From Flavobacterium sp. KACC 22761 (GTDB taxonomy: Bacteria > Bacteroidota > Bacteroidia > Flavobacteriales > Flavobacteriaceae), in NCBI RefSeq assembly GCF_034058155.1, contig NZ_CP139148.1:2666001-2730000 (forward strand): 64,000 nucleotides of DNA. Reading direction: 5' to 3'. Positions 1 through 64,000 of this stretch are shown here, piece by piece (positions within the stretch are counted from its first letter, which is position 1; the number at the start of each line of letters is the position of its first letter). A program made the translations under genes and the position numbers. A model generated the notes under the pieces. The model had not been told where the DNA came from. It made no database searches and saw nothing but the letters and a program-made list of their open reading frames with translations.

Positions 1-585
1 AAAAATCCAAACCAGCCTGGAAATGTTTATGAAGTAGTTCCAAAGGCAAAACAAATTGATGCAATGAATTGGCTTCAAGCAAATGCATTTGCGTCACCAA
101 CTTGGATCGTAAACATCAATACGCTGAAAAATACGGAATATGCTGGTTACACTGAAATGTTCAGAAATATTCAGGTTAAACATTTGAACAATTTGCTGAG
201 TTTGCCTCGCATTGGAAGATTAATGGACAACGAAATTCTAGGCGCTGATACATACAAAGCCTTGGATTTCTTTAAAGATTTGCGAAAAGGAATTTGGAAA
301 GAAACTGCAGCAGCGTCAAATGTTACAATTTACCGCAGAAATCTGCAAAGAGCTTATATTGACAGAATGTGCAATTTAATGACCGAAGAAATGAAGCCAA
401 CAGAAAGAGGTACAACATACTATAATGTTGCGCAATCTGATCTTAGAGCTTTGGTTCGTGGTGAATTGAATGCTTTGAAAAAATCGCTTGTTGCAGCAAA
501 AGCAGCTGGAATAAACACCGAAACAAAATACCATTATGAAGATTGCATCAAGCGAATTGATTTGATATTAAATCCGATTAAATAA
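1..585 (+). CDS. Zinc-dependent metalloprotease, C-terminal part (5' truncated by window)
   Basis: The frame is open from base 1 to the stop at 585, so this is the last 194 or so residues of a longer gene. The ATG at 64 is internal and not a real start. The piece resembles the C-terminal helical region of the large secreted Bacteroidota metalloproteases annotated as DUF4953/DUF5117 zinc-dependent proteases, for example the stretches GADTYKALDFFKDLRKG and TYYNVAQSDLRALVRGEL. The HExxH catalytic site would lie upstream, outside the window, so activity cannot be checked. A bidirectional terminator follows at once. Family assignment is by recognition of the C-terminal segment only. Confidence 0.7.
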   Translation, partial: KNPNQPGNVYEVVPKAKQIDAMNWLQANAFASPTWIVNINTLKNTEYAGYTEMFRNIQVKHLNNLLSLPRIGRLMDNEILGADTYKALDFFKDLRKGIWKETAAASNVTIYRRNLQRAYIDRMCNLMTEEMKPTERGTTYYNVAQSDLRALVRGELNALKKSLVAAKAAGINTETKYHYEDCIKRIDLILNPIK

Positions 586-600
586 TTAGTTATAAAAACA

Positions 601-628
601 AAAAAGAGGCCTTAAAAAGCCTCTTTTT
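601..628. terminator. Bidirectional rho-independent terminator
   Basis: A perfect 10-bp stem (AAAAAGAGGC at 601-610 with GCCTCTTTTT at 619-628) has an 8-nt loop and T runs on both strands. It sits between two convergent genes and can serve both. Confidence 0.85.
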
Positions 629-641
629 TTATGAAAACAAA

Positions 642-1082
642 TTAGTTGCTGTCATTTCTGTATTCTCTCATTTTTTCTCTCGCTTTGTCTTTGTTTTCTT
701 CTTGAATTTTTTTCCATTTGGTGTATTGGTCAGCATTCAAGATTGATTTCATTTTAGCATCGTTAGCGTCTCTTTCAGCGATCATGTCTTTTTTGAAAGC
801 TTCTCTTTCAGCAGCAGTTGGTTTAGTTCCGCTATCTTTGCTTGCTTGACGCGCTTCTCTCATTTTTTCTGCTTTCGCGCTTCGGTCAGCCAAAAGCTGT
901 TTTACTTGCGCTTGCTGATTGGCATCCAAGGTCAATTCAGAAGTTAGTTTTTGCAACTGTTTTTCATTACGCTGCTCAGGCGTCATTCTTTCTTTTTGGT
1001 CGCGAGCTGGTTTTTGAGCCATGTCTTGTGCAAAAGATGCTACTCCAACAAATAACATAGCGACGATAAATAGTTTTTTCAT
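642..1082 (-). CDS. Small secreted Spy/CpxP-like protein (DUF4890 type)
   Basis: This 146-residue protein starts with a clear Sec signal peptide (MKKLFIVAMLFVGVASFAQD, cleavage after the FA-Q region). The rest is a very charged helical segment rich in K, E, R and A, with TLDANQQAQVKQLLADR near residue 52. That pattern is typical of the small periplasmic DUF4890/LTXXQ-like proteins of Bacteroidota, which resemble the chaperone Spy. No catalytic residues are visible. It is probably a single-gene unit, ending at the shared terminator and divergent from the dehydrogenase gene. A periplasmic chaperone or stress role is inferred from the family only. Confidence 0.65.
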   Translation of the reverse strand: MKKLFIVAMLFVGVASFAQDMAQKPARDQKERMTPEQRNEKQLQKLTSELTLDANQQAQVKQLLADRSAKAEKMREARQASKDSGTKPTAAEREAFKKDMIAERDANDAKMKSILNADQYTKWKKIQEENKDKAREKMREYRNDSN

Positions 1083-1265
1083 GATTAAGTTTTTTTAATT
1101 GTTATACCGATTAGACTTTTTGAAATTAATTAGGTTTAATTTCTGTAAAAGAATTATGTTTTATTTAACAAATTGATTCGTAATGTATTAAAACGTTTCT
1201 TATAAGAGTAATAGTATAGAAATAATTGCGTATTTTTAATGAACCAACGTTTAGAACAAATTTTT

Positions 1266-2285
1266 ATGAGCACAATTACCACATCAAATAAAATCGCTTT
1301 TTTTTCAACACAGCCATACGACAAAACTTTCTTCAATAAATACAACGCTGATTTTGGCTTTCAATTGGATTTTTTTGAAACACAACTTAATCCGCAGACG
1401 GTTGTACTGATTGAAGAATGCGAAATTGTTTGTGTATTTGTAAATGACATTGTGAATGAAGCGGTGATTAAACAATTGGCTGATAAAAAAGTAAAAATAA
1501 TCGCTTTACGTTGCGCCGGATTTAACAATGTCGATTTAGAAGCTGCTAAAAAATACAACTTAAAAGTTTGCCGAGTTCCTGCTTATTCTCCTCAGGCGGT
1601 GGCTGAGCACGCTATGGCAATGATTTTGACTTTAAACCGAAAAACACATAAAGCGTACAACAGAGTTCGCGAACAGAACTTTTCGTTAAACGGATTATTA
1701 GGTTTTGATTTATTCGGAAAAACAATCGGAATTATTGGGACAGGAAACATCGGAAAAGCATTTTCAAAAATAGCATTAGGTTTTGGCTGTAAAGTGCTGG
1801 CTTATGATATTGTTGAAAATGACGAAATGAAAAAAGAAGGCGTTTCTTTTGTGAGTCTGGAGGAGATTTTCAAATCAAGTGATATTATTTCACTGCATTG
1901 TCCGTTAAATGATCAAACAAAGCATGTTATTAATTCGACTTCCATTTCTTTTATGAAAGATAGCGTTATGATTATCAATACCAGTCGCGGTGGATTGATA
2001 GAAACAGCTTCTGCAATTGAAGGTTTGAAAGACGGAAAAATTGGGTATTTAGGAATCGATGTTTATGAGCAAGAAGAAAAATTATTCTTTAGAGATCTTT
2101 CTGCAGATATCATTCAAGATGACGCCATTCAGCGTTTAATGAGTTTTCCGAATGTTTTGGTTACCGCACATCAGGCATTTTTTACCAATGAAGCTTTAAC
2201 ACAGATTGCATTGGTTACTTTCAATAATATAAAATCATTATTGACGCAGCATGATATTGAAAATAAAGCTGCGTTATTGGTGTAA
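1266..2285 (+). CDS. D-2-hydroxyacid dehydrogenase (D-lactate dehydrogenase type)
   Basis: NAD-dependent D-2-hydroxyacid dehydrogenase of about 339 residues, probably reducing pyruvate to D-lactate in the cytoplasm. The Rossmann loop GIIGTGNIGKAF is intact. The catalytic set is also present: Arg in NTSRGGLI, Glu in DVYEQEEK and His in VTAHQAFF. The substrate-domain segment CAGFNNVDLEAA matches the LdhA branch. The frame is open from an ATG at 1239, but the ATG at 1266 gives the family N-terminus (MSTITTSNKIAFFSTQPYD) and is preferred. A gene for a small lipoprotein follows 27 bases downstream and may be cotranscribed. Exact substrate is inferred. Confidence 0.88.
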   Translation: MSTITTSNKIAFFSTQPYDKTFFNKYNADFGFQLDFFETQLNPQTVVLIEECEIVCVFVNDIVNEAVIKQLADKKVKIIALRCAGFNNVDLEAAKKYNLKVCRVPAYSPQAVAEHAMAMILTLNRKTHKAYNRVREQNFSLNGLLGFDLFGKTIGIIGTGNIGKAFSKIALGFGCKVLAYDIVENDEMKKEGVSFVSLEEIFKSSDIISLHCPLNDQTKHVINSTSISFMKDSVMIINTSRGGLIETASAIEGLKDGKIGYLGIDVYEQEEKLFFRDLSADIIQDDAIQRLMSFPNVLVTAHQAFFTNEALTQIALVTFNNIKSLLTQHDIENKAALLV

Positions 2286-2312
2286 ATTATAATGAATTTA
2301 AAATATCAGAAT

Positions 2313-2909
2313 ATGAAAAATAAAATTCTAATTCTAGTAATGATTTTGGCATTCTATTCCTGTCAAAATAAAGACAATTCAAAAAATATTGTAAAAACCA
2401 TTGTTCAGGATACACTTTCAAAAACGATGGGAGGAACAGCAAATTTGAGTGAAGCTCCGTCAAAAACAGATCAAGCTGTTGATATGATTCGGAAACAATT
2501 GCAACTTTTATTAAAGAATGATATTCCAGCAATGACAAAAAATGACCGATTTTTTTATTATGAAGCTTTTGATTTGAATGGCGATAAAAAAAATGAATAT
2601 TTTGTTGGTTTCTCTAATTCCTATTTCTGCGGAAGCGGAGGCTGTTCAGGTTATATTTTGAATAATGATGGAAGCGTAATCAATCGTTTCTCTGTAACCG
2701 ATTTTCCTATTTCTGTAACAACTTCAACAACAGAAAGCTTTTATGATCTTATATTTGAAAGTGGAGGAGAATTTCATCTTGTAAAAATGAAAAACGGAAA
2801 ATATCCTTCAAATCCATCTGTTCAGGAAGTTATAAAAGGAAACGCTCCAAAAGAAAGCACAAAAGTTTTGGATATTCAAACGAAGAAATTGAAGAAGTAT
2901 TCGTTTTAA
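2313..2909 (+). CDS. Hypothetical lipoprotein with CGSGGCSG motif
   Basis: The gene encodes 198 residues. An upstream in-frame ATG exists at 2292, but the ATG at 2313 starts a compact lipoprotein signal (MKNKILILVMILAFYSCQN, lipobox FYSC), so it is chosen. The mature part has an acidic DLNGDKKNEY stretch, reminiscent of calcium-binding repeat loops, and a two-cysteine CGSGGCSGY segment that could form a disulfide. I do not recognise the family. It follows the dehydrogenase closely and ends just before a perfect palindromic terminator. Probably anchored in the inner or outer membrane facing the periplasm; function unknown. Confidence 0.7.
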   Translation: MKNKILILVMILAFYSCQNKDNSKNIVKTIVQDTLSKTMGGTANLSEAPSKTDQAVDMIRKQLQLLLKNDIPAMTKNDRFFYYEAFDLNGDKKNEYFVGFSNSYFCGSGGCSGYILNNDGSVINRFSVTDFPISVTTSTTESFYDLIFESGGEFHLVKMKNGKYPSNPSVQEVIKGNAPKESTKVLDIQTKKLKKYSF

Positions 2910-2914
2910 AAAAT

Positions 2915-2952
2915 AAACCCGACAGTCACGAAGCTTCGTGACTGTCGGGTTT
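2915..2952. terminator. Perfect 38-bp palindromic terminator
   Basis: Two 19-base arms (2915-2933 and 2934-2952) are exact reverse complements with no spacer. They begin AAACCCGACAG and end CTGTCGGGTTT. The hairpin lies between convergent genes, the lipoprotein on the plus strand and the toxin on the minus strand. Confidence 0.85.
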
Positions 2953-2959
2953 TCTATTA

Positions 2960-3265
2960 TTACTTCTTTAGAATTTTAGAAAGGATTTTTGGATTTTGTC
3001 GATTATCCCAAAATGCTACAACAATTAATTCTTTTGGAGTTATTTTATAAAAGATATTATAATGTCCTAATGTTGAGGTTCGAATGTCTGGAAAGCTGGT
3101 TTTGACATAAATCTCAGGATTTTCAATTAAGAATTTAGTTCTTTGTGTTATCTCTAAAACTAATTTTCTTGAATACGTTTTTGATTTGTTTCTTTTGTTC
3201 CAATAATTCAGTATTTTTCTTCTTTGATTAACTGCAGTATTAGTCCAAATTATTCTGACAGCCAT
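2960..3265 (-). CDS. RelE/ParE-family toxin
   Basis: A 101-residue basic protein with the RelE/ParE pattern: an N-terminal strand (VRIIWTNTAV), two helices with basic residues (RRKILNYWNKRNKSKTYSR), then IENPEIY and a closing strand VVAFWDNRQNP. Members either inhibit gyrase (ParE) or cleave mRNA at the ribosome (RelE); the sequence alone does not decide which. It overlaps the upstream small gene by 16 bases, the usual antitoxin-toxin coupling. Length and order are normal, with no sign of decay. Confidence 0.85.
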   Translation of the reverse strand: MAVRIIWTNTAVNQRRKILNYWNKRNKSKTYSRKLVLEITQRTKFLIENPEIYVKTSFPDIRTSTLGHYNIFYKITPKELIVVAFWDNRQNPKILSKILKK

Positions 3266-3483
3266 TCAAGATCTTCCTTATCTAAATCTTCTTGAGTAAT
3301 AACTCTTCCATATTTTATGTCTTCTTCACTTTCTCTTAGCATATCCAATTCATATTGTTCAAATTGATAAACATCTGAAGGATCTGCATTTTTTAGAAGA
3401 TTTCTGATTTTTTCTAATAGACTAACATCTTCAACATTTTTTAGTTTATCAAAAATTTCTAGTTTTATCTCTAAAGTGCTCAT
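3250..3483 (-). CDS. Antitoxin of the RelE/ParE pair
   Basis: A 77-residue acidic protein encoded directly upstream of, and overlapping, the toxin gene. The N-terminus (STLEIKLEIFDKLKNVEDVSLLEKIRNLL) is a helical segment suited to dimerisation or DNA binding. The acidic C-terminus (EEDIKYGRVITQEDLDKEDLE) is the kind that wraps the toxin. No canonical ribbon-helix-helix or Xre motif is evident. Identity as antitoxin rests mainly on size, charge and position. A TAnnTTTG promoter element lies 21 bases upstream, so the pair probably represses its own promoter, as such modules usually do. Confidence 0.75.
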   Translation of the reverse strand: MSTLEIKLEIFDKLKNVEDVSLLEKIRNLLKNADPSDVYQFEQYELDMLRESEEDIKYGRVITQEDLDKEDLEWLSE

Positions 3484-3503
3484 AATAATGTATTTTAATT
3501 AAT

Positions 3504-3511
3504 CAAAGTTA
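3504..3511 (-). promoter_or_regulatory. -7 promoter element for the toxin-antitoxin operon
   Basis: On the minus strand this reads TAACTTTG, a match to the Bacteroidota -7 consensus TAnnTTTG, about 21 bases before the antitoxin ATG. I see no clear -33 TTG. Confidence 0.5.
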
Positions 3512-3529
3512 TGTAAATAAAACGAAAAA

Positions 3530-3554
3530 CCCGATAAGTTATAAACCTATCGGG
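3530..3554 (-). terminator. lysS terminator
   Basis: Stem CCCGATA (3530-3536) with TATCGGG (3548-3554), extended inward by a few pairs. On the minus strand it is followed by a T-rich tract, as expected downstream of lysS. Confidence 0.75.
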
Positions 3555-3583
3555 CTGTATTTATAATAAAATAAGACAAAAAA

Positions 3584-5287
3584 TTATCCCACCAATTCAA
3601 CAAATTTAAACTCGCCGTCAACGACAACTTTAGTTAAACCGTGTTTAGATAAGTTTTTCATAGACGCATCCCATTTTTTACCGCTTAAGTTAGCTGTAAT
3701 TTTTAGTTGTGTTAGATCCATTCTATTTTCATTTTTCGTAAGCAAGTCAATGATGAATTTTTCTTCATCAGAAAGTTCAATCTGAGCTTGTTTTTTCTCA
3801 GGACGCATTTGCGGGAACAATAAAACTTCCTGAATAGAAGCATTATTCGTCAAATACATAATCAAACGATCCATTCCAATTCCCATTCCAGAAGTTGGAG
3901 GCATACCGTATTCAAGCGCTCTTAAGAAATCTTCATCGATAATTCCGTTTGCTTCATCATCACCTTTTGCTGCCAAACGCATTTGATCTTCAAAACGCTC
4001 TCTTTGGTCAATTGGGTCATTTAATTCAGAATACGCATTTGCAATTTCTTTTCCGCAAACCATTAATTCAAAACGTTCCGTCAAATCTGGATTATCGCGG
4101 TGCTCTTTACAAAGCGGCGACATTTCTTTTGGATAATCAGTAATGAAAGTTGGCTGAATATAATTTCCTTCACATTTAGCGCCGAAAATCTCATCAATCA
4201 ATTTTCCTTTACCCATTGTTTCGTCAACCTCGATTCCCATTCCACGCGCTGCTTCAAATAATTCTTGCTCAGATTTTCCAGAGATATCAAAACCAGTAAA
4301 ATGTTTGATAGAATCCGTCATTGTAACGCGTGCATAAGGCGCTTTGAAGTTGATTTTGTGTTCGCCAAAAGTAACTTCGCTTGTGCCATTTACTGCAATT
4401 GCACAATGTTCCAATAAACCTTCAGCAAATTCCATCATCCAGTTGTAGTCTTTGTAGGCTACATATATTTCCATTGCAGTAAATTCAGGATTATGTGTTC
4501 TGTCCATACCTTCATTACGGAAGTTTCTAGAGAACTCATAAACACCTTCAAATCCACCAACAATTAATCTTTTTAAGTATAACTCATTGGCAATACGCAT
4601 GTAAAGCGGAATATCAAGTGAGTTATGGTGCGTAATAAATGGTCTTGCTGAAGCCCCACCAGGAATTGATTGTAAAACTGGAGTATCTACTTCAAGATAT
4701 CCTGCATTGTTAAAATACTCTCTCATTGCAGTGAACAATTTAGTTCTCTTAAGGAAAGTTTCTTTAACCTGAGGATTTACAGTTAAATCTACATAACGCA
4801 TTCTATAACGTAACTCTGCATCGTTGAAAGCATCGTGCACATTTCCTTCTTCATCCACTTTTGGCAATGGAAGCGGTCGTAACGTTTTACTTAAGAAAGT
4901 GAATCCAGAAACACGAATACATTTTGCACCAACTTGCGTAGTGAATAATTCACCTTCGATACCAATAAAATCACCTAAATCGGTTAATTTTTTGAATACT
5001 TGGTTGTACAAAGTTTTATCATCGCCTTCACATAATACATCACGATTCACGTACAATTGAATACGTCCTTCGCTATCTTGCAACTCAGCAAAACAAGCCT
5101 TACCCTGATCACGAACACTCATCAAACGTCCTGCAACGATAACCTTCTTGCCCTCTTCAAACGATTCCTTTATCTGCTTCGAATTGTGATTTACAGGAAA
5201 AAGATTAGCTGGGTAAGGATTGATTCCTAAGTTGCGTAAGTTCTGAAGTTTTTCTCTTCTAATGATTTCTTGTTCTGATAATGCCAT
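3584..5287 (-). CDS. lysS: Lysyl-tRNA synthetase, class II
   Basis: Charges tRNA-Lys with lysine. The 567-residue protein has an N-terminal OB-fold anticodon-binding domain (about 50-150). The class II catalytic core follows: a motif 1 region with GGASARPF, motif 2 YEFSRNFRNEGMDRTHNPEF and motif 3 GMGIGMDRLIMYL. It is about 60 residues longer than the E. coli enzyme. The extra part is residues 500-567, after the usual end at MRPEKK, and looks like a small helical/winged C-terminal domain. The gene stands alone, with a consensus promoter upstream and its own terminator. Start choice is supported by the -7 box 25 bases upstream. Confidence 0.97.
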   Translation of the reverse strand: MALSEQEIIRREKLQNLRNLGINPYPANLFPVNHNSKQIKESFEEGKKVIVAGRLMSVRDQGKACFAELQDSEGRIQLYVNRDVLCEGDDKTLYNQVFKKLTDLGDFIGIEGELFTTQVGAKCIRVSGFTFLSKTLRPLPLPKVDEEGNVHDAFNDAELRYRMRYVDLTVNPQVKETFLKRTKLFTAMREYFNNAGYLEVDTPVLQSIPGGASARPFITHHNSLDIPLYMRIANELYLKRLIVGGFEGVYEFSRNFRNEGMDRTHNPEFTAMEIYVAYKDYNWMMEFAEGLLEHCAIAVNGTSEVTFGEHKINFKAPYARVTMTDSIKHFTGFDISGKSEQELFEAARGMGIEVDETMGKGKLIDEIFGAKCEGNYIQPTFITDYPKEMSPLCKEHRDNPDLTERFELMVCGKEIANAYSELNDPIDQRERFEDQMRLAAKGDDEANGIIDEDFLRALEYGMPPTSGMGIGMDRLIMYLTNNASIQEVLLFPQMRPEKKQAQIELSDEEKFIIDLLTKNENRMDLTQLKITANLSGKKWDASMKNLSKHGLTKVVVDGEFKFVELVG

Positions 5288-5311
5288 TTTGTGCTCTGTT
5301 TTTTAAGTGTG

Positions 5312-5342
5312 CAAAGATAGTTTTTAAGTCGCAAAGTTGCAA
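5312..5342 (-). promoter_or_regulatory. lysS promoter
   Basis: On the minus strand: TTG (5340-5342), a 20-base spacer, then TATCTTTG (5312-5319). This matches TTG-N17-23-TAnnTTTG, with a leader of roughly 20 bases. Confidence 0.75.
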
Positions 5343-5359
5343 AGTCATAAAGTCTAAAG
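5328..5359. repeat. Degenerate CAAAGT heptad-like repeats
   Basis: Short variants of GCAAAGTT/CATAAAGT follow one another upstream of lysS and overlap its -33 region. They resemble the CTTAG-type runs further right in the same gap. Confidence 0.5.
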
Positions 5360-5419
5360 TTTTAGAAAAGAGTAATGTTTTTTATTAGAAGCAGAAAAAA
5401 CAGTTTTTTATTGGCTCTT

Positions 5420-5489
5420 GTCCCGCTATTCGCTTGTATCTTTTCCTTCCGCCACGGCGGAAGAAAAAGGATACCGCTTCTATCGGGGC
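5420..5489. repeat. Intergenic hairpin element, copy 1
   Basis: A nested inverted repeat. The core stem is CTTCCGCC (5446-5453) with GGCGGAAG (5456-5463). It is flanked by TATCTTTT and AAAAAGGATA arms and by outer arms GTCCCG (5420-5425) and CGGGGC (5484-5489). It shares the layout ATCTTTT...AAAAAGGAT.CCG...ATC with the element near 30.93 kb. Small open frames here on both strands are by-products of the repeat. This element and the short repeats around it fill the lysS-lipoprotein gap. Confidence 0.7.
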
Positions 5490-5588
5490 TAGATGAGAAA
5501 TTTTTGTTTTCAAAAGATGTTTTAGTTGGAATGTTCATTCTTAATGCAATTACAAACAAAAAATCTGTAAGAAATAAACTAAAAGAAA

Positions 5589-5618
5589 ACTTAGTATCTT
5601 AGCCACTTAGTATCTTAG
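5589..5618 (+). repeat. 14-bp direct repeat with promoter-like sequence
   Basis: ACTTAGTATCTTAG occurs at 5589-5602 and again at 5605-5618. The second copy lies 15 bases before the lipoprotein ATG and contains TATCTTAG, one base off the TAnnTTTG consensus, so it may double as the promoter. Confidence 0.55.
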
Positions 5619-5633
5619 AATCTTTATAAAAAA

Positions 5634-6350
5634 ATGAAATACCTATCAGCCTTTTTAATCTTAATTTCTTTTGCAAGTTGTCAAATTACTGAAACAATCA
5701 ATCTCAATTCAGACGGAAGCGGCACTATTGAATATTATAATCTTCGCGATGAAAACAGCTTCGCACAGTTAGGAAGGCAAGATCTTAGATACGAAAAATT
5801 TAGGGATACAATTTTTACTTTTCAAGATTATATTACCAAGTATCAAGAGATTTTTGTAAGGTTCAATAAAGAAGATCAAGCTTTGTTTACAGAACATGCA
5901 AATGTAAAAATGCATATCAAAACCGATCCTGTTCAAATGGAAAATTTTAATCGAGTAACGCTCGATTTTAAAAAAATAGACGCAATACCGGATATTTATG
6001 AAAGCCTTGGATTGGCCAATTCGTTGAAAGAAAATTATCCAATAAATAGAAAAAGTTACCGAATAAAATTCGCTTTTGATGGTGCAGTTTTTAAAAGAGT
6101 TTTTACTATAACCAATCCTAAAGAATTTGAGAAAGACAAAAAAGAATGGGAAGACAGGGAAAAAATATATTCGAAGTATAAAATGGTTCAATCTTACACG
6201 TTGAAATATTCTTTTCCGAAAAAAATAAAATCGGTTTCAAATGAAAAAGCGATTATCAGTTCAGATAAAAAATCCTTGACCTTAGAAGTCCAGCTCTTAG
6301 ATTGCTTAAAAAATCCAGAAGTGACAAATTTGGAAGTTGTTTTGGAATAA
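5634..6350 (+). CDS. Lipoprotein, first of a tandem paralogous pair
   Basis: A 238-residue protein with a lipoprotein signal (MKYLSAFLILISFASCQ, lipobox FASC). Directly after the cysteine comes TETINLNSDGSGTIEY, and near the C-terminus YTLKYSFPKKIKSVSN followed by SDKKSLTLEV. The next gene has the same two blocks in the same places, so the two are paralogs, although the middle parts have diverged. The early Cys-x-x-T-x-x-I-x-x-DGSG pattern vaguely recalls LppM-type lipoproteins, but I would not assign it. Function is unknown. It is presumably membrane-anchored and exposed to the periplasm or surface. Confidence 0.75.
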   Translation: MKYLSAFLILISFASCQITETINLNSDGSGTIEYYNLRDENSFAQLGRQDLRYEKFRDTIFTFQDYITKYQEIFVRFNKEDQALFTEHANVKMHIKTDPVQMENFNRVTLDFKKIDAIPDIYESLGLANSLKENYPINRKSYRIKFAFDGAVFKRVFTITNPKEFEKDKKEWEDREKIYSKYKMVQSYTLKYSFPKKIKSVSNEKAIISSDKKSLTLEVQLLDCLKNPEVTNLEVVLE

Positions 6351-6373
6351 CGAAGTTTTGATGTATTTAATAA

Positions 6374-6416
6374 ACTTAGTAACTTAAAATCTGAGAACCT
6401 TAGTAGCTTAAAAAGT
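6374..6416 (+). repeat. Degenerate CTTAGNA repeats
   Basis: The run contains CTTAGTAACTTA, CCTTAGTAGCTTA and variants. It is of the same kind as the repeats before the preceding gene and stands right next to a TATCTTTG promoter element. Confidence 0.5.
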
Positions 6417-6419
6417 TCG

Positions 6420-6427
6420 TATCTTTG
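6420..6427 (+). promoter_or_regulatory. -7 promoter element of the lipoprotein-lipB unit
   Basis: TATCTTTG is an exact match to TAnnTTTG, 15 bases before the ATG at 6443. The leader must be only a few bases long. Confidence 0.65.
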
Positions 6428-6442
6428 ATAAAAAATTAGATT

Positions 6443-7198
6443 ATGATAAAATTATATAAACTGTTAAGTTTTTCTTTTCTATTAGTAGCATTGACAAGTT
6501 GCACTTTCACAGAAAATATTACAATCAATGATAACGGAACTGGAAAATTTTCTGTAGATATGGACGGATCCTCTTTAATGCAAATGGCAGGTGACCAACT
6601 TGGAAGCCAAATGGGAGCAGATAATAAAAAAGATGTTGATACAACTTTTACTTTCAAACAATTGCTTGCTGAGAAAAAAGACAGTATCGCAAAATTATCT
6701 CCAGAAACACAAAAAGAGCTTAAAAAACTGGAAAACTTCGTCGTTACAACAAAAATGAGTGCTGAGAAAAAACAGTTTTTAATGACTCTGGCAACTGATT
6801 TTAAAAGTGTAAACGAACTTCAGGATATTTTGCAAACTGCCAGTACACTTCAGAAGTTAGAAGGAGGTGCAAATGCAAATCCTCTTGGCAGCGGTTTTGG
6901 AAACAATAACAGTAAGTTGAACTATACTTATGACGGAAAGAAATTTACCAGAAAAGCTATCGTCGATCAGCAAAAACTAGCAGAAAAACTAAATGATACT
7001 GCTGCTGATATGTCAAAAATGATTTTTGCATCGTCAAATTATATTGTGAAATACAATTTCCCGAAAAAAATCAAAAAAGTTTCAAATCCGAACGCTTTAT
7101 TTAGCGACGACAGAAAATCAATTACAATTCAATACTCTTTCACGGATTATATGGAGAATCCGGACAAACTAAACTTTGATGTTGAGTTTGAAAAATAA
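6443..7198 (+). CDS. Lipoprotein, second of a tandem paralogous pair
   Basis: A 251-residue lipoprotein (signal MIKLYKLLSFSFLLVALTSC, lipobox LTSC). It mirrors its upstream neighbour: TENITINDNGTGKFSVDM follows the cysteine and YIVKYNFPKKIKKVSN lies near the C-terminus, followed by DDRKSITIQYSF. A glycine/asparagine-rich stretch (GGANANPLGSGFGNNNS) separates a helical middle from the C-terminal block. The stop is only 5 bases from lipB, so the two are probably cotranscribed, although no functional link is obvious. The family is not recognised with confidence. Confidence 0.78.
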   Translation: MIKLYKLLSFSFLLVALTSCTFTENITINDNGTGKFSVDMDGSSLMQMAGDQLGSQMGADNKKDVDTTFTFKQLLAEKKDSIAKLSPETQKELKKLENFVVTTKMSAEKKQFLMTLATDFKSVNELQDILQTASTLQKLEGGANANPLGSGFGNNNSKLNYTYDGKKFTRKAIVDQQKLAEKLNDTAADMSKMIFASSNYIVKYNFPKKIKKVSNPNALFSDDRKSITIQYSFTDYMENPDKLNFDVEFEK

Positions 7199-7203
7199 TT
7201 AAA

Positions 7204-7902
7204 ATGAATAAAAAAATTCAACTTCAGGATCTAGGAAACAGAGATTATAAATCGACTTGGGAATACCAGGAAGAACTTTTTAAAGAAATAGTCGATTTAA
7301 AAATCAAAAACAGAAGAGAAGAACTAGACTTGCCAACTCCAAATTATTTATTATTTGTTGAGCATCCGCATGTTTACACTTTAGGAAAAAGCGGTGATTT
7401 GGAAAACTTATTGCTAAACGAAAAACAGCTCGAAGCCAAAGGGGCGACTTTTTATAAAATCAATCGTGGAGGAGATATTACCTATCATGGTCCGGGACAA
7501 ATAGTAGGTTATCCAATTTTGGATTTAGAAAACTTTTTTACCGATATTCATAAATACCTTCGTTTGCTGGAAGAGTCCATTATTCTAACATTAGCAGAAT
7601 ACCGTTTAGAATCGGGTAGAAGCGAGGGAGAAACAGGCGTTTGGGTTGGCGTTGGAACTCCGTTTGCACGCAAAATTTGCGCAATGGGCGTTCGTGCTTC
7701 ACGCTGGGTCACCATGCACGGATTTGCTTTAAATGTAAATGTCGATTTAGGCTATTTTGATAATATAATTCCGTGCGGCATTCGCGGAAAAGGCGTTACT
7801 TCTTTAAACGTTGAACTTGGCGTAGAAAAAGTAGATGAGAAAGAAGTAAAAGCTAAAATCATTAAACATTTGACGGCTTTATTTGAAGCTGAATTTGTTT
7901 AA
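7204..7902 (+). CDS. lipB: Lipoyl(octanoyl) transferase LipB
   Basis: Transfers octanoate from acyl carrier protein to lipoyl domains of 2-oxoacid dehydrogenases and the glycine cleavage H protein, the first step of lipoate synthesis in the cytoplasm. The signature INRGGDITYHGPGQIVGYP is present (about 86-104). The catalytic lysine is at about 157 (ARKICAMG) and the nucleophilic cysteine at about 191 (IIPCGIRGKG). The length of 232 residues is normal. The gene follows the lipoprotein by 5 bases, suggesting one transcript. Confidence 0.96.
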   Translation: MNKKIQLQDLGNRDYKSTWEYQEELFKEIVDLKIKNRREELDLPTPNYLLFVEHPHVYTLGKSGDLENLLLNEKQLEAKGATFYKINRGGDITYHGPGQIVGYPILDLENFFTDIHKYLRLLEESIILTLAEYRLESGRSEGETGVWVGVGTPFARKICAMGVRASRWVTMHGFALNVNVDLGYFDNIIPCGIRGKGVTSLNVELGVEKVDEKEVKAKIIKHLTALFEAEFV

Positions 7903-7922
7903 AATTTAAAGCAATTCAAGGT

Positions 7923-8498
7923 ATGGAAAATGAAGATAAAAAATCATTTTTAAAGCTTTTAGGGCTTCCAGAAAAGGAATTGCAAGAATTATTGAATATT
8001 ACACAGCAGGTCAAAATAATCAAAACAAACTATTTTGTTCGTGAAGGACAAGTGCCTCGCAAGATGGCTTTTGTTGTAAAAGGTTTGTTTCGATATGTTT
8101 ACACTCATGAAAACGGAAACGAATTCACCAAAAATATTATAGCCGAAGGGAATTTTATAAGTTCTTATTCGGCTATGATTTATAATACCCCTTCGTATTT
8201 TTCGATAGAAGCTTTGGAAGATTCCGAAATTTTGGAAATCGATTATTCAAGCTGGATCGAAATAAAAGAGAAAAATCCTTTTTGGAATGTATTTCTTGTT
8301 CAAATTCTTGAAAAAGCATTTTACATCAAAGAAAAAAGAGAAAGAGAATTACTCCTTTTAGATGCTGAAAAGCGATATGGAATTTTTAATGCCGAATTTC
8401 CTGACATCGAGAATCGTGTTTCGCAACAAATTATAGCTTCTTATTTAGGCATTCAGCCAGAATCTTTGAGCCGACTCAAAAGAAAAAACAAGACTTAA
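7923..8498 (+). CDS. Crp/Fnr-family transcriptional regulator
   Basis: A 191-residue protein with the Bacteroidota short Crp layout. A cyclic-nucleotide-binding-like beta barrel occupies about 20-115 (NYFVREGQVPRKMAFVVKGL and GNFISSYSAMI), then comes a dimer helix. A compact helix-turn-helix region ends the protein (QQIIASYLGIQPESLSRLKR). The barrel lacks an obvious cAMP phosphate-binding cassette, so the ligand is unknown. It lies 20 bases after lipB and 65 bases before an SDR gene in the same direction. Control of that SDR gene is a plausible but unproven guess from position. Confidence 0.88.
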   Translation: MENEDKKSFLKLLGLPEKELQELLNITQQVKIIKTNYFVREGQVPRKMAFVVKGLFRYVYTHENGNEFTKNIIAEGNFISSYSAMIYNTPSYFSIEALEDSEILEIDYSSWIEIKEKNPFWNVFLVQILEKAFYIKEKRERELLLLDAEKRYGIFNAEFPDIENRVSQQIIASYLGIQPESLSRLKRKNKT

Positions 8499-8530
8499 CA
8501 TAGGTCAATGCAATCCTAAAACTCCAGAAT

Positions 8531-8538
8531 TATTTTTG
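8531..8538 (+). promoter_or_regulatory. -7 promoter element before the SDR gene
   Basis: TATTTTTG matches TAnnTTTG, 26 bases upstream of the ATG at 8564. I found no clear TTG at the -33 position. Confidence 0.45.
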
Positions 8539-8563
8539 ATTCCTAATTTTAAAAAGAGAAATT

Positions 8564-9301
8564 ATGGAAATCATAAATAGTACTATTGTTGTTACTGGAG
8601 GAAGTTCTGGCTTAGGGTTTGAAATGTGTCGTCAGCTTATTGCAAAAGGGAATAAAGTAATTGCTTGTTCAAGTACTTTGGAAAAACTTGAATGTGCGCA
8701 AAAGCAATTACCACATTTAATTATCTACAAATGCAATATTGCGAATGAGTTTGAATGTGAAGATTTTACAGAATGGTTGCGAACCAACCACTCTGATGTA
8801 AACGTACTGATCAACAATGCCGCAATTGTAAACAAGTCCAATTTTATAGAAGATCATCTTTCGTTAGAAAAAATGAATAATGAATTTTCAGTCAATTTAT
8901 TTGCGCCTATCCGTTTGATAAAATTGTTGTATCCGCTTTTGATTCAGAATCAAAATTCTAAAATTGTCAATATCACAACTGGATTGGTATATGTTCCAAG
9001 AGCCGTTTATCCTTTTTATAATGCAAGCAAATCGGGATTGCATTCTTTTACCCAGGTTCTAAGAGAACAATTAAAAGAAGAGCAGATTAAAGTTATTGAA
9101 GTGTTGTTCCCAGTAGTTGATACGCCTTGGCATAAAGGCAATCCACCAAAAATTGCCATAAAGCCTGAAAAGGCAGTTTCAGAAATGTTAGAAAGGATCT
9201 CTCATAATGAACTTGAAATCAGAATCGCAAAAGTAAGACTGCTTTACTGGCTTTTCAGAATGGCGCCTCGTTTTGCTTTCAAAAAAATAAATGGTTTTTA
9301 A
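8564..9301 (+). CDS. SDR-family oxidoreductase
   Basis: A short-chain dehydrogenase/reductase of 245 residues. The glycine-rich cofactor loop TGGSSGLG is at about 12-19, NNAA follows the fourth strand, and the catalytic Tyr-x3-Lys is in YNASKSG. It resembles DltE-like SDRs of Bacteroidota (INSTIVVTGGSSGLGFEM). The substrate is unknown and cofactor preference cannot be read with certainty. The neighbouring Crp/Fnr gene may regulate it. No terminator is evident before the SusC gene. The 210-base gap after it is AT-rich and shows nothing else I can name. Confidence 0.9.
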   Translation: MEIINSTIVVTGGSSGLGFEMCRQLIAKGNKVIACSSTLEKLECAQKQLPHLIIYKCNIANEFECEDFTEWLRTNHSDVNVLINNAAIVNKSNFIEDHLSLEKMNNEFSVNLFAPIRLIKLLYPLLIQNQNSKIVNITTGLVYVPRAVYPFYNASKSGLHSFTQVLREQLKEEQIKVIEVLFPVVDTPWHKGNPPKIAIKPEKAVSEMLERISHNELEIRIAKVRLLYWLFRMAPRFAFKKINGF

Positions 9302-9511
9302 TAAATAAAAGACAATAGGCTTTTATAGGAAATGCGATTTAGTTATTGGATTAACCATAGATAGATCATATTGGTAATGTATTTTATGTAGTATTTTATT
9401 TGTTTAAATTAATTAAAAAGAAAGAAAAAGATTAAAAAATTAACTTTTTATAATTGCTTTTGTAAGAAAATAATTTAATTTTTGTCAAATTATTAACTAA
9501 TTTAAACAAAA

Positions 9512-12500
9512 ATGAAATTACAATTTAAGTATGTTTTAGCATTATTTATGATGCTAATGTTACAGCTTTCTTTCTCACAAGAGAGGGCGGTTTCTGGAAA
9601 GATATCTGATGAAATTGGATTGCCTCTTCCTGGTGTTAGTGTTCTTGTGAAGGGCACAAAAAAAGGAACTCAGAGTGATATTGATGGGAACTATTCTATC
9701 AAAGCATCGTCAACAGAGGTCATTATTTTTAGCTATGTGGGAATGAAACCTCAAGAAATTATGGCTTCATCTACAATAGTAAATGTTAAAATGACTAGCG
9801 TTTCTAATGAGCTAGAGGGAGTTGTGGTGACAGCATTAGGAATTAAGAGAGAAAAAAAATCATTAGGATATGCATCTCAAGAAATAAAAGGAGCCGATAT
9901 AAATTCTGGCGTTGCAAGCGGGAATTTTTTAAATGAAATTTCAGGAAAAGCGGCTGGTGTATATGTTAGAAAAAACACCAATTTTGGAGGTTCTACAAAT
10001 GTAATTTCACGAGGAGTTAAAAACTTGACAGGCGATAATCAGATGCTTATTGTAATTGACGGGATGCCTATTAATAACAGTAATATAAATTCGAATGCAG
10101 CAAAGCAAACCGAAGGCGTTAGAAATACTTATGACTACGGTAATGCTGGAATGGATATTAATCCAGATGATATTGAGTCGTTAAACATTTTGAAAGGAGC
10201 TGCTGCAGCCGCTTTGTACGGCTGGCAGGCAGGTAATGGTGTCATCATGATAACCACAAAAAAAGGGAAGGCCAAAAAAGGAATTGGAATTACCGTTTCG
10301 AGTGAAGTGACAGTAGGATCGATTGATAAAACGACCTTTCCAGTATATCAAAACAAATATGGTCAAGGATATGGGCCAACCTATGATAAAAATGGCGTTC
10401 CAAAAGGTATTCCAGTTGGACCAACGGGAGCCTTTTTTACAATAGATAAAAATGGAAATTATGTTGCAACTACAGTTGATGATGCTTCATACGGTGTGGC
10501 TTTTGATCCAAATTTGCTAGTATATCAATGGAATGCTTTTACTCCATATTCTTCAAATTATGGAAAAAAAACGCCATGGGTAGCTGCAGAAAACGGTCCG
10601 ATTACTTTTTTCCAAAAATCTCAAATTCTTAATAATTCGATTTCATTTGAAGATGGCAACGAAAAAACTAATGTGGTTATTAACTACAATAATTACAAAG
10701 AAAATGGCATACTCCCTAATAGTGAATTGAAGAAGAATAATCTAAGTTTTAAAGGGAATCATAAATTTACTGATAAATTATCAGCTAGCGTGTTTGCTAA
10801 TTATATGGCACAATCTACAGTTGGAAGAAATTCAACAGGATATAGCGGTGATAATGTGGCAAGCAGTTTTAGACAATGGTGGCCAGTAAACGTAGATTTA
10901 AAAGAACTGAAAGAAGTTTTTGAAAAATCTGGCGGGCAAAATGTTGCTTGGAATATGGCGGATCCAGCGAATGGAAATATTAAAACAAAGTCGGCAAATA
11001 ACCCTTATTTTACACGATACAGAAACTTTCAATCAGATGAAAGAAATCGTTTTATAGGCTACATGCAGCTTGATTATAAATTGACAAATTGGCTTAATGC
11101 AACAGGAAAAGTAAGCACAGATACCTATGCTGAATTAAGAGAAGAAAGAAGAGCTGATGGAGCAAGTAGCGCCGTATTTGGAGTAAGCAGAAATTCAGTG
11201 CCTTCTGGTTATCAAAAATATACTGGAATGTTTTCGGAGCAGAATTATCAGTTGACTTTAAATTTTAATAAAAAGCTTTCAGACGATTTTTCTTTAAATG
11301 GCTTAATAGGATTTAACTCTTTAAGAACAAAGCGTAATTCTACTTTAGCATCAACAGAGGGAGGGCTCCTTATTCCTGATGTATATTCATTATCGAATTC
11401 TGTCAGTGCTGCACCGTTTCCTGTTGAAAAAGATGAAAGATCGGGCGTAAATAGTGTCTATGCATCGGCTTCTTTAGGATATAAAGACTTTTTATATGTA
11501 GAAGGAACAGTTCGTAATGATGCATTTTCAACTTTGCCAAAAAATAATAATGCTGTAAATACATTCTCTACTTCTGCAAGTTATGTGTTTACAAAACATG
11601 TAAACCAAGATTGGCTATCTTTTGGAAAACTTCGCGTTAGTTATGCTGAGAATCCGCAAGGAAATATTGATTTATATGCCCTTAGAGATGCTTATGATAA
11701 GTTTGATAATTTTGGTACAAATCCGCTTTATTCAAAACCAAGTATAGGATCTAATCCTGATTTGCGTCCTGTAAAAACTGCATCGCAAGAAGTTGGTTTG
11801 GAACTGCAGTTTTTTAACAGAAGACTTGGGCTGGATACTAGCATTTATAGAAGTTTGAGTTCAGACCAAATATTCCCTGTTGATTATTCAGCAGCGACAA
11901 GCTATTCCTCAAAGTATGTTAATGCAGGTTCGGTAGAAAATAAAGGTATAGAATTGCAGTTGAATTTGACTCCTATTCAAATGAAAGATTTTCAATGGGA
12001 AGTTTTTGTAAACTGGTCTAAAAACAAGAATACTGTAGTAGAATTGACTCCTGGAATTGAAACCTTGACATTAGGTTCTTTTCAAGGAGGAGTTAGCATA
12101 GTTGCTAAAAAAGGACAGCCGTATGGTAATATTATTGGGAAAGATTATGTGTACGCGCCTGATGGACAGAAAATTACTAATGGCGGAATTTATTTGATGA
12201 CAGATTCAAGCACAGAAGTTATTGGTAATGTTACTCCAGACTGGATAGGAGGTATTCGCAACAAGATTTCTTATAAACAACTATCACTAGGGTTTCTTAT
12301 TGATATGCAAAAAGGTGGAGATATTTTTTCTTTAGATCAATATTACGGACAAAACTCAGGTCTTTATGAATCTACGGCTGGATTAAATGAATTAGGATAT
12401 CCTGTTAGAAATACTCTTGCTAATAATGGCGGAGTTATCCTGCCGGGTGTTAATGCTGATGGTACGCCAAACACAACAAGAACCCCAGCTCCAGAAGTTG

Positions 12501-12799
12501 CTGGAGGAATTTATGGATATACTAAAAATCCTCAAAAAGCTTTTATTTATGATGCCAGCTATATCAAATTAAGAGAAGCAAGCATTACTTATAACTTTCC
12601 AAATGATGTGTTGAGTAAAATGAAACTTACAGGTTTAAAGCTATCTCTGGTAGGATCAAATTTATGGATTATTCATAAAAACCTTCCTGATGCCGACCCA
12701 GAAAGTGGCCTTAGCTCTGGTAATCTATCAGCTGGTTATTCAAGCGGTTCATTGCCAACAACCAGAAATATTGGTTTTAACGTAACATTAAAATTTTAA
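9512..12799 (+). CDS. SusC/RagA-family TonB-linked outer membrane protein (pair 1)
   Basis: A TonB-dependent outer-membrane importer of 1,095 residues. In order: signal peptide ending LQLSFSQE; a carboxypeptidase-regulatory-like domain (VSGKISDEIGLPLPGVSVLV); a TonB box region near VVVTALGIKREKKSLGY; the plug (IVIDGMPINN, DIESLNILKGAAAAALYGW); and the beta-barrel ending in an aromatic terminal strand (NIGFNVTLKF). The SusD partner begins 3 bases later. No glycoside hydrolase, protease or sensor is adjacent, so the imported compound cannot be named. Codon use looks ordinary, unlike the second SusC in this window. Confidence 0.93.
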   Translation: MKLQFKYVLALFMMLMLQLSFSQERAVSGKISDEIGLPLPGVSVLVKGTKKGTQSDIDGNYSIKASSTEVIIFSYVGMKPQEIMASSTIVNVKMTSVSNELEGVVVTALGIKREKKSLGYASQEIKGADINSGVASGNFLNEISGKAAGVYVRKNTNFGGSTNVISRGVKNLTGDNQMLIVIDGMPINNSNINSNAAKQTEGVRNTYDYGNAGMDINPDDIESLNILKGAAAAALYGWQAGNGVIMITTKKGKAKKGIGITVSSEVTVGSIDKTTFPVYQNKYGQGYGPTYDKNGVPKGIPVGPTGAFFTIDKNGNYVATTVDDASYGVAFDPNLLVYQWNAFTPYSSNYGKKTPWVAAENGPITFFQKSQILNNSISFEDGNEKTNVVINYNNYKENGILPNSELKKNNLSFKGNHKFTDKLSASVFANYMAQSTVGRNSTGYSGDNVASSFRQWWPVNVDLKELKEVFEKSGGQNVAWNMADPANGNIKTKSANNPYFTRYRNFQSDERNRFIGYMQLDYKLTNWLNATGKVSTDTYAELREERRADGASSAVFGVSRNSVPSGYQKYTGMFSEQNYQLTLNFNKKLSDDFSLNGLIGFNSLRTKRNSTLASTEGGLLIPDVYSLSNSVSAAPFPVEKDERSGVNSVYASASLGYKDFLYVEGTVRNDAFSTLPKNNNAVNTFSTSASYVFTKHVNQDWLSFGKLRVSYAENPQGNIDLYALRDAYDKFDNFGTNPLYSKPSIGSNPDLRPVKTASQEVGLELQFFNRRLGLDTSIYRSLSSDQIFPVDYSAATSYSSKYVNAGSVENKGIELQLNLTPIQMKDFQWEVFVNWSKNKNTVVELTPGIETLTLGSFQGGVSIVAKKGQPYGNIIGKDYVYAPDGQKITNGGIYLMTDSSTEVIGNVTPDWIGGIRNKISYKQLSLGFLIDMQKGGDIFSLDQYYGQNSGLYESTAGLNELGYPVRNTLANNGGVILPGVNADGTPNTTRTPAPEVAGGIYGYTKNPQKAFIYDASYIKLREASITYNFPNDVLSKMKLTGLKLSLVGSNLWIIHKNLPDADPESGLSSGNLSAGYSSGSLPTTRNIGFNVTLKF

Positions 12800-12802
12800 A
12801 TT

Positions 12803-14311
12803 ATGAAAAAAATACTCGTATTAATAGCGATGATTAGTGTTGCATTTTCTTGCAGTAACGATCTAACTGATATGAATGTGGATCCTAAAAAACCAACAGT
12901 TACTAAAGCTGAATATTTGTTTACCAATGCAGAAAAAAAGCTTGTAGATCAAATGGTAAGCACTAGTGTAAATTATAATGTTTTTAGGCTTTTTGTGCAA
13001 CAATGGACAGAGACAACCTATCCAAACGAAAGCCAATATGATCTAACAAGCCGTAAAATACCTGATAATCATTTTACAGTTTTATACAGAGATGTACTTG
13101 CAGATTTTAACGAAGCTAAAATTATGATTAATCAAATAGCAGCAGTGACGGATACAGATCTTGCTGTAAGGCAAAACAAACTAGCACTTATTGATATATT
13201 AGAAGTTTATACCTACAGTATATTAGTGGATACTTTTGGGAATGTACCATATTCTCAGGGGGGAGATATCCAAAAATATCCTTTACCAGCATATGATGAT
13301 GCCAAAACAATTTATAAAGATCTTGTAAAACGTTTGTTTGAAGCGCAAAGTATATTGAAAAAAAATGCTTCAAATGTGAATTTTGGAAGCGCGGATATTA
13401 TTTATTCAGGGGACGCCTTGAGCAATTTAAAATGGGCAAAATTTGCTAATTCGCTTGTGATCAGATTAGCTGTAAACATTTCTGATATTGAACCTGATTA
13501 TGCTGCAACTCAAATTAAAGATGCATTGGCTAATGGAGTTTTATCAGGAAACGCAGATAATACAAAATTAACGTATTTATCAACAACAGGAAATCAAAAT
13601 CCGCTTTATACTGATTTAGTTCTAAGCGGTCGAAGTGATTTTATTCCAGCAGATACATTTGTAGAAGCGATGGATCATGTTGTGCCTGGAGGTGATCCGA
13701 GAATGGTTAAATATTTTGTCAACGGAAGTCCTAAGCCCGTTCTTCCAGCAGGCAGAACTTTTATAGGAGGAACTTATGGAGAGGCAAATGTGTATACTTC
13801 TTATTCTCATCTTACTACTGCTTTCAATAATCCTTCATTTGCTGGAACAATATTCGATTATGCAGAGTTGCAGTTTTTACTGGCTGAAGCAGCAGAAAAG
13901 AATTTAATTCCAGGCGGATCGACTCAAGCAGAAAATTATTATAATGCAGGAGTTACTGCTTCAATGCTTGATTGGGGATTAACAGAAGCAGATGCATTGG
14001 CTTATCTTGCAAAACCTACTGTGAAATATTCTAGTATTCAAAGTGGTGAAACTTGGAAGCAGAAAATTGGCACACAAGCCTGGTTTGCTCTTTATAATAG
14101 AGGATTTGAGGCTTGGACTTCCTATAGAAGATTGGATTTCCCTATTTTACAATCGCCGACTTCTGCTGTTAATAAAGGAATTTTGACAGTTCCTGTTCGT
14201 TACACATATCCAGGTAAAGAGCAGTCTGTAAATACCACTAATTATTCAAAAGCATCCAGTGATATTGGAGGAGACAAGTTGAACACCAAACTGTTTTGGG
14301 ATAAATATTAG
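12803..14311 (+). CDS. SusD/RagB-family nutrient-binding lipoprotein (pair 1)
   Basis: A surface lipoprotein of 502 residues (signal MKKILVLIAMISVAFSCSND, lipobox AFSC) that lids the SusC barrel and binds substrate. Helical repeat features include NKLALIDILEVYTYSILVD with GNVPYSQGGD, FDYAELQFLLAEAAEKN and the late segment WFALYNRGFEAWTSYRRLD. These are typical of the SusD-like_2 branch rather than classical SusD. It is translated in tandem with the SusC gene (3-base gap) and followed by a strong terminator, so the pair is a two-gene unit. Confidence 0.92.
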   Translation: MKKILVLIAMISVAFSCSNDLTDMNVDPKKPTVTKAEYLFTNAEKKLVDQMVSTSVNYNVFRLFVQQWTETTYPNESQYDLTSRKIPDNHFTVLYRDVLADFNEAKIMINQIAAVTDTDLAVRQNKLALIDILEVYTYSILVDTFGNVPYSQGGDIQKYPLPAYDDAKTIYKDLVKRLFEAQSILKKNASNVNFGSADIIYSGDALSNLKWAKFANSLVIRLAVNISDIEPDYAATQIKDALANGVLSGNADNTKLTYLSTTGNQNPLYTDLVLSGRSDFIPADTFVEAMDHVVPGGDPRMVKYFVNGSPKPVLPAGRTFIGGTYGEANVYTSYSHLTTAFNNPSFAGTIFDYAELQFLLAEAAEKNLIPGGSTQAENYYNAGVTASMLDWGLTEADALAYLAKPTVKYSSIQSGETWKQKIGTQAWFALYNRGFEAWTSYRRLDFPILQSPTSAVNKGILTVPVRYTYPGKEQSVNTTNYSKASSDIGGDKLNTKLFWDKY

Positions 14312-14351
14312 AAAAGCCAAAATTCTTGATTGTTAGAGGATATTTGTATTA

Positions 14352-14382
14352 AAAACCTGTTCATGTTTTGAACAGGTTTTTT
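14352..14382 (+). terminator. Terminator of SusCD pair 1
   Basis: A 12-bp stem (AAAACCTGTTCA at 14352-14363 with TGAACAGGTTTT at 14369-14380), a 5-nt loop and a trailing T run. Confidence 0.85.
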
Positions 14383-14476
14383 GATTAGAAAAAAAGGCGA
14401 TAATAAAAAATGAACAATTAGCCAGAACTTGCAATAAATTATCAAGATAGTTTATGGTTTTCTTTGGTATTTATGC

Positions 14477-14484
14477 TAAATTTG
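14477..14484 (+). promoter_or_regulatory. -7 promoter element
   Basis: TAAATTTG matches TAnnTTTG, 44 bases before the ATG at 14528. No obvious -33 TTG is present. Confidence 0.45.
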
Positions 14485-14527
14485 GTTGTAATGTTATGAA
14501 ATCCTAATTATTCTAATGTAAAAGCTC

Positions 14528-15379
14528 ATGAGAAAACTTTACTTACTTCTTTTCCTTTGCATGCTCAACAGTCTTTATGCTCAAAAAAAAGATAAATTAT
14601 ACCCAATTACTGCTTACGAAAAAGCATGGCAAGAAAAAAATAGTGATGCTAGGTTAAAAATGATCAAGTCGATTTGGTTGGAAGACAGTACTTTTGAAGA
14701 TCCTTCTGCTTCTGTAAAAGGAACTGTCGCTTTTAATAATGTAATCACCGAATTTTATAAAAAATTCCCAGATGCGGTTTTGACCTCTGGCGCAAAAATC
14801 GTAAAAGACAATTATGTAACATGGGAATGGAAAATTGTCGATTCAAAAAATAAGCTCATAATGGCAGGCCGAGATTTTGCCCGCTTGAATGGAAAAGGGC
14901 AAATAAGTAAAATAATCGGCTTTTGGGACAATTCAGCAACTTTGTCTGAAACGGATATTTTAAAAAATCTTGAAGCAGATAATCTTAAAGTTGTTGCAAA
15001 ATATTATGAATGTCTTTTTAAAACAAGAGATTTTGATGCCATGGCAACTTTAATTGAAGATGGAGCAGTTTACACTCAGGCGACCGGACTTCCTTACGGC
15101 GGTACTTTTGTAGGTTTTGCTGAATGGACAAAAATGTTTGCAAAATCTGCAGAGTTTTTTGATTTGCAAATAGAGAAAGAACCAACATATTTTAGCGATG
15201 CTTCAAAAAATGAAGTAAGCATTTATTTCACTATAAATTGCAAATCCAAAAAATCGGGTAAAAACCTTTCAATGCCAATTTCGGAACATTTTGATTTGAA
15301 AAACGGAAAAATTACAGCGATCAGACCATTTTATTATGATACCAAGCAATTTGCAGAGTTCCTGAAAAGCAAAAAATAA
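14528..15379 (+). CDS. Secreted protein with two SnoaL/NTF2-like domains
   Basis: A 283-residue protein with a Sec signal peptide (MRKLYLLLFLCMLNSLYAQK) and two consecutive cone-fold domains of the SnoaL/NTF2-like type. The first (about 25-140) has YEKAWQEKNSDARLKMIKSI and WLEDSTFEDPSASVKG. The second (about 155-283) has YYECLFKTRDFDAMATLIED and GGTFVGFAEWTKMFAK. Such folds bind small hydrophobic ligands or act as isomerases, and the exact role here is unknown. It is a single gene with its own promoter and a shared bidirectional terminator. Confidence 0.75.
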   Translation: MRKLYLLLFLCMLNSLYAQKKDKLYPITAYEKAWQEKNSDARLKMIKSIWLEDSTFEDPSASVKGTVAFNNVITEFYKKFPDAVLTSGAKIVKDNYVTWEWKIVDSKNKLIMAGRDFARLNGKGQISKIIGFWDNSATLSETDILKNLEADNLKVVAKYYECLFKTRDFDAMATLIEDGAVYTQATGLPYGGTFVGFAEWTKMFAKSAEFFDLQIEKEPTYFSDASKNEVSIYFTINCKSKKSGKNLSMPISEHFDLKNGKITAIRPFYYDTKQFAEFLKSKK

Positions 15380-15413
15380 AAAAAGCGACCTTAATATATA
15401 GGTCGCTTTTTTT
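15378..15413. terminator. Bidirectional terminator overlapping the rnhB stop
   Basis: A perfect 14-bp stem (15378-15391 with 15400-15413, core GCGACCT/AGGTCGC) has A/T runs on both sides. The last two bases of the right arm belong to the rnhB stop codon (15412-15414). Confidence 0.88.
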
Positions 15414-16077
15414 ATTCAAAAAAATCCAGAGTCAGTTGATCAGGCAAAAGTCTGAAACTCATTCGATGATATTTTGTGGTTCCATATTTTTTAATGGCTT
15501 CTCTATGTTCCTTGGTTGGATAACCTTTATTTTGTTTCCAATTGTACATTGGGAATTCTTCGTGAATTTGATCCATATATTCGTCGCGATATGTTTTTGC
15601 CAAAACAGAGGCGGCGGCAATACTCAAGAATTTTGCATCACCTTTAATAATGCTTTGATTTGGGATTGATTTTAATAATTCAATTTCAGTAGATGAAAAT
15701 TGTTTTCCAAAAGTATTTTTAAGTCCGAGTTTTGCATTCAACGAACGATTTCCATCTACAATGATATATTCGGGCACCTGTTTTAATTTTAGAATACATT
15801 CCTGCATTCCTTTCATGGATGCATTGAGAATGTTTATTTCGTCAATTTCTTCCGGAAATAAATGTGTGACCGCAAAACAGACCGCTTGTTCTTCAATTAT
15901 AGGTTTTAATAGCGCTCTTGTTTTTTCAGACAATTGTTTACTGTCGTTCAGAATGGCGTTTTCAAAATCTTCCGGTAAAATTATCGCTGCAGCTGTAACA
16001 GGTCCGGCAAGACAACCACGGCCAGCTTCATCGGTTCCGGTTTCTAAAATAAATCCTGAGAAATTTTTTTTGAGCAT
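15412..16077 (-). CDS. rnhB: Ribonuclease HII
   Basis: Removes RNA from RNA-DNA hybrids and single ribonucleotides from DNA. The signature [19 protein letters not shown] carries catalytic Asp16 and Glu17. Further conserved blocks are IIVDGNRS and the C-terminal [20 protein letters not shown]. The open frame extends to 16122, but the ATG at 16077 gives the usual N-terminus ([19 protein letters not shown], 221 residues). A promoter-like CAAAGATT (minus strand AATCTTTG) at about 16099 would otherwise sit inside the gene. It is a single gene, convergent with the SnoaL-like gene. Confidence 0.95.
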
Positions 16078-16635
16078 TTTTAGGCTTTTTTTGAATAGCA
16101 AAGATTGCAAAAAAATCAGCAAATTGATAAAATAGCGACTAAATTTAAGTATAAAGGTTTAATTGGGTTAATAAATTTTATGATTTACTGACATTTTTTA
16201 ACGGCAATTTCCGATGTTTTTTACACTTTATCTTAATAATTTTGGTCGTTAAGTTATTTTTTTTGAATTTTTTGAATAACTAAGATTAAAAAATCATTAG
16301 AAAATTAATGTTTTTGGGTATTAAGCTCTTGTTTTTGTCAAAAGTTCAAAAAATATTGTCAAATTAAAGAACTTAATAAAAGAAATTGGAGTTTTTTATG
16401 AGTTTTACTGTTGGATTTTTTCAAATGTTAAAATTTGCTAAAATTTAACAGACTGAAAGAATGCTGTTTTGTTTGTTTTTGAAAGAAAAATAGTATTTAA
16501 AATTAAAAATAGTTACATTTTATTAGAATGCATTAAGCTTTTGTTAATAATGTTGCGGAAATTTAAATTGAAATAGTTTGTTATTTTAAGAAATAATTAA
16601 GATGTTTGTCGCATACTAATTCAAAATAAATTAAA
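16078..16635. other. Long AT-rich intergenic region upstream of SusCD pair 2
   Basis: About 560 bases between rnhB and the second susC start. It is very AT-rich with many T runs, and I see no open frame, RNA gene or strong hairpin. GATGTTTG near 16601, one base off the -7 consensus, is the best promoter candidate for the SusC gene. A long leader is typical for regulated SusC operons, but no operator is recognisable. Confidence 0.4.
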
Positions 16636-19600
16636 ATGAAATTAAAATTTAAATGGATTTTTACGCTCCTTGTAGCGTTATCTATGCAGTTTTCTTTCGC
16701 TCAAGAGAGAACTGTAACTGGAAAGGTATCTGATAAAACAGGTGTTATTCCAGGAGTAAATGTTCTTGTGAAAGGATCTAAAACAAATACTCAGACAGAT
16801 TTTGATGGAAGTTATTCTATTAAAGCAAAGACTGGTGATGTTTTGGTTTTTTCATATGTTGGTATGAACAACAAACAAGTTACTGTAGGAACTTCAAATA
16901 CAGTAAACGTTGAAATGGAATCTGAAGCACAATTAATGAATGAGGTTGTCGTAGTTGGTTACGGTGTTCAGAAAAGAAAAGAGGTTACAGGTTCTATTTC
17001 TAAAATTGCAGGTAACGACATCGCTAACTTAGTAACTCCATCTTTTGAAGGAGTATTAGCTGGTAGAGCAACTGGAGTACAAGTTGTAACTAACAGTGGT
17101 ATTGTGGGTGTTGCTCCAAAAATTAGAATTAGAGGTATTGCTTCTATTTCTAGTGGAAGTGATCCATTAATCGTAGTAGATGGTGTGCCAATTCTTTCTG
17201 GTGATATCGGAGGTGTTGCAAATACAAACGGTTTAGCAGATATCAACCCAGACGATATCGAATCATTCGACATCTTGAAAGATGGTGCTGCAACGGCTAT
17301 CTACGGATCTAGAGCTGCGAATGGGGTAATTTTGATTACTACTAAAAGTGGTAAAAAAGGAACTTTAAAAGTTAATTTCTCTTCAAATTTTGGTGTTGCA
17401 AGTGCAGCTAAAAAATATGATCTTTTACAGACTCCTGATTTCTTAACAATTGCAAACGAAAAAAGAACTAATAGAGGACAAGCTCCATGGGCTGTTGGAA
17501 GTACTTATAATACAGACTGGCAAAGTGCTGTTTTAAGAAACGCACCTCAAATCACTAACAACTTAGCGTTCAGTGGTGGTTCTGATAAAACTAAATACTA
17601 CTTATCTTTAGGTTATACTGATCAAGATGGTATCAACTTGTCAAATAGCATGCAGAGATATTCTGTAAGAGCTAATATTGATCAAGATATCAATAAATGG
17701 TTAAGCATTGGTACAAACTTAAGTGTTTCTAGAACTGAGTACAATGGTTTAAATACTAGTGCTAGTGGACTTTCTGGTAATATCTTCAACACAATCAGAC
17801 AATTACCTAACGTGCCAATTTATGATGCTGCAAACCCAACAGGATATAACTTAACATTACCGTTAAGCACAAATACAGTTGGTAGATGGGATAATACTGA
17901 TCCAGTAGGAGATAACATTACAAATATTATTTATGTATTAGATCATAATAAATATTACTCAAAAGTTAACAGAACATTGTTAAGCATTTTTGCTAATGCA
18001 AAAATTACTTCTGATTTAACTTATAAATTACAAGTAAGTGCTGATAACTCTATCACTGGTGGATTACAATACTGGAATCCTATTCACGGTGACGGACGTT
18101 CTAGAAACGGTTACCTTTACAATGATAATACAGAATACTTAAGATGGAACTGGCAAAATATCTTGAACTACAAGCATACTTTTGGCGAAAATCATAACGT
18201 AGGAGCTACAGCTGTTGCTGAGTACCAAAAACAGAGATACCAAAATTTCTGGGGATCTGGAAGTGATATTATCAGTGATTTCTTCAACAAAAACTTAGTT
18301 ACTAACTCATATGTTACTAAAGATTCAGGTGGATCTGTTACTGAAAACGGTATCATTTCTTACTTAGGACGTTTTACATATAACTATAAAGAGAAATACT
18401 TTATTCAAGGTTCTATCAGAAGAGACGGTATTTCTAAATTAAGTGCAGATACAAGATGGACTAACTTCCCTGGAGTTTCTGCAGGTTGGACAGTTTCTAA
18501 AGAAGATTTCATGCAAGGAATCAGCAATACACTTTCTGATTTCAAACTTAGAGCATCTTACTCTAAAGTTGGAAATACTGAAATTGGAAACTACCCATAC
18601 ATGGACTTAACAACTGGTTCTCCTTATGCAACTGCAAATGGTATTGGATATTTCCAATTTGGAAATCCTCAATTACAATGGGAATCTAGTGAGAAAATTG
18701 ACTTCGGGGCTGATTTCGGATTATTCAATAATCGTTTGACTATCGGTTTCGATTACTACAGAAACAATATCGATAAATTAATCTTGGCTGTACCGGTTTC
18801 TCCATCATTAGGGGTTCCGTTTAACACAACAAACAAAAATATTGGTAAATTGTATAACCAAGGTTTAGAGTTCGCTGTAGCTTACAAAGCTATCAACAAC
18901 CAAAACTTCAAATGGGATGTGTCTTCAAACTTGACTTTGTCTAAAAACGTAGTTACTGACGTATTTAATGGTCAAGATATCATTGGAGGATCTTCTACAG
19001 ATACTAACATTGCACCAAATATCATTATCAGACAAGGTGAATCAATGAACTCTTTATATGGTTTCAGATATTGGGGAGTTAACAAAGCAAATGGTAACCC
19101 AGTTTACTATAAAGCTGATGGTAGTTTAGTTCAAGGAAACATTCCAACATCTACTTACTATGTTTACGATCCAAACAATCCAGCTGCTTTAACAACTCCA
19201 GCTACTTTAAGTGCTGCTACTGATAAAGTAATTTTAGGTAATACATTACCAACTTACTATGGTTCTGTATCTTCTAGCATGAAATACAAAAATCTTGATT
19301 TCGGATTTATGTTCAGATTCAGTGGAGGAAACAAAATTTTCAACTCTACAAGAAGAGAGTTGATGAACCAAAACTTCAACAACAACGGAACAGAGATTTT
19401 AGGAAGATGGCAAAGTGTTGACAATCCTGGAGACGGATGGACTCCAAGATTATGGGCAAGTTCAAATACATTTACTAACCTTTCTGGAAACGCGAGTTCT
19501 CGTTTCGTAGAAAAAGGAGATTTCATTTCTTTAGATAACATTAGCTTAGGTTATACTTTACCTAGAATCTTGTTAGATAAAATTCAAGTAGAAAACTTCA

Positions 19601-19740
19601 GAATCTATGTTCAGGCTCAAAACATCTGGTTGATTTCTGATTACAAAGGTATTAACCCTGAAATGGAAACATCTGGAGTAGATATCAATGGAACTCCACG
19701 TTCTAAAGTTATATCAATGGGAATAAATGTTAGTTTATAA
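16636..19740 (+). CDS. SusC/RagA-family TonB-linked outer membrane protein (pair 2)
   Basis: A TonB-dependent outer-membrane importer of 1,034 residues. The signal peptide ends MQFSFAQE. A carboxypeptidase-like domain (TGKVSDKTGVIPGVNVLV) follows, then a TonB-box region (NEVVVVGYGVQKRKEVTGS), the plug (LIVVDGVPILSGD, DIESFDILKDGAATAIYGSR) and the barrel ending MGINVSL. By eye the gene favours AAC, TTC, TAC and ATC codons much more than pair 1, as rpoB and tuf in this window do, which suggests high expression. The SusD partner follows immediately. No catabolic genes lie beside it, so the substrate is unknown. Confidence 0.94.
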   Translation: MKLKFKWIFTLLVALSMQFSFAQERTVTGKVSDKTGVIPGVNVLVKGSKTNTQTDFDGSYSIKAKTGDVLVFSYVGMNNKQVTVGTSNTVNVEMESEAQLMNEVVVVGYGVQKRKEVTGSISKIAGNDIANLVTPSFEGVLAGRATGVQVVTNSGIVGVAPKIRIRGIASISSGSDPLIVVDGVPILSGDIGGVANTNGLADINPDDIESFDILKDGAATAIYGSRAANGVILITTKSGKKGTLKVNFSSNFGVASAAKKYDLLQTPDFLTIANEKRTNRGQAPWAVGSTYNTDWQSAVLRNAPQITNNLAFSGGSDKTKYYLSLGYTDQDGINLSNSMQRYSVRANIDQDINKWLSIGTNLSVSRTEYNGLNTSASGLSGNIFNTIRQLPNVPIYDAANPTGYNLTLPLSTNTVGRWDNTDPVGDNITNIIYVLDHNKYYSKVNRTLLSIFANAKITSDLTYKLQVSADNSITGGLQYWNPIHGDGRSRNGYLYNDNTEYLRWNWQNILNYKHTFGENHNVGATAVAEYQKQRYQNFWGSGSDIISDFFNKNLVTNSYVTKDSGGSVTENGIISYLGRFTYNYKEKYFIQGSIRRDGISKLSADTRWTNFPGVSAGWTVSKEDFMQGISNTLSDFKLRASYSKVGNTEIGNYPYMDLTTGSPYATANGIGYFQFGNPQLQWESSEKIDFGADFGLFNNRLTIGFDYYRNNIDKLILAVPVSPSLGVPFNTTNKNIGKLYNQGLEFAVAYKAINNQNFKWDVSSNLTLSKNVVTDVFNGQDIIGGSSTDTNIAPNIIIRQGESMNSLYGFRYWGVNKANGNPVYYKADGSLVQGNIPTSTYYVYDPNNPAALTTPATLSAATDKVILGNTLPTYYGSVSSSMKYKNLDFGFMFRFSGGNKIFNSTRRELMNQNFNNNGTEILGRWQSVDNPGDGWTPRLWASSNTFTNLSGNASSRFVEKGDFISLDNISLGYTLPRILLDKIQVENFRIYVQAQNIWLISDYKGINPEMETSGVDINGTPRSKVISMGINVSL

Positions 19741-19741
19741 T

Positions 19742-21298
19742 ATGAAAAATATGAAAAATATAATAAAATCAATTTTACTTTCTGCAGTAGTACTTGGGAT
19801 GAGCTCATGTACTGAAGAAAAGATCTTAGACCTTGTACCTATAAATAACGTTCCGACTGACCTAGCTTTTACAACTCCAACATATATCGAAACTTATATG
19901 GCTGGTGTGTATAACGCTGCAGCGATTGGTACTTATAACAGTGGTACTTCAAATGGTGGTAGAGGATACGTATGGGGAGCTGCTTTTGTTGAGCAGGGAG
20001 AATGTATGGGAGAAGATGCAGTAAACAATGCTACTTTCTACCAGTTAACATATACTCAAACTTACGATCCAACATCTGCAAATAACGTTTACTACTGGGT
20101 TGACGGTTACAGATTAATCAACAGATGTAACTTAATGATCGAAGGAGTTAATGACGCTGTAAAAAAAGGTGTAATTACGAAAGCTGTAGGTGATGACTAT
20201 ATTGGTCAATCTAAATTTTTAAGAGCGATTACACATTTTGAATTATTGAATTATTTCGCAAGACCTTACAACCACACTCCAGGAGCTACACATTTAGGTA
20301 TTCCTTACAGAGAAGTTGGTGTAAATACTCAAGCAGAAATTGATTCTGAAAATGCAAAACCTAGAAATACTGTAGCAGAATGTTATGCTAAAGTACTTGC
20401 TGATTTAGATGACGCTGAAAAATTAATTACAACTGCAACTATTTCAAGAGCATCTAAAAATGCTGCGATTGCTTTCAAAACGAGAGTTTATCTTCAAAAG
20501 AGAGACTGGGCAAATGTAGTTGCTGAAGGAACTAAATTAAATGGTAAATATACTTTGACTGCTAAGCCAGGTGATCCATTCGTACCAGCTAGTAACTTAA
20601 CAAACTCAGAGTCTATTTTCTCTATCGCTCACTCTGCTACTTCTAACCCTCAGGTTAATGCTGCATTAGCAAGTATTTTGAACAGTAGAGCTTTAGTTAA
20701 CATTAGCCCTATTATCTGGAGAGAACCAAGATGGTTAGCTAATGATAAAAGAAGAGAAGAAGGTGTTATGATCAAAACTGTTGCTGGTAGAAAATACACT
20801 AACAAATATTCTGATATTGTTAACTTGACAGATGCTGCTCCAGTGATTAGATATGCTGAGGTTTTATTAAACATGGCTGAAGCACAAGCACGTTTAAATA
20901 CTCCTGCTAGTTTAGCTTCTTCTTTGGCTTTATTGAACCAAGTAAGAAACAGATCATTAGCTAATCCTGCAACTGAAGCTTATACTGCAGCTACTTTAAA
21001 TACGCCACAAACTTTAGTTCCTGCGATCCTTATTGAAAGAAGAATCGAGTTTTTAATGGAAGGACGCAGATGGTCTGATATCCACAGATTACAAAATGAT
21101 GATATTGCTCCAATCAACGGTATCCCTGCAAAACTTGCTAATGCTGCTCCAGCTGCTGCATTATACACTTTAGGAACTCCTTACACAGGTCCTTACGGTG
21201 TACCAGCTTTGCCTTATACTGATTACAAATTTATTTGGCCAATACCACAAATTGAAATGAATACAAACCCAGGTTTAGGACAAAACCCTAACTGGTAA
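19742..21298 (+). CDS. SusD/RagB-family nutrient uptake lipoprotein (pair 2)
   Basis: A surface lipoprotein of about 518 residues. An open frame reaches back to 19727 inside the SusC gene, but the ATG at 19742, right after its stop, is chosen; the ATG at 19751 is also possible. The lipobox is GMSSC. Classical SusD features are present: YWVDGYRLINRCNLMI, KFLRAITHFELLNYFARPYN, APVIRYAEVLLNMAEAQAR and the late block IERRIEFLMEGRRWSDIHRL. It caps the pair 2 SusC barrel. Codon use matches its partner, and a strong terminator follows. Confidence 0.93.
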   Translation: MKNMKNIIKSILLSAVVLGMSSCTEEKILDLVPINNVPTDLAFTTPTYIETYMAGVYNAAAIGTYNSGTSNGGRGYVWGAAFVEQGECMGEDAVNNATFYQLTYTQTYDPTSANNVYYWVDGYRLINRCNLMIEGVNDAVKKGVITKAVGDDYIGQSKFLRAITHFELLNYFARPYNHTPGATHLGIPYREVGVNTQAEIDSENAKPRNTVAECYAKVLADLDDAEKLITTATISRASKNAAIAFKTRVYLQKRDWANVVAEGTKLNGKYTLTAKPGDPFVPASNLTNSESIFSIAHSATSNPQVNAALASILNSRALVNISPIIWREPRWLANDKRREEGVMIKTVAGRKYTNKYSDIVNLTDAAPVIRYAEVLLNMAEAQARLNTPASLASSLALLNQVRNRSLANPATEAYTAATLNTPQTLVPAILIERRIEFLMEGRRWSDIHRLQNDDIAPINGIPAKLANAAPAAALYTLGTPYTGPYGVPALPYTDYKFIWPIPQIEMNTNPGLGQNPNW

Positions 21299-21322
21299 GA
21301 AAATAAATATTTTGATTTTTTT

Positions 21323-21354
21323 AAAACCCTCAATCATTTTTGATTGGGGGTTTT
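21323..21354 (+). terminator. Terminator of SusCD pair 2
   Basis: A 14-bp stem with one G-U pair (AAAACCCTCAATCA at 21323-21336 with TGATTGGGGGTTTT at 21341-21354), a TTTT loop and a T tail. Confidence 0.85.
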
Positions 21355-21399
21355 TCTATTTGCAATATATTGTGATAAAAATTCTGCAATCACACTGAT

Positions 21400-21433
21400 T
21401 TGTTTTTTTATACGTTTTTATCTTTTACCTTTG
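21400..21433 (+). promoter_or_regulatory. Promoter of the putative porin gene
   Basis: TTG (21400-21402), a 23-base spacer, then TACCTTTG (21426-21433) fit the Bacteroidota consensus, 43 bases before the ATG. Confidence 0.6.
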
Positions 21434-21476
21434 CTTGACTAATTTTGTCGATTATAATTTCATATAAAACAATCAA

Positions 21477-23447
21477 ATGAGAATACTCTTTTTTCTATAC
21501 CTAATAATAATGCCCGCCTTATTGTTTTCTCAAGAAAAAAACACTCCAAAAAATAATTTGGATATGAATACAAAGTATTCTAGTATTACTGATACGGTAA
21601 AAAAGAAAAAATCATTAGTGGCTAAAATTGAGCAATATCAGATTTTTACTTTAGAACACGATACAACTTATGCAGATACGTCTTTAACATTAAAAAGTGC
21701 TTACAGACAAAATTATCTTCGCAAAGATTATTTTGGACTTTTGGAATTCTCAAATATCGGGCAGACGTTTAATACATTGCAGTATAGTTTGAATAGTTTT
21801 TCTCCGTATCCAGAAATTGGTTTTGCAGGCAAACATTTTGATTATATGCAGCCGTCGGACATTAAATATTACTCAGCACCAACTCCGTTTACCGAATTGT
21901 TTTTTAATACCACTATAAATAAAGGACAAAACGTAGATTCGTTTATCACATTGAATACTTCAAAAAATCTGAATTTTTCAATTGCATATAGAGGTTTGCG
22001 TTCAGAAGGAAATTATATCAATCAAATGGCTAGTGTGGGTAATTTTAGATTTACGACAAGTTATGCGACTACCAATAAAAGATATATCTTGAATGCGCAC
22101 GTAACGTTCCAAGATGTGACAAATGAAGAAAATGGCGGAATTACAAGACCAGAGGATTTTGAAAGCGATAACCCTGATTATAAAAATCGCCAACGATTAC
22201 AAGTTTATTTAACAGATGCTAAAACATTATTAAAAGGCCATCGTTTCTTTTTTGATCACGCCTTTAGAATTAATCCAAAAGATGCCGATAACAATTTGTA
22301 TGTAACGCATCAATTTAATTACGAATATAAAATTTTCGAATACAAACAACCGACGGTTTTATCTTCAGTAGGTAATGTCACAAATGTGCAGCGTTTTGGA
22401 GAATCGTACGTGACCAGCAATATAAACGACAGAACTCGTTTTGAAAAATTATATAACAAAGCGGGACTTGCTTACGAAAATTCACTTTTAGGGAAGTTCT
22501 ATTTCTTTATTGATGACTACCGATCAAACTATGAGTATAACAGAATTATCGTAAAAGAAGACGGACATATAATTCCGAATAATTTGTTTTTGCAGATTAA
22601 TAATGTTGGTGGACAATATGAATATCAAAAAAACAAATGGAATGGGCGTTTCTTATACACTAGATCGATTACAAACCAGTCGCTTTCTGATTTGGATGCA
22701 AGATTGAAATACAATTTAAACAAAGATTTTCAGTTTGATTTTAGCTATCGCAATATCAATAAGTTGCCTAATAACAATTATAATTTGTACCAAAGTAGTT
22801 ATGTAGAATACAATTGGTCAAATAATTTTAAAAACGAAAAAATCAATCAGCTTGGAGCAAATGTTTACACGCCTTGGTTGAATGCCGAAGTTCAATATTC
22901 TGTATTAAAAGATCATTTGTATTTTGCTGACGTTTCAACGTCAGGACAAGCTGCGGTTCACACTCAAATTATAAATCCGGCTCAGTACGGAAACATAATT
23001 AATTATTTTTCTATAAAAGCAAATAAAGAATTCAAGTTTGGAAGATTCGGTTTTGACAATACGCTTTTATACCAAAAAGTAGATCAGTCTGAATTGATCG
23101 TGAACGTGCCGGATTTTGTGACCAGAAATACATTATATTATTCTAGCTACTTTTTCAAAAAAGCCCTGTTTATGCAAACCGGACTTGTTTTTAATTATTT
23201 TACGAAATATTACGGAAATGATTACAATCCAGTAATTGGAGAATTTTTTGTTCAAAACACCAAGGAAATTGGTAATTATGCAAGATTCGACTTTTTCGTA
23301 AATGCAAGAATTCGTCAAACGCGTTTTTATTTAAAAGCAGAACATTTTAATTCTGCGTTTTCTAAAAACGATTATTATGCGGCGCCTAATAATCCTTATC
23401 GTGATTTTCTTATCCGATTTGGTTTAGTTTGGAACTGGTTCGAATAA
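21477..23447 (+). CDS. Putative porin (outer membrane beta-barrel)
   Basis: A 656-residue protein with a signal peptide (MRILFFLYLIIMPALLFSQE) and a long series of amphipathic strands ending in phenylalanine-rich RFGLVWNWFE, as expected for an outer-membrane barrel. The N-terminal block LEHDTTYADTSLTLKSAYRQ and the following FGLLEFSNIGQTFNTLQY are characteristic of the Bacteroidota putative porin family (Porin_10 type). No plug or CPDreg domain is present, so it is not TonB-dependent. The substrate is unknown. It has its own promoter, and the synthase gene starts 52 bases later. Confidence 0.85.
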   Translation: MRILFFLYLIIMPALLFSQEKNTPKNNLDMNTKYSSITDTVKKKKSLVAKIEQYQIFTLEHDTTYADTSLTLKSAYRQNYLRKDYFGLLEFSNIGQTFNTLQYSLNSFSPYPEIGFAGKHFDYMQPSDIKYYSAPTPFTELFFNTTINKGQNVDSFITLNTSKNLNFSIAYRGLRSEGNYINQMASVGNFRFTTSYATTNKRYILNAHVTFQDVTNEENGGITRPEDFESDNPDYKNRQRLQVYLTDAKTLLKGHRFFFDHAFRINPKDADNNLYVTHQFNYEYKIFEYKQPTVLSSVGNVTNVQRFGESYVTSNINDRTRFEKLYNKAGLAYENSLLGKFYFFIDDYRSNYEYNRIIVKEDGHIIPNNLFLQINNVGGQYEYQKNKWNGRFLYTRSITNQSLSDLDARLKYNLNKDFQFDFSYRNINKLPNNNYNLYQSSYVEYNWSNNFKNEKINQLGANVYTPWLNAEVQYSVLKDHLYFADVSTSGQAAVHTQIINPAQYGNIINYFSIKANKEFKFGRFGFDNTLLYQKVDQSELIVNVPDFVTRNTLYYSSYFFKKALFMQTGLVFNYFTKYYGNDYNPVIGEFFVQNTKEIGNYARFDFFVNARIRQTRFYLKAEHFNSAFSKNDYYAAPNNPYRDFLIRFGLVWNWFE

Positions 23448-23499
23448 AATTTGAGCCTTGATTTATTTTTTTAAAACCAAATATTAAATTACAATAAAA

Positions 23500-24861
23500 A
23501 TGGACTTTTCAAATAATATTTTAGAAACAATAGGCAATACGCCGCTTGTAAAGCTCAACAAAATTGTTGCTGAAATTGATGCGTTAGTATTGGCAAAAGT
23601 CGAAACTTTTAATCCAGGTAATTCTGTAAAAGACAGAATGGCTGTTAAAATGATTGAAGATGCTGAGGCTGATGGAAGATTGAAACCTGGAGGAACAATT
23701 ATTGAAGGAACCTCTGGAAATACAGGAATGGGATTGGCACTTGTTGCGATCGTTAAAGGATATAAATTGATTTGTGTTATCTCTGATAAACAATCAAAAG
23801 AAAAAATGGATATACTTCGCGCTGTTGGAGCTAAAGTTGTAGTTTGTCCTACAGATGTTGAGCCAACAGACCCACGGTCTTATTATTCGGTTTCAAAACG
23901 TTTAGCTGAAGAAACGCCAAATTCTTGGTATGTGAATCAGTATGATAATATGTCAAATTCATTGGCACATTACGAGCAAACTGGACCAGAAATCTGGAAA
24001 CAAACCGATGGAAAAATTACACATTTTGTTGTGGGTGTTGGAACGGGAGGAACTATTTCAGGCGTTGGAAAATACTTAAAAGAGAAGAATCCAAATATCA
24101 AAATCTGGGGAATTGACACTTATGGTTCTGTTTTCAAAAAATATCATGAAACGGGTATTTTTGATGAAAACGAAATTTATTCTTATATCACTGAAGGTAT
24201 CGGCGAAGATATTTTGCCTAAAAATGTTGATTTTTCTTTAATAGATGGTTTTACCAAAGTTACAGACAAAGATGCAGCAGTTTATACGAGAAAAATTGCA
24301 CTTGAAGAAGGAATTTTTGTTGGAAATTCTGCTGGAGCTTGTATCAAAGGATTGCTTCAATTAAAAGAGCATTTTAAGCCAGACGATGTTGTCGTGGTTT
24401 TATTTCACGATTCTGGAAGCCGTTATGTTGGAAAAATGTTTAATGATGATTGGATGCGCGAACGCGGATTCTTGGAAGAAAACGTAACTAAAGCTGAAGA
24501 TGTCATCAAAGATCATATTGACAAAGAATTGATCGTAGTGCGTACAGAAGAATTAGTTTCACATGCCATTGAGCGTATGCGTAAATATAAAATTTCGCAA
24601 ATTCCAGTTGTTGATATTAATGGATTTGTCGGTTCTGTTGATGAAACCGACTTATTTAGAAGTTATGTCGCCGATAAAAACGTTGCCGAAAAACCAATTA
24701 AAGAAGTAATGGGAAAACCATTCCCGATCGTAAAAATGGGAACTCCAATCGAAGAAGTGTCTAAACTTTTCTCAAAAGAAAATGACGCTGTTTTAGTTGA
24801 TTTAGGCAATGGGCATCACCATATTATCACGAAATATGATATCATTGGTTCAATAAAATAA
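23500..24861 (+). CDS. Cysteine/cystathionine beta-synthase with CBS domain pair
   Basis: A 453-residue PLP enzyme. The fold-type II catalytic part (1-320) carries the Schiff-base lysine at about 44 (NPGNSVKDRMAVKM), the substrate loop EGTSGNTGMGLAL and the phosphate-binding GVGTGGTISGVGKYLK. Two CBS domains follow (about 340-453: SHAIERMRKYKISQIPVVD and VMGKPFPIVKMGTPIEEVS), the arrangement of cystathionine beta-synthase. It may make cystathionine from serine and homocysteine, or cysteine from O-acetylserine, and sequence alone does not settle this. The CBS pair probably binds an adenosine ligand. A strong terminator follows. Confidence 0.92.
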   Translation: MDFSNNILETIGNTPLVKLNKIVAEIDALVLAKVETFNPGNSVKDRMAVKMIEDAEADGRLKPGGTIIEGTSGNTGMGLALVAIVKGYKLICVISDKQSKEKMDILRAVGAKVVVCPTDVEPTDPRSYYSVSKRLAEETPNSWYVNQYDNMSNSLAHYEQTGPEIWKQTDGKITHFVVGVGTGGTISGVGKYLKEKNPNIKIWGIDTYGSVFKKYHETGIFDENEIYSYITEGIGEDILPKNVDFSLIDGFTKVTDKDAAVYTRKIALEEGIFVGNSAGACIKGLLQLKEHFKPDDVVVVLFHDSGSRYVGKMFNDDWMRERGFLEENVTKAEDVIKDHIDKELIVVRTEELVSHAIERMRKYKISQIPVVDINGFVGSVDETDLFRSYVADKNVAEKPIKEVMGKPFPIVKMGTPIEEVSKLFSKENDAVLVDLGNGHHHIITKYDIIGSIK

Positions 24862-24880
24862 GACTTTAAACATAGAATTT

Positions 24881-24920
24881 ATCCATAAATCTGATTACTA
24901 TTGTAATTGGATTTATGGAT
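24881..24920 (+). terminator. Terminator of the CBS-domain synthase gene
   Basis: An 18-bp stem with two G-U pairs (24881-24898 with 24903-24920; outer part ATCCATAAATC/GATTTATGGAT), a TATT loop and a TTGTTTTTT tail. Confidence 0.85.
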
Positions 24921-24940
24921 TTGTTTTTTAAAAATAGAAT

Positions 24941-25423
24941 ATGAATTTTACCGCAATAGATTTTGAAACCGCAACAGGTTTTCATCCGTGTTCCGTTGGA
25001 ATTGTTACGGTGCAGAACGGCGTGATTGTCGATGAATTTGTCACTTTGATAAAACCACCCAATAATATATACAATCCGTTTACGATTCAAGTGCATGGAA
25101 TTTATCCGAGAGATACCGTTAATGCAAAATCGTTTAAACAAGTTTATCCAGAAATCGAAAAAAGACTAAAAAATAGAGTCGTAGTGGCTCATAATGAAAG
25201 TTTTGATCGAAATGTGCTGGTAAAGTCAATGTTGGCAAATGGCTTGAATTATGAGGATTTGAATATTGCCTCAAAATGGGAATGCACTGTGAAAATTTAC
25301 AAGGCAAAAGGTGTAAAACCTACAAAACTAAGTGATTGTTGTCGTGAAATGAATATTAAATTAAATCACCACGAAGCATTGTCAGATGCACGAGCGTGCG
25401 CAAAATTATATATGTTGCGATAA
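24941..25423 (+). CDS. DnaQ-like DEDDh 3'-5' exonuclease
   Basis: A 160-residue single-domain exonuclease. The DEDDh residues are all visible: Asp7 and Glu9 in AIDFETATG, Asp89 in VVAHNESFDRNVL, and His144 with Asp149 in NHHEALSDA. It resembles the stand-alone epsilon-like exonucleases that trim DNA or RNA 3' ends. No polymerase, BRCT or GIY-YIG domain is attached. It follows the terminator of the upstream gene, and the DUF2851 gene begins 76 bases later in the same direction. Confidence 0.9.
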   Translation: MNFTAIDFETATGFHPCSVGIVTVQNGVIVDEFVTLIKPPNNIYNPFTIQVHGIYPRDTVNAKSFKQVYPEIEKRLKNRVVVAHNESFDRNVLVKSMLANGLNYEDLNIASKWECTVKIYKAKGVKPTKLSDCCREMNIKLNHHEALSDARACAKLYMLR

Positions 25424-25499
25424 AAAAGCGCATTTACTTGTAGGAATAATATTATTTTTTAATTATTTTAGGTCTTGTAATTTTTATAAAGACTTAAAA

Positions 25500-26771
25500 A
25501 TGAAAGAAGATTTTCTTCATTATCTCTGGCGTTTTAAAAAGTTTGATACTTTGAATTTAAAAACGGCCCAAAAAGATGAACTTGTTATTTTTAAGACAGG
25601 TGATTATTTAGGACTTTCTGGCCCTGATTTTTTTAATGCACAAATTAAAATTGGAGATCAAAAATGGGCTGGAAATATTGAAATTCATTTAAAATCCTCT
25701 GATTGGTATTTGCATTATCATGAAAAAGATGTGGCTTATGAGAATGTAATTTTGCATGTGGTTTGGGAACATGATACTGAAGTTTTCAGAAAAAACAATT
25801 CTGAAATACCTGTTTTGGTCTTAAAAGAGTATGTTTCTACAGAAACGATAAAAAGTTATAACGCACTCGTTTCGGTTAAGTCATGGATATTTTGTGAAAG
25901 ACAACTTAAGGAAATCGACAACTTTGTTTTGAAAAATTGGCAAGAAAGACTTTTTTTCGAAAGACTGGAACGCAAATCACAATTTATTTTTCAATTATTA
26001 GAAGAAACCAATCAAGATTGGGAAGCAGTTTTGTTTTGCATGCTGGCTAAGAATTTCGGACTTAATACAAACGGAAACTCTTTTTTTCAAATGTCAAAGG
26101 CAATTCCTTTTTCTGTTTTCAGAAAGGAAAGTTTTGAAATAGAAAATCTCGAAGCATTGCTTTTTGGAATCTGTGGTTTGCTTGACTCAGAGAAAGAAGA
26201 TGTTTATTTTAAGGATTTAAAATTTAGGTATTTTTTTCTGCTTCATAAATATAATTTGGAACGAACTTATGTTGATCCAGTGCAGTTTTTTAAGCACCGA
26301 CCAGATAATTTTCCTACTATTAGGCTTTCTCAATTGGCCAGTCTGTATTTTAATTGCCACAATTTATTTTCGAAGATAATCGAACTAAAGTCAGCAGAAA
26401 GTGTTTATAAGTTGATGGAGGTTTCGGTAAGTTTATATTGGGAGAATCATTATCAGTTTGATAAAGAAAGTCCTAAAAAGGCTAAAAAGCTTTCAAAATC
26501 GTTTATCGATTTATTGATTATAAATACGATAATTCCATTGCAGTTTGCTTATTCAAATATAATGGGCGAGACAATTGCTGAGGATTTAATCGACTTTATG
26601 AATGATGTTTCGGCAGAGAAAAATTCGATAATTGAAAAGTTTGAATCCTTTGGCATAAAATCAAAAAATGCGTTTGAAAGCCAGACGCTAATCGAACTCA
26701 AAAATGAATATTGCAATCATAATGCTTGCTTGAAATGTGCAATAGGAATGGAGTTGCTCAAAAATAATTAG
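25500..26771 (+). CDS. DUF2851 family protein
   Basis: A 423-residue protein of the Bacteroidota-specific DUF2851 family, recognised by the N-terminus MKEDFLHYLWRFKKFD, by GDYLGLSGPDFFNAQIKIGD and WAGNIEIHLKSSDWYLHYH, and by a C-terminal CNHNACLKCAIG cysteine cluster. The frame is open back to 25386 inside the exonuclease gene, but the ATG at 25500 gives the family start. The conserved acidic, glycine and histidine pattern in the first 110 residues suggests a nuclease-like fold, which is only an inference. Its biological role is unknown. Confidence 0.85.
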   Translation: MKEDFLHYLWRFKKFDTLNLKTAQKDELVIFKTGDYLGLSGPDFFNAQIKIGDQKWAGNIEIHLKSSDWYLHYHEKDVAYENVILHVVWEHDTEVFRKNNSEIPVLVLKEYVSTETIKSYNALVSVKSWIFCERQLKEIDNFVLKNWQERLFFERLERKSQFIFQLLEETNQDWEAVLFCMLAKNFGLNTNGNSFFQMSKAIPFSVFRKESFEIENLEALLFGICGLLDSEKEDVYFKDLKFRYFFLLHKYNLERTYVDPVQFFKHRPDNFPTIRLSQLASLYFNCHNLFSKIIELKSAESVYKLMEVSVSLYWENHYQFDKESPKKAKKLSKSFIDLLIINTIIPLQFAYSNIMGETIAEDLIDFMNDVSAEKNSIIEKFESFGIKSKNAFESQTLIELKNEYCNHNACLKCAIGMELLKNN

Positions 26772-26784
26772 CGAATTAGAAAAT

Positions 26785-26811
26785 TTGATAATTAGATAAT
26801 TCCTATTTTTG
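26785..26811 (+). promoter_or_regulatory. Promoter of the PspC-like gene
   Basis: TTG (26785-26787), a 16-base spacer, then TATTTTTG (26804-26811). The spacer is one base short of the usual range. Confidence 0.5.
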
Positions 26812-26836
26812 TAAATCTAAAAATCTAAAATAAAAA

Positions 26837-27064
26837 ATGTCAGCAATTTTAAAGCTTAAGTTTTTCTTCGAAAAATATGGATTTCATGTTTCGTCAAGAC
26901 TAGCAGACAAACTCGGAATGCGTGTAACGAATGTGCGTTTGTTTTTTATCTACATTTCTTTTGTTACTGCCGGTTTAGGATTTGGAGTTTATTTGACTCT
27001 TGCTTTTTGGATTCGACTAAAAGATTTAATTCGCTCAAAAAGAACATCAGTATTTGATTTATAA
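26837..27064 (+). CDS. PspC-domain small membrane protein
   Basis: A 75-residue protein with the PspC layout. A short N-terminal amphipathic part (FFEKYGFHVSSRLADKLGMR) is followed by a hydrophobic segment (VRLFFIYISFVTAGLGFGVY) and a second hydrophobic stretch (LTLAFWIRL), ending in a basic tail. PspC proteins act in membrane stress responses with PspA or as toxin-like regulators. No other psp gene lies nearby. It is a single-gene unit between its own promoter and a perfect palindromic terminator. Confidence 0.8.
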   Translation: MSAILKLKFFFEKYGFHVSSRLADKLGMRVTNVRLFFIYISFVTAGLGFGVYLTLAFWIRLKDLIRSKRTSVFDL

Positions 27065-27098
27065 AAAAAGCTCCAATTTTAAAATTGGAGCTTTTTTT
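27063..27098. terminator. Bidirectional palindromic terminator
   Basis: A perfect 18-bp inverted repeat without spacer (27063-27080 and 27081-27098; core AGCTCCAATTTT) with A/T runs at both ends. It lies between the convergent PspC and permease genes. Confidence 0.88.
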
Positions 27099-27115
27099 AT
27101 AACTAGAATTGAAAA

Positions 27116-28588
27116 TTATTCAACATCTGCATTTGTGTTGTTCAATTTTGATCTTCTTTTGCTATATCCAAAATAAACCAAAATACCAATCACTAACCAT
27201 CCAAGAGACAATAATTGAGCATCAATACTCAAATTGATAATCAAATAAGTATTAATCGCGATTCCTAAAACAGCTATAACCGGCAAAGCAGGAACTTTAA
27301 AAGTTCTGTTTAATCCTGGTTGTTTTACTCTTAAAATCCAAACAGCGATACAAACCATTGTAAAGGCAAACAAAGTACCAAAACTTGTCATATCTGCTAA
27401 TTTATTGATTGGAGTAAAAGCTGCAACAGTTGCAATAATACCACCTAAGATCATTAAGTTTGTTTTTGGAGTTCCAGAAATTGGGTTAACTCTTGAAAAA
27501 ACTTGAGGAATTAAACCATCTTTAGACATTCCTAAGAAAATTCTAGATTGTCCCATAATCATTACCATCAATACTGAAACTAAACCAATAGTAGCAGCAA
27601 CAGTGATTATAAATCCAGCCCAGCCTTGTCCAGCAATATCAAATGCATAAGCAACAGGAGCTTTAATAGCTTCAGGATATTTTCCTAGCGGGTTGAAATC
27701 TTGGTAGTTCATCATTCCTGTTAATACTAAAGAAACAAGAATATATAAAGTTGTACAAATTAATAAAGAAGCAATAATGGCAAAAGGAACATCTTTTTTA
27801 GGATTGATTGCTTCACCAGCTTGAGTCGAAACAGCATCAAAACCAACATAAGCAAAGAAAATCGCAGCAGCTCCAGAAACGATTCCTCCAATTCCATAAG
27901 CATTGTGAGTAGTTTCTTTTTCAACAATTTGAGTAGCTTCTGGAATAAAAGGACTCCAGTTTGCAGTATTGATGAAGAAAAGACCAGCTACAATTACAAA
28001 AATTACAGCAGATACTTTAAGGATAACTATCGCATTATTTGCTTTTGCAGCACTTTTTGTTCCTTTAATTAATAATGAAATAACTAAAATTACGATACAA
28101 AAAGCAGGAAGATTCATTGAGAAACCTTCTCCTGTATAACTCGCAGGATCTGTTGTAAGCCATTCAGGGAGTTTAATGTGAAACATTTTCAGCAATTTAT
28201 TAAAGTATCCTGACCAGGAAACGGCAACTGTCATGGATCCCATTGCATATTCGAGAATTAATCCCCACCCAATAATCCAGGCAAAAATTTCACCAATTGT
28301 TCCGTATGCATACGCGTAAGCAGAACCTTCAACTGGTAAAATTGATGCAAACTCAGAATAACAAAGAGCGGCAAAAACACAGGCAATACCTGCAATAATG
28401 AAGGAAATAGCTAATGCTGGACCTGCATGATAGTAAGCTCCCGTACCAGTAAGAACAAAAATTCCACCACCAATGATAGCACCAACTCCAATGGCAGTAA
28501 GGCTCCATTTTCCAAGAACTCTTTTTAAATCACTTTTTTTCATATCGGCTTCAAAAGCAGATATAGGTTTAACTCTCCAAATTGACAT
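27116..28588 (-). CDS. APC-family amino acid permease
   Basis: A 490-residue inner-membrane transporter with about 12 to 13 hydrophobic segments and the APC signature GVGAIIGGGIFVLTGTGAYY early on. The cationic-amino-acid-transporter-like segment FFAYVGFDAVSTQAGEAINP follows. The sequence resembles the YfnA/CAT-type amino acid:proton symporters common in Flavobacterium; substrate specificity cannot be read. It is a single gene with a consensus promoter upstream, divergent from the HhH protein gene. Confidence 0.9.
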   Translation of the reverse strand: MSIWRVKPISAFEADMKKSDLKRVLGKWSLTAIGVGAIIGGGIFVLTGTGAYYHAGPALAISFIIAGIACVFAALCYSEFASILPVEGSAYAYAYGTIGEIFAWIIGWGLILEYAMGSMTVAVSWSGYFNKLLKMFHIKLPEWLTTDPASYTGEGFSMNLPAFCIVILVISLLIKGTKSAAKANNAIVILKVSAVIFVIVAGLFFINTANWSPFIPEATQIVEKETTHNAYGIGGIVSGAAAIFFAYVGFDAVSTQAGEAINPKKDVPFAIIASLLICTTLYILVSLVLTGMMNYQDFNPLGKYPEAIKAPVAYAFDIAGQGWAGFIITVAATIGLVSVLMVMIMGQSRIFLGMSKDGLIPQVFSRVNPISGTPKTNLMILGGIIATVAAFTPINKLADMTSFGTLFAFTMVCIAVWILRVKQPGLNRTFKVPALPVIAVLGIAINTYLIINLSIDAQLLSLGWLVIGILVYFGYSKRRSKLNNTNADVE

Positions 28589-28619
28589 ATAATTATATTG
28601 GTTTATTGTTATTAAGCTC

Positions 28620-28653
28620 CAAATGTATTGTTTTTTGTAAAAAATAAAAACAA
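28620..28653 (-). promoter_or_regulatory. Promoter of the amino acid permease gene
   Basis: On the minus strand: TTG (28651-28653), a 23-base spacer, TACATTTG (28620-28627). This leaves a leader of about 25 bases. Confidence 0.65.
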
Positions 28654-28809
28654 TTATAGAGTTTTAAGTTATAAAATGTTTAAAATATTCATAAAAGTCA
28701 CAAGAAATAAGGTTTGGACCTTTGAATTTGTCAATCAAATTCGGTTAAAATTTTTGATTGTCTAATTTTTGGTTTAACATAATTTTAGTAAAATTCGTGT
28801 TAAATTTAT

Positions 28810-28817
28810 TATTTTTG
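28810..28817 (+). promoter_or_regulatory. -7 promoter element of the HhH protein gene
   Basis: TATTTTTG matches TAnnTTTG, 31 bases before the ATG at 28848. No TTG is found at the proper distance. Confidence 0.45.
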
Positions 28818-28847
28818 AAATTATATCATATATAAGAGTATAGCCTG

Positions 28848-29738
28848 ATGAAGAATTATAAGCAACTAATTTCATATTTTAAATTTTCAAATCAACAACG
28901 TACAGGAATAGTGGGGCTTTTTGCAATTATAATTGTATTAGAGGTTTTATATTTCACTCTGGATTTCAATTCGGCAGAAAAATCTTTTCCCGAGAGAGAG
29001 CAATGGATGACACTTCAGTTAGAGGTTGATTCCCTTAAGATGATGAAAAATGAAAGAAAGCCAATACAATATTCTTTTAATCCCAATTTTATAACAGATT
29101 ATAAAGGATACAAACTTGGAATGTCTGTGCAGGAAATTGATCGTTTGTTGGCATTCCGAAAAGAAAATAAATATGTGAATTCGGCTGAGGAATTTCAAGC
29201 TATTACTAAAATATCCGATTCCTTGCTGACCGCAATTTCTCCTTTGTTTAAATTTCCAGATTGGTCTCGCAATAAAACAAGCGTAAAAGCGGATAAAAAA
29301 GAATATGTACAGAAAACAGATTTCAAGAAAGAAAAGTTAGTTATACTTGATATTAATCAAGCTTCACAAGAAGATTTAATCAAAGTTTATGGTATTGGCG
29401 AAGCTTTATCTTCAAGAATCTTAAAACAAAAAGAAATCCTGGGTTGTTTTGTATCGATGGAACAGATGAACGACATTTGGGGATTGTCACCAGAAGTAAT
29501 TGTCGAGTTGAATTCTCACTTTAAAGTTGTAATTCCGAAAGATTTGAAAAAAATCGCAATAAATGATGCATCACTAAAAGATTTATCGCAGTTTCCTTAT
29601 TTCAAAAATGCTTTGGCAAAACAAATTATAACCCATCGAAGCATGAACGGAAATTTTGAGAATATTGAGGATTTGACAAAAATTAAAGGTTTTCCTGTTG
29701 AAAAAGCAAAAATAATTAGTTTATATTTGGAGTTCTAA
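28848..29738 (+). CDS. Membrane-anchored helix-hairpin-helix (ComEA-like) protein
   Basis: A 296-residue protein with one N-terminal membrane anchor (about 19-38, TGIVGLFAIIIVLEVLYFTL). Three helix-hairpin-helix-like units follow: about 90-140 (YKGYKLGMSVQEIDRLLAFR), 166-220 (LDINQASQEDLIKVYGIGEA) and 235-295 (INDASLKDLSQFPYFKNALA). HhH units bind DNA backbones, and the topology resembles ComEA-type DNA receptors. The long acidic linker and three units go beyond minimal ComEA, and a DNA-uptake role is only an inference. The acyl-CoA dehydrogenase gene starts 14 bases later. Confidence 0.82.
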   Translation: MKNYKQLISYFKFSNQQRTGIVGLFAIIIVLEVLYFTLDFNSAEKSFPEREQWMTLQLEVDSLKMMKNERKPIQYSFNPNFITDYKGYKLGMSVQEIDRLLAFRKENKYVNSAEEFQAITKISDSLLTAISPLFKFPDWSRNKTSVKADKKEYVQKTDFKKEKLVILDINQASQEDLIKVYGIGEALSSRILKQKEILGCFVSMEQMNDIWGLSPEVIVELNSHFKVVIPKDLKKIAINDASLKDLSQFPYFKNALAKQIITHRSMNGNFENIEDLTKIKGFPVEKAKIISLYLEF

Positions 29739-29752
29739 AAAAACAGCCAACA

Positions 29753-30895
29753 ATGAATTTTGATTACAACGAAACACAGTCAATGATTGCGCAATCTATA
29801 AAAGAGTTTGCAGAAAAAAACATTAGACCTAATATTATGGAGTGGGATGAAGCACAAATTTTTCCTATCCAGCTTTTCAAAAAATTAGGAGAAATGGGAT
29901 TTATGGGCGTTTTGGTGCCAGAAGAATACGGTGGTTCCGGATTGGGATATCATGAATATATAACAGTTATCGAAGAAATTTCAAAAGTAGATCCGTCAAT
30001 AGGTTTGTCTGTTGCCGCGCATAATTCATTATGTACAAATCATATTTTGACTTTTGGAAATGAAGAACAAAAGAAAAAGTGGCTTCCTAAATTAGCTACA
30101 GCAGAATTTATTGGGGCTTGGGGATTGACAGAACATAATACAGGCTCTGATGCGGGAGGTATGAATACCACAGCAGTAAAAGATGGTGACTTCTGGATTG
30201 TAAACGGAGCTAAAAATTTTATTACGCACGCTATTTCGGGAGATGTTGCCGTAGTTATAGTTCGCACAGGAGAAAAAGGCGATTCAAAAGGAATGACAGC
30301 ATTTGTTTTTGAAAAAGGAATGCCAGGATTTTCATCAGGAAAAAAAGAAAACAAACTTGGAATGCGTGCCAGTGAAACTGCGGAATTGGTTTTTGATAAT
30401 TGCCGCGTTCCAGATGCAAATAGGCTCGGTGAAGTAGGAGAAGGTTTTGTACAAGCGATGAAAATACTTGACGGTGGTCGAATCTCAATTGGTGCTTTGT
30501 CATTAGGAATTGCGAAAGGGGCTTATAATGCTGCTTTGAAATATTCAAAAGAAAGATATCAGTTTGGTCAGCCAATTAGTAATTTTCAAGGAATATCTTT
30601 TAAATTAGCCGATATGGCGACAGAAATTGAGGCGTCAGAATTGCTTTTGCATAAAGCCGCTTATTTAAAACAGCAACATAAACCGGTGACTACATCAGGA
30701 GCCATGGCTAAAATGTATGCTTCTGAAGCTTGCGTTAAAATCGCAAATGATGCCGTTCAGATCCATGGAGGTTATGGTTACACCAAAGATTTTCCGGTCG
30801 AGAAATTCTATAGAGATTCTAAACTTTGTACGATAGGTGAAGGAACAACAGAAATTCAAAAACTTGTTATCTCTAGAAATTTGTTAAAAGAATAA
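29753..30895 (+). CDS. Acyl-CoA dehydrogenase
   Basis: A 380-residue FAD flavoenzyme that oxidises acyl-CoA to enoyl-CoA, feeding electrons to ETF. Family signatures are GAWGLTEHNTGSDAGGM (flavin/substrate region), QFGQPISNFQGISFKLADMA and the C-terminal IHGGYGYTKDFPVEKFYRD. The catalytic glutamate lies in the CTIGEGTTEIQ segment. The pattern suits short- or branched-chain acyl-CoA substrates, but chain length cannot be fixed from this. It may be cotranscribed with the HhH gene (14-base gap). A hairpin repeat element follows. Confidence 0.94.
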   Translation: MNFDYNETQSMIAQSIKEFAEKNIRPNIMEWDEAQIFPIQLFKKLGEMGFMGVLVPEEYGGSGLGYHEYITVIEEISKVDPSIGLSVAAHNSLCTNHILTFGNEEQKKKWLPKLATAEFIGAWGLTEHNTGSDAGGMNTTAVKDGDFWIVNGAKNFITHAISGDVAVVIVRTGEKGDSKGMTAFVFEKGMPGFSSGKKENKLGMRASETAELVFDNCRVPDANRLGEVGEGFVQAMKILDGGRISIGALSLGIAKGAYNAALKYSKERYQFGQPISNFQGISFKLADMATEIEASELLLHKAAYLKQQHKPVTTSGAMAKMYASEACVKIANDAVQIHGGYGYTKDFPVEKFYRDSKLCTIGEGTTEIQKLVISRNLLKE

Positions 30896-30900
30896 TAGTG

Positions 30901-30990
30901 TTTTGGGCGGGCTTTTCACTGCAATCTTTTTGTTTTTAAAGAAAAAACAAAAAGGATTTCCGTTGCAATCCCTCACGCATAAGGGCGAAA
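30901..30990. repeat. Intergenic hairpin element, copy 2
   Basis: The core stem is CTTTTTGTTTTT (30926-30937) with AAAAACAAAAAG (30943-30954). It is bracketed by GCAATC on the left and GGATTTCCGTTGCAATCCC on the right. It shares ATCTTTT...AAAAAGGAT.CCG...ATC with the element at 5420-5489, though the stem sequence differs. It may also act as terminator for the acyl-CoA dehydrogenase gene. Confidence 0.65.
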
Positions 30991-31045
30991 TGGAGTTTAT
31001 GAAAAATAATTTACAATTTATAACTCATAATTCATAATTAATATT

Positions 31046-31053
31046 TACATTTG
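31046..31053 (+). promoter_or_regulatory. -7 promoter element of rpsU
   Basis: TACATTTG matches TAnnTTTG, 30 bases before the Shine-Dalgarno/ATG junction of rpsU, so the leader is short. Confidence 0.6.
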
Positions 31054-31064
31054 CAGCCTTAACG

Positions 31065-31074
31065 AGAGGAGGTG
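31065..31074 (+). promoter_or_regulatory. Strong Shine-Dalgarno sequence of rpsU
   Basis: AGAGGAGGTG contains AGGAGGTG (31067-31074), fully complementary to the 16S anti-Shine-Dalgarno CACCTCCT, with an 8-base spacing to the ATG at 31083. The other coding starts I inspected here have none, in line with Bacteroidota ribosomes that normally mask the anti-Shine-Dalgarno. Confidence 0.9.
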
Positions 31075-31082
31075 TCTATATT

Positions 31083-31277
31083 ATGTTAATTATACCAATT
31101 AAAGACGGAGAAAATATCGATAGAGCATTAAAGCGCTATAAAAGAAAATTTGATAAAACAGGAACTGTTCGTCAATTAAGAGCACGTACTGCTTTTATTA
31201 AGCCTTCTGTTATCAAAAGAGCTCAAATTCAAAAAGCTGCTTACATCCAAGGCTTGAAAGATAGTTTAGAGAGTTAG
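31083..31277 (+). CDS. rpsU: Small ribosomal subunit protein bS21
   Basis: A 64-residue basic protein of the 30S subunit (KDGENIDRALKRYKRKFDKT, then VRQLRARTAFIKPS). In Bacteroidota, structural work on F. johnsoniae ribosomes shows bS21 helping bS18 and bS6 hold the 16S rRNA 3' end so that the anti-Shine-Dalgarno is unavailable. The perfect Shine-Dalgarno before this very gene therefore fits autogenous control: ribosomes lacking bS21 would expose the anti-Shine-Dalgarno and translate rpsU preferentially. The length is normal. A terminator follows. Confidence 0.97.
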   Translation: MLIIPIKDGENIDRALKRYKRKFDKTGTVRQLRARTAFIKPSVIKRAQIQKAAYIQGLKDSLES

Positions 31278-31300
31278 TATTTAGCTTTTGCAAAATAATT

Positions 31301-31340
31301 ACCGTTAGTTGTCAAAAATTTTGACACTAACGGTTTTTTT
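31301..31340 (+). terminator. rpsU terminator
   Basis: Stem ACCGTTAG...GTCAAAA with TTTTGAC..CTAACGGT, with a one-base bulge, followed by TTTTTTT ending at 31340. Its position argues against translation of xerC from the ATG at 31341. Confidence 0.8.
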
Positions 31341-31394
31341 ATGTTTAATTTTGAAATAAGTCTAAAATCATTATCGGCAAATAAAACGAATCTG

Positions 31395-32288
31395 ATGAAA
31401 TCAAATAAAGAAGCTTTTCGCGATTATCTTCAGTTGGAGAAAAAATATTCAATGCATACAGTTAATGCATATTTGAATGATATTTCGTTTTTTGAGGAAT
31501 TTAATAAAATTAATTTTGAACAGGACGGCGTCGAAAATGTAAATTATAGCCAAATCAGAAGCTGGATTGTTTCTTTGGTTGATGACGGGATTTCAAATGT
31601 TTCTGTAAATAGAAAAATGGCTTCTTTAAAGTCGTTTTATAAATTTCTTTTAAAAGCAAAGCAAATCGATGTGAATCCCATGTTGAAGCATAAAGCTTTG
31701 AAAACTCCAAAAAATGTTCAAATTCCGTTTTCAGAAAAAGAACTAGGGGATTTGATGTCTGGAATTGATTCTCCTGTTGGCTTTGAGGAAGTCAGGGATA
31801 AATTGATTGTCGATTTATTTTATACAACAGGAATGCGTAGAGCAGAGCTGATACATTTAATGCTTCATAATGTGGATTTGTCTTCAAAAGTAATTAAGGT
31901 TTTAGGGAAAAGAAATAAAGAGCGCCTTATTCCGATTTTGCCTATAGTGGCTGATGAAGTGAGGGTGTATTTAAATGAGCGTTCTTCGGTAGAAAACATT
32001 CAGGATGAGGATTATTTTTTTATTTCAAAAAAAGGATTAAAATTGAGCGAATCTTTTGTGTATCGATTAATAAATTCTTACTTTAGTAGGGTCTCTGAAA
32101 AGGTGAAAAAAAGTCCGCATGTGCTTCGGCATACTTTTGCAACTCACTTATTAAATAATGGAGCAGATTTAAATTCAGTTAAGGAATTGTTAGGGCATTC
32201 AAGTTTGGCGTCAACGCAAGTATATACTCATAATAGTTTGGCGGAGCTTAAAAAGACATATAATGATGCACATCCTCGAAACAAATAA
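31395..32288 (+). CDS. xerC: Tyrosine recombinase XerC-type
   Basis: A 297-residue site-specific recombinase that resolves chromosome dimers at dif. The N-terminal SAM-like core-binding domain (YLQLEKKYSMHTVNAYLND) is followed by the catalytic domain. Active-site positions are Arg in TTGMRRAELIHL, Lys in LGKRNKERLIPI, the His-x-x-Arg box in SPHVLRHTFATHLLNNG, His in LGHSSLAS and the nucleophilic Tyr in TQVYTHN. The frame is open from 31341, but the ATG at 31395 gives the usual XerC/D length and lies clear of the rpsU terminator. XerC versus XerD is not certain. Confidence 0.88.
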   Translation: MKSNKEAFRDYLQLEKKYSMHTVNAYLNDISFFEEFNKINFEQDGVENVNYSQIRSWIVSLVDDGISNVSVNRKMASLKSFYKFLLKAKQIDVNPMLKHKALKTPKNVQIPFSEKELGDLMSGIDSPVGFEEVRDKLIVDLFYTTGMRRAELIHLMLHNVDLSSKVIKVLGKRNKERLIPILPIVADEVRVYLNERSSVENIQDEDYFFISKKGLKLSESFVYRLINSYFSRVSEKVKKSPHVLRHTFATHLLNNGADLNSVKELLGHSSLASTQVYTHNSLAELKKTYNDAHPRNK

Positions 32289-32323
32289 TAATTTCTGAAA
32301 TGTTTAACCCTAAAATTAGTATT

Positions 32324-32626
32324 ATGAAGGTAGATGTTCATGCAGTTAACTTTACTGTTGACAGAAAATTGGTGGATTTTATTCAAGAAAGAATGGATAA
32401 GTTAGAAAAATACTACGATCGAATAGTGTCGTCAGACGTTTTTTTAAAAGTGGAAAGAACAAGTGATAAGGAGAATAAAGCGGTGGAGATAAAGATCAAT
32501 GTTCCGGGAGATGATTTTTTGGTAAAAAAGCAGTGTAAAACATTTGAAGAAGCGGTAGAGCTTTCAGCAGAATCATTAGAACGTTTGCTAGTAAAAAGGA
32601 AAGAAAAAATAAGAGCGCACATATAA
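32324..32626 (+). CDS. Short-form ribosome hibernation factor (HPF/RaiA)
   Basis: A 100-residue protein of the HPF/YfiA fold: MKVDVHAVNFTVDRKLVDFI, then YYDRIVSSDVFLKVERTSD and the helix FEEAVELSAESLERLLVKRK. It binds the 30S decoding site and inactivates idle ribosomes. No C-terminal dimerisation domain is present, so it is the short form. The frame opens at 32300, but the second ATG at 32324 matches the family N-terminus. It lies 35 bases after xerC and may share its transcript. Confidence 0.9.
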   Translation: MKVDVHAVNFTVDRKLVDFIQERMDKLEKYYDRIVSSDVFLKVERTSDKENKAVEIKINVPGDDFLVKKQCKTFEEAVELSAESLERLLVKRKEKIRAHI

Positions 32627-32651
32627 TTGAAATTTTTTTTCAAAAAATGTT

Positions 32652-32680
32652 TTGATTAAAAGATAAAATAGCTACATTTG
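32652..32680 (+). promoter_or_regulatory. Promoter of the tRNA-tuf operon
   Basis: TTG (32652-32654), an 18-base spacer, TACATTTG (32673-32680). This is a full consensus match 38 bases before the first tRNA. Confidence 0.75.
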
Positions 32681-32717
32681 CAGTCCGTTAGAAATAGCGG
32701 ACTTTTTTAATGCATTC

Positions 32718-32791
32718 GCCGATGTAGCTCAGCTGGCTAGAGCAGCTGATTTGTAATCAGCAGGTCGTGGGTTCGAGTCCCTCTATCGGCT
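32718..32791 (+). tRNA. tRNA-Thr (anticodon TGT)
   Basis: A full cloverleaf. Acceptor GCCGATG pairs with TATCGGC, the anticodon stem is GCTGA/TCAGC with loop TTTGTAA, and the T-arm contains GTTCGAGTC. The discriminator is T and no CCA is encoded. Confidence 0.95.
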
Positions 32792-32795
32792 CAGA

Positions 32796-32820
32796 AAATT
32801 TCAAATGCGATTTGAAATTT
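32796..32820 (+). other. Inter-tRNA stem-loop
   Basis: A perfect 11-bp stem (AAATTTCAAAT with ATTTGAAATTT) and GCG loop between tRNA-Thr and tRNA-Tyr. No T run follows, so an RNA-processing signal is likelier than a terminator. Confidence 0.6.
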
Positions 32821-32851
32821 GGTTCTTTAAAATAATGAAATTTTAAAATTA

Positions 32852-32932
32852 GGGGAGATACTCAAGCGGCCAACGAGGGCAGACTGTAAATCTGCTGTGT
32901 GAACTTCGCAGGTTCGAATCCTGCTCTCCCCA
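32852..32932 (+). tRNA. tRNA-Tyr (anticodon GTA)
   Basis: An 81-base class II tRNA with long variable arm. Acceptor GGGGAGA/TCTCCCC, anticodon stem GCAGA/TCTGC with loop CTGTAAA, T-arm GTTCGAATC. CCA is not encoded. Confidence 0.95.
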
Positions 32933-33019
32933 CAAAAAAGAAGTTTGGATTTTGAAATGAAGATTTTGGAGATTTTAAATCTGAAATCTAAAATCAAAAA
33001 TCTAAAATCAGAACTCTCT

Positions 33020-33091
33020 GCCGGTGTAGCTCAGGGGTAGAGTGCTTCCTTGGTAAGGAAGAGGTCTCGGGTTCAAATCCCGACATTGGCT
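33020..33091 (+). tRNA. tRNA-Thr (anticodon GGT)
   Basis: Acceptor GCCGGTG/CATTGGC (two G-U pairs), anticodon stem CTTCC/GGAAG with loop TTGGTAA, T-arm GTTCAAATC. With the TGT isoacceptor upstream it brackets tRNA-Tyr. Confidence 0.95.
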
Positions 33092-33146
33092 CAAGTAAGT
33101 AGGAAATTGAAAATTAATATATAACTAAGATTAAAAATTAAGTAAA

Positions 33147-34334
33147 ATGGCAAAGGAGAATTTTAATCGTTCCAAACCGCACTTAAACATAGGTACAATT
33201 GGACACGTAGATCACGGAAAAACTACATTAACTGCTGCAATCACTAAAGTATTGTCAGATGCTGGTTACTGTCAAGCAAAATCGTTTGATCAAATCGATA
33301 ACGCTCCAGAGGAGAAAGAAAGAGGTATTACTATTAATACATCACACGTAGAGTACGAAACAGCTAACCGTCACTACGCTCACGTTGACTGTCCAGGTCA
33401 CGCGGATTACGTAAAGAACATGGTTACTGGTGCTGCTCAAATGGACGGTGCTATCTTAGTAGTTGCTGCTACAGATGGTCCAATGCCACAAACTCGTGAG
33501 CACATCCTTTTAGGACGTCAGGTAGGTATTCCAAGAATCGTTGTTTTCATGAACAAAGTGGATATGGTTGATGATGCTGAGTTGTTAGAGCTTGTTGAAA
33601 TGGAAATTAGAGATTTATTATCTTTCTACGAATATGATGGAGATAATGGTCCTGTTGTTCAAGGTTCTGCTTTAGGAGGATTAAACAATGATCCAAACTG
33701 GGTACCTAAAATTATCGAATTAATGGAAGCTGTTGACAACTGGATCGAAGAGCCAGTACGTGACGTTGCTAAACCATTCTTGATGCCAGTTGAAGACGTA
33801 TTTACAATTACAGGTCGTGGAACTGTTGCTACAGGTCGTATCGAAACTGGAGTTGCTAACACTGGAGATCCTGTTGAAATCATTGGTATGGGAGCTGAAA
33901 AATTAACTTCTACAATTACAGGAGTTGAGATGTTCCGTAAAATCCTTGATAGAGGTGAAGCTGGAGATAACGTAGGTTTATTGTTAAGAGGTATTGATAA
34001 AGCTGATATCAAAAGAGGTATGGTTATTATTAAGCCAGGTTCAGTAAAACCACACGCTAAATTCAAAGCTGAGGTTTATATCTTGAAAAAAGAAGAAGGT
34101 GGACGTCACACTCCATTCCACAATAACTACCGTCCACAGTTCTACGTACGTACAACTGACGTAACAGGAGTTATTTCTTTACCAGCAGGTGTAGAGATGG
34201 TAATGCCAGGTGATAACTTAACTATTGAGGTTGCTTTATTAAGCCCAATCGCTATGAACGTAGGTTTACGTTTCGCTATCCGTGAAGGTGGTAGAACAGT
34301 TGGTGCTGGTCAGGTTACTGAAATCGTAGAGTAA
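33147..34334 (+). CDS. tuf: Elongation factor Tu
   Basis: A 395-residue GTPase that carries aminoacyl-tRNA to the ribosome. G motifs: GHVDHGKTT (P-loop), [12 protein letters not shown] (G3) and NKVDMVDD (G4). Domains 2 and 3 are complete, ending [11 protein letters not shown]. The location between a tRNA cluster and tRNA-Trp-secE-nusG is the classical tufB arrangement. Codons are strongly biased towards the optimal set. A hairpin follows between tuf and tRNA-Trp. Confidence 0.98.
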
Positions 34335-34353
34335 TTCTATTAAAATAAATAAA

Positions 34354-34386
34354 AAAGCCAGTGATTATTTTTTAATCACTGGCTTT
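34354..34386 (+). terminator. Partial terminator/attenuator between tuf and tRNA-Trp
   Basis: A 14-bp stem (AAAGCCAGTGATTA with TAATCACTGGCTTT) and TTTTT loop, but only TTTAATT follows. It ends 4 bases before tRNA-Trp and may allow read-through or act in RNA processing. Confidence 0.6.
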
Positions 34387-34390
34387 AATT

Positions 34391-34461
34391 ACGGGCGTAG
34401 TTCAAGGGTAGAATAGCGGTCTCCAAAACCGTTGATGGGGGTTCGAATCCCTCCGCCCGTG
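34391..34461 (+). tRNA. tRNA-Trp (anticodon CCA)
   Basis: Acceptor ACGGGCG/CGCCCGT, anticodon stem GCGGT/ACCGT with loop CTCCAAA, T-arm GTTCGAATC, discriminator G, no encoded CCA. It precedes secE by 18 bases. Confidence 0.95.
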
Positions 34462-34479
34462 CAATAAAAAATATATCAA

Positions 34480-34677
34480 ATGACAAAAGTTACTAATTAT
34501 TTATCAGAGGCTTTCGAGGAGTTAAAGTCAAATGTTACTTGGCCAGCTTGGGCTGAGGTTCAAAAATTGACAATTGTTGTGGCTGTATTTTCGATCTTAT
34601 TTGCTTTGGCAACATGGGGAGTAGACGAATTTTTTGCAAAAGCTTTAGCTGGATTTTTTAACTGGTTAAAAGGATAA
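34480..34677 (+). CDS. secE: Preprotein translocase subunit SecE
   Basis: A 65-residue single-span SecE: an amphipathic cytoplasmic helix with the conserved ELKSNVTWPAWAEVQ pattern, then one membrane helix (LTIVVAVFSILFALATWGVD). It clamps SecY in the inner-membrane translocon. It is followed 10 bases later by nusG, the universal secE-nusG pairing. Confidence 0.95.
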   Translation: MTKVTNYLSEAFEELKSNVTWPAWAEVQKLTIVVAVFSILFALATWGVDEFFAKALAGFFNWLKG

Positions 34678-34687
34678 TTTTTTTGTG

Positions 34688-35239
34688 ATGGCAGATAATA
34701 ATGTGAAAAAATGGTACGTAGTTAGAGCGGTTAGTGGTCAAGAGAATAAAGTGAAAGCTTACATCGAGACTGAGATTGCGAGATTAGGTATGGAAGATTA
34801 TGTTTCTCAGGTTTTAGTTCCTACTGAAAAAGTAGTTACTGTAAAAGATGGGAAAAAATCATCTAAGGATAAAGTGTATTTTCCTGGATATGTTATGATT
34901 GAAGCTAATTTAGTTGGTGAGATCCCTCATATTATTAAGTCTATTACAAGTGTAATTGGTTTCTTAGGAGAAATTAAAGGGGGAGAACCTGTTCCTTTGA
35001 GATTGTCTGAGGTAAATCGTATGTTAGGAAAAGTAGATGAGTTAGCTGTAAATACAGATACTCGTTCAATTCCATTCAGCTTAGGTGAAACTGTAAAAGT
35101 GATCGATGGTCCTTTTAATGGTTTTAACGGAACGGTTGAAAAAATAAATGAAGAAAAGCGTAAACTTGAAGTAATGGTTAAGATTTTCGGAAGAAAAACT
35201 CCATTAGAATTGAGTTTTATGCAAGTTGAAAAAGTATAA
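34688..35239 (+). CDS. nusG: Transcription termination/antitermination factor NusG
   Basis: A 183-residue protein with an N-terminal NGN domain (KKWYVVRAVSGQENKVKAYI, then VYFPGYVMIEANL) and a C-terminal KOW domain (VKVIDGPFNGFNGTVEKINE). It binds RNA polymerase and couples it to Rho or the ribosome. The frame can be read from a GTG at 34685, but the ATG at 34688 is preferred. First in line before rplK, as in most bacteria. Confidence 0.96.
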   Translation: MADNNVKKWYVVRAVSGQENKVKAYIETEIARLGMEDYVSQVLVPTEKVVTVKDGKKSSKDKVYFPGYVMIEANLVGEIPHIIKSITSVIGFLGEIKGGEPVPLRLSEVNRMLGKVDELAVNTDTRSIPFSLGETVKVIDGPFNGFNGTVEKINEEKRKLEVMVKIFGRKTPLELSFMQVEKV

Positions 35240-35248
35240 TTTTTTGTT

Positions 35249-35292
35249 ACACTATAATAAACCATTGTAATCGCTTCCATTGATTACAGTGT
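35249..35292 (+). promoter_or_regulatory. Leader stem-loop before rplK
   Basis: Stem TGTAATC (35266-35272) with GATTACA (35282-35288), extended by ACAC (35249-35252) with GTGT (35289-35292) across an asymmetric internal loop. It ends 14 bases before the rplK ATG. It could be an L1-type autoregulatory site or a ribosome-access switch; neither is shown. Confidence 0.4.
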
Positions 35293-35306
35293 TAAATTTT
35301 TTAAAA

Positions 35307-35744
35307 ATGGCTAAAGAAATTAGTAAGGTAGTTAAACTACAAGTTAAGGGAGGTGCTGCGAATCCGTCGCCACCGGTTGGACCTGCTTTAGGAGCTGCTG
35401 GGGTAAACATCATGGAGTTTTGTAAGCAATTTAATGCTAGAACTCAAGATAAACCTGGCAAAATTTGTCCAGTGCAAATCACTGTGTACAAAGACAAATC
35501 ATTTGATTTTGTTGTTAAGACTCCTCCAGCAGCAGTTCAGTTAATGGAAGCTGCAAAGCTAAAATCTGGTTCTGGTGAGCCTAATCGTAAAAAAGTAGCT
35601 AGCGTTACTTGGGAACAAATTAGAACTATTGCTGAAGACAAAATGCCAGACTTAAATGCTTTTACAATTGAAAAAGCAATGAGTATGGTTGCAGGAACAG
35701 CTAGATCTATGGGTATAACTGTATCAGGAGATGCTCCTTTTTAA
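35307..35744 (+). CDS. rplK: Large ribosomal subunit protein uL11
   Basis: A 145-residue L11 with the proline-rich N-terminus ([19 protein letters not shown]) and a C-terminal rRNA-binding domain ([12 protein letters not shown]). It forms the GTPase-associated centre and is needed for the stringent response. The frame opens at 35280, but the ATG at 35307 ([16 protein letters not shown]) is the conserved start. It is 13 bases from rplA. Confidence 0.96.
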
Positions 35745-35757
35745 TTAAGAAAAAGAC

Positions 35758-36447
35758 ATGGCAAAATTAACAAAAAAGCAAAAAGAGGCTGCTTCAAAAA
35801 TTGAAAAGAACAAATTATACTCTCTTAAGGATGCTGCTGCATTATTAAAAGTTGTTGCTTCTGCAAAATTTGATGAGTCTGTTGATATCGCAGTTCGTTT
35901 AGGTGTAGATCCTAGAAAAGCGAATCAAATGGTGAGAGGTGTAGTTACTTTACCTCATGGAACAGGAAAAGACGTTAAAGTATTAGCATTGGTTACTCCA
36001 GATAAAGAAGCTGAAGCAAGAGAAGCTGGAGCAGATCACGTTGGTCTTGACGATTACTTACAAAAAATTAAAGACGGTTGGACAGATGTTGATGTGATCA
36101 TTACTATGCCTGCTGTTATGGGTAAATTAGGTCCATTAGGTCGTATTTTAGGACCTAGAGGTTTAATGCCAAACCCTAAAACAGGTACAGTAACTATGGA
36201 TGTTGCTAAAGCTGTTCAAGAAGTTAAAGCTGGTAAAATTGACTTTAAAGTTGATAAAACTGGTATCGTTCACGCTGGAATTGGTAAAGTTTCTTTCGGA
36301 GCTGAGCAAATCGTTGAGAACGCACACGAAATTATTCAAACATTAATAAAACTTAAGCCAACTGCTGCTAAAGGTACATACATTAAAGGTATTCACCTTA
36401 CAAGCACAATGAGTCCTGCTATCGCATTAGACCCAAAAGCAGTATAA
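35758..36447 (+). CDS. rplA: Large ribosomal subunit protein uL1
   Basis: A 229-residue L1 ([39 protein letters not shown]). It forms the mobile L1 stalk at the E site, and in many bacteria represses its own operon by binding the rplK-rplA leader. It is complete and of usual length, directly upstream of rplJ (22-base gap). Confidence 0.97.
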
Positions 36448-36469
36448 TTGGTAGTTAAAAATTTTTAGT

Positions 36470-36973
36470 ATGACTAGAGAAGAAAAATCAATCGCGATTG
36501 AAAATTTAACTGCGCAGTTAGCTGGTACAAATATCATTTATATTTCTGATATTTCTGGTTTAAACGCAGAGACAACTTCAAACTTGCGTAGAGCTTGTTT
36601 TAAAGCAGGTATCAAATTAGAGGTTGTAAAGAACACTTTGCTTGCAAAAGCAATGGAAGCTTCTTCTAATGATTATGGTGATTTACCTACAGTTTTATCA
36701 GGTAACAGTGCTATATTTATTTCTGATGTTGCTAACGCACCTGGAAAAATTATCAAAGATTTCCGTAAGAAATCTGATAAACCAGTTTTAAAAGGAGCTT
36801 ACATCAATTCTGAAGTATATATTGGTGACAACCAATTAGATGCATTAGCTACAATTAAATCTAAAGAAGAGCTTATCGGAGAAATCATTGGATTATTACA
36901 ATCTCCAGCTCAAAGAATTATTTCTGCTTTACAAAACAAATTCGCAGGAAGCGAAGAAGAAGGAGCAGAGTAA
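36470..36973 (+). CDS. rplJ: Large ribosomal subunit protein uL10
   Basis: A 167-residue L10. The N-terminal rRNA-binding domain (TREEKSIAIENLTAQLAGTN; FKAGIKLEVVKNTLLAKA) and the C-terminal helix that anchors L7/L12 dimers (PAQRIISALQNKFAGSEEE) are both present. The short gap from rplA leaves little room for the enteric-style rplJ leader. Confidence 0.97.
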   Translation: MTREEKSIAIENLTAQLAGTNIIYISDISGLNAETTSNLRRACFKAGIKLEVVKNTLLAKAMEASSNDYGDLPTVLSGNSAIFISDVANAPGKIIKDFRKKSDKPVLKGAYINSEVYIGDNQLDALATIKSKEELIGEIIGLLQSPAQRIISALQNKFAGSEEEGAE

Positions 36974-37065
36974 TTATCAATGTAAGAAAGTATTCTTTCT
37001 TACTGCTTAATTAGCGCACAATAATTAAATTATATTTTTACAAATCATTTTAAACGATAGAAAAA

Positions 37066-37437
37066 ATGGCAGATTTGAAACAATTCGCAGAACAATTAGT
37101 TAACTTAACAGTTAAAGAAGTTAACGAATTAGCAACAATATTAAAAGACGAGTATGGTATCGAGCCTGCTGCTGCAGCTGTGGTAGTTGCTGCTGGTGGT
37201 GGAGAAGGTGCTGCTGAAGAAGCACAAACTGAATTTACAGTTGTATTGAAAGATGCTGGTGCATCTAAATTAGCAGTTGTGAAATTAGTAAAAGAACTTA
37301 CAGGTTTAGGTCTTAAAGAAGCTAAAGATGTAGTTGACGGTGCACCAAGCAACGTTAAAGAAGGTGTTTCTAAAGAAGAGGCTGAAGGTCTTAAAAAATC
37401 TTTAGAAGAGGCTGGAGCTACTGTTGAGCTTAAATAA
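37066..37437 (+). CDS. rplL: Large ribosomal subunit protein bL12 (L7/L12)
   Basis: A 123-residue stalk protein. The N-terminal dimerisation helices ([20 protein letters not shown]), an alanine/glycine hinge ([19 protein letters not shown]) and the C-terminal factor-binding domain ([20 protein letters not shown]) are complete. It lies 92 bases after rplJ. A hairpin and a 266-base gap separate it from rpoB. Confidence 0.97.
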
Positions 37438-37458
37438 TTAAACTCAGTTTAAGAACTA

Positions 37459-37495
37459 GGTTTAGGTCTTGAGTTAACACTCAAAGGCCTAAACC
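37459..37495 (+). terminator. Hairpin between rplL and rpoB (attenuator candidate)
   Basis: GGTTTAGG..TTGAGT (37459-37474) pairs with ACTCAA..CCTAAACC (37479-37495) with a small internal loop. ATTTTTCG follows. It could reduce transcription from ribosomal genes into rpoBC. The rest of the gap up to rpoB is AT-rich with nothing else recognisable. Confidence 0.6.
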
Positions 37496-37703
37496 ATTTT
37501 TCGTATAATAAAATATATCAATTTTATTATCCCATAGTTTAAAATACGAAAAAGTTTTTGATCAATACGAAGAAAGAAAATTAGACTTAATTTATAGAAC
37601 TAATTTTTAAAGATGTATTGATTATAATAAGAAAGTATAGATTAAACAGTGTGTATTTACACAAAAATAAATTACTTTTTTTTAATCAAAATTTTGTCCA
37701 TTG

Positions 37704-40700
37704 ATGATAACAAATCAGACTGAAAGATTGAATTTTGCCTCTACAAAAAATATCCCTGATTATCCAGACTTTTTGGATGTTCAGGTTAAATCTTTTAAAG
37801 ATTTCTTTCAATTAGAAACGAAATCTGACGAAAGAGGCAACGAAGGGTTATACAATACCTTCATGGAAAACTTCCCAATTACAGATACAAGAAATAACTT
37901 TGTATTGGAATTCCTAGATTATTTTGTTGACCCGCCACGTTATACAATTCAAGAATGTATAGAGAGAGGTCTTACTTATAGTGTGCCTTTAAAAGCTAGG
38001 TTAAAACTATACTGTACAGATCCAGAACACGAAGATTTTGAAACTATTGTACAAGATGTTTATCTTGGAACAATTCCTTACATGACTCCTAGTGGTACTT
38101 TTGTTATTAATGGTGCCGAGCGTGTTGTAGTATCTCAATTACACCGTTCTCCAGGGGTTTTCTTTGGACAGTCATTCCACGCAAATGGAACTAAACTTTA
38201 TTCTGCCAGAGTAATTCCTTTTAAAGGTTCTTGGATAGAATTCTCTACTGATATTAACAGCGTAATGTACGCATATATCGATAGAAAGAAAAAATTACCT
38301 GTAACAACTTTATTCCGTGCTATCGGTTTCGAAAGAGATAAGGATATCCTTGAAATTTTCGACTTAGCTGAAGAAATTAAAGTTTCTAAAACAGGTATTA
38401 AGAAATATATTGGAAGAAGACTTGCTGCGCGTGTTTTGAACACTTGGCACGAGGATTTCGTAGATGAGGATACTGGAGAGGTAGTTTCTATCGAGCGTAA
38501 CGAAATCATCCTTGATCGTGATACTATTATCGACAAAGATAATGTTGAAGAGATCATCGATTCTAACGTAAAATCTATTTTGTTGCACAAAGAGGATAAC
38601 AATCAAGCAGATTATGCTATTATCCACAACACGTTACAAAAAGATCCAACTAACTCTGAAAAAGAAGCTGTAGAGCACATCTACCGTCAGTTGCGTAACG
38701 CTGAACCGCCTGATGAGGAAACTGCTCGTGGTATTATAGATAAATTGTTCTTCTCTGATCAACGTTATAACTTAGGTGAAGTTGGTCGTTACAGAATGAA
38801 CAAAAAATTAGATTTAGATATTCCTATGGATAAGCAAGTGCTTACTAAAGAGGATATCATTACAATCGTTAAATATTTGATCGAATTGATCAACTCTAAA
38901 GCAGAGATTGATGATATCGATCACTTATCAAACCGTCGTGTTAGAACAGTTGGTGAACAATTGTCTCAACAATTCGGTGTTGGTTTGGCACGTATGGCTA
39001 GAACTATTCGTGAGAGAATGAACGTTAGAGATAACGAGGTGTTTACACCAATTGATTTGATTAATGCTAAAACATTATCATCAGTTATCAACTCTTTCTT
39101 TGGTACTAACCAGTTATCTCAATTTATGGATCAAACGAATCCATTAGCTGAGATTACGCACAAAAGAAGACTTTCTGCACTTGGACCAGGTGGACTTTCG
39201 AGAGAGAGAGCTGGTTTCGAGGTTCGTGACGTTCACTATACGCACTATGGTCGTTTATGTCCGATTGAAACTCCTGAGGGACCAAACATTGGTTTGATTT
39301 CATCTCTTGGTGTTTATGCAAAAGTAAACGGAATGGGATTCATTGAAACTCCATACCGTAAAGTAACAAATGGTGTTGTTGATTTAGAAAGCGCACCAAT
39401 CTATTTAAGTGCTGAAGAAGAAGAAGGTAAAATGATTGCTCAAGCAAACATTGACATGGACGCTTCTGGTAAAATTACAGCTAGTAATGTTATTGCTCGT
39501 GAAGAGGGTGACTTCCCAGTTGTTGAACCAAGTTCAGTACATTATACAGACGTTGCTCCTAACCAGATCGCTTCGATTTCTGCATCTTTGATTCCTTTCT
39601 TGGAGCATGATGATGCGAACCGTGCGTTGATGGGATCAAACATGATGCGTCAGGCAGTTCCTTTGATCCGTCCTGAAGCACCGATTGTTGGTACAGGTTT
39701 AGAGCGTCAGGTAGCTTCTGACTCAAGAGTATTGATCAATGCTGAAGGGCATGGTACTGTTGAATACGTAGATGCTAACATCATTACTATTAAATACGAT
39801 CGTACAGAAGACGAGAGAATGGTTAGTTTTGATGCTGATGAGAAAACGTACAATCTTATTAAATTTAGAAAAACCAATCAAGGTACAAGTATCAACTTGA
39901 AACCAATCGTAAGAAGAGGTGACAGAGTTGTTCCTGGTCAAGTATTGTCTGAAGGATATGCTACTCAAAATGGAGAATTAGCTTTAGGTAGAAACTTAAA
40001 AGTTGCGTTCATGCCATGGAAAGGGTATAACTTCGAGGATGCGATTGTAATTTCTGAAAAAGTAGTTCGTGATGATATTTTTACTTCTATCCACGTTGAT
40101 GATTATTCATTAGAGGTTAGAGATACTAAGTTAGGAAATGAAGAGTTAACAAACGATATTCCTAACGTTTCTGAAGAAGCTACTAAAGATTTAGATGAAA
40201 ACGGTATGATCAGAATTGGTGCAGAGGTTAAACCTGGCGACATTTTGATCGGAAAAATTACACCAAAAGGAGAATCAGATCCTACTCCAGAAGAGAAATT
40301 GCTTCGTGCAATCTTCGGGGATAAAGCTGGTGATGTAAAAGATGCTTCATTAAAAGCTTCTCCATCTTTACATGGTGTAGTTCTTGACAAAAAATTATTT
40401 GCAAGAGCCGTAAAAGATAAACGTAAACGTACTCAGGATAAAGATGCTTTAGGTGCTTTAGAAATGGAGTTCGAAACTAAATTTGTTGAATTAAAAGACA
40501 GATTAGTTGAGAAATTATTCTTGATCGTTAATGGAAAAACATCTCAAGGTGTAATGAATGATTTGGGTGAAGAAGTTTTACCAAAAGGTAAAAAATATAC
40601 TCAAAAAATGCTTTACGCAGTAGAAGATTTCGCTCACTTAAGCAAAGGTCAATGGGTTGCTGATGATGCTACTAATAAAATGGTTAATGATTTGATTCAT

Positions 40701-41516
40701 AACTATAAAATTAAGCTGAACGACTTACAAGGTGCTTTAAGAAGAGAGAAATTCACTATTACAGTTGGAGATGAGTTACCATCTGGAATCTTGAAATTGG
40801 CTAAAATCTATATCGCTAAAAAACGTAAGTTAAAAGTTGGTGATAAAATGGCGGGACGTCACGGTAACAAAGGTATTGTTGCTAGAATCGTTCGTCATGA
40901 AGATATGCCTTTCTTAGAAGATGGAACACCGGTAGATATCGTATTAAATCCACTTGGGGTACCTTCACGTATGAACATTGGTCAGATTTATGAGACTGTT
41001 CTTGGATGGGCTGGTATGAACTTGGGTAGAAAATTTGCTACTCCAATCTTCGACGGTGCTTCTCTTGACGAAATCAATGCTTTGACTGATGAGGCTAATG
41101 TACCACGTTTCGGACATACTTATCTTTATGATGGTGGAACTGGAGAGCGTTTTGCACAAAAAGCAACTGTGGGTGTAATTTACATGCTTAAATTAGGACA
41201 CATGGTTGATGATAAGATGCACGCACGTTCTATCGGACCATACTCATTGATTACGCAACAGCCACTTGGAGGTAAGGCTCAATTTGGAGGTCAGCGTTTT
41301 GGAGAGATGGAGGTTTGGGCACTTGAGGCTTATGGAGCTTCTAGTACTTTACGTGAAATCTTAACTGTTAAGTCTGATGACGTTATTGGTAGAGCTAAAA
41401 CTTACGAAGCTATCGTTAAGGGTGAAACTATGCCAGAACCAGGTTTACCAGAATCATTCAATGTATTAATGCACGAATTGAAAGGTCTAGGATTAGATCT
41501 TCGTTTGGAAGAATAA
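37704..41516 (+). CDS. rpoB: DNA-directed RNA polymerase subunit beta
   Basis: A 1,270-residue beta subunit. Conserved segments: the rifampicin/fork region [19 protein letters not shown] with [20 protein letters not shown], the nucleotide-side block [35 protein letters not shown] and the C-terminal [20 protein letters not shown]. The frame can be read from a TTG at 37701, but the adjacent ATG at 37704 is the start. It forms the catalytic cleft with beta-prime. Codon use is of the high-expression type. Confidence 0.98.
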
Positions 41517-41528
41517 TAATAAAAAATG

Positions 41529-41554
41529 TAGAGACGTGATTAATCGCGTCTCTA
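41529..41554. terminator. Hairpin in the rpoB-rpoC gap
   Basis: TAGAGACGTGATT (41529-41541) and AATCGCGTCTCTA (41542-41554) pair along 13 positions with one G-U. There is no true T run, so it may be an RNA-processing or attenuating structure rather than a terminator. Confidence 0.55.
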
Positions 41555-41642
41555 TATTCGTATTTATAATAAGTTTTTAAAGATTTATACCCGTAACCCG
41601 TTCCGATTTTTTATAATAATGCGAGGCATTTTATAACTAGCA

Positions 41643-41662
41643 CCTCAAATAAGAATTTGAGG
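41643..41662. other. Second hairpin in the rpoB-rpoC gap
   Basis: CCTCAAAT with ATTTGAGG around an AAGA loop, an 8-bp perfect stem without a T tail. Confidence 0.55.
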
Positions 41663-41692
41663 TTTAGAGAAGTAACCCGAGGTAGTGTTTTT

Positions 41693-41767
41693 AGTCAAAA
41701 GCCAAAAGTCTTAAAGTCATAAAGCTCAGAAATGGCTTTCGACTTTCGACTTTCAAACTTTCGACTT
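41693..41767 (+). repeat. Heptad repeats upstream of rpoC
   Basis: AAAGTC-type units (AAAAGTCTTAAAGTCATAAAG) are followed by complementary CTTTCGA units (CGACTTTCGACTTTC, then AAACTTTCGACTT) with a period of about 7. The two halves can pair. The run ends about 46 bases before the rpoC ATG. Confidence 0.6.
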
Positions 41768-41813
41768 CAATGAAATCAATTTTTTAATTGCAAATAAATC
41801 AATAGTAAAAACT

Positions 41814-44800
41814 ATGATGAATAACAGAAACAATAAAGATAAGAATCCAGTAAAAAGATTTAACAAAATCTCTATTGGATTGGCTTCACCAGAATCTATC
41901 TTGAAAGAATCAAGAGGAGAGGTTTTAAAGCCAGAAACAATTAACTATAGAACTCACAAACCAGAGCGTGACGGACTTTTTTGCGAAAGAATCTTCGGAC
42001 CAGTAAAAGATTTCGAATGTGCTTGTGGTAAGTATAAAAGAATTCGTTACAAAGGTATCATCTGTGACCGTTGTGGTGTTGAAGTTACAGAGAAAAAAGT
42101 ACGTCGTGACAGAGTAGGACACATCAACCTTGTTGTGCCAATTGCTCATATATGGTATTTCCGTTCTCTTCCAAACAAAATTGGTTATATCCTTGGTCTT
42201 CCATCTAAGAAATTAGATATGATCATTTACTACGAAAGATACGTAGTAATCCAAGCTGGTATTGCTAAAAATGCAGATGGAGAATCTTTACAAAGATTAG
42301 ATTTCTTAACTGAAGAAGAATATTTGAATATTTTAGATACTCTTCCGCAAGAAAACCAATATTTAGATGATTTAGATCCTAATAAATTTGTTGCCAAAAT
42401 GGGAGCAGAATGTATTATGGATTTATTAGCTCGTATTGACTTAGATGCTTTATCTTATGAATTAAGACACAGCGCTAACAACGAGACTTCTAAACAAAGA
42501 AAAACTGAGGCTTTAAAAAGATTACAAGTTGTTGAGTCTTTCCGTGAGTCTAACGAAAACCGCGAAAACCGTCCAGAATGGATGATTATGAAAGTGGTTC
42601 CAGTTATCCCGCCAGAATTACGTCCGCTTGTGCCACTTGATGGAGGTCGTTTTGCAACTTCAGATTTGAACGACTTATACCGTCGTGTAATTATCCGTAA
42701 CAACCGTTTGAAAAGATTAATGGAGATTAAAGCTCCAGAAGTTATCTTGAGAAACGAGAAACGTATGTTGCAAGAATCTGTAGATTCATTATTCGATAAC
42801 ACACGTAAAGCTTCTGCTGTTAAAACAGAATCAAACAGACCATTAAAATCATTATCTGACTCATTAAAAGGTAAGCAAGGACGTTTCCGTCAAAACTTAC
42901 TTGGTAAACGTGTGGATTATTCTGCTCGTTCGGTAATTGTTGTTGGTCCAGAGTTAAAATTGTATGAGTGCGGATTGCCAAAAGATATGGCTTCTGAATT
43001 ATACAAACCTTTCGTTATCCGTAAGTTGATCGAAAGAGGTATTGTAAAAACAGTAAAATCTGCTAAGAAAATCATTGACAAGAAAGAGCCTGTAGTTTGG
43101 GATATCCTTGAAAACGTAATTAAAGGACACCCAGTATTACTGAACCGTGCTCCTACTTTGCACAGACTTGGTATTCAGGCTTTCCAGCCAAAATTAATTG
43201 AAGGAAAAGCGATCCAGTTACACCCATTAGTATGTACGGCTTTCAACGCCGATTTCGATGGTGACCAGATGGCGGTTCACTTACCATTAGGACCAGAGGC
43301 TATTTTAGAGGCACAATTATTAATGTTGGCTTCTCACAATATCTTGAACCCTGCAAATGGTGCTCCAATTACTGTACCTTCTCAGGACATGGTCTTGGGT
43401 CTATACTATATGACCAAAGAACGTATTTCTACAGAAGATCACAAAATTATTGGTCAGGATTTAACTTTCTATTCTGCTGAAGAAGTAAACATTGCATTAA
43501 ACGAAGGAAGATTAGAATTGAATGCTCGTGTGAAAATTAGAGCAAAAGATTTTAATGATAACGGAGAGTTAGTGTACAAAATCATCCAGACAACTGCTGG
43601 ACGTGTGTTATTTAACGAAGTAGTACCTGAAGCAGCTGGATATATCAATGACGTATTGACTAAGAAAAACCTTAGAGATATTATCGGACACATTTTAAGT
43701 GTGACTGATGTACCTACAACGGCAGCCTTCTTGGATAATATGAAAGATATGGGTTATAAATTCGCATTTAGAGGAGGTTTATCATTCTCTTTAGGTGATA
43801 TTAGAATTCCAGAACAAAAAACGAAGTTAATTGCAGATGCTAGAGAGCAAGTTGAAGGTATCTCAACTAACTATAACATGGGTCTTATCACAAATAACGA
43901 GCGTTACAACCAAGTTATTGACGTATGGACTTCAGCAAATGCTCAGTTGACAGAGTTAGCAATGAAAAATATTAGAGAAGACCAACAAGGTTTCAACTCT
44001 GTATATATGATGCTTGACTCTGGGGCGAGGGGTTCTAAGGAGCAGATTCGTCAGTTAACTGGTATGCGTGGTTTGATGGCTAAGCCTAAAAAATCTACTG
44101 CTGGTGGTGGTGAGATTATTGAAAACCCGATTCTTTCTAACTTTAAGGAAGGTCTTTCGATCCTTGAGTACTTCATTTCTACTCACGGTGCGCGTAAAGG
44201 TCTTGCGGATACGGCTCTTAAAACGGCCGATGCTGGTTACTTGACAAGAAGGCTTCATGACGTTTCTCAAGATGTTATTGTTAACATTGAAGACTGTGGA
44301 ACTTTAAGAGGTGTTGAAGTTGCAGCATTGAAGAAAAATGAGGAAATCGTTGAATCTTTAGGAGAGAGAATCTTAGGACGTGTTGCATTACAAGACGTTA
44401 TCAATCCTCTTACTAACGAAGTAATGGTTAAATCTGGAGAACAAATTACAGAATCAATTATGAGAACTATCGAAGCTTCTCCAATTGAGAAAGTAGAAGT
44501 TAGATCTCCATTAACTTGTGAAGCTTTAAAAGGTATTTGTGCGAAATGTTACGGTAGAAACTTAGCTACTGGTAAGATGACACAAAGAGGTGAAGCTGTC
44601 GGAGTTATTGCGGCTCAGTCTATTGGAGAGCCAGGTACACAGTTAACACTTCGTACGTTCCACGTTGGAGGGGTTGCTGGAGGTATCTCTGAAGAGTCTA
44701 GTATCGTTACAAGATTCGCAGGTAGACTTGAAATTGAAGATTTAAAAACAGTTAAAGGTGAAGATGGAGAAGGAAACTCTGTTGATATCGTAGTTTCACG

Positions 44801-46121
44801 TTCAACTGAATTAAAATTAGTTGACGAAAAAACTGGAATTGTTTTAAATACACATAACATTCCTTATGGATCTAGTATTTTTGTTAACGATGGAGATACT
44901 GTTGCTAAAGGAACTGTAATCTGTAAATGGGATCCATATAACGGTGTAATTGTTTCTGAGTTTACTGGTAAGATTGCTTACGAAGATTTAGAGCAAGGAC
45001 AATCGTTCATGGTTGAGATCGATGAGCAGACTGGTTTCCAAGAAAAAGTAATTTCTGAGGCTAGAAACAAAAAATTAATCCCAACTTTATTAGTTTACGG
45101 TAAAGAAGGTGAATTGATTCGTTCTTACAACTTACCAGTAGGTGCACACTTAATGGTTGAAAACGGCGAGAAAATTAAAGCAGGTAAAGTATTAGTAAAA
45201 ATCCCTCGTCGTTCTTCTAAAGCGGGCGATATCACGGGAGGTTTACCAAGAATTACTGAGCTTCTTGAGGCTCGTAACCCTTCAAACCCAGCGGTTGTAT
45301 CTGAAATTGATGGAGTTGTATCTTTCGGTAAAATCAAAAGAGGTAACCGTGAGATTGTTATCGAGTCTAAATTTGGTGAGGTTAAAAAGTATTTAGTTAA
45401 ACTTTCAAGCCAAATCTTAGTACAAGAGAATGACTTCGTAAGAGCGGGAGTTCCATTGTCTGATGGTGCAATTACACCAGATGATATCTTAAGAATTCAA
45501 GGGCCAGCTGCTGTTCAACAGTACTTGGTAAATGAAATTCAAGAGGTTTACCGTTTACAAGGGGTAAAAATTAATGACAAGCACTTTGAGGTAGTTATTC
45601 GTCAAATGATGCGTAAAGTAAGAGTTCAGGATCCAGGTGATACTTTATTCTTAGAAGACCAATTAATTCACACTAAAGATTTCATCGTTCAAAACGATAA
45701 ATTATATGGTATGAAAGTGGTTGAGGATGCTGGAGATTCTTCAGTATTGAAACCAGGTCAGATTATTACGCCTCGTGAATTACGTGATGAAAACTCACTA
45801 TTGAAGCGTACTGATAAAAATCTTGTTGTAGCAAGAGATGTAATCACTGCAACTGCAACGCCAGTTTTACAAGGTATTACAAGAGCTTCGTTACAAACTA
45901 AATCATTCATTTCTGCGGCTTCATTCCAGGAGACAACGAAAGTACTTAACGAAGCTGCAGTAGCTGGTAAAGTAGATGATTTAGAAGGATTAAAAGAAAA
46001 TGTAATTGTTGGACACAGAATTCCTGCGGGAACTGGTATGAGAGAATACGATAACACAATCGTAGGATCTAAAGATGATTACAATGAAATGATGGCTAAT
46101 AAAGAAGAATACATTTATTAA
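41814..46121 (+). CDS. rpoC: DNA-directed RNA polymerase subunit beta-prime
   Basis: A 1,435-residue subunit. The N-terminal zinc-binding cysteines ([25 protein letters not shown]), the catalytic magnesium loop [15 protein letters not shown], the trigger/bridge region [20 protein letters not shown] and the second zinc site [17 protein letters not shown] are all present. Two ATGs adjoin (41814 and 41817), and the first is taken. It is separated from rpoB by an unusually long 297-base non-coding stretch with hairpins and repeats. A DUF3467 gene follows 10 bases later. Confidence 0.98.
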
Positions 46122-46131
46122 TTAGGAAACT

Positions 46132-46443
46132 ATGAGTAATCCGAAACAACAACAAGAGCAAATTAATATTGAGTTAGATGAAACTATTGCGGAAGGAATT
46201 TATTCTAATCTTGCGATTATCAACCACTCATCATCAGAGTTTGTTTTAGATTTTGTAAGCATTATGCCGGGTATTCCTAAAGCCAAGGTAAAGTCAAGAA
46301 TTGTTTTGACGCCACAACATGCTAAAAGATTGTTAAGAGCAATAGGTGAAAACATCCACAGATTTGAGGCAGCTCATGGTGAAATCAAAGAAACGGAACA
46401 AGCGCCAATTCCGCTTAATTTTGGTCCTGCGGGACAAGCATAA
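46132..46443 (+). CDS. DUF3467 family protein
   Basis: A 103-residue small protein of the DUF3467 family: ELDETIAEGIYSNLAIINHS, SSEFVLDFVSIMPGIPKAKV and LTPQHAKRLLRAIGENIHRF. The conserved position directly after rpoC (10-base gap) suggests cotranscription with RNA polymerase genes. The biochemical role is unknown. A strong terminator closes the operon just after its stop. Confidence 0.88.
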   Translation: MSNPKQQQEQINIELDETIAEGIYSNLAIINHSSSEFVLDFVSIMPGIPKAKVKSRIVLTPQHAKRLLRAIGENIHRFEAAHGEIKETEQAPIPLNFGPAGQA

Positions 46444-46448
46444 ATTTT

Positions 46449-46478
46449 AAAGCCCCATTTTTATGGGGCTTTTTTTTG
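46449..46478 (+). terminator. Terminator of the rpo operon
   Basis: AAAGCCCCAT (46449-46458) with ATGGGGCTTT (46463-46472), TTTT loop, followed by a T run. Confidence 0.9.
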
Positions 46479-46629
46479 CGTCAATCTAAATCATGTAGTT
46501 TATCCGATTTAATTTGTATTTCATCGACTAAATTTCTGCATAATTGAAGTTTGCAGTATTTTAGCAATTCCGAATTAGAAAAAATTTATATTAGAATAAT
46601 AACTCAGTAAGGTTGTAATTAATTCAAAT

Positions 46630-46665
46630 AAAAAAAGCGCTATAGTAATTTATAGCGCTTTTTTT
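46630..46665. terminator. prfC terminator (bidirectional)
   Basis: A perfect 15-bp stem (46630-46644 with 46651-46665, core AGCGCTATA) with A/T runs on both sides. It lies just downstream of prfC on the minus strand. The bases between this and the rpo terminator hold nothing I can name. Confidence 0.85.
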
Positions 46666-46681
46666 ATTTTTTTTAAGTAAA

Positions 46682-48274
46682 TTAATCAAATTCAGATGTA
46701 AAATATAATTTCACAGTAGGATATTTACTTTGAGTCATTTGAATTGTAAAATCAGAATCGGCTAAAAATACCAATTGCCCGTATTTATCGTGAGCAAGGA
46801 ATTTTTGTTTGATACGTTTAAATTCTTTGAATTCTTCGTTTTTAGCATCGTCCGGTTTTACCCAGCACGCTTTATGTACAGGAAAGTTTTCGTAAGTACA
46901 TTTTGCTCCGTATTCGTGCTCTAAACGATATTGAATTACCTCATATTGAAGTGCTCCAACAGTTCCGATAACTTTACGATTATTCATTTCTAAAGTAAAT
47001 AACTGCGCTACACCTTCATCCATTAACTGATCTACTCCTTTTTCTAATTGCTTAGCTTTCATCGGATCAGCATTATTAATGTATCTAAAGTGCTCTGGAG
47101 AGAAACTCGGAATTCCTTTAAAGCTCATGATTTCACCTTCTGTTAAAGTATCTCCAATTTTAAAGTTTCCTGTGTCATGCAAACCAACAATATCACCAGG
47201 ATAAGAAATGTCTACAATTTCTTTTTTCTCAGCGAAAAAGGCATTTGGACTTGAGAATTTTAAATTTTTCTTCTGACGAACGTGGTAATAAGGCTTATTT
47301 CTTTCGAAAGTTCCAGAAACAATTTTGATAAAGGCTAAACGGTCACGATGTTTTGGATCCATATTAGCGTGGATTTTGAAAACAAATCCAGTCATTTTTT
47401 CTTCAGTAGGTTCAACTGTACGAGTTTCAGAATCTTTTGGTCTTGGAGATGGTGCAATTGTAATGAAACAATCTAATAATTCACGAACTCCAAAATTATT
47501 TAAGGCTGAACCGAAGAATACGGGCTGAATTTTTCCATCTAAATAATCCTGACGTTCAAATTTAGGATAGACTTCATCAATCAATTCTAATTCTTCACGA
47601 AGTTTGTTCGCTGCTTTTTCGCCTACAATTTTATCTAATTCAGGATTGTTCTGTACATCAGAAAAAGCAATTGTTTCTTCGATATTTTTACGACTGTCTC
47701 CGCTGAAAAGGTTAATATTTTCTTCCCATAAATTATAAATTCCTTGGAAATCGTAACCCATTCCGATAGGAAAACTTAGTGGTGTAACTTTCAATCCTAA
47801 TTTTTGTTCTACTTCATCCATCAAATCAAAAGCATCTTTACCTTCACGATCTAATTTATTGATGAAAACAATCATCGGTATGTTACGCATTCTACAAACT
47901 GCAACCAGTTTTTCAGTTTGTTCCTCAACCCCTTTTGCAACGTCAATCACAACAATTACACTATCAACAGCGGTTAAAGTTCTAAAAGTATCTTCAGCAA
48001 AATCCTTGTGCCCAGGAGTATCAAGGATATTGATTTTTTTATCTTTATAATTAAAAGCAAGCACAGAAGTCGAAACCGAGATCCCTCTCTGACGCTCGAT
48101 TTCCATAAAGTCACTCGTTGCTCCTTTTTTAATTTTGTTATTTTTTACAGCTCCAGCTTCCTGAATAGCCCCTCCAAACAACAGTAATTTTTCAGTTAAA
48201 GTTGTTTTACCGGCATCAGGGTGCGAGATAATTCCAAATGTTCTTCTGCGTTGTATTTCTTTTAAAAAGCTCAT
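46682..48274 (-). CDS. prfC: Peptide chain release factor 3
   Basis: A 530-residue GTPase that recycles RF1/RF2 after termination. G motifs are GIISHPDAGKTTLTEKL (P-loop), ERQRGISVSTSVLAF (switch I), DTPGHKDFAEDT (G3) and FINKLDREGKD (G4). The RF3-specific segment GGAIQEAGAVKNNKIKKG distinguishes it from EF-G. Domains 2 and 3 are complete to the C-terminus YPTVKLYFTSEFD. It is a single gene with its own promoter and terminator. Confidence 0.97.
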   Translation of the reverse strand: MSFLKEIQRRRTFGIISHPDAGKTTLTEKLLLFGGAIQEAGAVKNNKIKKGATSDFMEIERQRGISVSTSVLAFNYKDKKINILDTPGHKDFAEDTFRTLTAVDSVIVVIDVAKGVEEQTEKLVAVCRMRNIPMIVFINKLDREGKDAFDLMDEVEQKLGLKVTPLSFPIGMGYDFQGIYNLWEENINLFSGDSRKNIEETIAFSDVQNNPELDKIVGEKAANKLREELELIDEVYPKFERQDYLDGKIQPVFFGSALNNFGVRELLDCFITIAPSPRPKDSETRTVEPTEEKMTGFVFKIHANMDPKHRDRLAFIKIVSGTFERNKPYYHVRQKKNLKFSSPNAFFAEKKEIVDISYPGDIVGLHDTGNFKIGDTLTEGEIMSFKGIPSFSPEHFRYINNADPMKAKQLEKGVDQLMDEGVAQLFTLEMNNRKVIGTVGALQYEVIQYRLEHEYGAKCTYENFPVHKACWVKPDDAKNEEFKEFKRIKQKFLAHDKYGQLVFLADSDFTIQMTQSKYPTVKLYFTSEFD

Positions 48275-48293
48275 ATTTCGTATAAATAGGTTG

Positions 48294-48301
48294 CAAAAGT
48301 A
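48294..48301 (-). promoter_or_regulatory. -7 promoter element of prfC
   Basis: On the minus strand TACTTTTG matches TAnnTTTG, 20 bases before the ATG. No TTG is found at -33. Confidence 0.45.
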
Positions 48302-48382
48302 CTATTAAATACGGCTTTATAAAAATATTCAGTTCGTAAATTTGGAAGTCTTTATTTCTAAATGGATTTTGAAGAAAAAAAT

Positions 48383-48404
48383 AAGGCTGTTTTGCAACAG
48401 CCTT
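48383..48404 (-). terminator. Terminator of the alpha-amylase gene
   Basis: AAGGCTGTT (48383-48391) with AACAGCCTT (48396-48404), TTGC loop. On the minus strand it is followed by ATTTTTTC. Confidence 0.8.
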
Positions 48405-48423
48405 ATAAGAGTCATTTTTTAAA

Positions 48424-49863
48424 TTACTGATTAATTGACCAAATTGAATATCCTTTTGGAGGACATTGTATTTTTACCCATTTATCGGCTTGTGTAGTTG
48501 GATACCAAGATGAATTTCCTGTAAAATCTTTAATTTGAGTATTGGCCCAGTTGGTCTGAATCCATCTTTCTTGCCAAACATCAGAGTTGTTGATGTAAAC
48601 TACCAAACCTGGATTTCCATTATATCCATTTCTTCTTGCCACATATTCATCATTGTCAGAATATAAAATAGAAGTTGTTCCAGTTGCTTTATTGTTATGA
48701 ATCCAAATTAAGTTGTTCAGTTTGTTTTTGTCTAGCCATTCTTCATAATCTCTGTAGAAAATAGTTGGATAACCTTCATGAGTCAAAATATAGGAGTAAG
48801 CCAACATTTTGCTCCAAATTTCGTCAGTATCGTGATTGGTTACAAAAGTCACTGCTTTATACGGATTTCGTTTCCACATCATATCATCATTTAATAGAGC
48901 AAGATTATTTCCATCAAAAGCGTCGTTCATTTTGTAGTAACAAGCAAAATCAAATACAGAACTATTGGCATTGTTTGCCCACCATTCAAGTGTATTTACG
49001 TTAGAATCCCAATATTCTCCAACAGAAAATCCGCCAACATTCGCATTCCAAGCGTTTACCACCCACGGCCCAAAACCTTTAACATAATCGAAACGCCATC
49101 CGTCAAATTTCATAGTGTTTTTATAGTATTTTCCAACACCATCTGTTCTAAGCCATAGCCAGTCTTTTACATTTTGTGCGGCATGACATAAATCTGGGAA
49201 ACCGCCAAAAGAGCCTTCGTCATTGTTGCCGAAACTATTTTTGTAGAAGTCATTATAATTACGTTTGAATTTTCCAGAAGCAATTCCCGTAAAATTTGTC
49301 CAAGTATTTGTGCCTGTAAACGGATTCGCTTCAGATTGCCCTCCACTGTTATGATTGATTACAATATCTGCATAAACTTTGATGTTTTCGTTATGAGCAG
49401 CCGTAATTAAATTTACCAATTCGGTTTTTGATCCAAATCTGGTTTCTGTACTTCCGTTTTGATTGTAATCTCCAAAATCAAAATAATCCGTTGGATCATA
49501 ACCCATAGAAAATGCGCCATTTTGGGCTTTTGAAGCGGGAGGAAGCCAAATTGAGCCAATTCCAGCATTACCCCAAGCCGTTACTTTACTGCTCACAGTA
49601 TTCCACCAAGTTCCGCCTGCAGGAACATCCCAATAAAAGGCTTGCATCATAACACCACCGCCCGGATTGTCTACATATTTTCCTGTAAGTGATGATTTTG
49701 CACCGGTACTAAAAGGTTTTCCGTCGTGATGTGTAACATTAATGATTTCAAATTTTTGACTTTCAGCTTTTGAATCAGCTTCAATTGTTTCATTTTGAGA
49801 GCATGAACATAACAATGCTGTAAGCATGCTCATAAACAAAAATTTTGTTTGTAGTTTTTTCAT
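48424..49863 (-). CDS. Lipoprotein alpha-amylase (GH13)
   Basis: A 479-residue glycoside hydrolase that cleaves internal alpha-1,4 bonds of starch-like glucans. The lipoprotein signal (MKKLQTKFLFMSMLTALLCS, then C) places it in a membrane, probably at the cell surface or periplasm. GH13 regions: I DIVINHNS; II GWRFDYVKGF with nucleophile Asp259; III FSVGEYWD with acid/base Glu283; IV FVTNHDTDEI with Asp345. The sequence looks like the plant/archaeal-type subfamilies with a short C-terminal domain. No SusC/SusD genes are adjacent. It has its own terminator, and a palindromic operator-like site lies about 155 bases upstream. Confidence 0.93.
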   Translation of the reverse strand: MKKLQTKFLFMSMLTALLCSCSQNETIEADSKAESQKFEIINVTHHDGKPFSTGAKSSLTGKYVDNPGGGVMMQAFYWDVPAGGTWWNTVSSKVTAWGNAGIGSIWLPPASKAQNGAFSMGYDPTDYFDFGDYNQNGSTETRFGSKTELVNLITAAHNENIKVYADIVINHNSGGQSEANPFTGTNTWTNFTGIASGKFKRNYNDFYKNSFGNNDEGSFGGFPDLCHAAQNVKDWLWLRTDGVGKYYKNTMKFDGWRFDYVKGFGPWVVNAWNANVGGFSVGEYWDSNVNTLEWWANNANSSVFDFACYYKMNDAFDGNNLALLNDDMMWKRNPYKAVTFVTNHDTDEIWSKMLAYSYILTHEGYPTIFYRDYEEWLDKNKLNNLIWIHNNKATGTTSILYSDNDEYVARRNGYNGNPGLVVYINNSDVWQERWIQTNWANTQIKDFTGNSSWYPTTQADKWVKIQCPPKGYSIWSINQ

Positions 49864-50017
49864 AAAAGATTTGGTTAAAATGGTTAATAAAGTTAGTAAT
49901 TACGCAATTTTAAAGCTTTTAAAAAGATATATTCTTATTTTTTTGCTCGTTAAATTGTTAATTGCTCACGAATGTAAGTTTTTTTTGATTTGATTCGTTT
50001 TTGTCTGAAAATAGTTG

Positions 50018-50035
50018 TACAACGAAAACGTTGTA
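50018..50035. promoter_or_regulatory. Palindromic operator candidate upstream of the amylase gene
   Basis: TACAACG-AAAA-CGTTGTA is an 18-base inverted repeat; the left arm also forms GTTGTACAAC (50014-50023) with the preceding bases. The shape resembles LacI-family operators. It lies about 155 bases upstream of the amylase ATG and about 175 bases upstream of the SurA-like promoter. The rest of the 517-base divergent gap is AT-rich. Confidence 0.45.
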
Positions 50036-50210
50036 GTGTTAAAAACTTTTTTTATAGTCTTTATAATTAAAGAATTATGTTTTTTGTGAAATAGGTTTTG
50101 TAGATTTTGCTTCTTTCAAAAAGATATGCTTAAATATGTGGCAAAAAGTGATTTTTAGTTTTTATAAAAAGACAATCACTATAATTTTTTGTTAATAGTA
50201 TAAGCGATAG

Positions 50211-50240
50211 TTGTATTATGTAATTGAATTGTTATTTTTG
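50211..50240 (+). promoter_or_regulatory. Promoter of the SurA-like gene
   Basis: TTG (50211-50213), a 19-base spacer, TATTTTTG (50233-50240). This is a full consensus match, leaving a leader of about 130 bases. Confidence 0.6.
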
Positions 50241-50380
50241 TTCGTTATAAGTAAAAGAACTAGAGTTTAATTGTTTACTGTTTTTGAAGTTTATCTTTTA
50301 AAATAAGGCAATTGACAGTTTAGTTTTTAAAAAGGATAATTCTAAAAACAAGATCTTACATTTAAATTAAATCTAGAATA

Positions 50381-51808
50381 ATGTTATTAAAAAAATTACA
50401 GCTAAAAACAATTGATTACAAGCTTGTATTGACAATGTGTTTTTTACTTTTTTTCAGCTCAATGGTTTCAGCTCAGGAGATTATTCCAGATGTTGTGGCT
50501 CAAAAACCAGCTGAACCTCATGTTGGAGGACAAAAAATAGATGGTATTATTGCTACCGTTGGAGATTATATTGTTTTAGATTCAGATATTGATAAAGGTT
50601 TTTTAGAAATCTTAGCTTCTGGTGGTAGTACAAAAGATATTACAAGATGCCAGATGTTAGGTAAACTTCTTGAAGATAAATTGTATGCACACCAAGCAAT
50701 TCAAGATAGTATTATTGTAAGTGATGCCGAAATTAGAAGTATGATGGAAGACCGTTTAAATTATATGGTTAAACAGGTTGGAGACATCAATAAAGTGGTT
50801 GAATATTACCATAAGAGTTCTGTTGAAGAATTCAAAACTTATTTCGCAGACATTTTGAAAGAGCAAAAATTGGCTACTGACATGCAGAAAAAAATTGTTG
50901 AAGCTGTAGAAATCACTCCTGAAGAGGTTCGTAATTTCTTTAAAAAAATACCAAAAGATGAATTGCCAACTTTTGGAGCTGAAATGGAAGTTGCGCAAAT
51001 TGTAGCAGAGCCAAAAGTTTCCAAAGAAGACAAACAAAAAGTAATTGACAGATTGAATTCCATCAGGCAAGATGTTTTAGATGGTGCTAGTTTTGCAACA
51101 AAAGCCGTTTTGTATTCTCAAGATCCTGGATCATCCTCAAATGGAGGTTATTACAAAATGACTCGAAGAACTCCTTTCTTAAAGGAGTTTAAAGACGTTG
51201 CTTTTAGTTTGCAGGAAGGTGAAATTTCACAGCCTTTTGAAACTATTTATGGATTTCATATAATAATGATTGATAAAATAAAGGGACAAGAAGTTGAATT
51301 ACGTCATATTTTGATTTCGCCAACTGTTTCTGAAAGTGCGTTAAAAGAAGCAAAGGAAAGACTTATAAACGTTCGTACTAAGATTATGAATAAAGAAATT
51401 TCTTTTGCTGACGCTGCTAGAACAGAATCTGATGAGAAAGAAACAAGAGCAAATGGAGGAACGTTAGTAAATCCTAATACGCAGGATACACGTTTTGAAC
51501 TGACAAAAATGGATCCGCAATTGTACGGTCAAGTTTCAAATTTGAAAGATAATGAGATTTCTCAACCTCTTTTGAACGTAGATGATAAAGGCAAAAAGAC
51601 TTATAAGATCATCACAGTAACAAACAGAATTAATGAACATACTGCTGATTATGCTCAAGATTATACAAAAATCAAAGAATTAGCATTAAAAGAAAAACAA
51701 ATTCAAGCGATTGCAAAATGGTTTGATACAAAGATAAAAGATACTTATATTAAAATTATTGGAGAATACAGAGATTGTAATTTTACAAACAATTGGCTTA
51801 AAAAATAA
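50381..51808 (+). CDS. SurA-like peptidyl-prolyl cis-trans isomerase
   Basis: A 475-residue periplasmic folding factor. A signal peptide (about 16-32, LVLTMCFLLFFSSMVSAQE) precedes a SurA_N-like helical domain (IDGIIATVGDYIVLDSDIDK; CQMLGKLLEDKLYAHQAI). Two parvulin domains follow, about 205-300 (QDPGSSSNGGYYKMTRRTPF) and 305-415 (VELRHILISPTVSESALKEA). It probably escorts outer-membrane proteins such as the SusC barrels. The leader is long (about 130 bases). A terminator follows, so it is monocistronic. Confidence 0.9.
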   Translation: MLLKKLQLKTIDYKLVLTMCFLLFFSSMVSAQEIIPDVVAQKPAEPHVGGQKIDGIIATVGDYIVLDSDIDKGFLEILASGGSTKDITRCQMLGKLLEDKLYAHQAIQDSIIVSDAEIRSMMEDRLNYMVKQVGDINKVVEYYHKSSVEEFKTYFADILKEQKLATDMQKKIVEAVEITPEEVRNFFKKIPKDELPTFGAEMEVAQIVAEPKVSKEDKQKVIDRLNSIRQDVLDGASFATKAVLYSQDPGSSSNGGYYKMTRRTPFLKEFKDVAFSLQEGEISQPFETIYGFHIIMIDKIKGQEVELRHILISPTVSESALKEAKERLINVRTKIMNKEISFADAARTESDEKETRANGGTLVNPNTQDTRFELTKMDPQLYGQVSNLKDNEISQPLLNVDDKGKKTYKIITVTNRINEHTADYAQDYTKIKELALKEKQIQAIAKWFDTKIKDTYIKIIGEYRDCNFTNNWLKK

Positions 51809-51824
51809 TTTTTATTAAATAAAT

Positions 51825-51867
51825 AAAAAGAGTTAGTTTTATGAATCCATAGAGCTGACTCTTTTTT
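51825..51867 (+). terminator. Terminator of the SurA-like gene
   Basis: AAAAAGAGTTAG (51825-51836) pairs with CTGACTCTTTTT (51855-51866) with one G-U. The loop is 18 bases and the right arm runs into T. Confidence 0.7.
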
Positions 51868-51886
51868 AATTTAAAAACATACTTAA

Positions 51887-52840
51887 ATGTCTGACGTTAC
51901 AGCAATTCATAATTTAGTTCAAAAACGAAACGAGTTAAAATCAGAAATAGCAAAAATCATTGTAGGCCAAGATGCCGTTATTGATCAAATATTATTGTGT
52001 ATATTTTCAGGCGGGCATGCCCTTTTGATTGGAGTTCCTGGTTTGGCAAAAACATTAATGATAAATACGCTGTCACAGGCTTTAGGATTAGATTTTAAAA
52101 GAATCCAGTTTACGCCAGATTTAATGCCATCTGACATTTTGGGAAGTGAAATCTTGGACGAAAACAGACACTTTAAATTCATAAAAGGACCAATTTTTTC
52201 TAATATCATTTTGGCCGATGAGATCAACAGAACACCGCCAAAAACACAAGCCGCTTTGCTTGAAGCAATGCAAGAGCGTTCGGTTACGATTGCTGGGCAG
52301 AATTACAAATTAGATTTGCCATATTTTGTATTGGCAACTCAAAACCCAATTGAGCAGGAAGGAACTTATCCGTTGCCAGAAGCGCAATTGGATCGTTTTA
52401 TGTTTGCAATCAAATTGGAATATCCAACATTTGAAGAGGAAGTTCAAGTGGTAAAACGTACTACGTCTGACGTTAAAACACAAATTAATCCGTTATTTTC
52501 GGCTCAGGAAATTATCGACTTTCAACATTTGATCCGTCGAATTCCTGTTGCAGATAATGTAATTGAATATGCTGTGAGTCTGGTAAGCAAAACGCGTCCG
52601 GACAATAGTTTGACAAATGATTTTGTAAAAAACTATTTAGATTGGGGAGCAGGACCAAGGGCTTCTCAGAATTTGATTTTGGCAGCAAAAGCGCACGCCG
52701 CTTTCAATGGTAAATTCTCGCCAGATATTGAAGATGTAAAAGCTGTTGCAGTTGGCATTCTAAGACACAGAATTATTAAAAACTATAAGGCAGACGCTGA
52801 GGGAATAACTGAAGAAGTTATTATTAAGAAATTGTTATAA
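51887..52840 (+). CDS. MoxR-family AAA+ ATPase
   Basis: A 317-residue AAA+ ATPase with Walker A GVPGLAKT, Walker B ILADEINRTPPKTQAALLEA, the sensor/arginine region YFVLATQNPIEQEGTYPLPE and the C-terminal lid with WGAGPRASQNLILAAKAHAA. MoxR ATPases usually act as chaperones for von Willebrand factor A proteins and are followed by DUF58 and Bat genes. Here none follows: a terminator and then an IS element come next. The terminator suggests the single-gene state existed before the insertion. Confidence 0.93.
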   Translation: MSDVTAIHNLVQKRNELKSEIAKIIVGQDAVIDQILLCIFSGGHALLIGVPGLAKTLMINTLSQALGLDFKRIQFTPDLMPSDILGSEILDENRHFKFIKGPIFSNIILADEINRTPPKTQAALLEAMQERSVTIAGQNYKLDLPYFVLATQNPIEQEGTYPLPEAQLDRFMFAIKLEYPTFEEEVQVVKRTTSDVKTQINPLFSAQEIIDFQHLIRRIPVADNVIEYAVSLVSKTRPDNSLTNDFVKNYLDWGAGPRASQNLILAAKAHAAFNGKFSPDIEDVKAVAVGILRHRIIKNYKADAEGITEEVIIKKLL

Positions 52841-52858
52841 ATAGTACCAAATATAAAG

Positions 52859-52892
52859 AGCCTGACAAAATTAAATTTGTCAGGCTTTTTTG
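52859..52892 (+). terminator. Terminator of the moxR gene
   Basis: AGCCTGACAAA (52859-52869) with TTTGTCAGGCT (52876-52886) and a T run. It ends 12 bases before the IS left end. Confidence 0.85.
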
Positions 52893-52903
52893 TTTTTTGT
52901 CTC

Positions 52904-52922
52904 GTCCTGAAAAAAGTTGACT
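52904..52922 (+). repeat. IS left terminal inverted repeat
   Basis: GTCCTGAAAAAAGTTGACT, matching the right end in 18 of 19 positions. Confidence 0.9.
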
Positions 52923-52937
52923 ATAATTAACTTAATT

Positions 52938-53312
52938 ATGTCACTAACAAGAGAAGTATTTAAAAGAATTGTGCCTGATTGCACTTACAGTGAGGCATTC
53001 AAAAAACAGGTTGTAAAAGAATTTGAACTGGGATTATTTTGCAAGGCAGATCTTCGCCGTCGTTACCAAATCAGAAGTCATAGCTGTATCGACAGTTGGT
53101 TAAGAAAATATGGTAAATTTACATATCTGGAAAAACTAACACTGGGACGACCTATGAAAGATCCTCAATCTCAACGCATCAAAGAACTCGAAGCTCAATT
53201 AGCTAAGAAAGAGCAAGAATTATTGGTCTTTAAAAAGTTTATTGAAATAGCCGAACGCGAGCTAAAAATCGAGATTGTAAAAAAGTCTGGTTCCAAGCAG
53301 TCCAAGAAATAA
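52938..53312 (+). CDS. IS3 transposase OrfA
   Basis: A 124-residue DNA-binding subunit with an N-terminal helix-turn-helix (YSEAFKKQVVKEFELGLFCK, SHSCIDSWLRKYGKF). A leucine-zipper-like coiled coil follows (RIKELEAQLAKKEQELLVFK). The ATG at 52938 is preferred to the in-frame codon at 52917, which lies in the terminal repeat. Alone it binds the IS ends and regulates transposition; fused to OrfB by frameshift it gives the active enzyme. Confidence 0.9.
   Translation: MSLTREVFKRIVPDCTYSEAFKKQVVKEFELGLFCKADLRRRYQIRSHSCIDSWLRKYGKFTYLEKLTLGRPMKDPQSQRIKELEAQLAKKEQELLVFKKFIEIAERELKIEIVKKSGSKQSKK
53279..53285 (+). promoter_or_regulatory. -1 frameshift slippery site in the IS3 transposase
   Basis: A AAA AAG in the OrfA frame is the classic IS3 heptamer. 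Slipping back one base enters the OrfB frame, which is open from here without interruption. Confidence 0.8.
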
Positions 53313-54205
53313 ATCGTATATACAGGGTTAGTCCTTGTGAAATATGTCGATTGTTTGGATACAGTAAACAAGCTTATTACAAACGAAAATCACATCTATT
53401 AAAGTCAATTCCCGACAAAGTACATCTCAAATCTTTGGTAATGTCGGTTCGTCAAAAGCTGCCAAAAACCGGTGGCAGAAAACTGCATTATATGCTGAAA
53501 GATGATTTAAAAAGACATCAAATAAAGATTGGCAGAGATAAATTGTTTGATTTTTTACGTGATGAATATTTATTAGTCCCTAAAGCTAGAAGATATTACA
53601 AGACAACAAATTCAAGACATTGGATGCGTAAATATCCAAATTTAATAAAAGAAATCAAGCTCAATGAGCCTGAGCAGGTTTGGGTTGCTGATATTACTTA
53701 TCTAAGAACTAAAGAACAAACATATTACCTGCATTTGATAACAGATGCATACTCGAAGAAAATTGTAGGTTATAATTTATCGGATAATTTAATGGCTTCT
53801 TCTACATTAGAAGCTTTAAAGATGGCTGTCGGTAATAGGAAATACAGCAGAAATCTCATACATCATTCAGATAGAGGTCTTCAATATTGCAGCAAAGAGT
53901 ACACGGAATATTTATCTCAAAGCAAGATTCTGATAAGTATGACACAAAACTATGATCCATATGAAAATGCAGTTGCAGAAAGAGTAAATGGTATTTTAAA
54001 AGAAGAATTTGGATTATCTGAAATCTTTGAAGATTTTGAAAATCTGAAAAAGCAAGCTCTAGAATCTATTTTATTTTATAATCAAATAAGAGTGCATTTA
54101 TCAATAAATATGCTGACTCCAAATCAAGCACATTTACAAAATCAAATCAAACTCAAAAGATGGAAAAAAACAAATCGGAACAAAAATAATTCTGTTCCGA
54201 TTTAA
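53285..54205 (+). CDS. IS3 transposase OrfB (DDE integrase domain)
   Basis: Read after the -1 shift, this part adds 306 residues, giving a fusion of about 422. The segment before the catalytic domain (IYRVSPCEICRLFGYSKQAY) is typical of IS3 OrfB. The rve core has all acidic residues: Asp in EQVWVADITYL, Asp in LIHHSDRGLQY and Glu in NAVAERVNGILKEEF. There is no ATG near the beginning of the OrfB frame, consistent with expression only by frameshift. No stop codons or deletions are seen, so the element could be active. Confidence 0.9.
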   Translation, partial: VWFQAVQEINRIYRVSPCEICRLFGYSKQAYYKRKSHLLKSIPDKVHLKSLVMSVRQKLPKTGGRKLHYMLKDDLKRHQIKIGRDKLFDFLRDEYLLVPKARRYYKTTNSRHWMRKYPNLIKEIKLNEPEQVWVADITYLRTKEQTYYLHLITDAYSKKIVGYNLSDNLMASSTLEALKMAVGNRKYSRNLIHHSDRGLQYCSKEYTEYLSQSKILISMTQNYDPYENAVAERVNGILKEEFGLSEIFEDFENLKKQALESILFYNQIRVHLSINMLTPNQAHLQNQIKLKRWKKTNRNKNNSVPI

Positions 54206-54226
54206 TTAATTTTATATTACTAATCG

Positions 54227-54245
54227 AGTCAACCTTTTTCAGGAC
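54227..54245 (-). repeat. IS right terminal inverted repeat
   Basis: The complement reads GTCCTGAAAAAGGTTGACT. The end lies 7 bases from the xrtN stop codon. Confidence 0.9.
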
Positions 54246-54252
54246 AACTCAT

Positions 54253-55482
54253 TTAAATTTTGACTGTTTCGTTGATCAAACGGACAGGTTTGTTTGAAAA
54301 TAATTTGATTAAAAGAACTTCAGGAAGCGAAGTATATTTTCTGGAATCGCATTCGTACCACCAGTAAGAATTATATTTGACATTGTTTTTCTCCATTTTC
54401 ACCAACCAGATTTTTTCATTTGCGTTGCTTATTTCTTTTTTCTCGATGATTTTATAGCCCGCTCCAGTCCAACATATTAAAGGGTTATGGGCAGGAGTTT
54501 TAATATAAATAAGTTTGTTAGAAGTCGTAATCTTGAATACTTCGTTATTGACCCAAACACCATTTTGAATAGCATATTCTGGACTGATGTTTTCAAGTAA
54601 GTTGTGAGGCTGTATTTTTTTGATTTCAAAACTAGTTCCAACGGTTACGATTGTTCCAGCGATGGCAAAGAAAACTGTGTGCCACATTTTTTTCGTTTCG
54701 ACTTCTTTTGTTTTGGGTTTAAAAAATCGGATGAAAAAAAGCATTGGAAGAATTTGATAAAATACAAAACAAAGAATTCCGATAGAATGATGCAATACGT
54801 TTTCTTCAGTACAATTGAATAAAACTAGTGTAATAATTCTGAAATAATTTGAAATAATATTCAGAATTATTACTACGGCGCAAAAAAGAAAAATCTGCAA
54901 AATATTGAAATGTTTTTGATGTTTCTTTTCTTCAAGCGTCAATAAAAATGCGCCAGACAACAATCCGGTTTTGAACATGGACAATCCTATGCAAGCGGTA
55001 TCAATAGTAATTTTTGCGTTATCGATGTAAAAGTTGACGCCTTCTATCTTGTCGATCGAAATAAAGTTCTTCAAAACTAAATAAACATAGTAGCAGAGAG
55101 ATTGTTTGATTTCGGTCGTCAAATAGTCAAAAAACGTATTGAAGATGGAAGAGAATAACAAAATGCAGATAAAAGCAATAAATGAAAATTTTTGAGTAAC
55201 ACCGTAATACAAAAGGCATACAAACAAAGCTAGAGCCAGAAAATGCACAGATTGCGTATGTAGTCGATAACTAATGAATTCTAAAACAATAATTGATGCT
55301 AAAAGAGGATAGTTGAGATTAAGACTCGTTTTTTTGCCACCAAAAACAAACAATCCAATTGAGGCTATTATCCCGAATAAATTATTGTTTAATCCATTAA
55401 GTACAATACTTTGGTTTAAAAGCAACAGAAGACAAACGATTAGCAGTACCGCAACTTTTTTGTATTGGAGTGTTGAATTCAT
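54253..55482 (-). CDS. xrtN: Exosortase N
   Basis: A 409-residue integral membrane protease/transpeptidase of the exosortase family. About eight hydrophobic segments carry the catalytic triad: Cys164 in DTACIGLSMFKTG, Arg215 in SNYFRIITLVLF and His231/232 in NVLHHSIGILCF. A C-terminal extracytoplasmic domain (about 275-409, with LICWTGAGYKIIEKKE) resembles EpsI-like exosortase partners. Exosortases recognise a C-terminal PEP-type signal, and the only visible target is the VIT protein encoded directly upstream. The start codon abuts the upstream stop (TAA-ATG), implying translational coupling. An IS3 element ends 7 bases past the stop. Confidence 0.9.
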   Translation of the reverse strand: MNSTLQYKKVAVLLIVCLLLLLNQSIVLNGLNNNLFGIIASIGLFVFGGKKTSLNLNYPLLASIIVLEFISYRLHTQSVHFLALALFVCLLYYGVTQKFSFIAFICILLFSSIFNTFFDYLTTEIKQSLCYYVYLVLKNFISIDKIEGVNFYIDNAKITIDTACIGLSMFKTGLLSGAFLLTLEEKKHQKHFNILQIFLFCAVVIILNIISNYFRIITLVLFNCTEENVLHHSIGILCFVFYQILPMLFFIRFFKPKTKEVETKKMWHTVFFAIAGTIVTVGTSFEIKKIQPHNLLENISPEYAIQNGVWVNNEVFKITTSNKLIYIKTPAHNPLICWTGAGYKIIEKKEISNANEKIWLVKMEKNNVKYNSYWWYECDSRKYTSLPEVLLIKLFSNKPVRLINETVKI

Positions 55483-57975
55483 TTAGGCTAGTTGTTTTTT
55501 GTTTTTTCGGTAATAGAAATATAAAGCAGAAATTCCAATTATGATTAAAAGCCATTCATGAGGTTCAGGAACTGATCCATCATTATTTATGGAAGCATTT
55601 CCTAATGTGTTCACATTTTTTTCAATGCCATTTTTGGCATAATCTTCATCTGTTTCTAAGACAATTAAAGAAGAAATTGGTGTTACTATGTTGGCATCTT
55701 TTGCCAATTCAACATATTGGTTTGAAGCCAAAGTATCATTTTTGATTTTTACTTGTTCTTCTAAAACTTTTCCAAAAGCGTACATTCTGTAAATATGATT
55801 TGGGCCGTTGCTTTTTGAAGTGCTGTCTGCAATGTTTTCATGAATTGAAATTTGAGCAGGTTCAATATTGATGCTGTTTTCATCTGTTTTGTACGATGGA
55901 AATTGTTGTTTTTTGATCAGATTCAAACTTTTGTCCAAACTGCATTGAAAATAATCAACATATTTTTGCTCTTTTACAGTTTGCCAAAAAGGATTAATAT
56001 CGGTGCTGATATTAATGACTTTTATGTTTTTTTCTGTTGTATTAGTTTTAATTTCTTTCAGATAATTGGAATCTTCAAGTTCTTCAAAATTGGCAGAAAA
56101 TGTTCCCGATTTTGTAATGATTAAAGTATTTTTGGCTAATTGGTAAAGTGGAAGCAAAGAATAATGGTAGTTTTCAAAATCCAATTGAATGGCTTTGAAA
56201 TTCTCGGCATTAATTTGTGTTTTTTTACCATTTACAAAAACGTAAAGATTCTTTTGGTTTAAATTTATAAAAGCTTCGATTTGTTTAGTTGTCCAATTGT
56301 CATTCAGATCCAATATTATTTCAGAAGGAGTGAAGGGAATAATCGTTTTCTGGATATTTTGAATTTCGTACACTTTGTTTTTCCATACAAATGCTTGCGA
56401 ATTAATTTTAGGTAAAGGCATAGTCGCATCCCATTCATCCAATCCTGTAGATTGATTGATGAAAAAACCTTTTTCAAGTTCAAAATCCTTACTGGTTTCT
56501 ATAGCGGTGTTTCCAACAGTTTGTATTCTTGAAATTGTTTTAGCATTTGAAATGTTTGGTCCTTTTGTTGAAAGGCTCTGATATTTTAAAATATTATCCT
56601 CTACCTTCAGAGGAGTGGTAAAGCCGCATTTGAATTTTCTAGGTGTTTGTTTGTTTACTGGGAAAACTCGAACTACAACTTTATTTCCTTCTCTCCATTG
56701 CAGTAAAGAAGGATCACGATATTCTACGCCAACAATCTGTTTGTATGCTTTTTTTGCTTTTTCCTTTGTTGTCAAGACGCCTTTTCGCTCAATTCCGTTT
56801 ACCCAAAGTGAAAGTGAAGTAGCAACAGATCCTTCCGGCAATTGAAAAGAGTAAATAGCCTCTTGATTATTCCAAGCTTTTACGTCGGATGCAATATCCA
56901 TCGTGATTTCGGTATAGGCTAATCGCGTATTGGGATAAAGTTTTACATCTTCTTTAATGGCTTTTGTGAGTACATTTTCACCGCTCCAAAGCTGTTCTTC
57001 GGTTTCAAGTCTTTTGTCAAAATTTGATTTTAGAATATTTATTTTGTCATCATTTGTTAGGCCTGAATCTTCACAAAACCAATAGGCAATACTGATAAAC
57101 GGATTATGGATTTTGGTTTTGTTGAACTGTTGATTGCTGAATGAATCAAATCCGTCAAATGAGAAAAAGTTATTTTTGTCAAAATATACAATATCCTTCT
57201 TTAATAAGATCTCGTTAAAAAAATTGGGTTTTAAATTCTGTGAAACCGAAATGTATCGTGGTAAATCTTCATCAGAATTAAAAGAATTGATTCTGGCACT
57301 TTGAATTATTTTGTTGTTTTCGACAACTAATCCAATAGTGAAAATCGAAAAACCGACTAGTACAAGCCCAAATCCGGCGGTAAAAGAAAGAAAATAGATT
57401 CTGTTTTTTGACAAATTCACAATGACAGTTAGCAAATGAATAATTAAAATTATTCCTGGCACCAGGCCATAAAATCCCATTCCGAGAGCTAAAATTCCAA
57501 TAAATGAAAATGGTGTCAATGGAATAAGGTATAAGGCAAAATAAAAGATGATCCAAAATGAAATTCCGTTTATAAAATAAAATAGGAATGTACGAGGGGT
57601 TTTAATAAAATCTTGATAAAGAATAAAATTCGTAAAGCAAAAAATAAAAGTGGTAACATATACCCATATAGGTAAATCTTGAAAAACCGGAATAAAAACA
57701 TTCAAGCTAAAGCAACCAATAAGCCAATTCAGCATTAGAAAAGGAATTAGATGAACGTATTCGTTTTTGTTTTTTAAAATTGAAAAAGAGATAAGAGTAC
57801 CATATAAAAATTCAATCATAAGACTGACTACCCCGATTGATTCGTATTCGTTAAAAGATAATTTTTTAAAGGTTAAAGAACAAATCATAAAGATGGTGCT
57901 GAAAATGGTAACCACAAGACTTGACTGTACTCCAGGTTTTTGGTAATAATCTAAAATTTCTGTTTTGTATTTCAT
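55483..57975 (-). CDS. XrtN-system VIT-domain membrane protein
   Basis: An 830-residue substrate candidate for XrtN. Residues 1-225 form about seven membrane helices. A VIT domain spans about 345-470 (AYTEITMDIASDVKAWNNQE; GVEYRDPSLLQWREGNKVVV). A vWA-like part follows, ending in NIVTPISSLIVLETDEDY, the usual closing block of VIT-vWA proteins. The place of the metal site reads ILDLNDNWT (about 553-561) rather than DxSxS, so the MIDAS looks lost. The C-terminus has VPEPHEWLL (802-810), a hydrophobic helix and a basic tail, a PEP-type sorting signal. It is first in the operon, from a consensus promoter. Confidence 0.88.
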   Translation of the reverse strand: MKYKTEILDYYQKPGVQSSLVVTIFSTIFMICSLTFKKLSFNEYESIGVVSLMIEFLYGTLISFSILKNKNEYVHLIPFLMLNWLIGCFSLNVFIPVFQDLPIWVYVTTFIFCFTNFILYQDFIKTPRTFLFYFINGISFWIIFYFALYLIPLTPFSFIGILALGMGFYGLVPGIILIIHLLTVIVNLSKNRIYFLSFTAGFGLVLVGFSIFTIGLVVENNKIIQSARINSFNSDEDLPRYISVSQNLKPNFFNEILLKKDIVYFDKNNFFSFDGFDSFSNQQFNKTKIHNPFISIAYWFCEDSGLTNDDKINILKSNFDKRLETEEQLWSGENVLTKAIKEDVKLYPNTRLAYTEITMDIASDVKAWNNQEAIYSFQLPEGSVATSLSLWVNGIERKGVLTTKEKAKKAYKQIVGVEYRDPSLLQWREGNKVVVRVFPVNKQTPRKFKCGFTTPLKVEDNILKYQSLSTKGPNISNAKTISRIQTVGNTAIETSKDFELEKGFFINQSTGLDEWDATMPLPKINSQAFVWKNKVYEIQNIQKTIIPFTPSEIILDLNDNWTTKQIEAFINLNQKNLYVFVNGKKTQINAENFKAIQLDFENYHYSLLPLYQLAKNTLIITKSGTFSANFEELEDSNYLKEIKTNTTEKNIKVINISTDINPFWQTVKEQKYVDYFQCSLDKSLNLIKKQQFPSYKTDENSINIEPAQISIHENIADSTSKSNGPNHIYRMYAFGKVLEEQVKIKNDTLASNQYVELAKDANIVTPISSLIVLETDEDYAKNGIEKNVNTLGNASINNDGSVPEPHEWLLIIIGISALYFYYRKNKKQLA

Positions 57976-58006
57976 AGTTATATATTTTTAAAAGTACTTT
58001 GAATTA

Positions 58007-58034
58007 CAAAGTTAATAGAAAATCTGAAATACAA
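58007..58034 (-). promoter_or_regulatory. Promoter of the VIT protein-xrtN operon
   Basis: On the minus strand: TTG (58032-58034), a 17-base spacer, TAACTTTG (58007-58014). It lies 32 bases before the ATG at 57975. Confidence 0.7.
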
Positions 58035-58359
58035 AATTTTAGAGCTAGTTTTTTTAGGAAATTTCTGGATTCGGTTTTTTGTGTGAAAATGTATTTTGAA
58101 GACGAAAAAAAGGCAACTATAACGTTATAATTTGTTATTTAGAAACATTCTTCGCTAAAACAGATGTAAAATCGTACTTACGCTATAACATTAAATTTCG
58201 ACTTTGTTAAAGAAAAGATTTTAAAATGCCAATAATTCATTTTTTTAATATAAAATTGATTTTTTTATAAAAACAAGCAGTGAAAATCGTTTTTTAGCAA
58301 TAATAATTTTTGAAAAGACGACTTCTATTAAATTTTTTTTAATTACGGTCTTTAATGTT
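58035..58359. other. Divergent intergenic region between the xrtN operon and acnB
   Basis: AT-rich non-coding stretch. The only clear structure is TATAACGTTATA (58117-58128), a perfect 12-bp palindrome that could be an operator. No open frame or RNA gene is seen. Confidence 0.4.
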
Positions 58360-58367
58360 TAAATTTG
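58360..58367 (+). promoter_or_regulatory. -7 promoter element of acnB
   Basis: TAAATTTG is an exact TAnnTTTG match, 28 bases before the ATG at 58395. It overlaps the TTG at 58365, ruling that codon out as the start. Confidence 0.6.
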
Positions 58368-58394
58368 CCTCAAAAAAATAAATCCGCTTTTATT

Positions 58395-61166
58395 ATGAAT
58401 ATTTATCAGGATTACCTTCAAGAAATTGAAGAAAGAAAAAATCAAGGGTTACACCCAAAACCAATTGATGGAGCTGAGTTATTAAGCGAAATCATTGCTC
58501 AAATTAAAGATGTTGATAACGCAAACCGCGAAGACTCTCTTAAGTTTTTTATTTACAATACGTTACCGGGTACTACAAGTGCTGCAGGTGAAAAAGCAAA
58601 GTTTTTGAAAGAAATCATTTTAGGTCAATCTATTGTAAAAGAGATTACGCCTGTTTTTGCTTTTGAACTATTATCACACATGAAGGGCGGACCTTCAATT
58701 GAAGTGTTGTTAGATCTAGCTTTAGGCAACGATGCTGCAATTGCACAACAAGCTGCAGATGTTCTTAAAACACAAGTTTTCCTTTACGATGCTGATACTG
58801 ACCGTTTGAAAGAAGCTTTCAAAGCTGGCAATGCATTTGCTAAAGAAATTATTGAAAGTTATGCAAAAGCTGAATTCTTCACTAAACTTCCAGAAATAGC
58901 TGAAGAAATCAAAGTTGTTACATATATTGCTGGTGAAGGAGATATCTCTACAGATTTATTGTCTCCAGGAAACCAAGCGCACTCTCGTTCAGATCGTGAA
59001 CTTCACGGTAAATGTATGATTACGCCTCAAGCTCAAGAGGAAATTCAAGCTTTGCAAGCAAAACATCCAGATGCAAGTGTGATGTTAATTGCTGAAAAAG
59101 GAACAATGGGAGTGGGTTCTTCTAGAATGTCAGGTGTGAACAACGTGGCACTTTGGACAGGAAAACAAGCAAGTGAGTATGTTCCATTCGTAAATATTGC
59201 TCCAATTGTTGGTGGTACAAACGGTATTTCTCCAATTTTCCTTACTACAGTTGACGTGACTGGAGGTATCGGAATTGACCTTAAAAATTGGGTTAAAAAA
59301 TTAGATGCAGACGGAAAACCAGTATTGAATGAAAATAACGAGCCAATTCTTGAGCAAGCATATTCTGTTGCTACAGGAACTGTTTTGACAATCAATACTC
59401 AAACTAAAAAATTATACAACGGTGATCAAGAATTAATTGATATTTCAAGATCATTTACTCCTCAGAAAAAAGAGTTCATTAGAGCTGGAGGATCGTATGC
59501 AATTGTATTTGGTAAAAAATTACAAACATTTGCTGCAAAAGTTTTAGATATTGAAGCTCCAGCTGTATTTGCTCCATCTAAAGAAATTTCTAACGAAGGA
59601 CAAGGCTTAACTGCAGTTGAGAAAATCTTCAACAAAAACGCTGTTGGTATTGCTCCAGGAAAAGTATTGCACGCTGGATCTGACGTTCGTGTAGAAGTAA
59701 ACATTGTAGGTTCTCAGGATACTACAGGTCTTATGACGGCTCAAGAATTAGAGTCTATGGCGGCTACGGTTATTTCTCCAATTGTTGATGGTGCTTATCA
59801 ATCTGGTTGTCACACTGCTTCAGTTTGGGATAAAAAAGCTCAGGCTAATATTCCTAAATTAATGAAGTTCATGAACAACTTTGGTTTGATCACAGCACGT
59901 GACCCTAAAGGTGTTTACCACTCAATGACTGACGTAATCCACAAAGTACTTAACGATATTACGATCGACGAATGGGCAATCATTATCGGTGGTGACTCTC
60001 ACACGAGAATGTCTAAAGGTGTTGCTTTTGGTGCTGACTCAGGAACTGTTGCTCTAGCATTGGCTACGGGAGAGGCTTCTATGCCAATTCCAGAATCTGT
60101 AAAAGTGACTTTCAAAGGAGACATGAAAGGGTACATGGATTTCCGTGATGTGGTTCACGCTACTCAAGCTCAAATGCTTAAGCAGTTCAACGGAGAGAAC
60201 GTATTCCAAGGAAGAATCATTGAGGTCCACATTGGTACGCTTACTGCTGACCAAGCGTTTACATTTACAGACTGGACTGCAGAGATGAAAGCAAAAGCTT
60301 CTATCTGTATTTCAGAAGACGATACTTTGATCGAATCATTGGAAATTGCTAAAGGCAGAATCCAAATCATGATTACTAAAGGAATGGATAATGATAGACA
60401 AGTTCTTCAAGGATTAATCAACAAAGCAGATAAGAGAATTGCTGAAATTAAATCTGGTGAAAAACCAGCCTTAACTCCAGATGCGAATGCTAAATATTAT
60501 GCTGAAGTTGTAGTTGATTTAGATCAAATCGCTGAACCAATGATTGCGGATCCAGATGTTAATAACAAAGACGTTTCTAAACGTTATACTCATGATACAA
60601 TCAGACCATTATCTTTCTATGGTGGAGAGAAAAAAGTAGATCTTGGATTTATTGGTTCTTGTATGGTTCACAAAGGAGATATGAAAATCCTTGCTCAAAT
60701 GTTGAAAAATGTTGAAGCACAAACAGGAAAAGTTGAGTTTAATGCTCCCCTTGTAGTTGCTCCTCCAACTTATAACATCGTTGATGAGTTGAAAGCTGAA
60801 GGTGACTGGGAAGTTTTACAAAGATACTCTGGTTTCGAATTTGATGATAATGCTCCAAAATCGGCAGCACGTACAGAATACGAAAACATGTTATACTTAG
60901 AGCGTCCTGGATGTAACCTTTGTATGGGGAATCAAGAAAAAGCAGCCAAAGGAGATACGGTAATGGCAACATCTACTCGTTTGTTCCAAGGAAGAGTTGT
61001 AGAAGATAAAGAAGGTAAAAAAGGAGAATCATTGCTTTCTTCTACGCCAGTTGTGGTTCTTTCTACAATTTTAGGTAGAACTCCAACAATCGAAGAATAC
61101 ACTGCTGCGGTAGACGGAATCAACTTAACGAAGTTTGCTCCATCTAACAAACAATTAGTGATGTAA
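58395..61166 (+). CDS. acnB: Bifunctional aconitate hydratase 2 / 2-methylisocitrate dehydratase
   Basis: A 923-residue iron-sulfur enzyme interconverting citrate and isocitrate in the TCA cycle, also able to act on 2-methylisocitrate in the family. The AcnB-specific N-terminal HEAT-like domain (about 1-160) and swivel domain precede the catalytic part. Cluster ligands are visible as the cysteine in GSCMVHKG and the pair in RPGCNLCMGNQEKAA; IIGGDSHTRMSKGVAFGADS also marks the active site. The start is the ATG at 58395 (MNIYQDYLQEIEERKNQ); the TTG at 58365 overlaps the promoter box. A terminator separates it from acnA. Confidence 0.96.
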   Translation: MNIYQDYLQEIEERKNQGLHPKPIDGAELLSEIIAQIKDVDNANREDSLKFFIYNTLPGTTSAAGEKAKFLKEIILGQSIVKEITPVFAFELLSHMKGGPSIEVLLDLALGNDAAIAQQAADVLKTQVFLYDADTDRLKEAFKAGNAFAKEIIESYAKAEFFTKLPEIAEEIKVVTYIAGEGDISTDLLSPGNQAHSRSDRELHGKCMITPQAQEEIQALQAKHPDASVMLIAEKGTMGVGSSRMSGVNNVALWTGKQASEYVPFVNIAPIVGGTNGISPIFLTTVDVTGGIGIDLKNWVKKLDADGKPVLNENNEPILEQAYSVATGTVLTINTQTKKLYNGDQELIDISRSFTPQKKEFIRAGGSYAIVFGKKLQTFAAKVLDIEAPAVFAPSKEISNEGQGLTAVEKIFNKNAVGIAPGKVLHAGSDVRVEVNIVGSQDTTGLMTAQELESMAATVISPIVDGAYQSGCHTASVWDKKAQANIPKLMKFMNNFGLITARDPKGVYHSMTDVIHKVLNDITIDEWAIIIGGDSHTRMSKGVAFGADSGTVALALATGEASMPIPESVKVTFKGDMKGYMDFRDVVHATQAQMLKQFNGENVFQGRIIEVHIGTLTADQAFTFTDWTAEMKAKASICISEDDTLIESLEIAKGRIQIMITKGMDNDRQVLQGLINKADKRIAEIKSGEKPALTPDANAKYYAEVVVDLDQIAEPMIADPDVNNKDVSKRYTHDTIRPLSFYGGEKKVDLGFIGSCMVHKGDMKILAQMLKNVEAQTGKVEFNAPLVVAPPTYNIVDELKAEGDWEVLQRYSGFEFDDNAPKSAARTEYENMLYLERPGCNLCMGNQEKAAKGDTVMATSTRLFQGRVVEDKEGKKGESLLSSTPVVVLSTILGRTPTIEEYTAAVDGINLTKFAPSNKQLVM

Positions 61167-61195
61167 TCGAATAGATTATTTATTCATAGTATTTT

Positions 61196-61227
61196 AAGCC
61201 CGAGTCATAAAACTCGGGCTTTTTTTG
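61196..61227 (+). terminator. acnB terminator
   Basis: AAGCCCGAGT (61196-61205) with ACTCGGGCTT (61212-61221), a 6-base loop and a T run. Confidence 0.88.
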
Positions 61228-61293
61228 TAATAATTGTTCTATTTTTTGTATCTTGTGATGTTCAAAAAAACAAATAATAAAACAAATAAATCT

Positions 61294-63558
61294 ATGGCTT
61301 TTGATATCGAAATGATTAAAAAAGTGTACGAAAACATGCCGAGCCGCGTTGACAAAGCGCGTGAGATTGTTGGTCGTCCGCTTACTTTAACAGAGAAAAT
61401 TTTATACAACCACCTTTGGGATGGAAATCCGACTAAGGCGTTTGGAAGAGGAATTGATTATGTTGACTTCGCGCCAGATCGAGTTGCTTGTCAAGATGCA
61501 ACTGCGCAAATGGCATTATTGCAATTCATGCACGCTGGAAAATCTAAAGTAGCAGTTCCTACAACGGTGCACTGCGATCACTTGATTCAGGCAAAAGTCG
61601 ATGCTGTAACCGATTTGGCTAGAGCCAAAACACAAAGTAATGAAGTTTTTGACTTTTTGTCTTCTGTTTCAAATAAATACGGAATCGGTTTTTGGAAACC
61701 AGGAGCAGGAATTATCCACCAAGTAGTGCTTGAAAATTATGCATTTCCTGGCGGAATGATGATTGGTACCGATTCTCACACTGTAAATGCAGGAGGTTTA
61801 GGAATGGTGGCAATTGGTGTTGGTGGAGCAGATGCTGTAGATGTTATGTCAGGAATGGCTTGGGAGCTTAAATTTCCTAAACTTATTGGAGTTAAATTGA
61901 CTGGTAAATTATCAGGATGGACAGCTCCAAAAGATGTTATTCTTAAAGTTGCAGGTATTCTTACTGTAAAAGGAGGAACCGGTGCAATTGTAGAATATTT
62001 CGGCGAAGGTGCGACTTCTATGTCTTGTACAGGTAAAGGAACAATTTGCAATATGGGAGCTGAAATTGGAGCAACTACTTCAACTTTTGGTTATGATGAC
62101 TCTATGAGCCGTTACCTGCGTTCTACAAACAGAGCTGAAGTGGCTGATGCGGCAGACAAAATAGCTTCCTATTTAACAGGTGACCCAGAAGTTTATGCCA
62201 ATCCAGAACAATATTTTGATCAAGTTATCGAAATCAATTTATCTACATTAGAACCACATTTAAACGGACCTTTTACACCAGATTTGGCTACTCCAATTTC
62301 TAAAATGAAAGAGGAAGCCATCAAAAATAACTGGCCTTTGCAAATTCAGGTTGGTTTGATTGGTTCTTGTACAAACTCTTCTTATGAAGATATTTCACGC
62401 GCCGCTTCATTGGCAAGACAAGTTGCAAATAAAAATCTAAAAACGAAATCACAGTTTACCATTACGCCAGGTTCTGAAGTGGTGCGTTCTACCATCGAAA
62501 GAGACGGATTTATTGATACGTTCCATAAAATTGGGGCAACAGTTTTTGCAAATGCCTGCGGACCATGTATTGGTATGTGGGATAGAGAAGGAGCAGAAAA
62601 AGAAGAAAGAAACACGATTGTGCATTCTTTCAACCGTAACTTCTCAAAACGTGCAGACGGTAATCCAAATACTTTAGCTTTTGTTGGTTCACCAGAATTG
62701 GTGACGGCATTGGCAATTGCTGGTGATTTAAGTTTTAATCCATTAACAGATAAGTTGATCAATGAAGAAGGCGAAGAAGTAATGCTTGACGCTCCAACAG
62801 GAGACGAGCTTCCTTCTAAAGGTTTCTACGCCGAAGATCCAGGATTCCAAGCTCCTGCTGAAGACGGTTCGGGAGTTACAGTTGTCGTAAATCCTACTTC
62901 AGAGCGTTTGCAGTTATTGGCTCCGTTTGACGCTTGGGACGGTAAAAACATCACAGGCGCCAAATTATTGATCAAAGCATTCGGAAAATGTACTACAGAT
63001 CACATTTCTATGGCTGGACCTTGGTTGCGTTTCCGCGGACATTTAGATAATATTTCAAACAACATGCTGATTGGTGCTGTAAATGCATACAACCAAAAAA
63101 CAAATTCGGTTAAAAACCAATTAACAGGCCAGTATGATGCTGTTCCTGCTGTTGCCCGCGCGTACAAAGCCGCTGGAGTTCCGTCTATTGTGGTTGGAGA
63201 TCACAACTATGGTGAAGGTTCTTCTCGTGAGCACGCTGCGATGGAGCCACGTTTCTTGGGAGTTAAAGCTGTTTTGGTAAAATCTTTTGCTCGTATCCAC
63301 GAAACAAACCTTAAAAAACAAGGTCTTTTAGGATTGACTTTTGCAAACGAAGCCGATTATGATAAAATTCAAGAAGATGACACAATCAATTTCTTAGATT
63401 TAACAGAATTCGCGCCAGGAAAACCATTGACACTAGAATTTGTTCACTCAAATGGTACAAAAGATATTATTTTGGCTAACCATACCTACAACGAAGGCCA
63501 AATCGGCTGGTTTGTTGCTGGTTCTGCATTAAACTTAATTGCGGCTGGAAAAGCTTAA
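61294..63558 (+). CDS. Aconitate hydratase (mitochondrial/AcnA-type)
   Basis: A second aconitase, 754 residues, with the four-domain eukaryote-mitochondrial-like layout. Active-site and cluster segments: [20 protein letters not shown], the cysteine in [13 protein letters not shown], the pair in [15 protein letters not shown] and the swivel-domain block [20 protein letters not shown]. The frame opens at 61234, but the ATG at 61294 ([20 protein letters not shown]) is the family start. Two aconitases of different classes thus sit in tandem, each with its own terminator, pointing to separate regulation. Confidence 0.94.
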
Positions 63559-63580
63559 TTTTTAAGATTCAATTATAATA

Positions 63581-63608
63581 AAAATGCTCTGTGAAAACAG
63601 GGCATTTT
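63581..63608. terminator. Terminator after the second aconitase gene
   Basis: AAAATGCTCTGT (63581-63592) with ACAGGGCATTTT (63597-63608), one G-U pair, GAAA loop, T run on the plus strand and A run on the left. It can serve both convergent genes. Confidence 0.82.
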
Positions 63609-63634
63609 TTATTGTTACTAGAGGAATTAATGAA

Positions 63635-64000
63635 TTATAAATTCACTTTAGTAACTTTTATTGCAGATGATAAAACTTTAATGCGATTTAGTTGTGTTTT
63701 ATCGAATTCTTCAATATCAATGCTATATACATTGTCTGAAGGAAGAGTTGAGAAGTAGTCTTGCGTAGTTCCGCCCAAGATGTATAATTTGTTATTGTAA
63801 TAATGCATACTTGATCCTTTTAGTCGAATGTCAGTAATGTATTGTTTTAATTGTTTTGATTGAATGTCATAAAGATACATTGTATTGTCTTCAAAAAAAT
63901 AAATAATGTTTTCATTAAAAGTTACTGCGGGTCTTTCTAGTGCTGTGAATAATTCTCCTTCAGTATGCCACTCCTCAGTTTTTAAATCAAAAAATTCAAT
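63635..64000 (-). CDS. Kelch-like protein, C-terminal part (truncated by window)
   Basis: The frame is open from the window edge at 64000 to the stop at 63635, giving 121 residues. The ATG at 63880 is internal, since the upstream codons read without a stop (for example IEFFDLKTEEWHTEGEL). The repeat units (DNTMYLYDIQSKQLKQYITD, then YYNNKLYILGG and DNVYSIDIEEF) fit kelch beta-propeller blades, which usually bind proteins or sugars. The missing N-terminus prevents any further assignment. Confidence 0.65.
   Translation of the reverse strand: MEFFDLKTEEWHTEGELFTALERPAVTFNENIIYFFEDNTMYLYDIQSKQLKQYITDIRLKGSSMHYYNNKLYILGGTTQDYFSTLPSDNVYSIDIEEFDKTQLNRIKVLSSAIKVTKVNL

What the first reader, a model, noticed from the sequence alone, without database searches (positions are those of the whole stretch)
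54253..57975. Dedicated exosortase N and single VIT-domain substrate as a two-gene operon
The upstream gene encodes a multi-spanning VIT-domain protein ending VPEPHEWLL, a hydrophobic helix and a basic tail. The downstream gene is an exosortase with Cys164, Arg215 and His231/232. The genes abut (TAA-ATG) behind a TTG-N17-TAACTTTG promoter. Exosortases usually serve many PEP-CTERM proteins, whereas this layout suggests one enzyme for one client. The family names (exosortase N, XrtN-system VIT protein) are known, but to my knowledge the role is not. A membrane protein with seven N-terminal helices as sortase client is unusual.
Basis: partly seen in the sequence, partly recalled or inferred. Interest (0 to 1): 0.72.

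Follow-up and report, generated by a model that had tools for sequence, protein, structure and literature searches.

The report
One exosortase paired with one client
A bacterium of the Flavobacterium group carries a membrane enzyme that seems to exist only to trim the tail of the protein encoded next to it; the pair is a known but unexplained family, and one relative that has lost the enzyme gene has also lost the tail signal.

Summary
Window 54253-57975 (minus strand) holds an XrtN-system VIT protein and exosortase N, abutting as TAA|ATG; both exceed their NCBIfam cut-offs. One enzyme for one client is well supported: searches of the own genome found no second copy of the tail signal; of 398 genomes of its genus 49 carry both genes, always adjacent, one the client alone, none xrtN alone. 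The signal is longer than VPEP: NA[SA]x4GxxPEPxEW, kept in 72 of 74 paired loci from Flavobacterium to Pedobacter and Chitinophaga. The one genome with the client but no xrtN has lost PEP, a natural knock-out that ties signal to enzyme.

Added here: XrtN carries a C-terminal EpsI-like domain with its own invariant H-x-P-x2-C motif; the client's periplasmic part is modelled like inter-alpha-inhibitor heavy chain 1; outside Flavobacterium the pair mostly follows a membrane-protein/HTH_34 pair also found before XrtK/MSEP-CTERM, and creD in 5 of 12 loci. Best explanation: XrtN cleaves this one inner-membrane client at PEP and perhaps transfers its new C terminus to an envelope acceptor. Cleavage, acceptor and purpose are inferred. 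New member of a known, uncharacterised kind.

The parts
55483..57975 (-). XrtN-system VIT protein (client), 830 aa
   Evidence: TIGR04477 831 bits, PF08487 VIT 46 bits
54253..55482 (-). exosortase N (xrtN), 409 aa
   Evidence: TIGR04476 333 bits, PF09721 30 bits
58007..58034 (-). Bacteroidota-type promoter TTG-N17-TAACTTTG, 31 bp before the client start
   Evidence: a match at about this place in 35 of 59 loci
57283..57930 (-). client residues 16-231: 7-8 N-terminal membrane helices
   Evidence: hydropathy, AlphaFold2 model
55639..56985 (-). client residues 331-779: VIT plus vWA-like ectodomain modelled like inter-alpha-inhibitor heavy chain 1
55552..55599 (-). client residues 793-808: sorting signal NASINNDGSVPEPHEW
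   Evidence: motif NA[SA]x4GxxPEPxEW in 72 of 74 paired loci; high conservation
55486..55551 (-). client residues 809-830: C-terminal helix and basic tail
   Evidence: sequence, helix 805-829 in the model; not over the threshold of the hydropathy scan
54724..55461 (-). XrtN residues 8-253: exosortase membrane core with C164, R215, H231
   Evidence: residues invariant in 35 sequences; model
54256..54573 (-). XrtN residues 304-409: C-terminal EpsI/DUF3485-like domain with invariant H332, P334, C337, W338, G340, G342

Best explanation
The operon makes one inner-membrane protein and the exosortase that serves it alone. SHOWN: strict pairing in the genomes searched, a single signal found in the genome, invariant catalytic residues, a long conserved signal, loss of the signal in the one genome where xrtN is gone. 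INFERRED: the client inserts with 7-8 N-terminal helices, puts its VIT/vWA-like ectodomain in the periplasm and threads its C-terminal helix back through the membrane. XrtN Cys164 (with Arg215 and His231) attacks next to PEP at the periplasmic face, forms an acyl-enzyme and releases the C-terminal helix; the EpsI-like domain takes part in recognition or in handing over the acyl group. Since the client stays anchored by its other helices, cleavage does not free it: it frees the C terminus of the ectodomain, either as an activation step or to join it to an envelope acceptor.
For: Pairing: 49 of 398 genomes with both, 1 client only, 0 xrtN only; in all 49 the two matches are neighbours by coordinates. 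74 of 74 genome-contig loci with both genes have them adjacent. Single client. Signal: PEP 74 of 74, PEPxEW 73, full motif 72; residues 786-810 average 3.59 bits, the highest of eight segments that I cut (VIT 3.38, C-terminal tail 2.21), although the model is disordered at 801-803. Natural knock-out: G458/L237 keeps an 833-aa client, tblastn finds no XrtN in the 14 kb around it, and its tail reads NATIDDVPGSPLNYQW; TIGR04476 finds nothing in that genome and TIGR04178 one hit in a 215-aa frame only. 5 of 190 listed client homologues lack PEP. EpsI-like domain: a stand-alone protein over the PF11984 cut-off, one small gene away from an exosortase, matches XrtN profile positions 329-398; hhalign 95%, E 3e-8, against four such proteins.
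Against: No experiment on any XrtN or client was found. The knock-out argument rests on one genome with context, 90% complete in 320 contigs; the context of P0260, P0274, P0284 and P0293 is unknown, and P0241 (94% identical to the G458 client) is not independent. The best tree needs two losses of PEP, but its well-supported branches force only one. By 16-residue windows the VIT core (starts 371-389) is more conserved than the signal and 761-764 equals it. Damaged xrtN beside an unchanged client tail argues against tight coupling: L182 has an in-frame stop, L219 an in-frame deletion of the EpsI-like core with the C337 region; G399 shows a similar gap and may be the same organism as L219. These may be recent, sequencing errors, or mean that the domain is dispensable. 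The membrane topology is ambiguous.
Confidence: 0.72

Rival explanations
1. XrtN is a general exosortase with further clients whose signals are too unlike this one to be seen.
For: XrtF's substrates are unknown and predicted to be unlike PEP-CTERM (PMC10936215, passages), so divergent signals are conceivable; Pfam PF07589 did not detect even the known client.
Against: xrtN never occurs without its client in 398 genomes; the tail motif is kept over very divergent pairs; the tail profile finds one site.
Confidence: 0.1
2. XrtN does not cleave the client; it is a folding, insertion or complex partner and the signal is a docking peptide.
For: No cleavage of any XrtN client was found reported; a polytopic client does not need release.
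Against: Cys164, Arg215 and His231 are invariant in 35 sequences down to 21% identity, as is the EpsI-like H-x-P-x2-C motif; docking alone does not explain why catalytic residues are kept.
Confidence: 0.12
3. The client is processed by the genome's other exosortase, XrtF, and XrtN has another job.
For: XrtF and its partner are in the same genome.
Against: In G458 an exosortase of XrtF size remains (not family-scanned), xrtN is not found and PEP is lost.
Confidence: 0.03

Closest known systems
Exosortase N / XrtN system VIT domain protein (NCBIfam TIGR04476, TIGR04477)
   Same: Both proteins exceed the curated cut-offs; same gene order and signal as the relatives
   Different: Nothing essential; here an IS3-family insertion has landed right behind xrtN
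Exosortase K / MSEP-CTERM protein (TIGR04287, TIGR04286)
   Same: Adjacent pair in the 7 loci examined (the seven best below-cut-off matches); client homologous over the membrane and VIT parts (L240: 177-575 against 29-439 of TIGR04477); 3 of 7 loci have the same upstream membrane-protein/HTH_34 pair as XrtN loci outside Flavobacterium
   Different: XrtK is small (173-197 aa), so has no room for the EpsI-like domain, and precedes its client; signal MSEP instead of PEPxEW; our client scores 63 bits against a cut-off of 150
Exosortase O (TIGR04489) and TIGR02921 PEP-CTERM integral protein
   Same: XrtN aligns to XrtO over nearly full length including the C-terminal extension (L131: 5-411 against 19-434 of 451); the client matches TIGR02921 in the VIT domain and, in L131, at the C-terminal end
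   Different: All these scores are below the cut-offs; that XrtO and TIGR02921 are partners is recalled, not tested
Inter-alpha-inhibitor heavy chain 1 (ITIH1, PDB 6fpy)
   Different: The client is an inner-membrane protein; its vWA-like first strand ends D-x-N instead of the D-x-S-x-S (recalled) of a MIDAS; no glycan link is known
Classical PEP-CTERM/XrtA-type systems
   Same: C-terminal PEP, helix, basic tail; exosortase core
   Different: One client instead of dozens (35 PEP-CTERM proteins and one exosortase in Nostoc punctiforme, PMC12188702, passages); a longer fixed signal

Membership tests
TIGR04476 exosortase N | score over the curated cut-off (200 bits) across the full model | tested here: met
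   333 bits, residues 9-402 against 2-406 of 406
TIGR04476 exosortase N | exosortase catalytic Cys, Arg, His (motif recalled) | tested here: met
   C164, R215, H231 invariant in 35 sequences
TIGR04476 exosortase N | catalyses cleavage of its target | not testable with these tools
   needs a deletion mutant and mass spectrometry
TIGR04477 XrtN system VIT protein | score over the curated cut-off (250 bits) | tested here: met
   831 bits
TIGR04477 XrtN system VIT protein | C-terminal PEP, membrane helix and basic tail next to xrtN | tested here: met
MSEP-CTERM protein TIGR04286 | score over the cut-off (150 bits) | tested here: not met
   63 bits
Classical PEP-CTERM system | one exosortase serving many proteins in the genome | tested here: not met
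   one signal found in the genome
EpsI / DUF3485 domain in XrtN | over the PF11984 gathering score | tested here: not met
   not listed for the window XrtN, L229 or L131; similarity seen only by profile comparison, so called EpsI-like
Inter-alpha-inhibitor heavy chain | VIT followed by vWA with this domain arrangement | tested here: met
Inter-alpha-inhibitor heavy chain | MIDAS metal site in vWA | tested here: inconclusive
   D556 kept in 32 of 32, N at 558 in 29 of 32 rows; not superposed residue by residue
Inter-alpha-inhibitor heavy chain | C terminus esterified to a glycan | not testable with these tools
   needs chemistry

The most novel reading that the evidence does not exclude
VIT-vWA proteins form a recurrent class of one-to-one clients of C-terminal transfer enzymes. 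XrtN (and XrtK, perhaps XrtO and the marine sortase whose target is TIGR03788) would cut off the tail and join the freed carboxyl to an envelope sugar or lipid, as happens to inter-alpha-inhibitor heavy chains in vertebrates. The client would then tie the inner membrane covalently to the envelope as a stress-related strut, controlled with CreD and the HTH_34 regulator in Sphingobacteriales.
Probability: 0.17. Interest if true: 0.87.

Novelty: new member of a known kind. Interest (0 to 1): 0.5.

Why it matters
To what exosortases attach their substrates, if to anything, is to my knowledge still open. A system with one enzyme, one client, one signal and at least one natural loss in a cultivable genus is far easier to test than one with dozens of clients. 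The model also gives the client an ectodomain like the vertebrate heavy chains, which are joined to a glycan by their C terminus, so it suggests a concrete acceptor experiment.

Full report
Observation. Two minus-strand genes fill 54253-57975: an 830-aa VIT-domain protein and, abutting it as TAA|ATG, a 409-aa exosortase. NCBIfam names them XrtN-system VIT protein (831 bits) and exosortase N (333 bits), well over the cut-offs. The promoter pattern alone is at chance level, but a match lies 28-36 bp, mostly 31, before the start in 35 of 59 loci of L162-L224 (four loci left out).

One enzyme, one client. The genome (G000, one contig of 5.04 Mb; unnamed, but its nearest named XrtN is 94% identical in Flavobacterium zhairuonense) gave two exosortase-family matches: XrtN, and XrtF beside its usual partner. 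Of 33 sites coding VPEP, the other 32 were read in frame and none is followed by a helix and a basic tail at the end of a long frame. A profile made from 14 client tails hits the client at E 1.3e-25; the next four matches have E 1.86 or worse and begin after PEP. In 398 genomes of the genus xrtN is in 49 and the client in 50, the 49 being shared and the genes neighbours by coordinates. In the family at large the client is rare (1 of 299 over the cut-off, the own genome), and in the phylum xrtN is over the cut-off in 5 of 395, four of them of the own genus.

A long signal. A scan of named genomes gave 75 loci (the best 80 of 89 relatives, merged), from Flavobacterium, Pedobacter, Mucilaginibacter, Chitinophaga and others. 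In 74 both genes are present and adjacent; the other, L225, is a broken remnant. PEP is kept in 74 of 74, PEPxEW in 73, and NA[SA]x4GxxPEPxEW in 72, although XrtN identities fall to 21%. Residues 786-810 average 3.59 bits, the highest of eight segments that I cut (VIT 3.38; N-terminal helices 2.31; tail 2.21; 32 rows, the five PEP-less rows left out). By sliding 16-residue windows the VIT core is higher still (up to 4.03) and 761-764 (3.80-3.82) equals the signal (3.80 at 793). The model is disordered around 801-803. A disordered yet conserved tail is what a peptide recognised by a partner should look like.

A natural knock-out. G458 is the only genome of the 398 with a client and no xrtN. The 833-aa client is intact, tblastn finds no XrtN in the 14 kb fetched around it, and its tail reads NATIDDVPGSPLNYQW: the sorting motif is gone while a hydrophobic stretch and basic tail remain. 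The search of that genome for exosortases finds one hit in a 215-aa frame; TIGR04178 missed the known XrtN of G395 in the same call, so the TIGR04476 search is the stronger negative. Of 190 client proteins in the capped lists of two searches, five lack PEP; the best tree without tails needs two losses, though its well-supported branches force only one. Context is known for G458 only. Against this, L182 and L219 have damaged xrtN and an unchanged client tail; G399 shows a gap like that of L219.

XrtN anatomy. The model (pLDDT 83.8, 35 sequences) shows the exosortase helices, one more helix (269-287) and a domain at 304-409. That domain has its own invariant residues H332, P334, C337, W338, G340, G342 in 35 sequences. 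Profile comparison with four such proteins gives 95% and E 3e-8. So XrtN looks like an exosortase fused to an EpsI-like module, though PF11984 itself is not reached.

Neighbours. In Flavobacterium the pair mostly sits at one place: an aconitase-like gene precedes it in 47 and a MoxR-like gene follows in 48 of the loci L162-L236 (names recalled from sequence). Outside that genus I looked at 12 XrtN loci (L226, L228-L236, L238, L254). A homologous small membrane protein lies upstream in 9, an HTH_34 regulator near it in 8, and creD (all five over the cut-off) directly before the client in 5; in L228, L236 and L238 I saw none of the three (L236 is cut by its contig end). The same membrane-protein/HTH_34 pair precedes XrtK/MSEP-CTERM in 3 of 7 loci, with 49-50% identity of the membrane protein to that of L229. 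XrtK lies directly before its client in 7 of 7 (only the L240 client was scanned against TIGR04286). The two dyads thus share client ancestry and, in part, operon surroundings. CreD was not found in the own genome.

Mechanism. Shown: pairing, single signal found, invariant catalytic residues, long conserved signal, loss of signal with loss of enzyme in one genome. Inferred: cleavage near PEP through Cys164; role of the EpsI-like domain; transfer to an acceptor. If the client keeps its N-terminal helices, cleavage cannot serve release; it must either switch the ectodomain or attach it. An F. johnsoniae study found xrtF and its partner needed for surface colonisation and named the exosortase substrates as future work (PMC10936215, passages). 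No work on XrtN was found.

Verdict. The finding is real and its reading holds. The pair belongs to a named, uncharacterised family, so it is a new member of a known kind; the long signal, its decay, the EpsI-like fusion, the heavy-chain-like ectodomain and the partly shared operon surroundings are what this work adds.

Noticed in passing
window 52896-54253: An IS3-family insertion of about 1.36 kb (ORFs 52917-53312 and 53351-54205) begins at the xrtN stop codon, give or take a few bases; the relative L162 has no insert there. xrtN stays complete.
   Followed up: partly
L182:10001-11221: Flavobacterium potami xrtN has an in-frame stop between the exosortase core and the EpsI-like domain; fission, decay or sequencing error.
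   Followed up: partly
L219:9986-11086: xrtN with an in-frame deletion of the EpsI-like core while the client keeps its signal; G399 has a similar gap.
   Followed up: partly
L229:5964-7331: creD stands directly before the XrtN client in five loci (four Pedobacter, one Chitinophagales MAG); a link between exosortases and CreD was not looked up in the literature.
   Followed up: partly
L240:2055-9785: XrtK/MSEP-CTERM sits behind an HTH_34 regulator, a DUF4153 protein and several small membrane proteins on one strand.
   Followed up: no
G000:C1:1074456-1074839: A second, weak TIGR04477 match over the VIT part (34.5 bits, 1159-aa frame) in the own genome, not an XrtN client by score.
   Followed up: no
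L034:4576-5548: XrtF and its associated membrane protein in the same genome, overlapping ORFs; its substrate is unknown.
   Followed up: no
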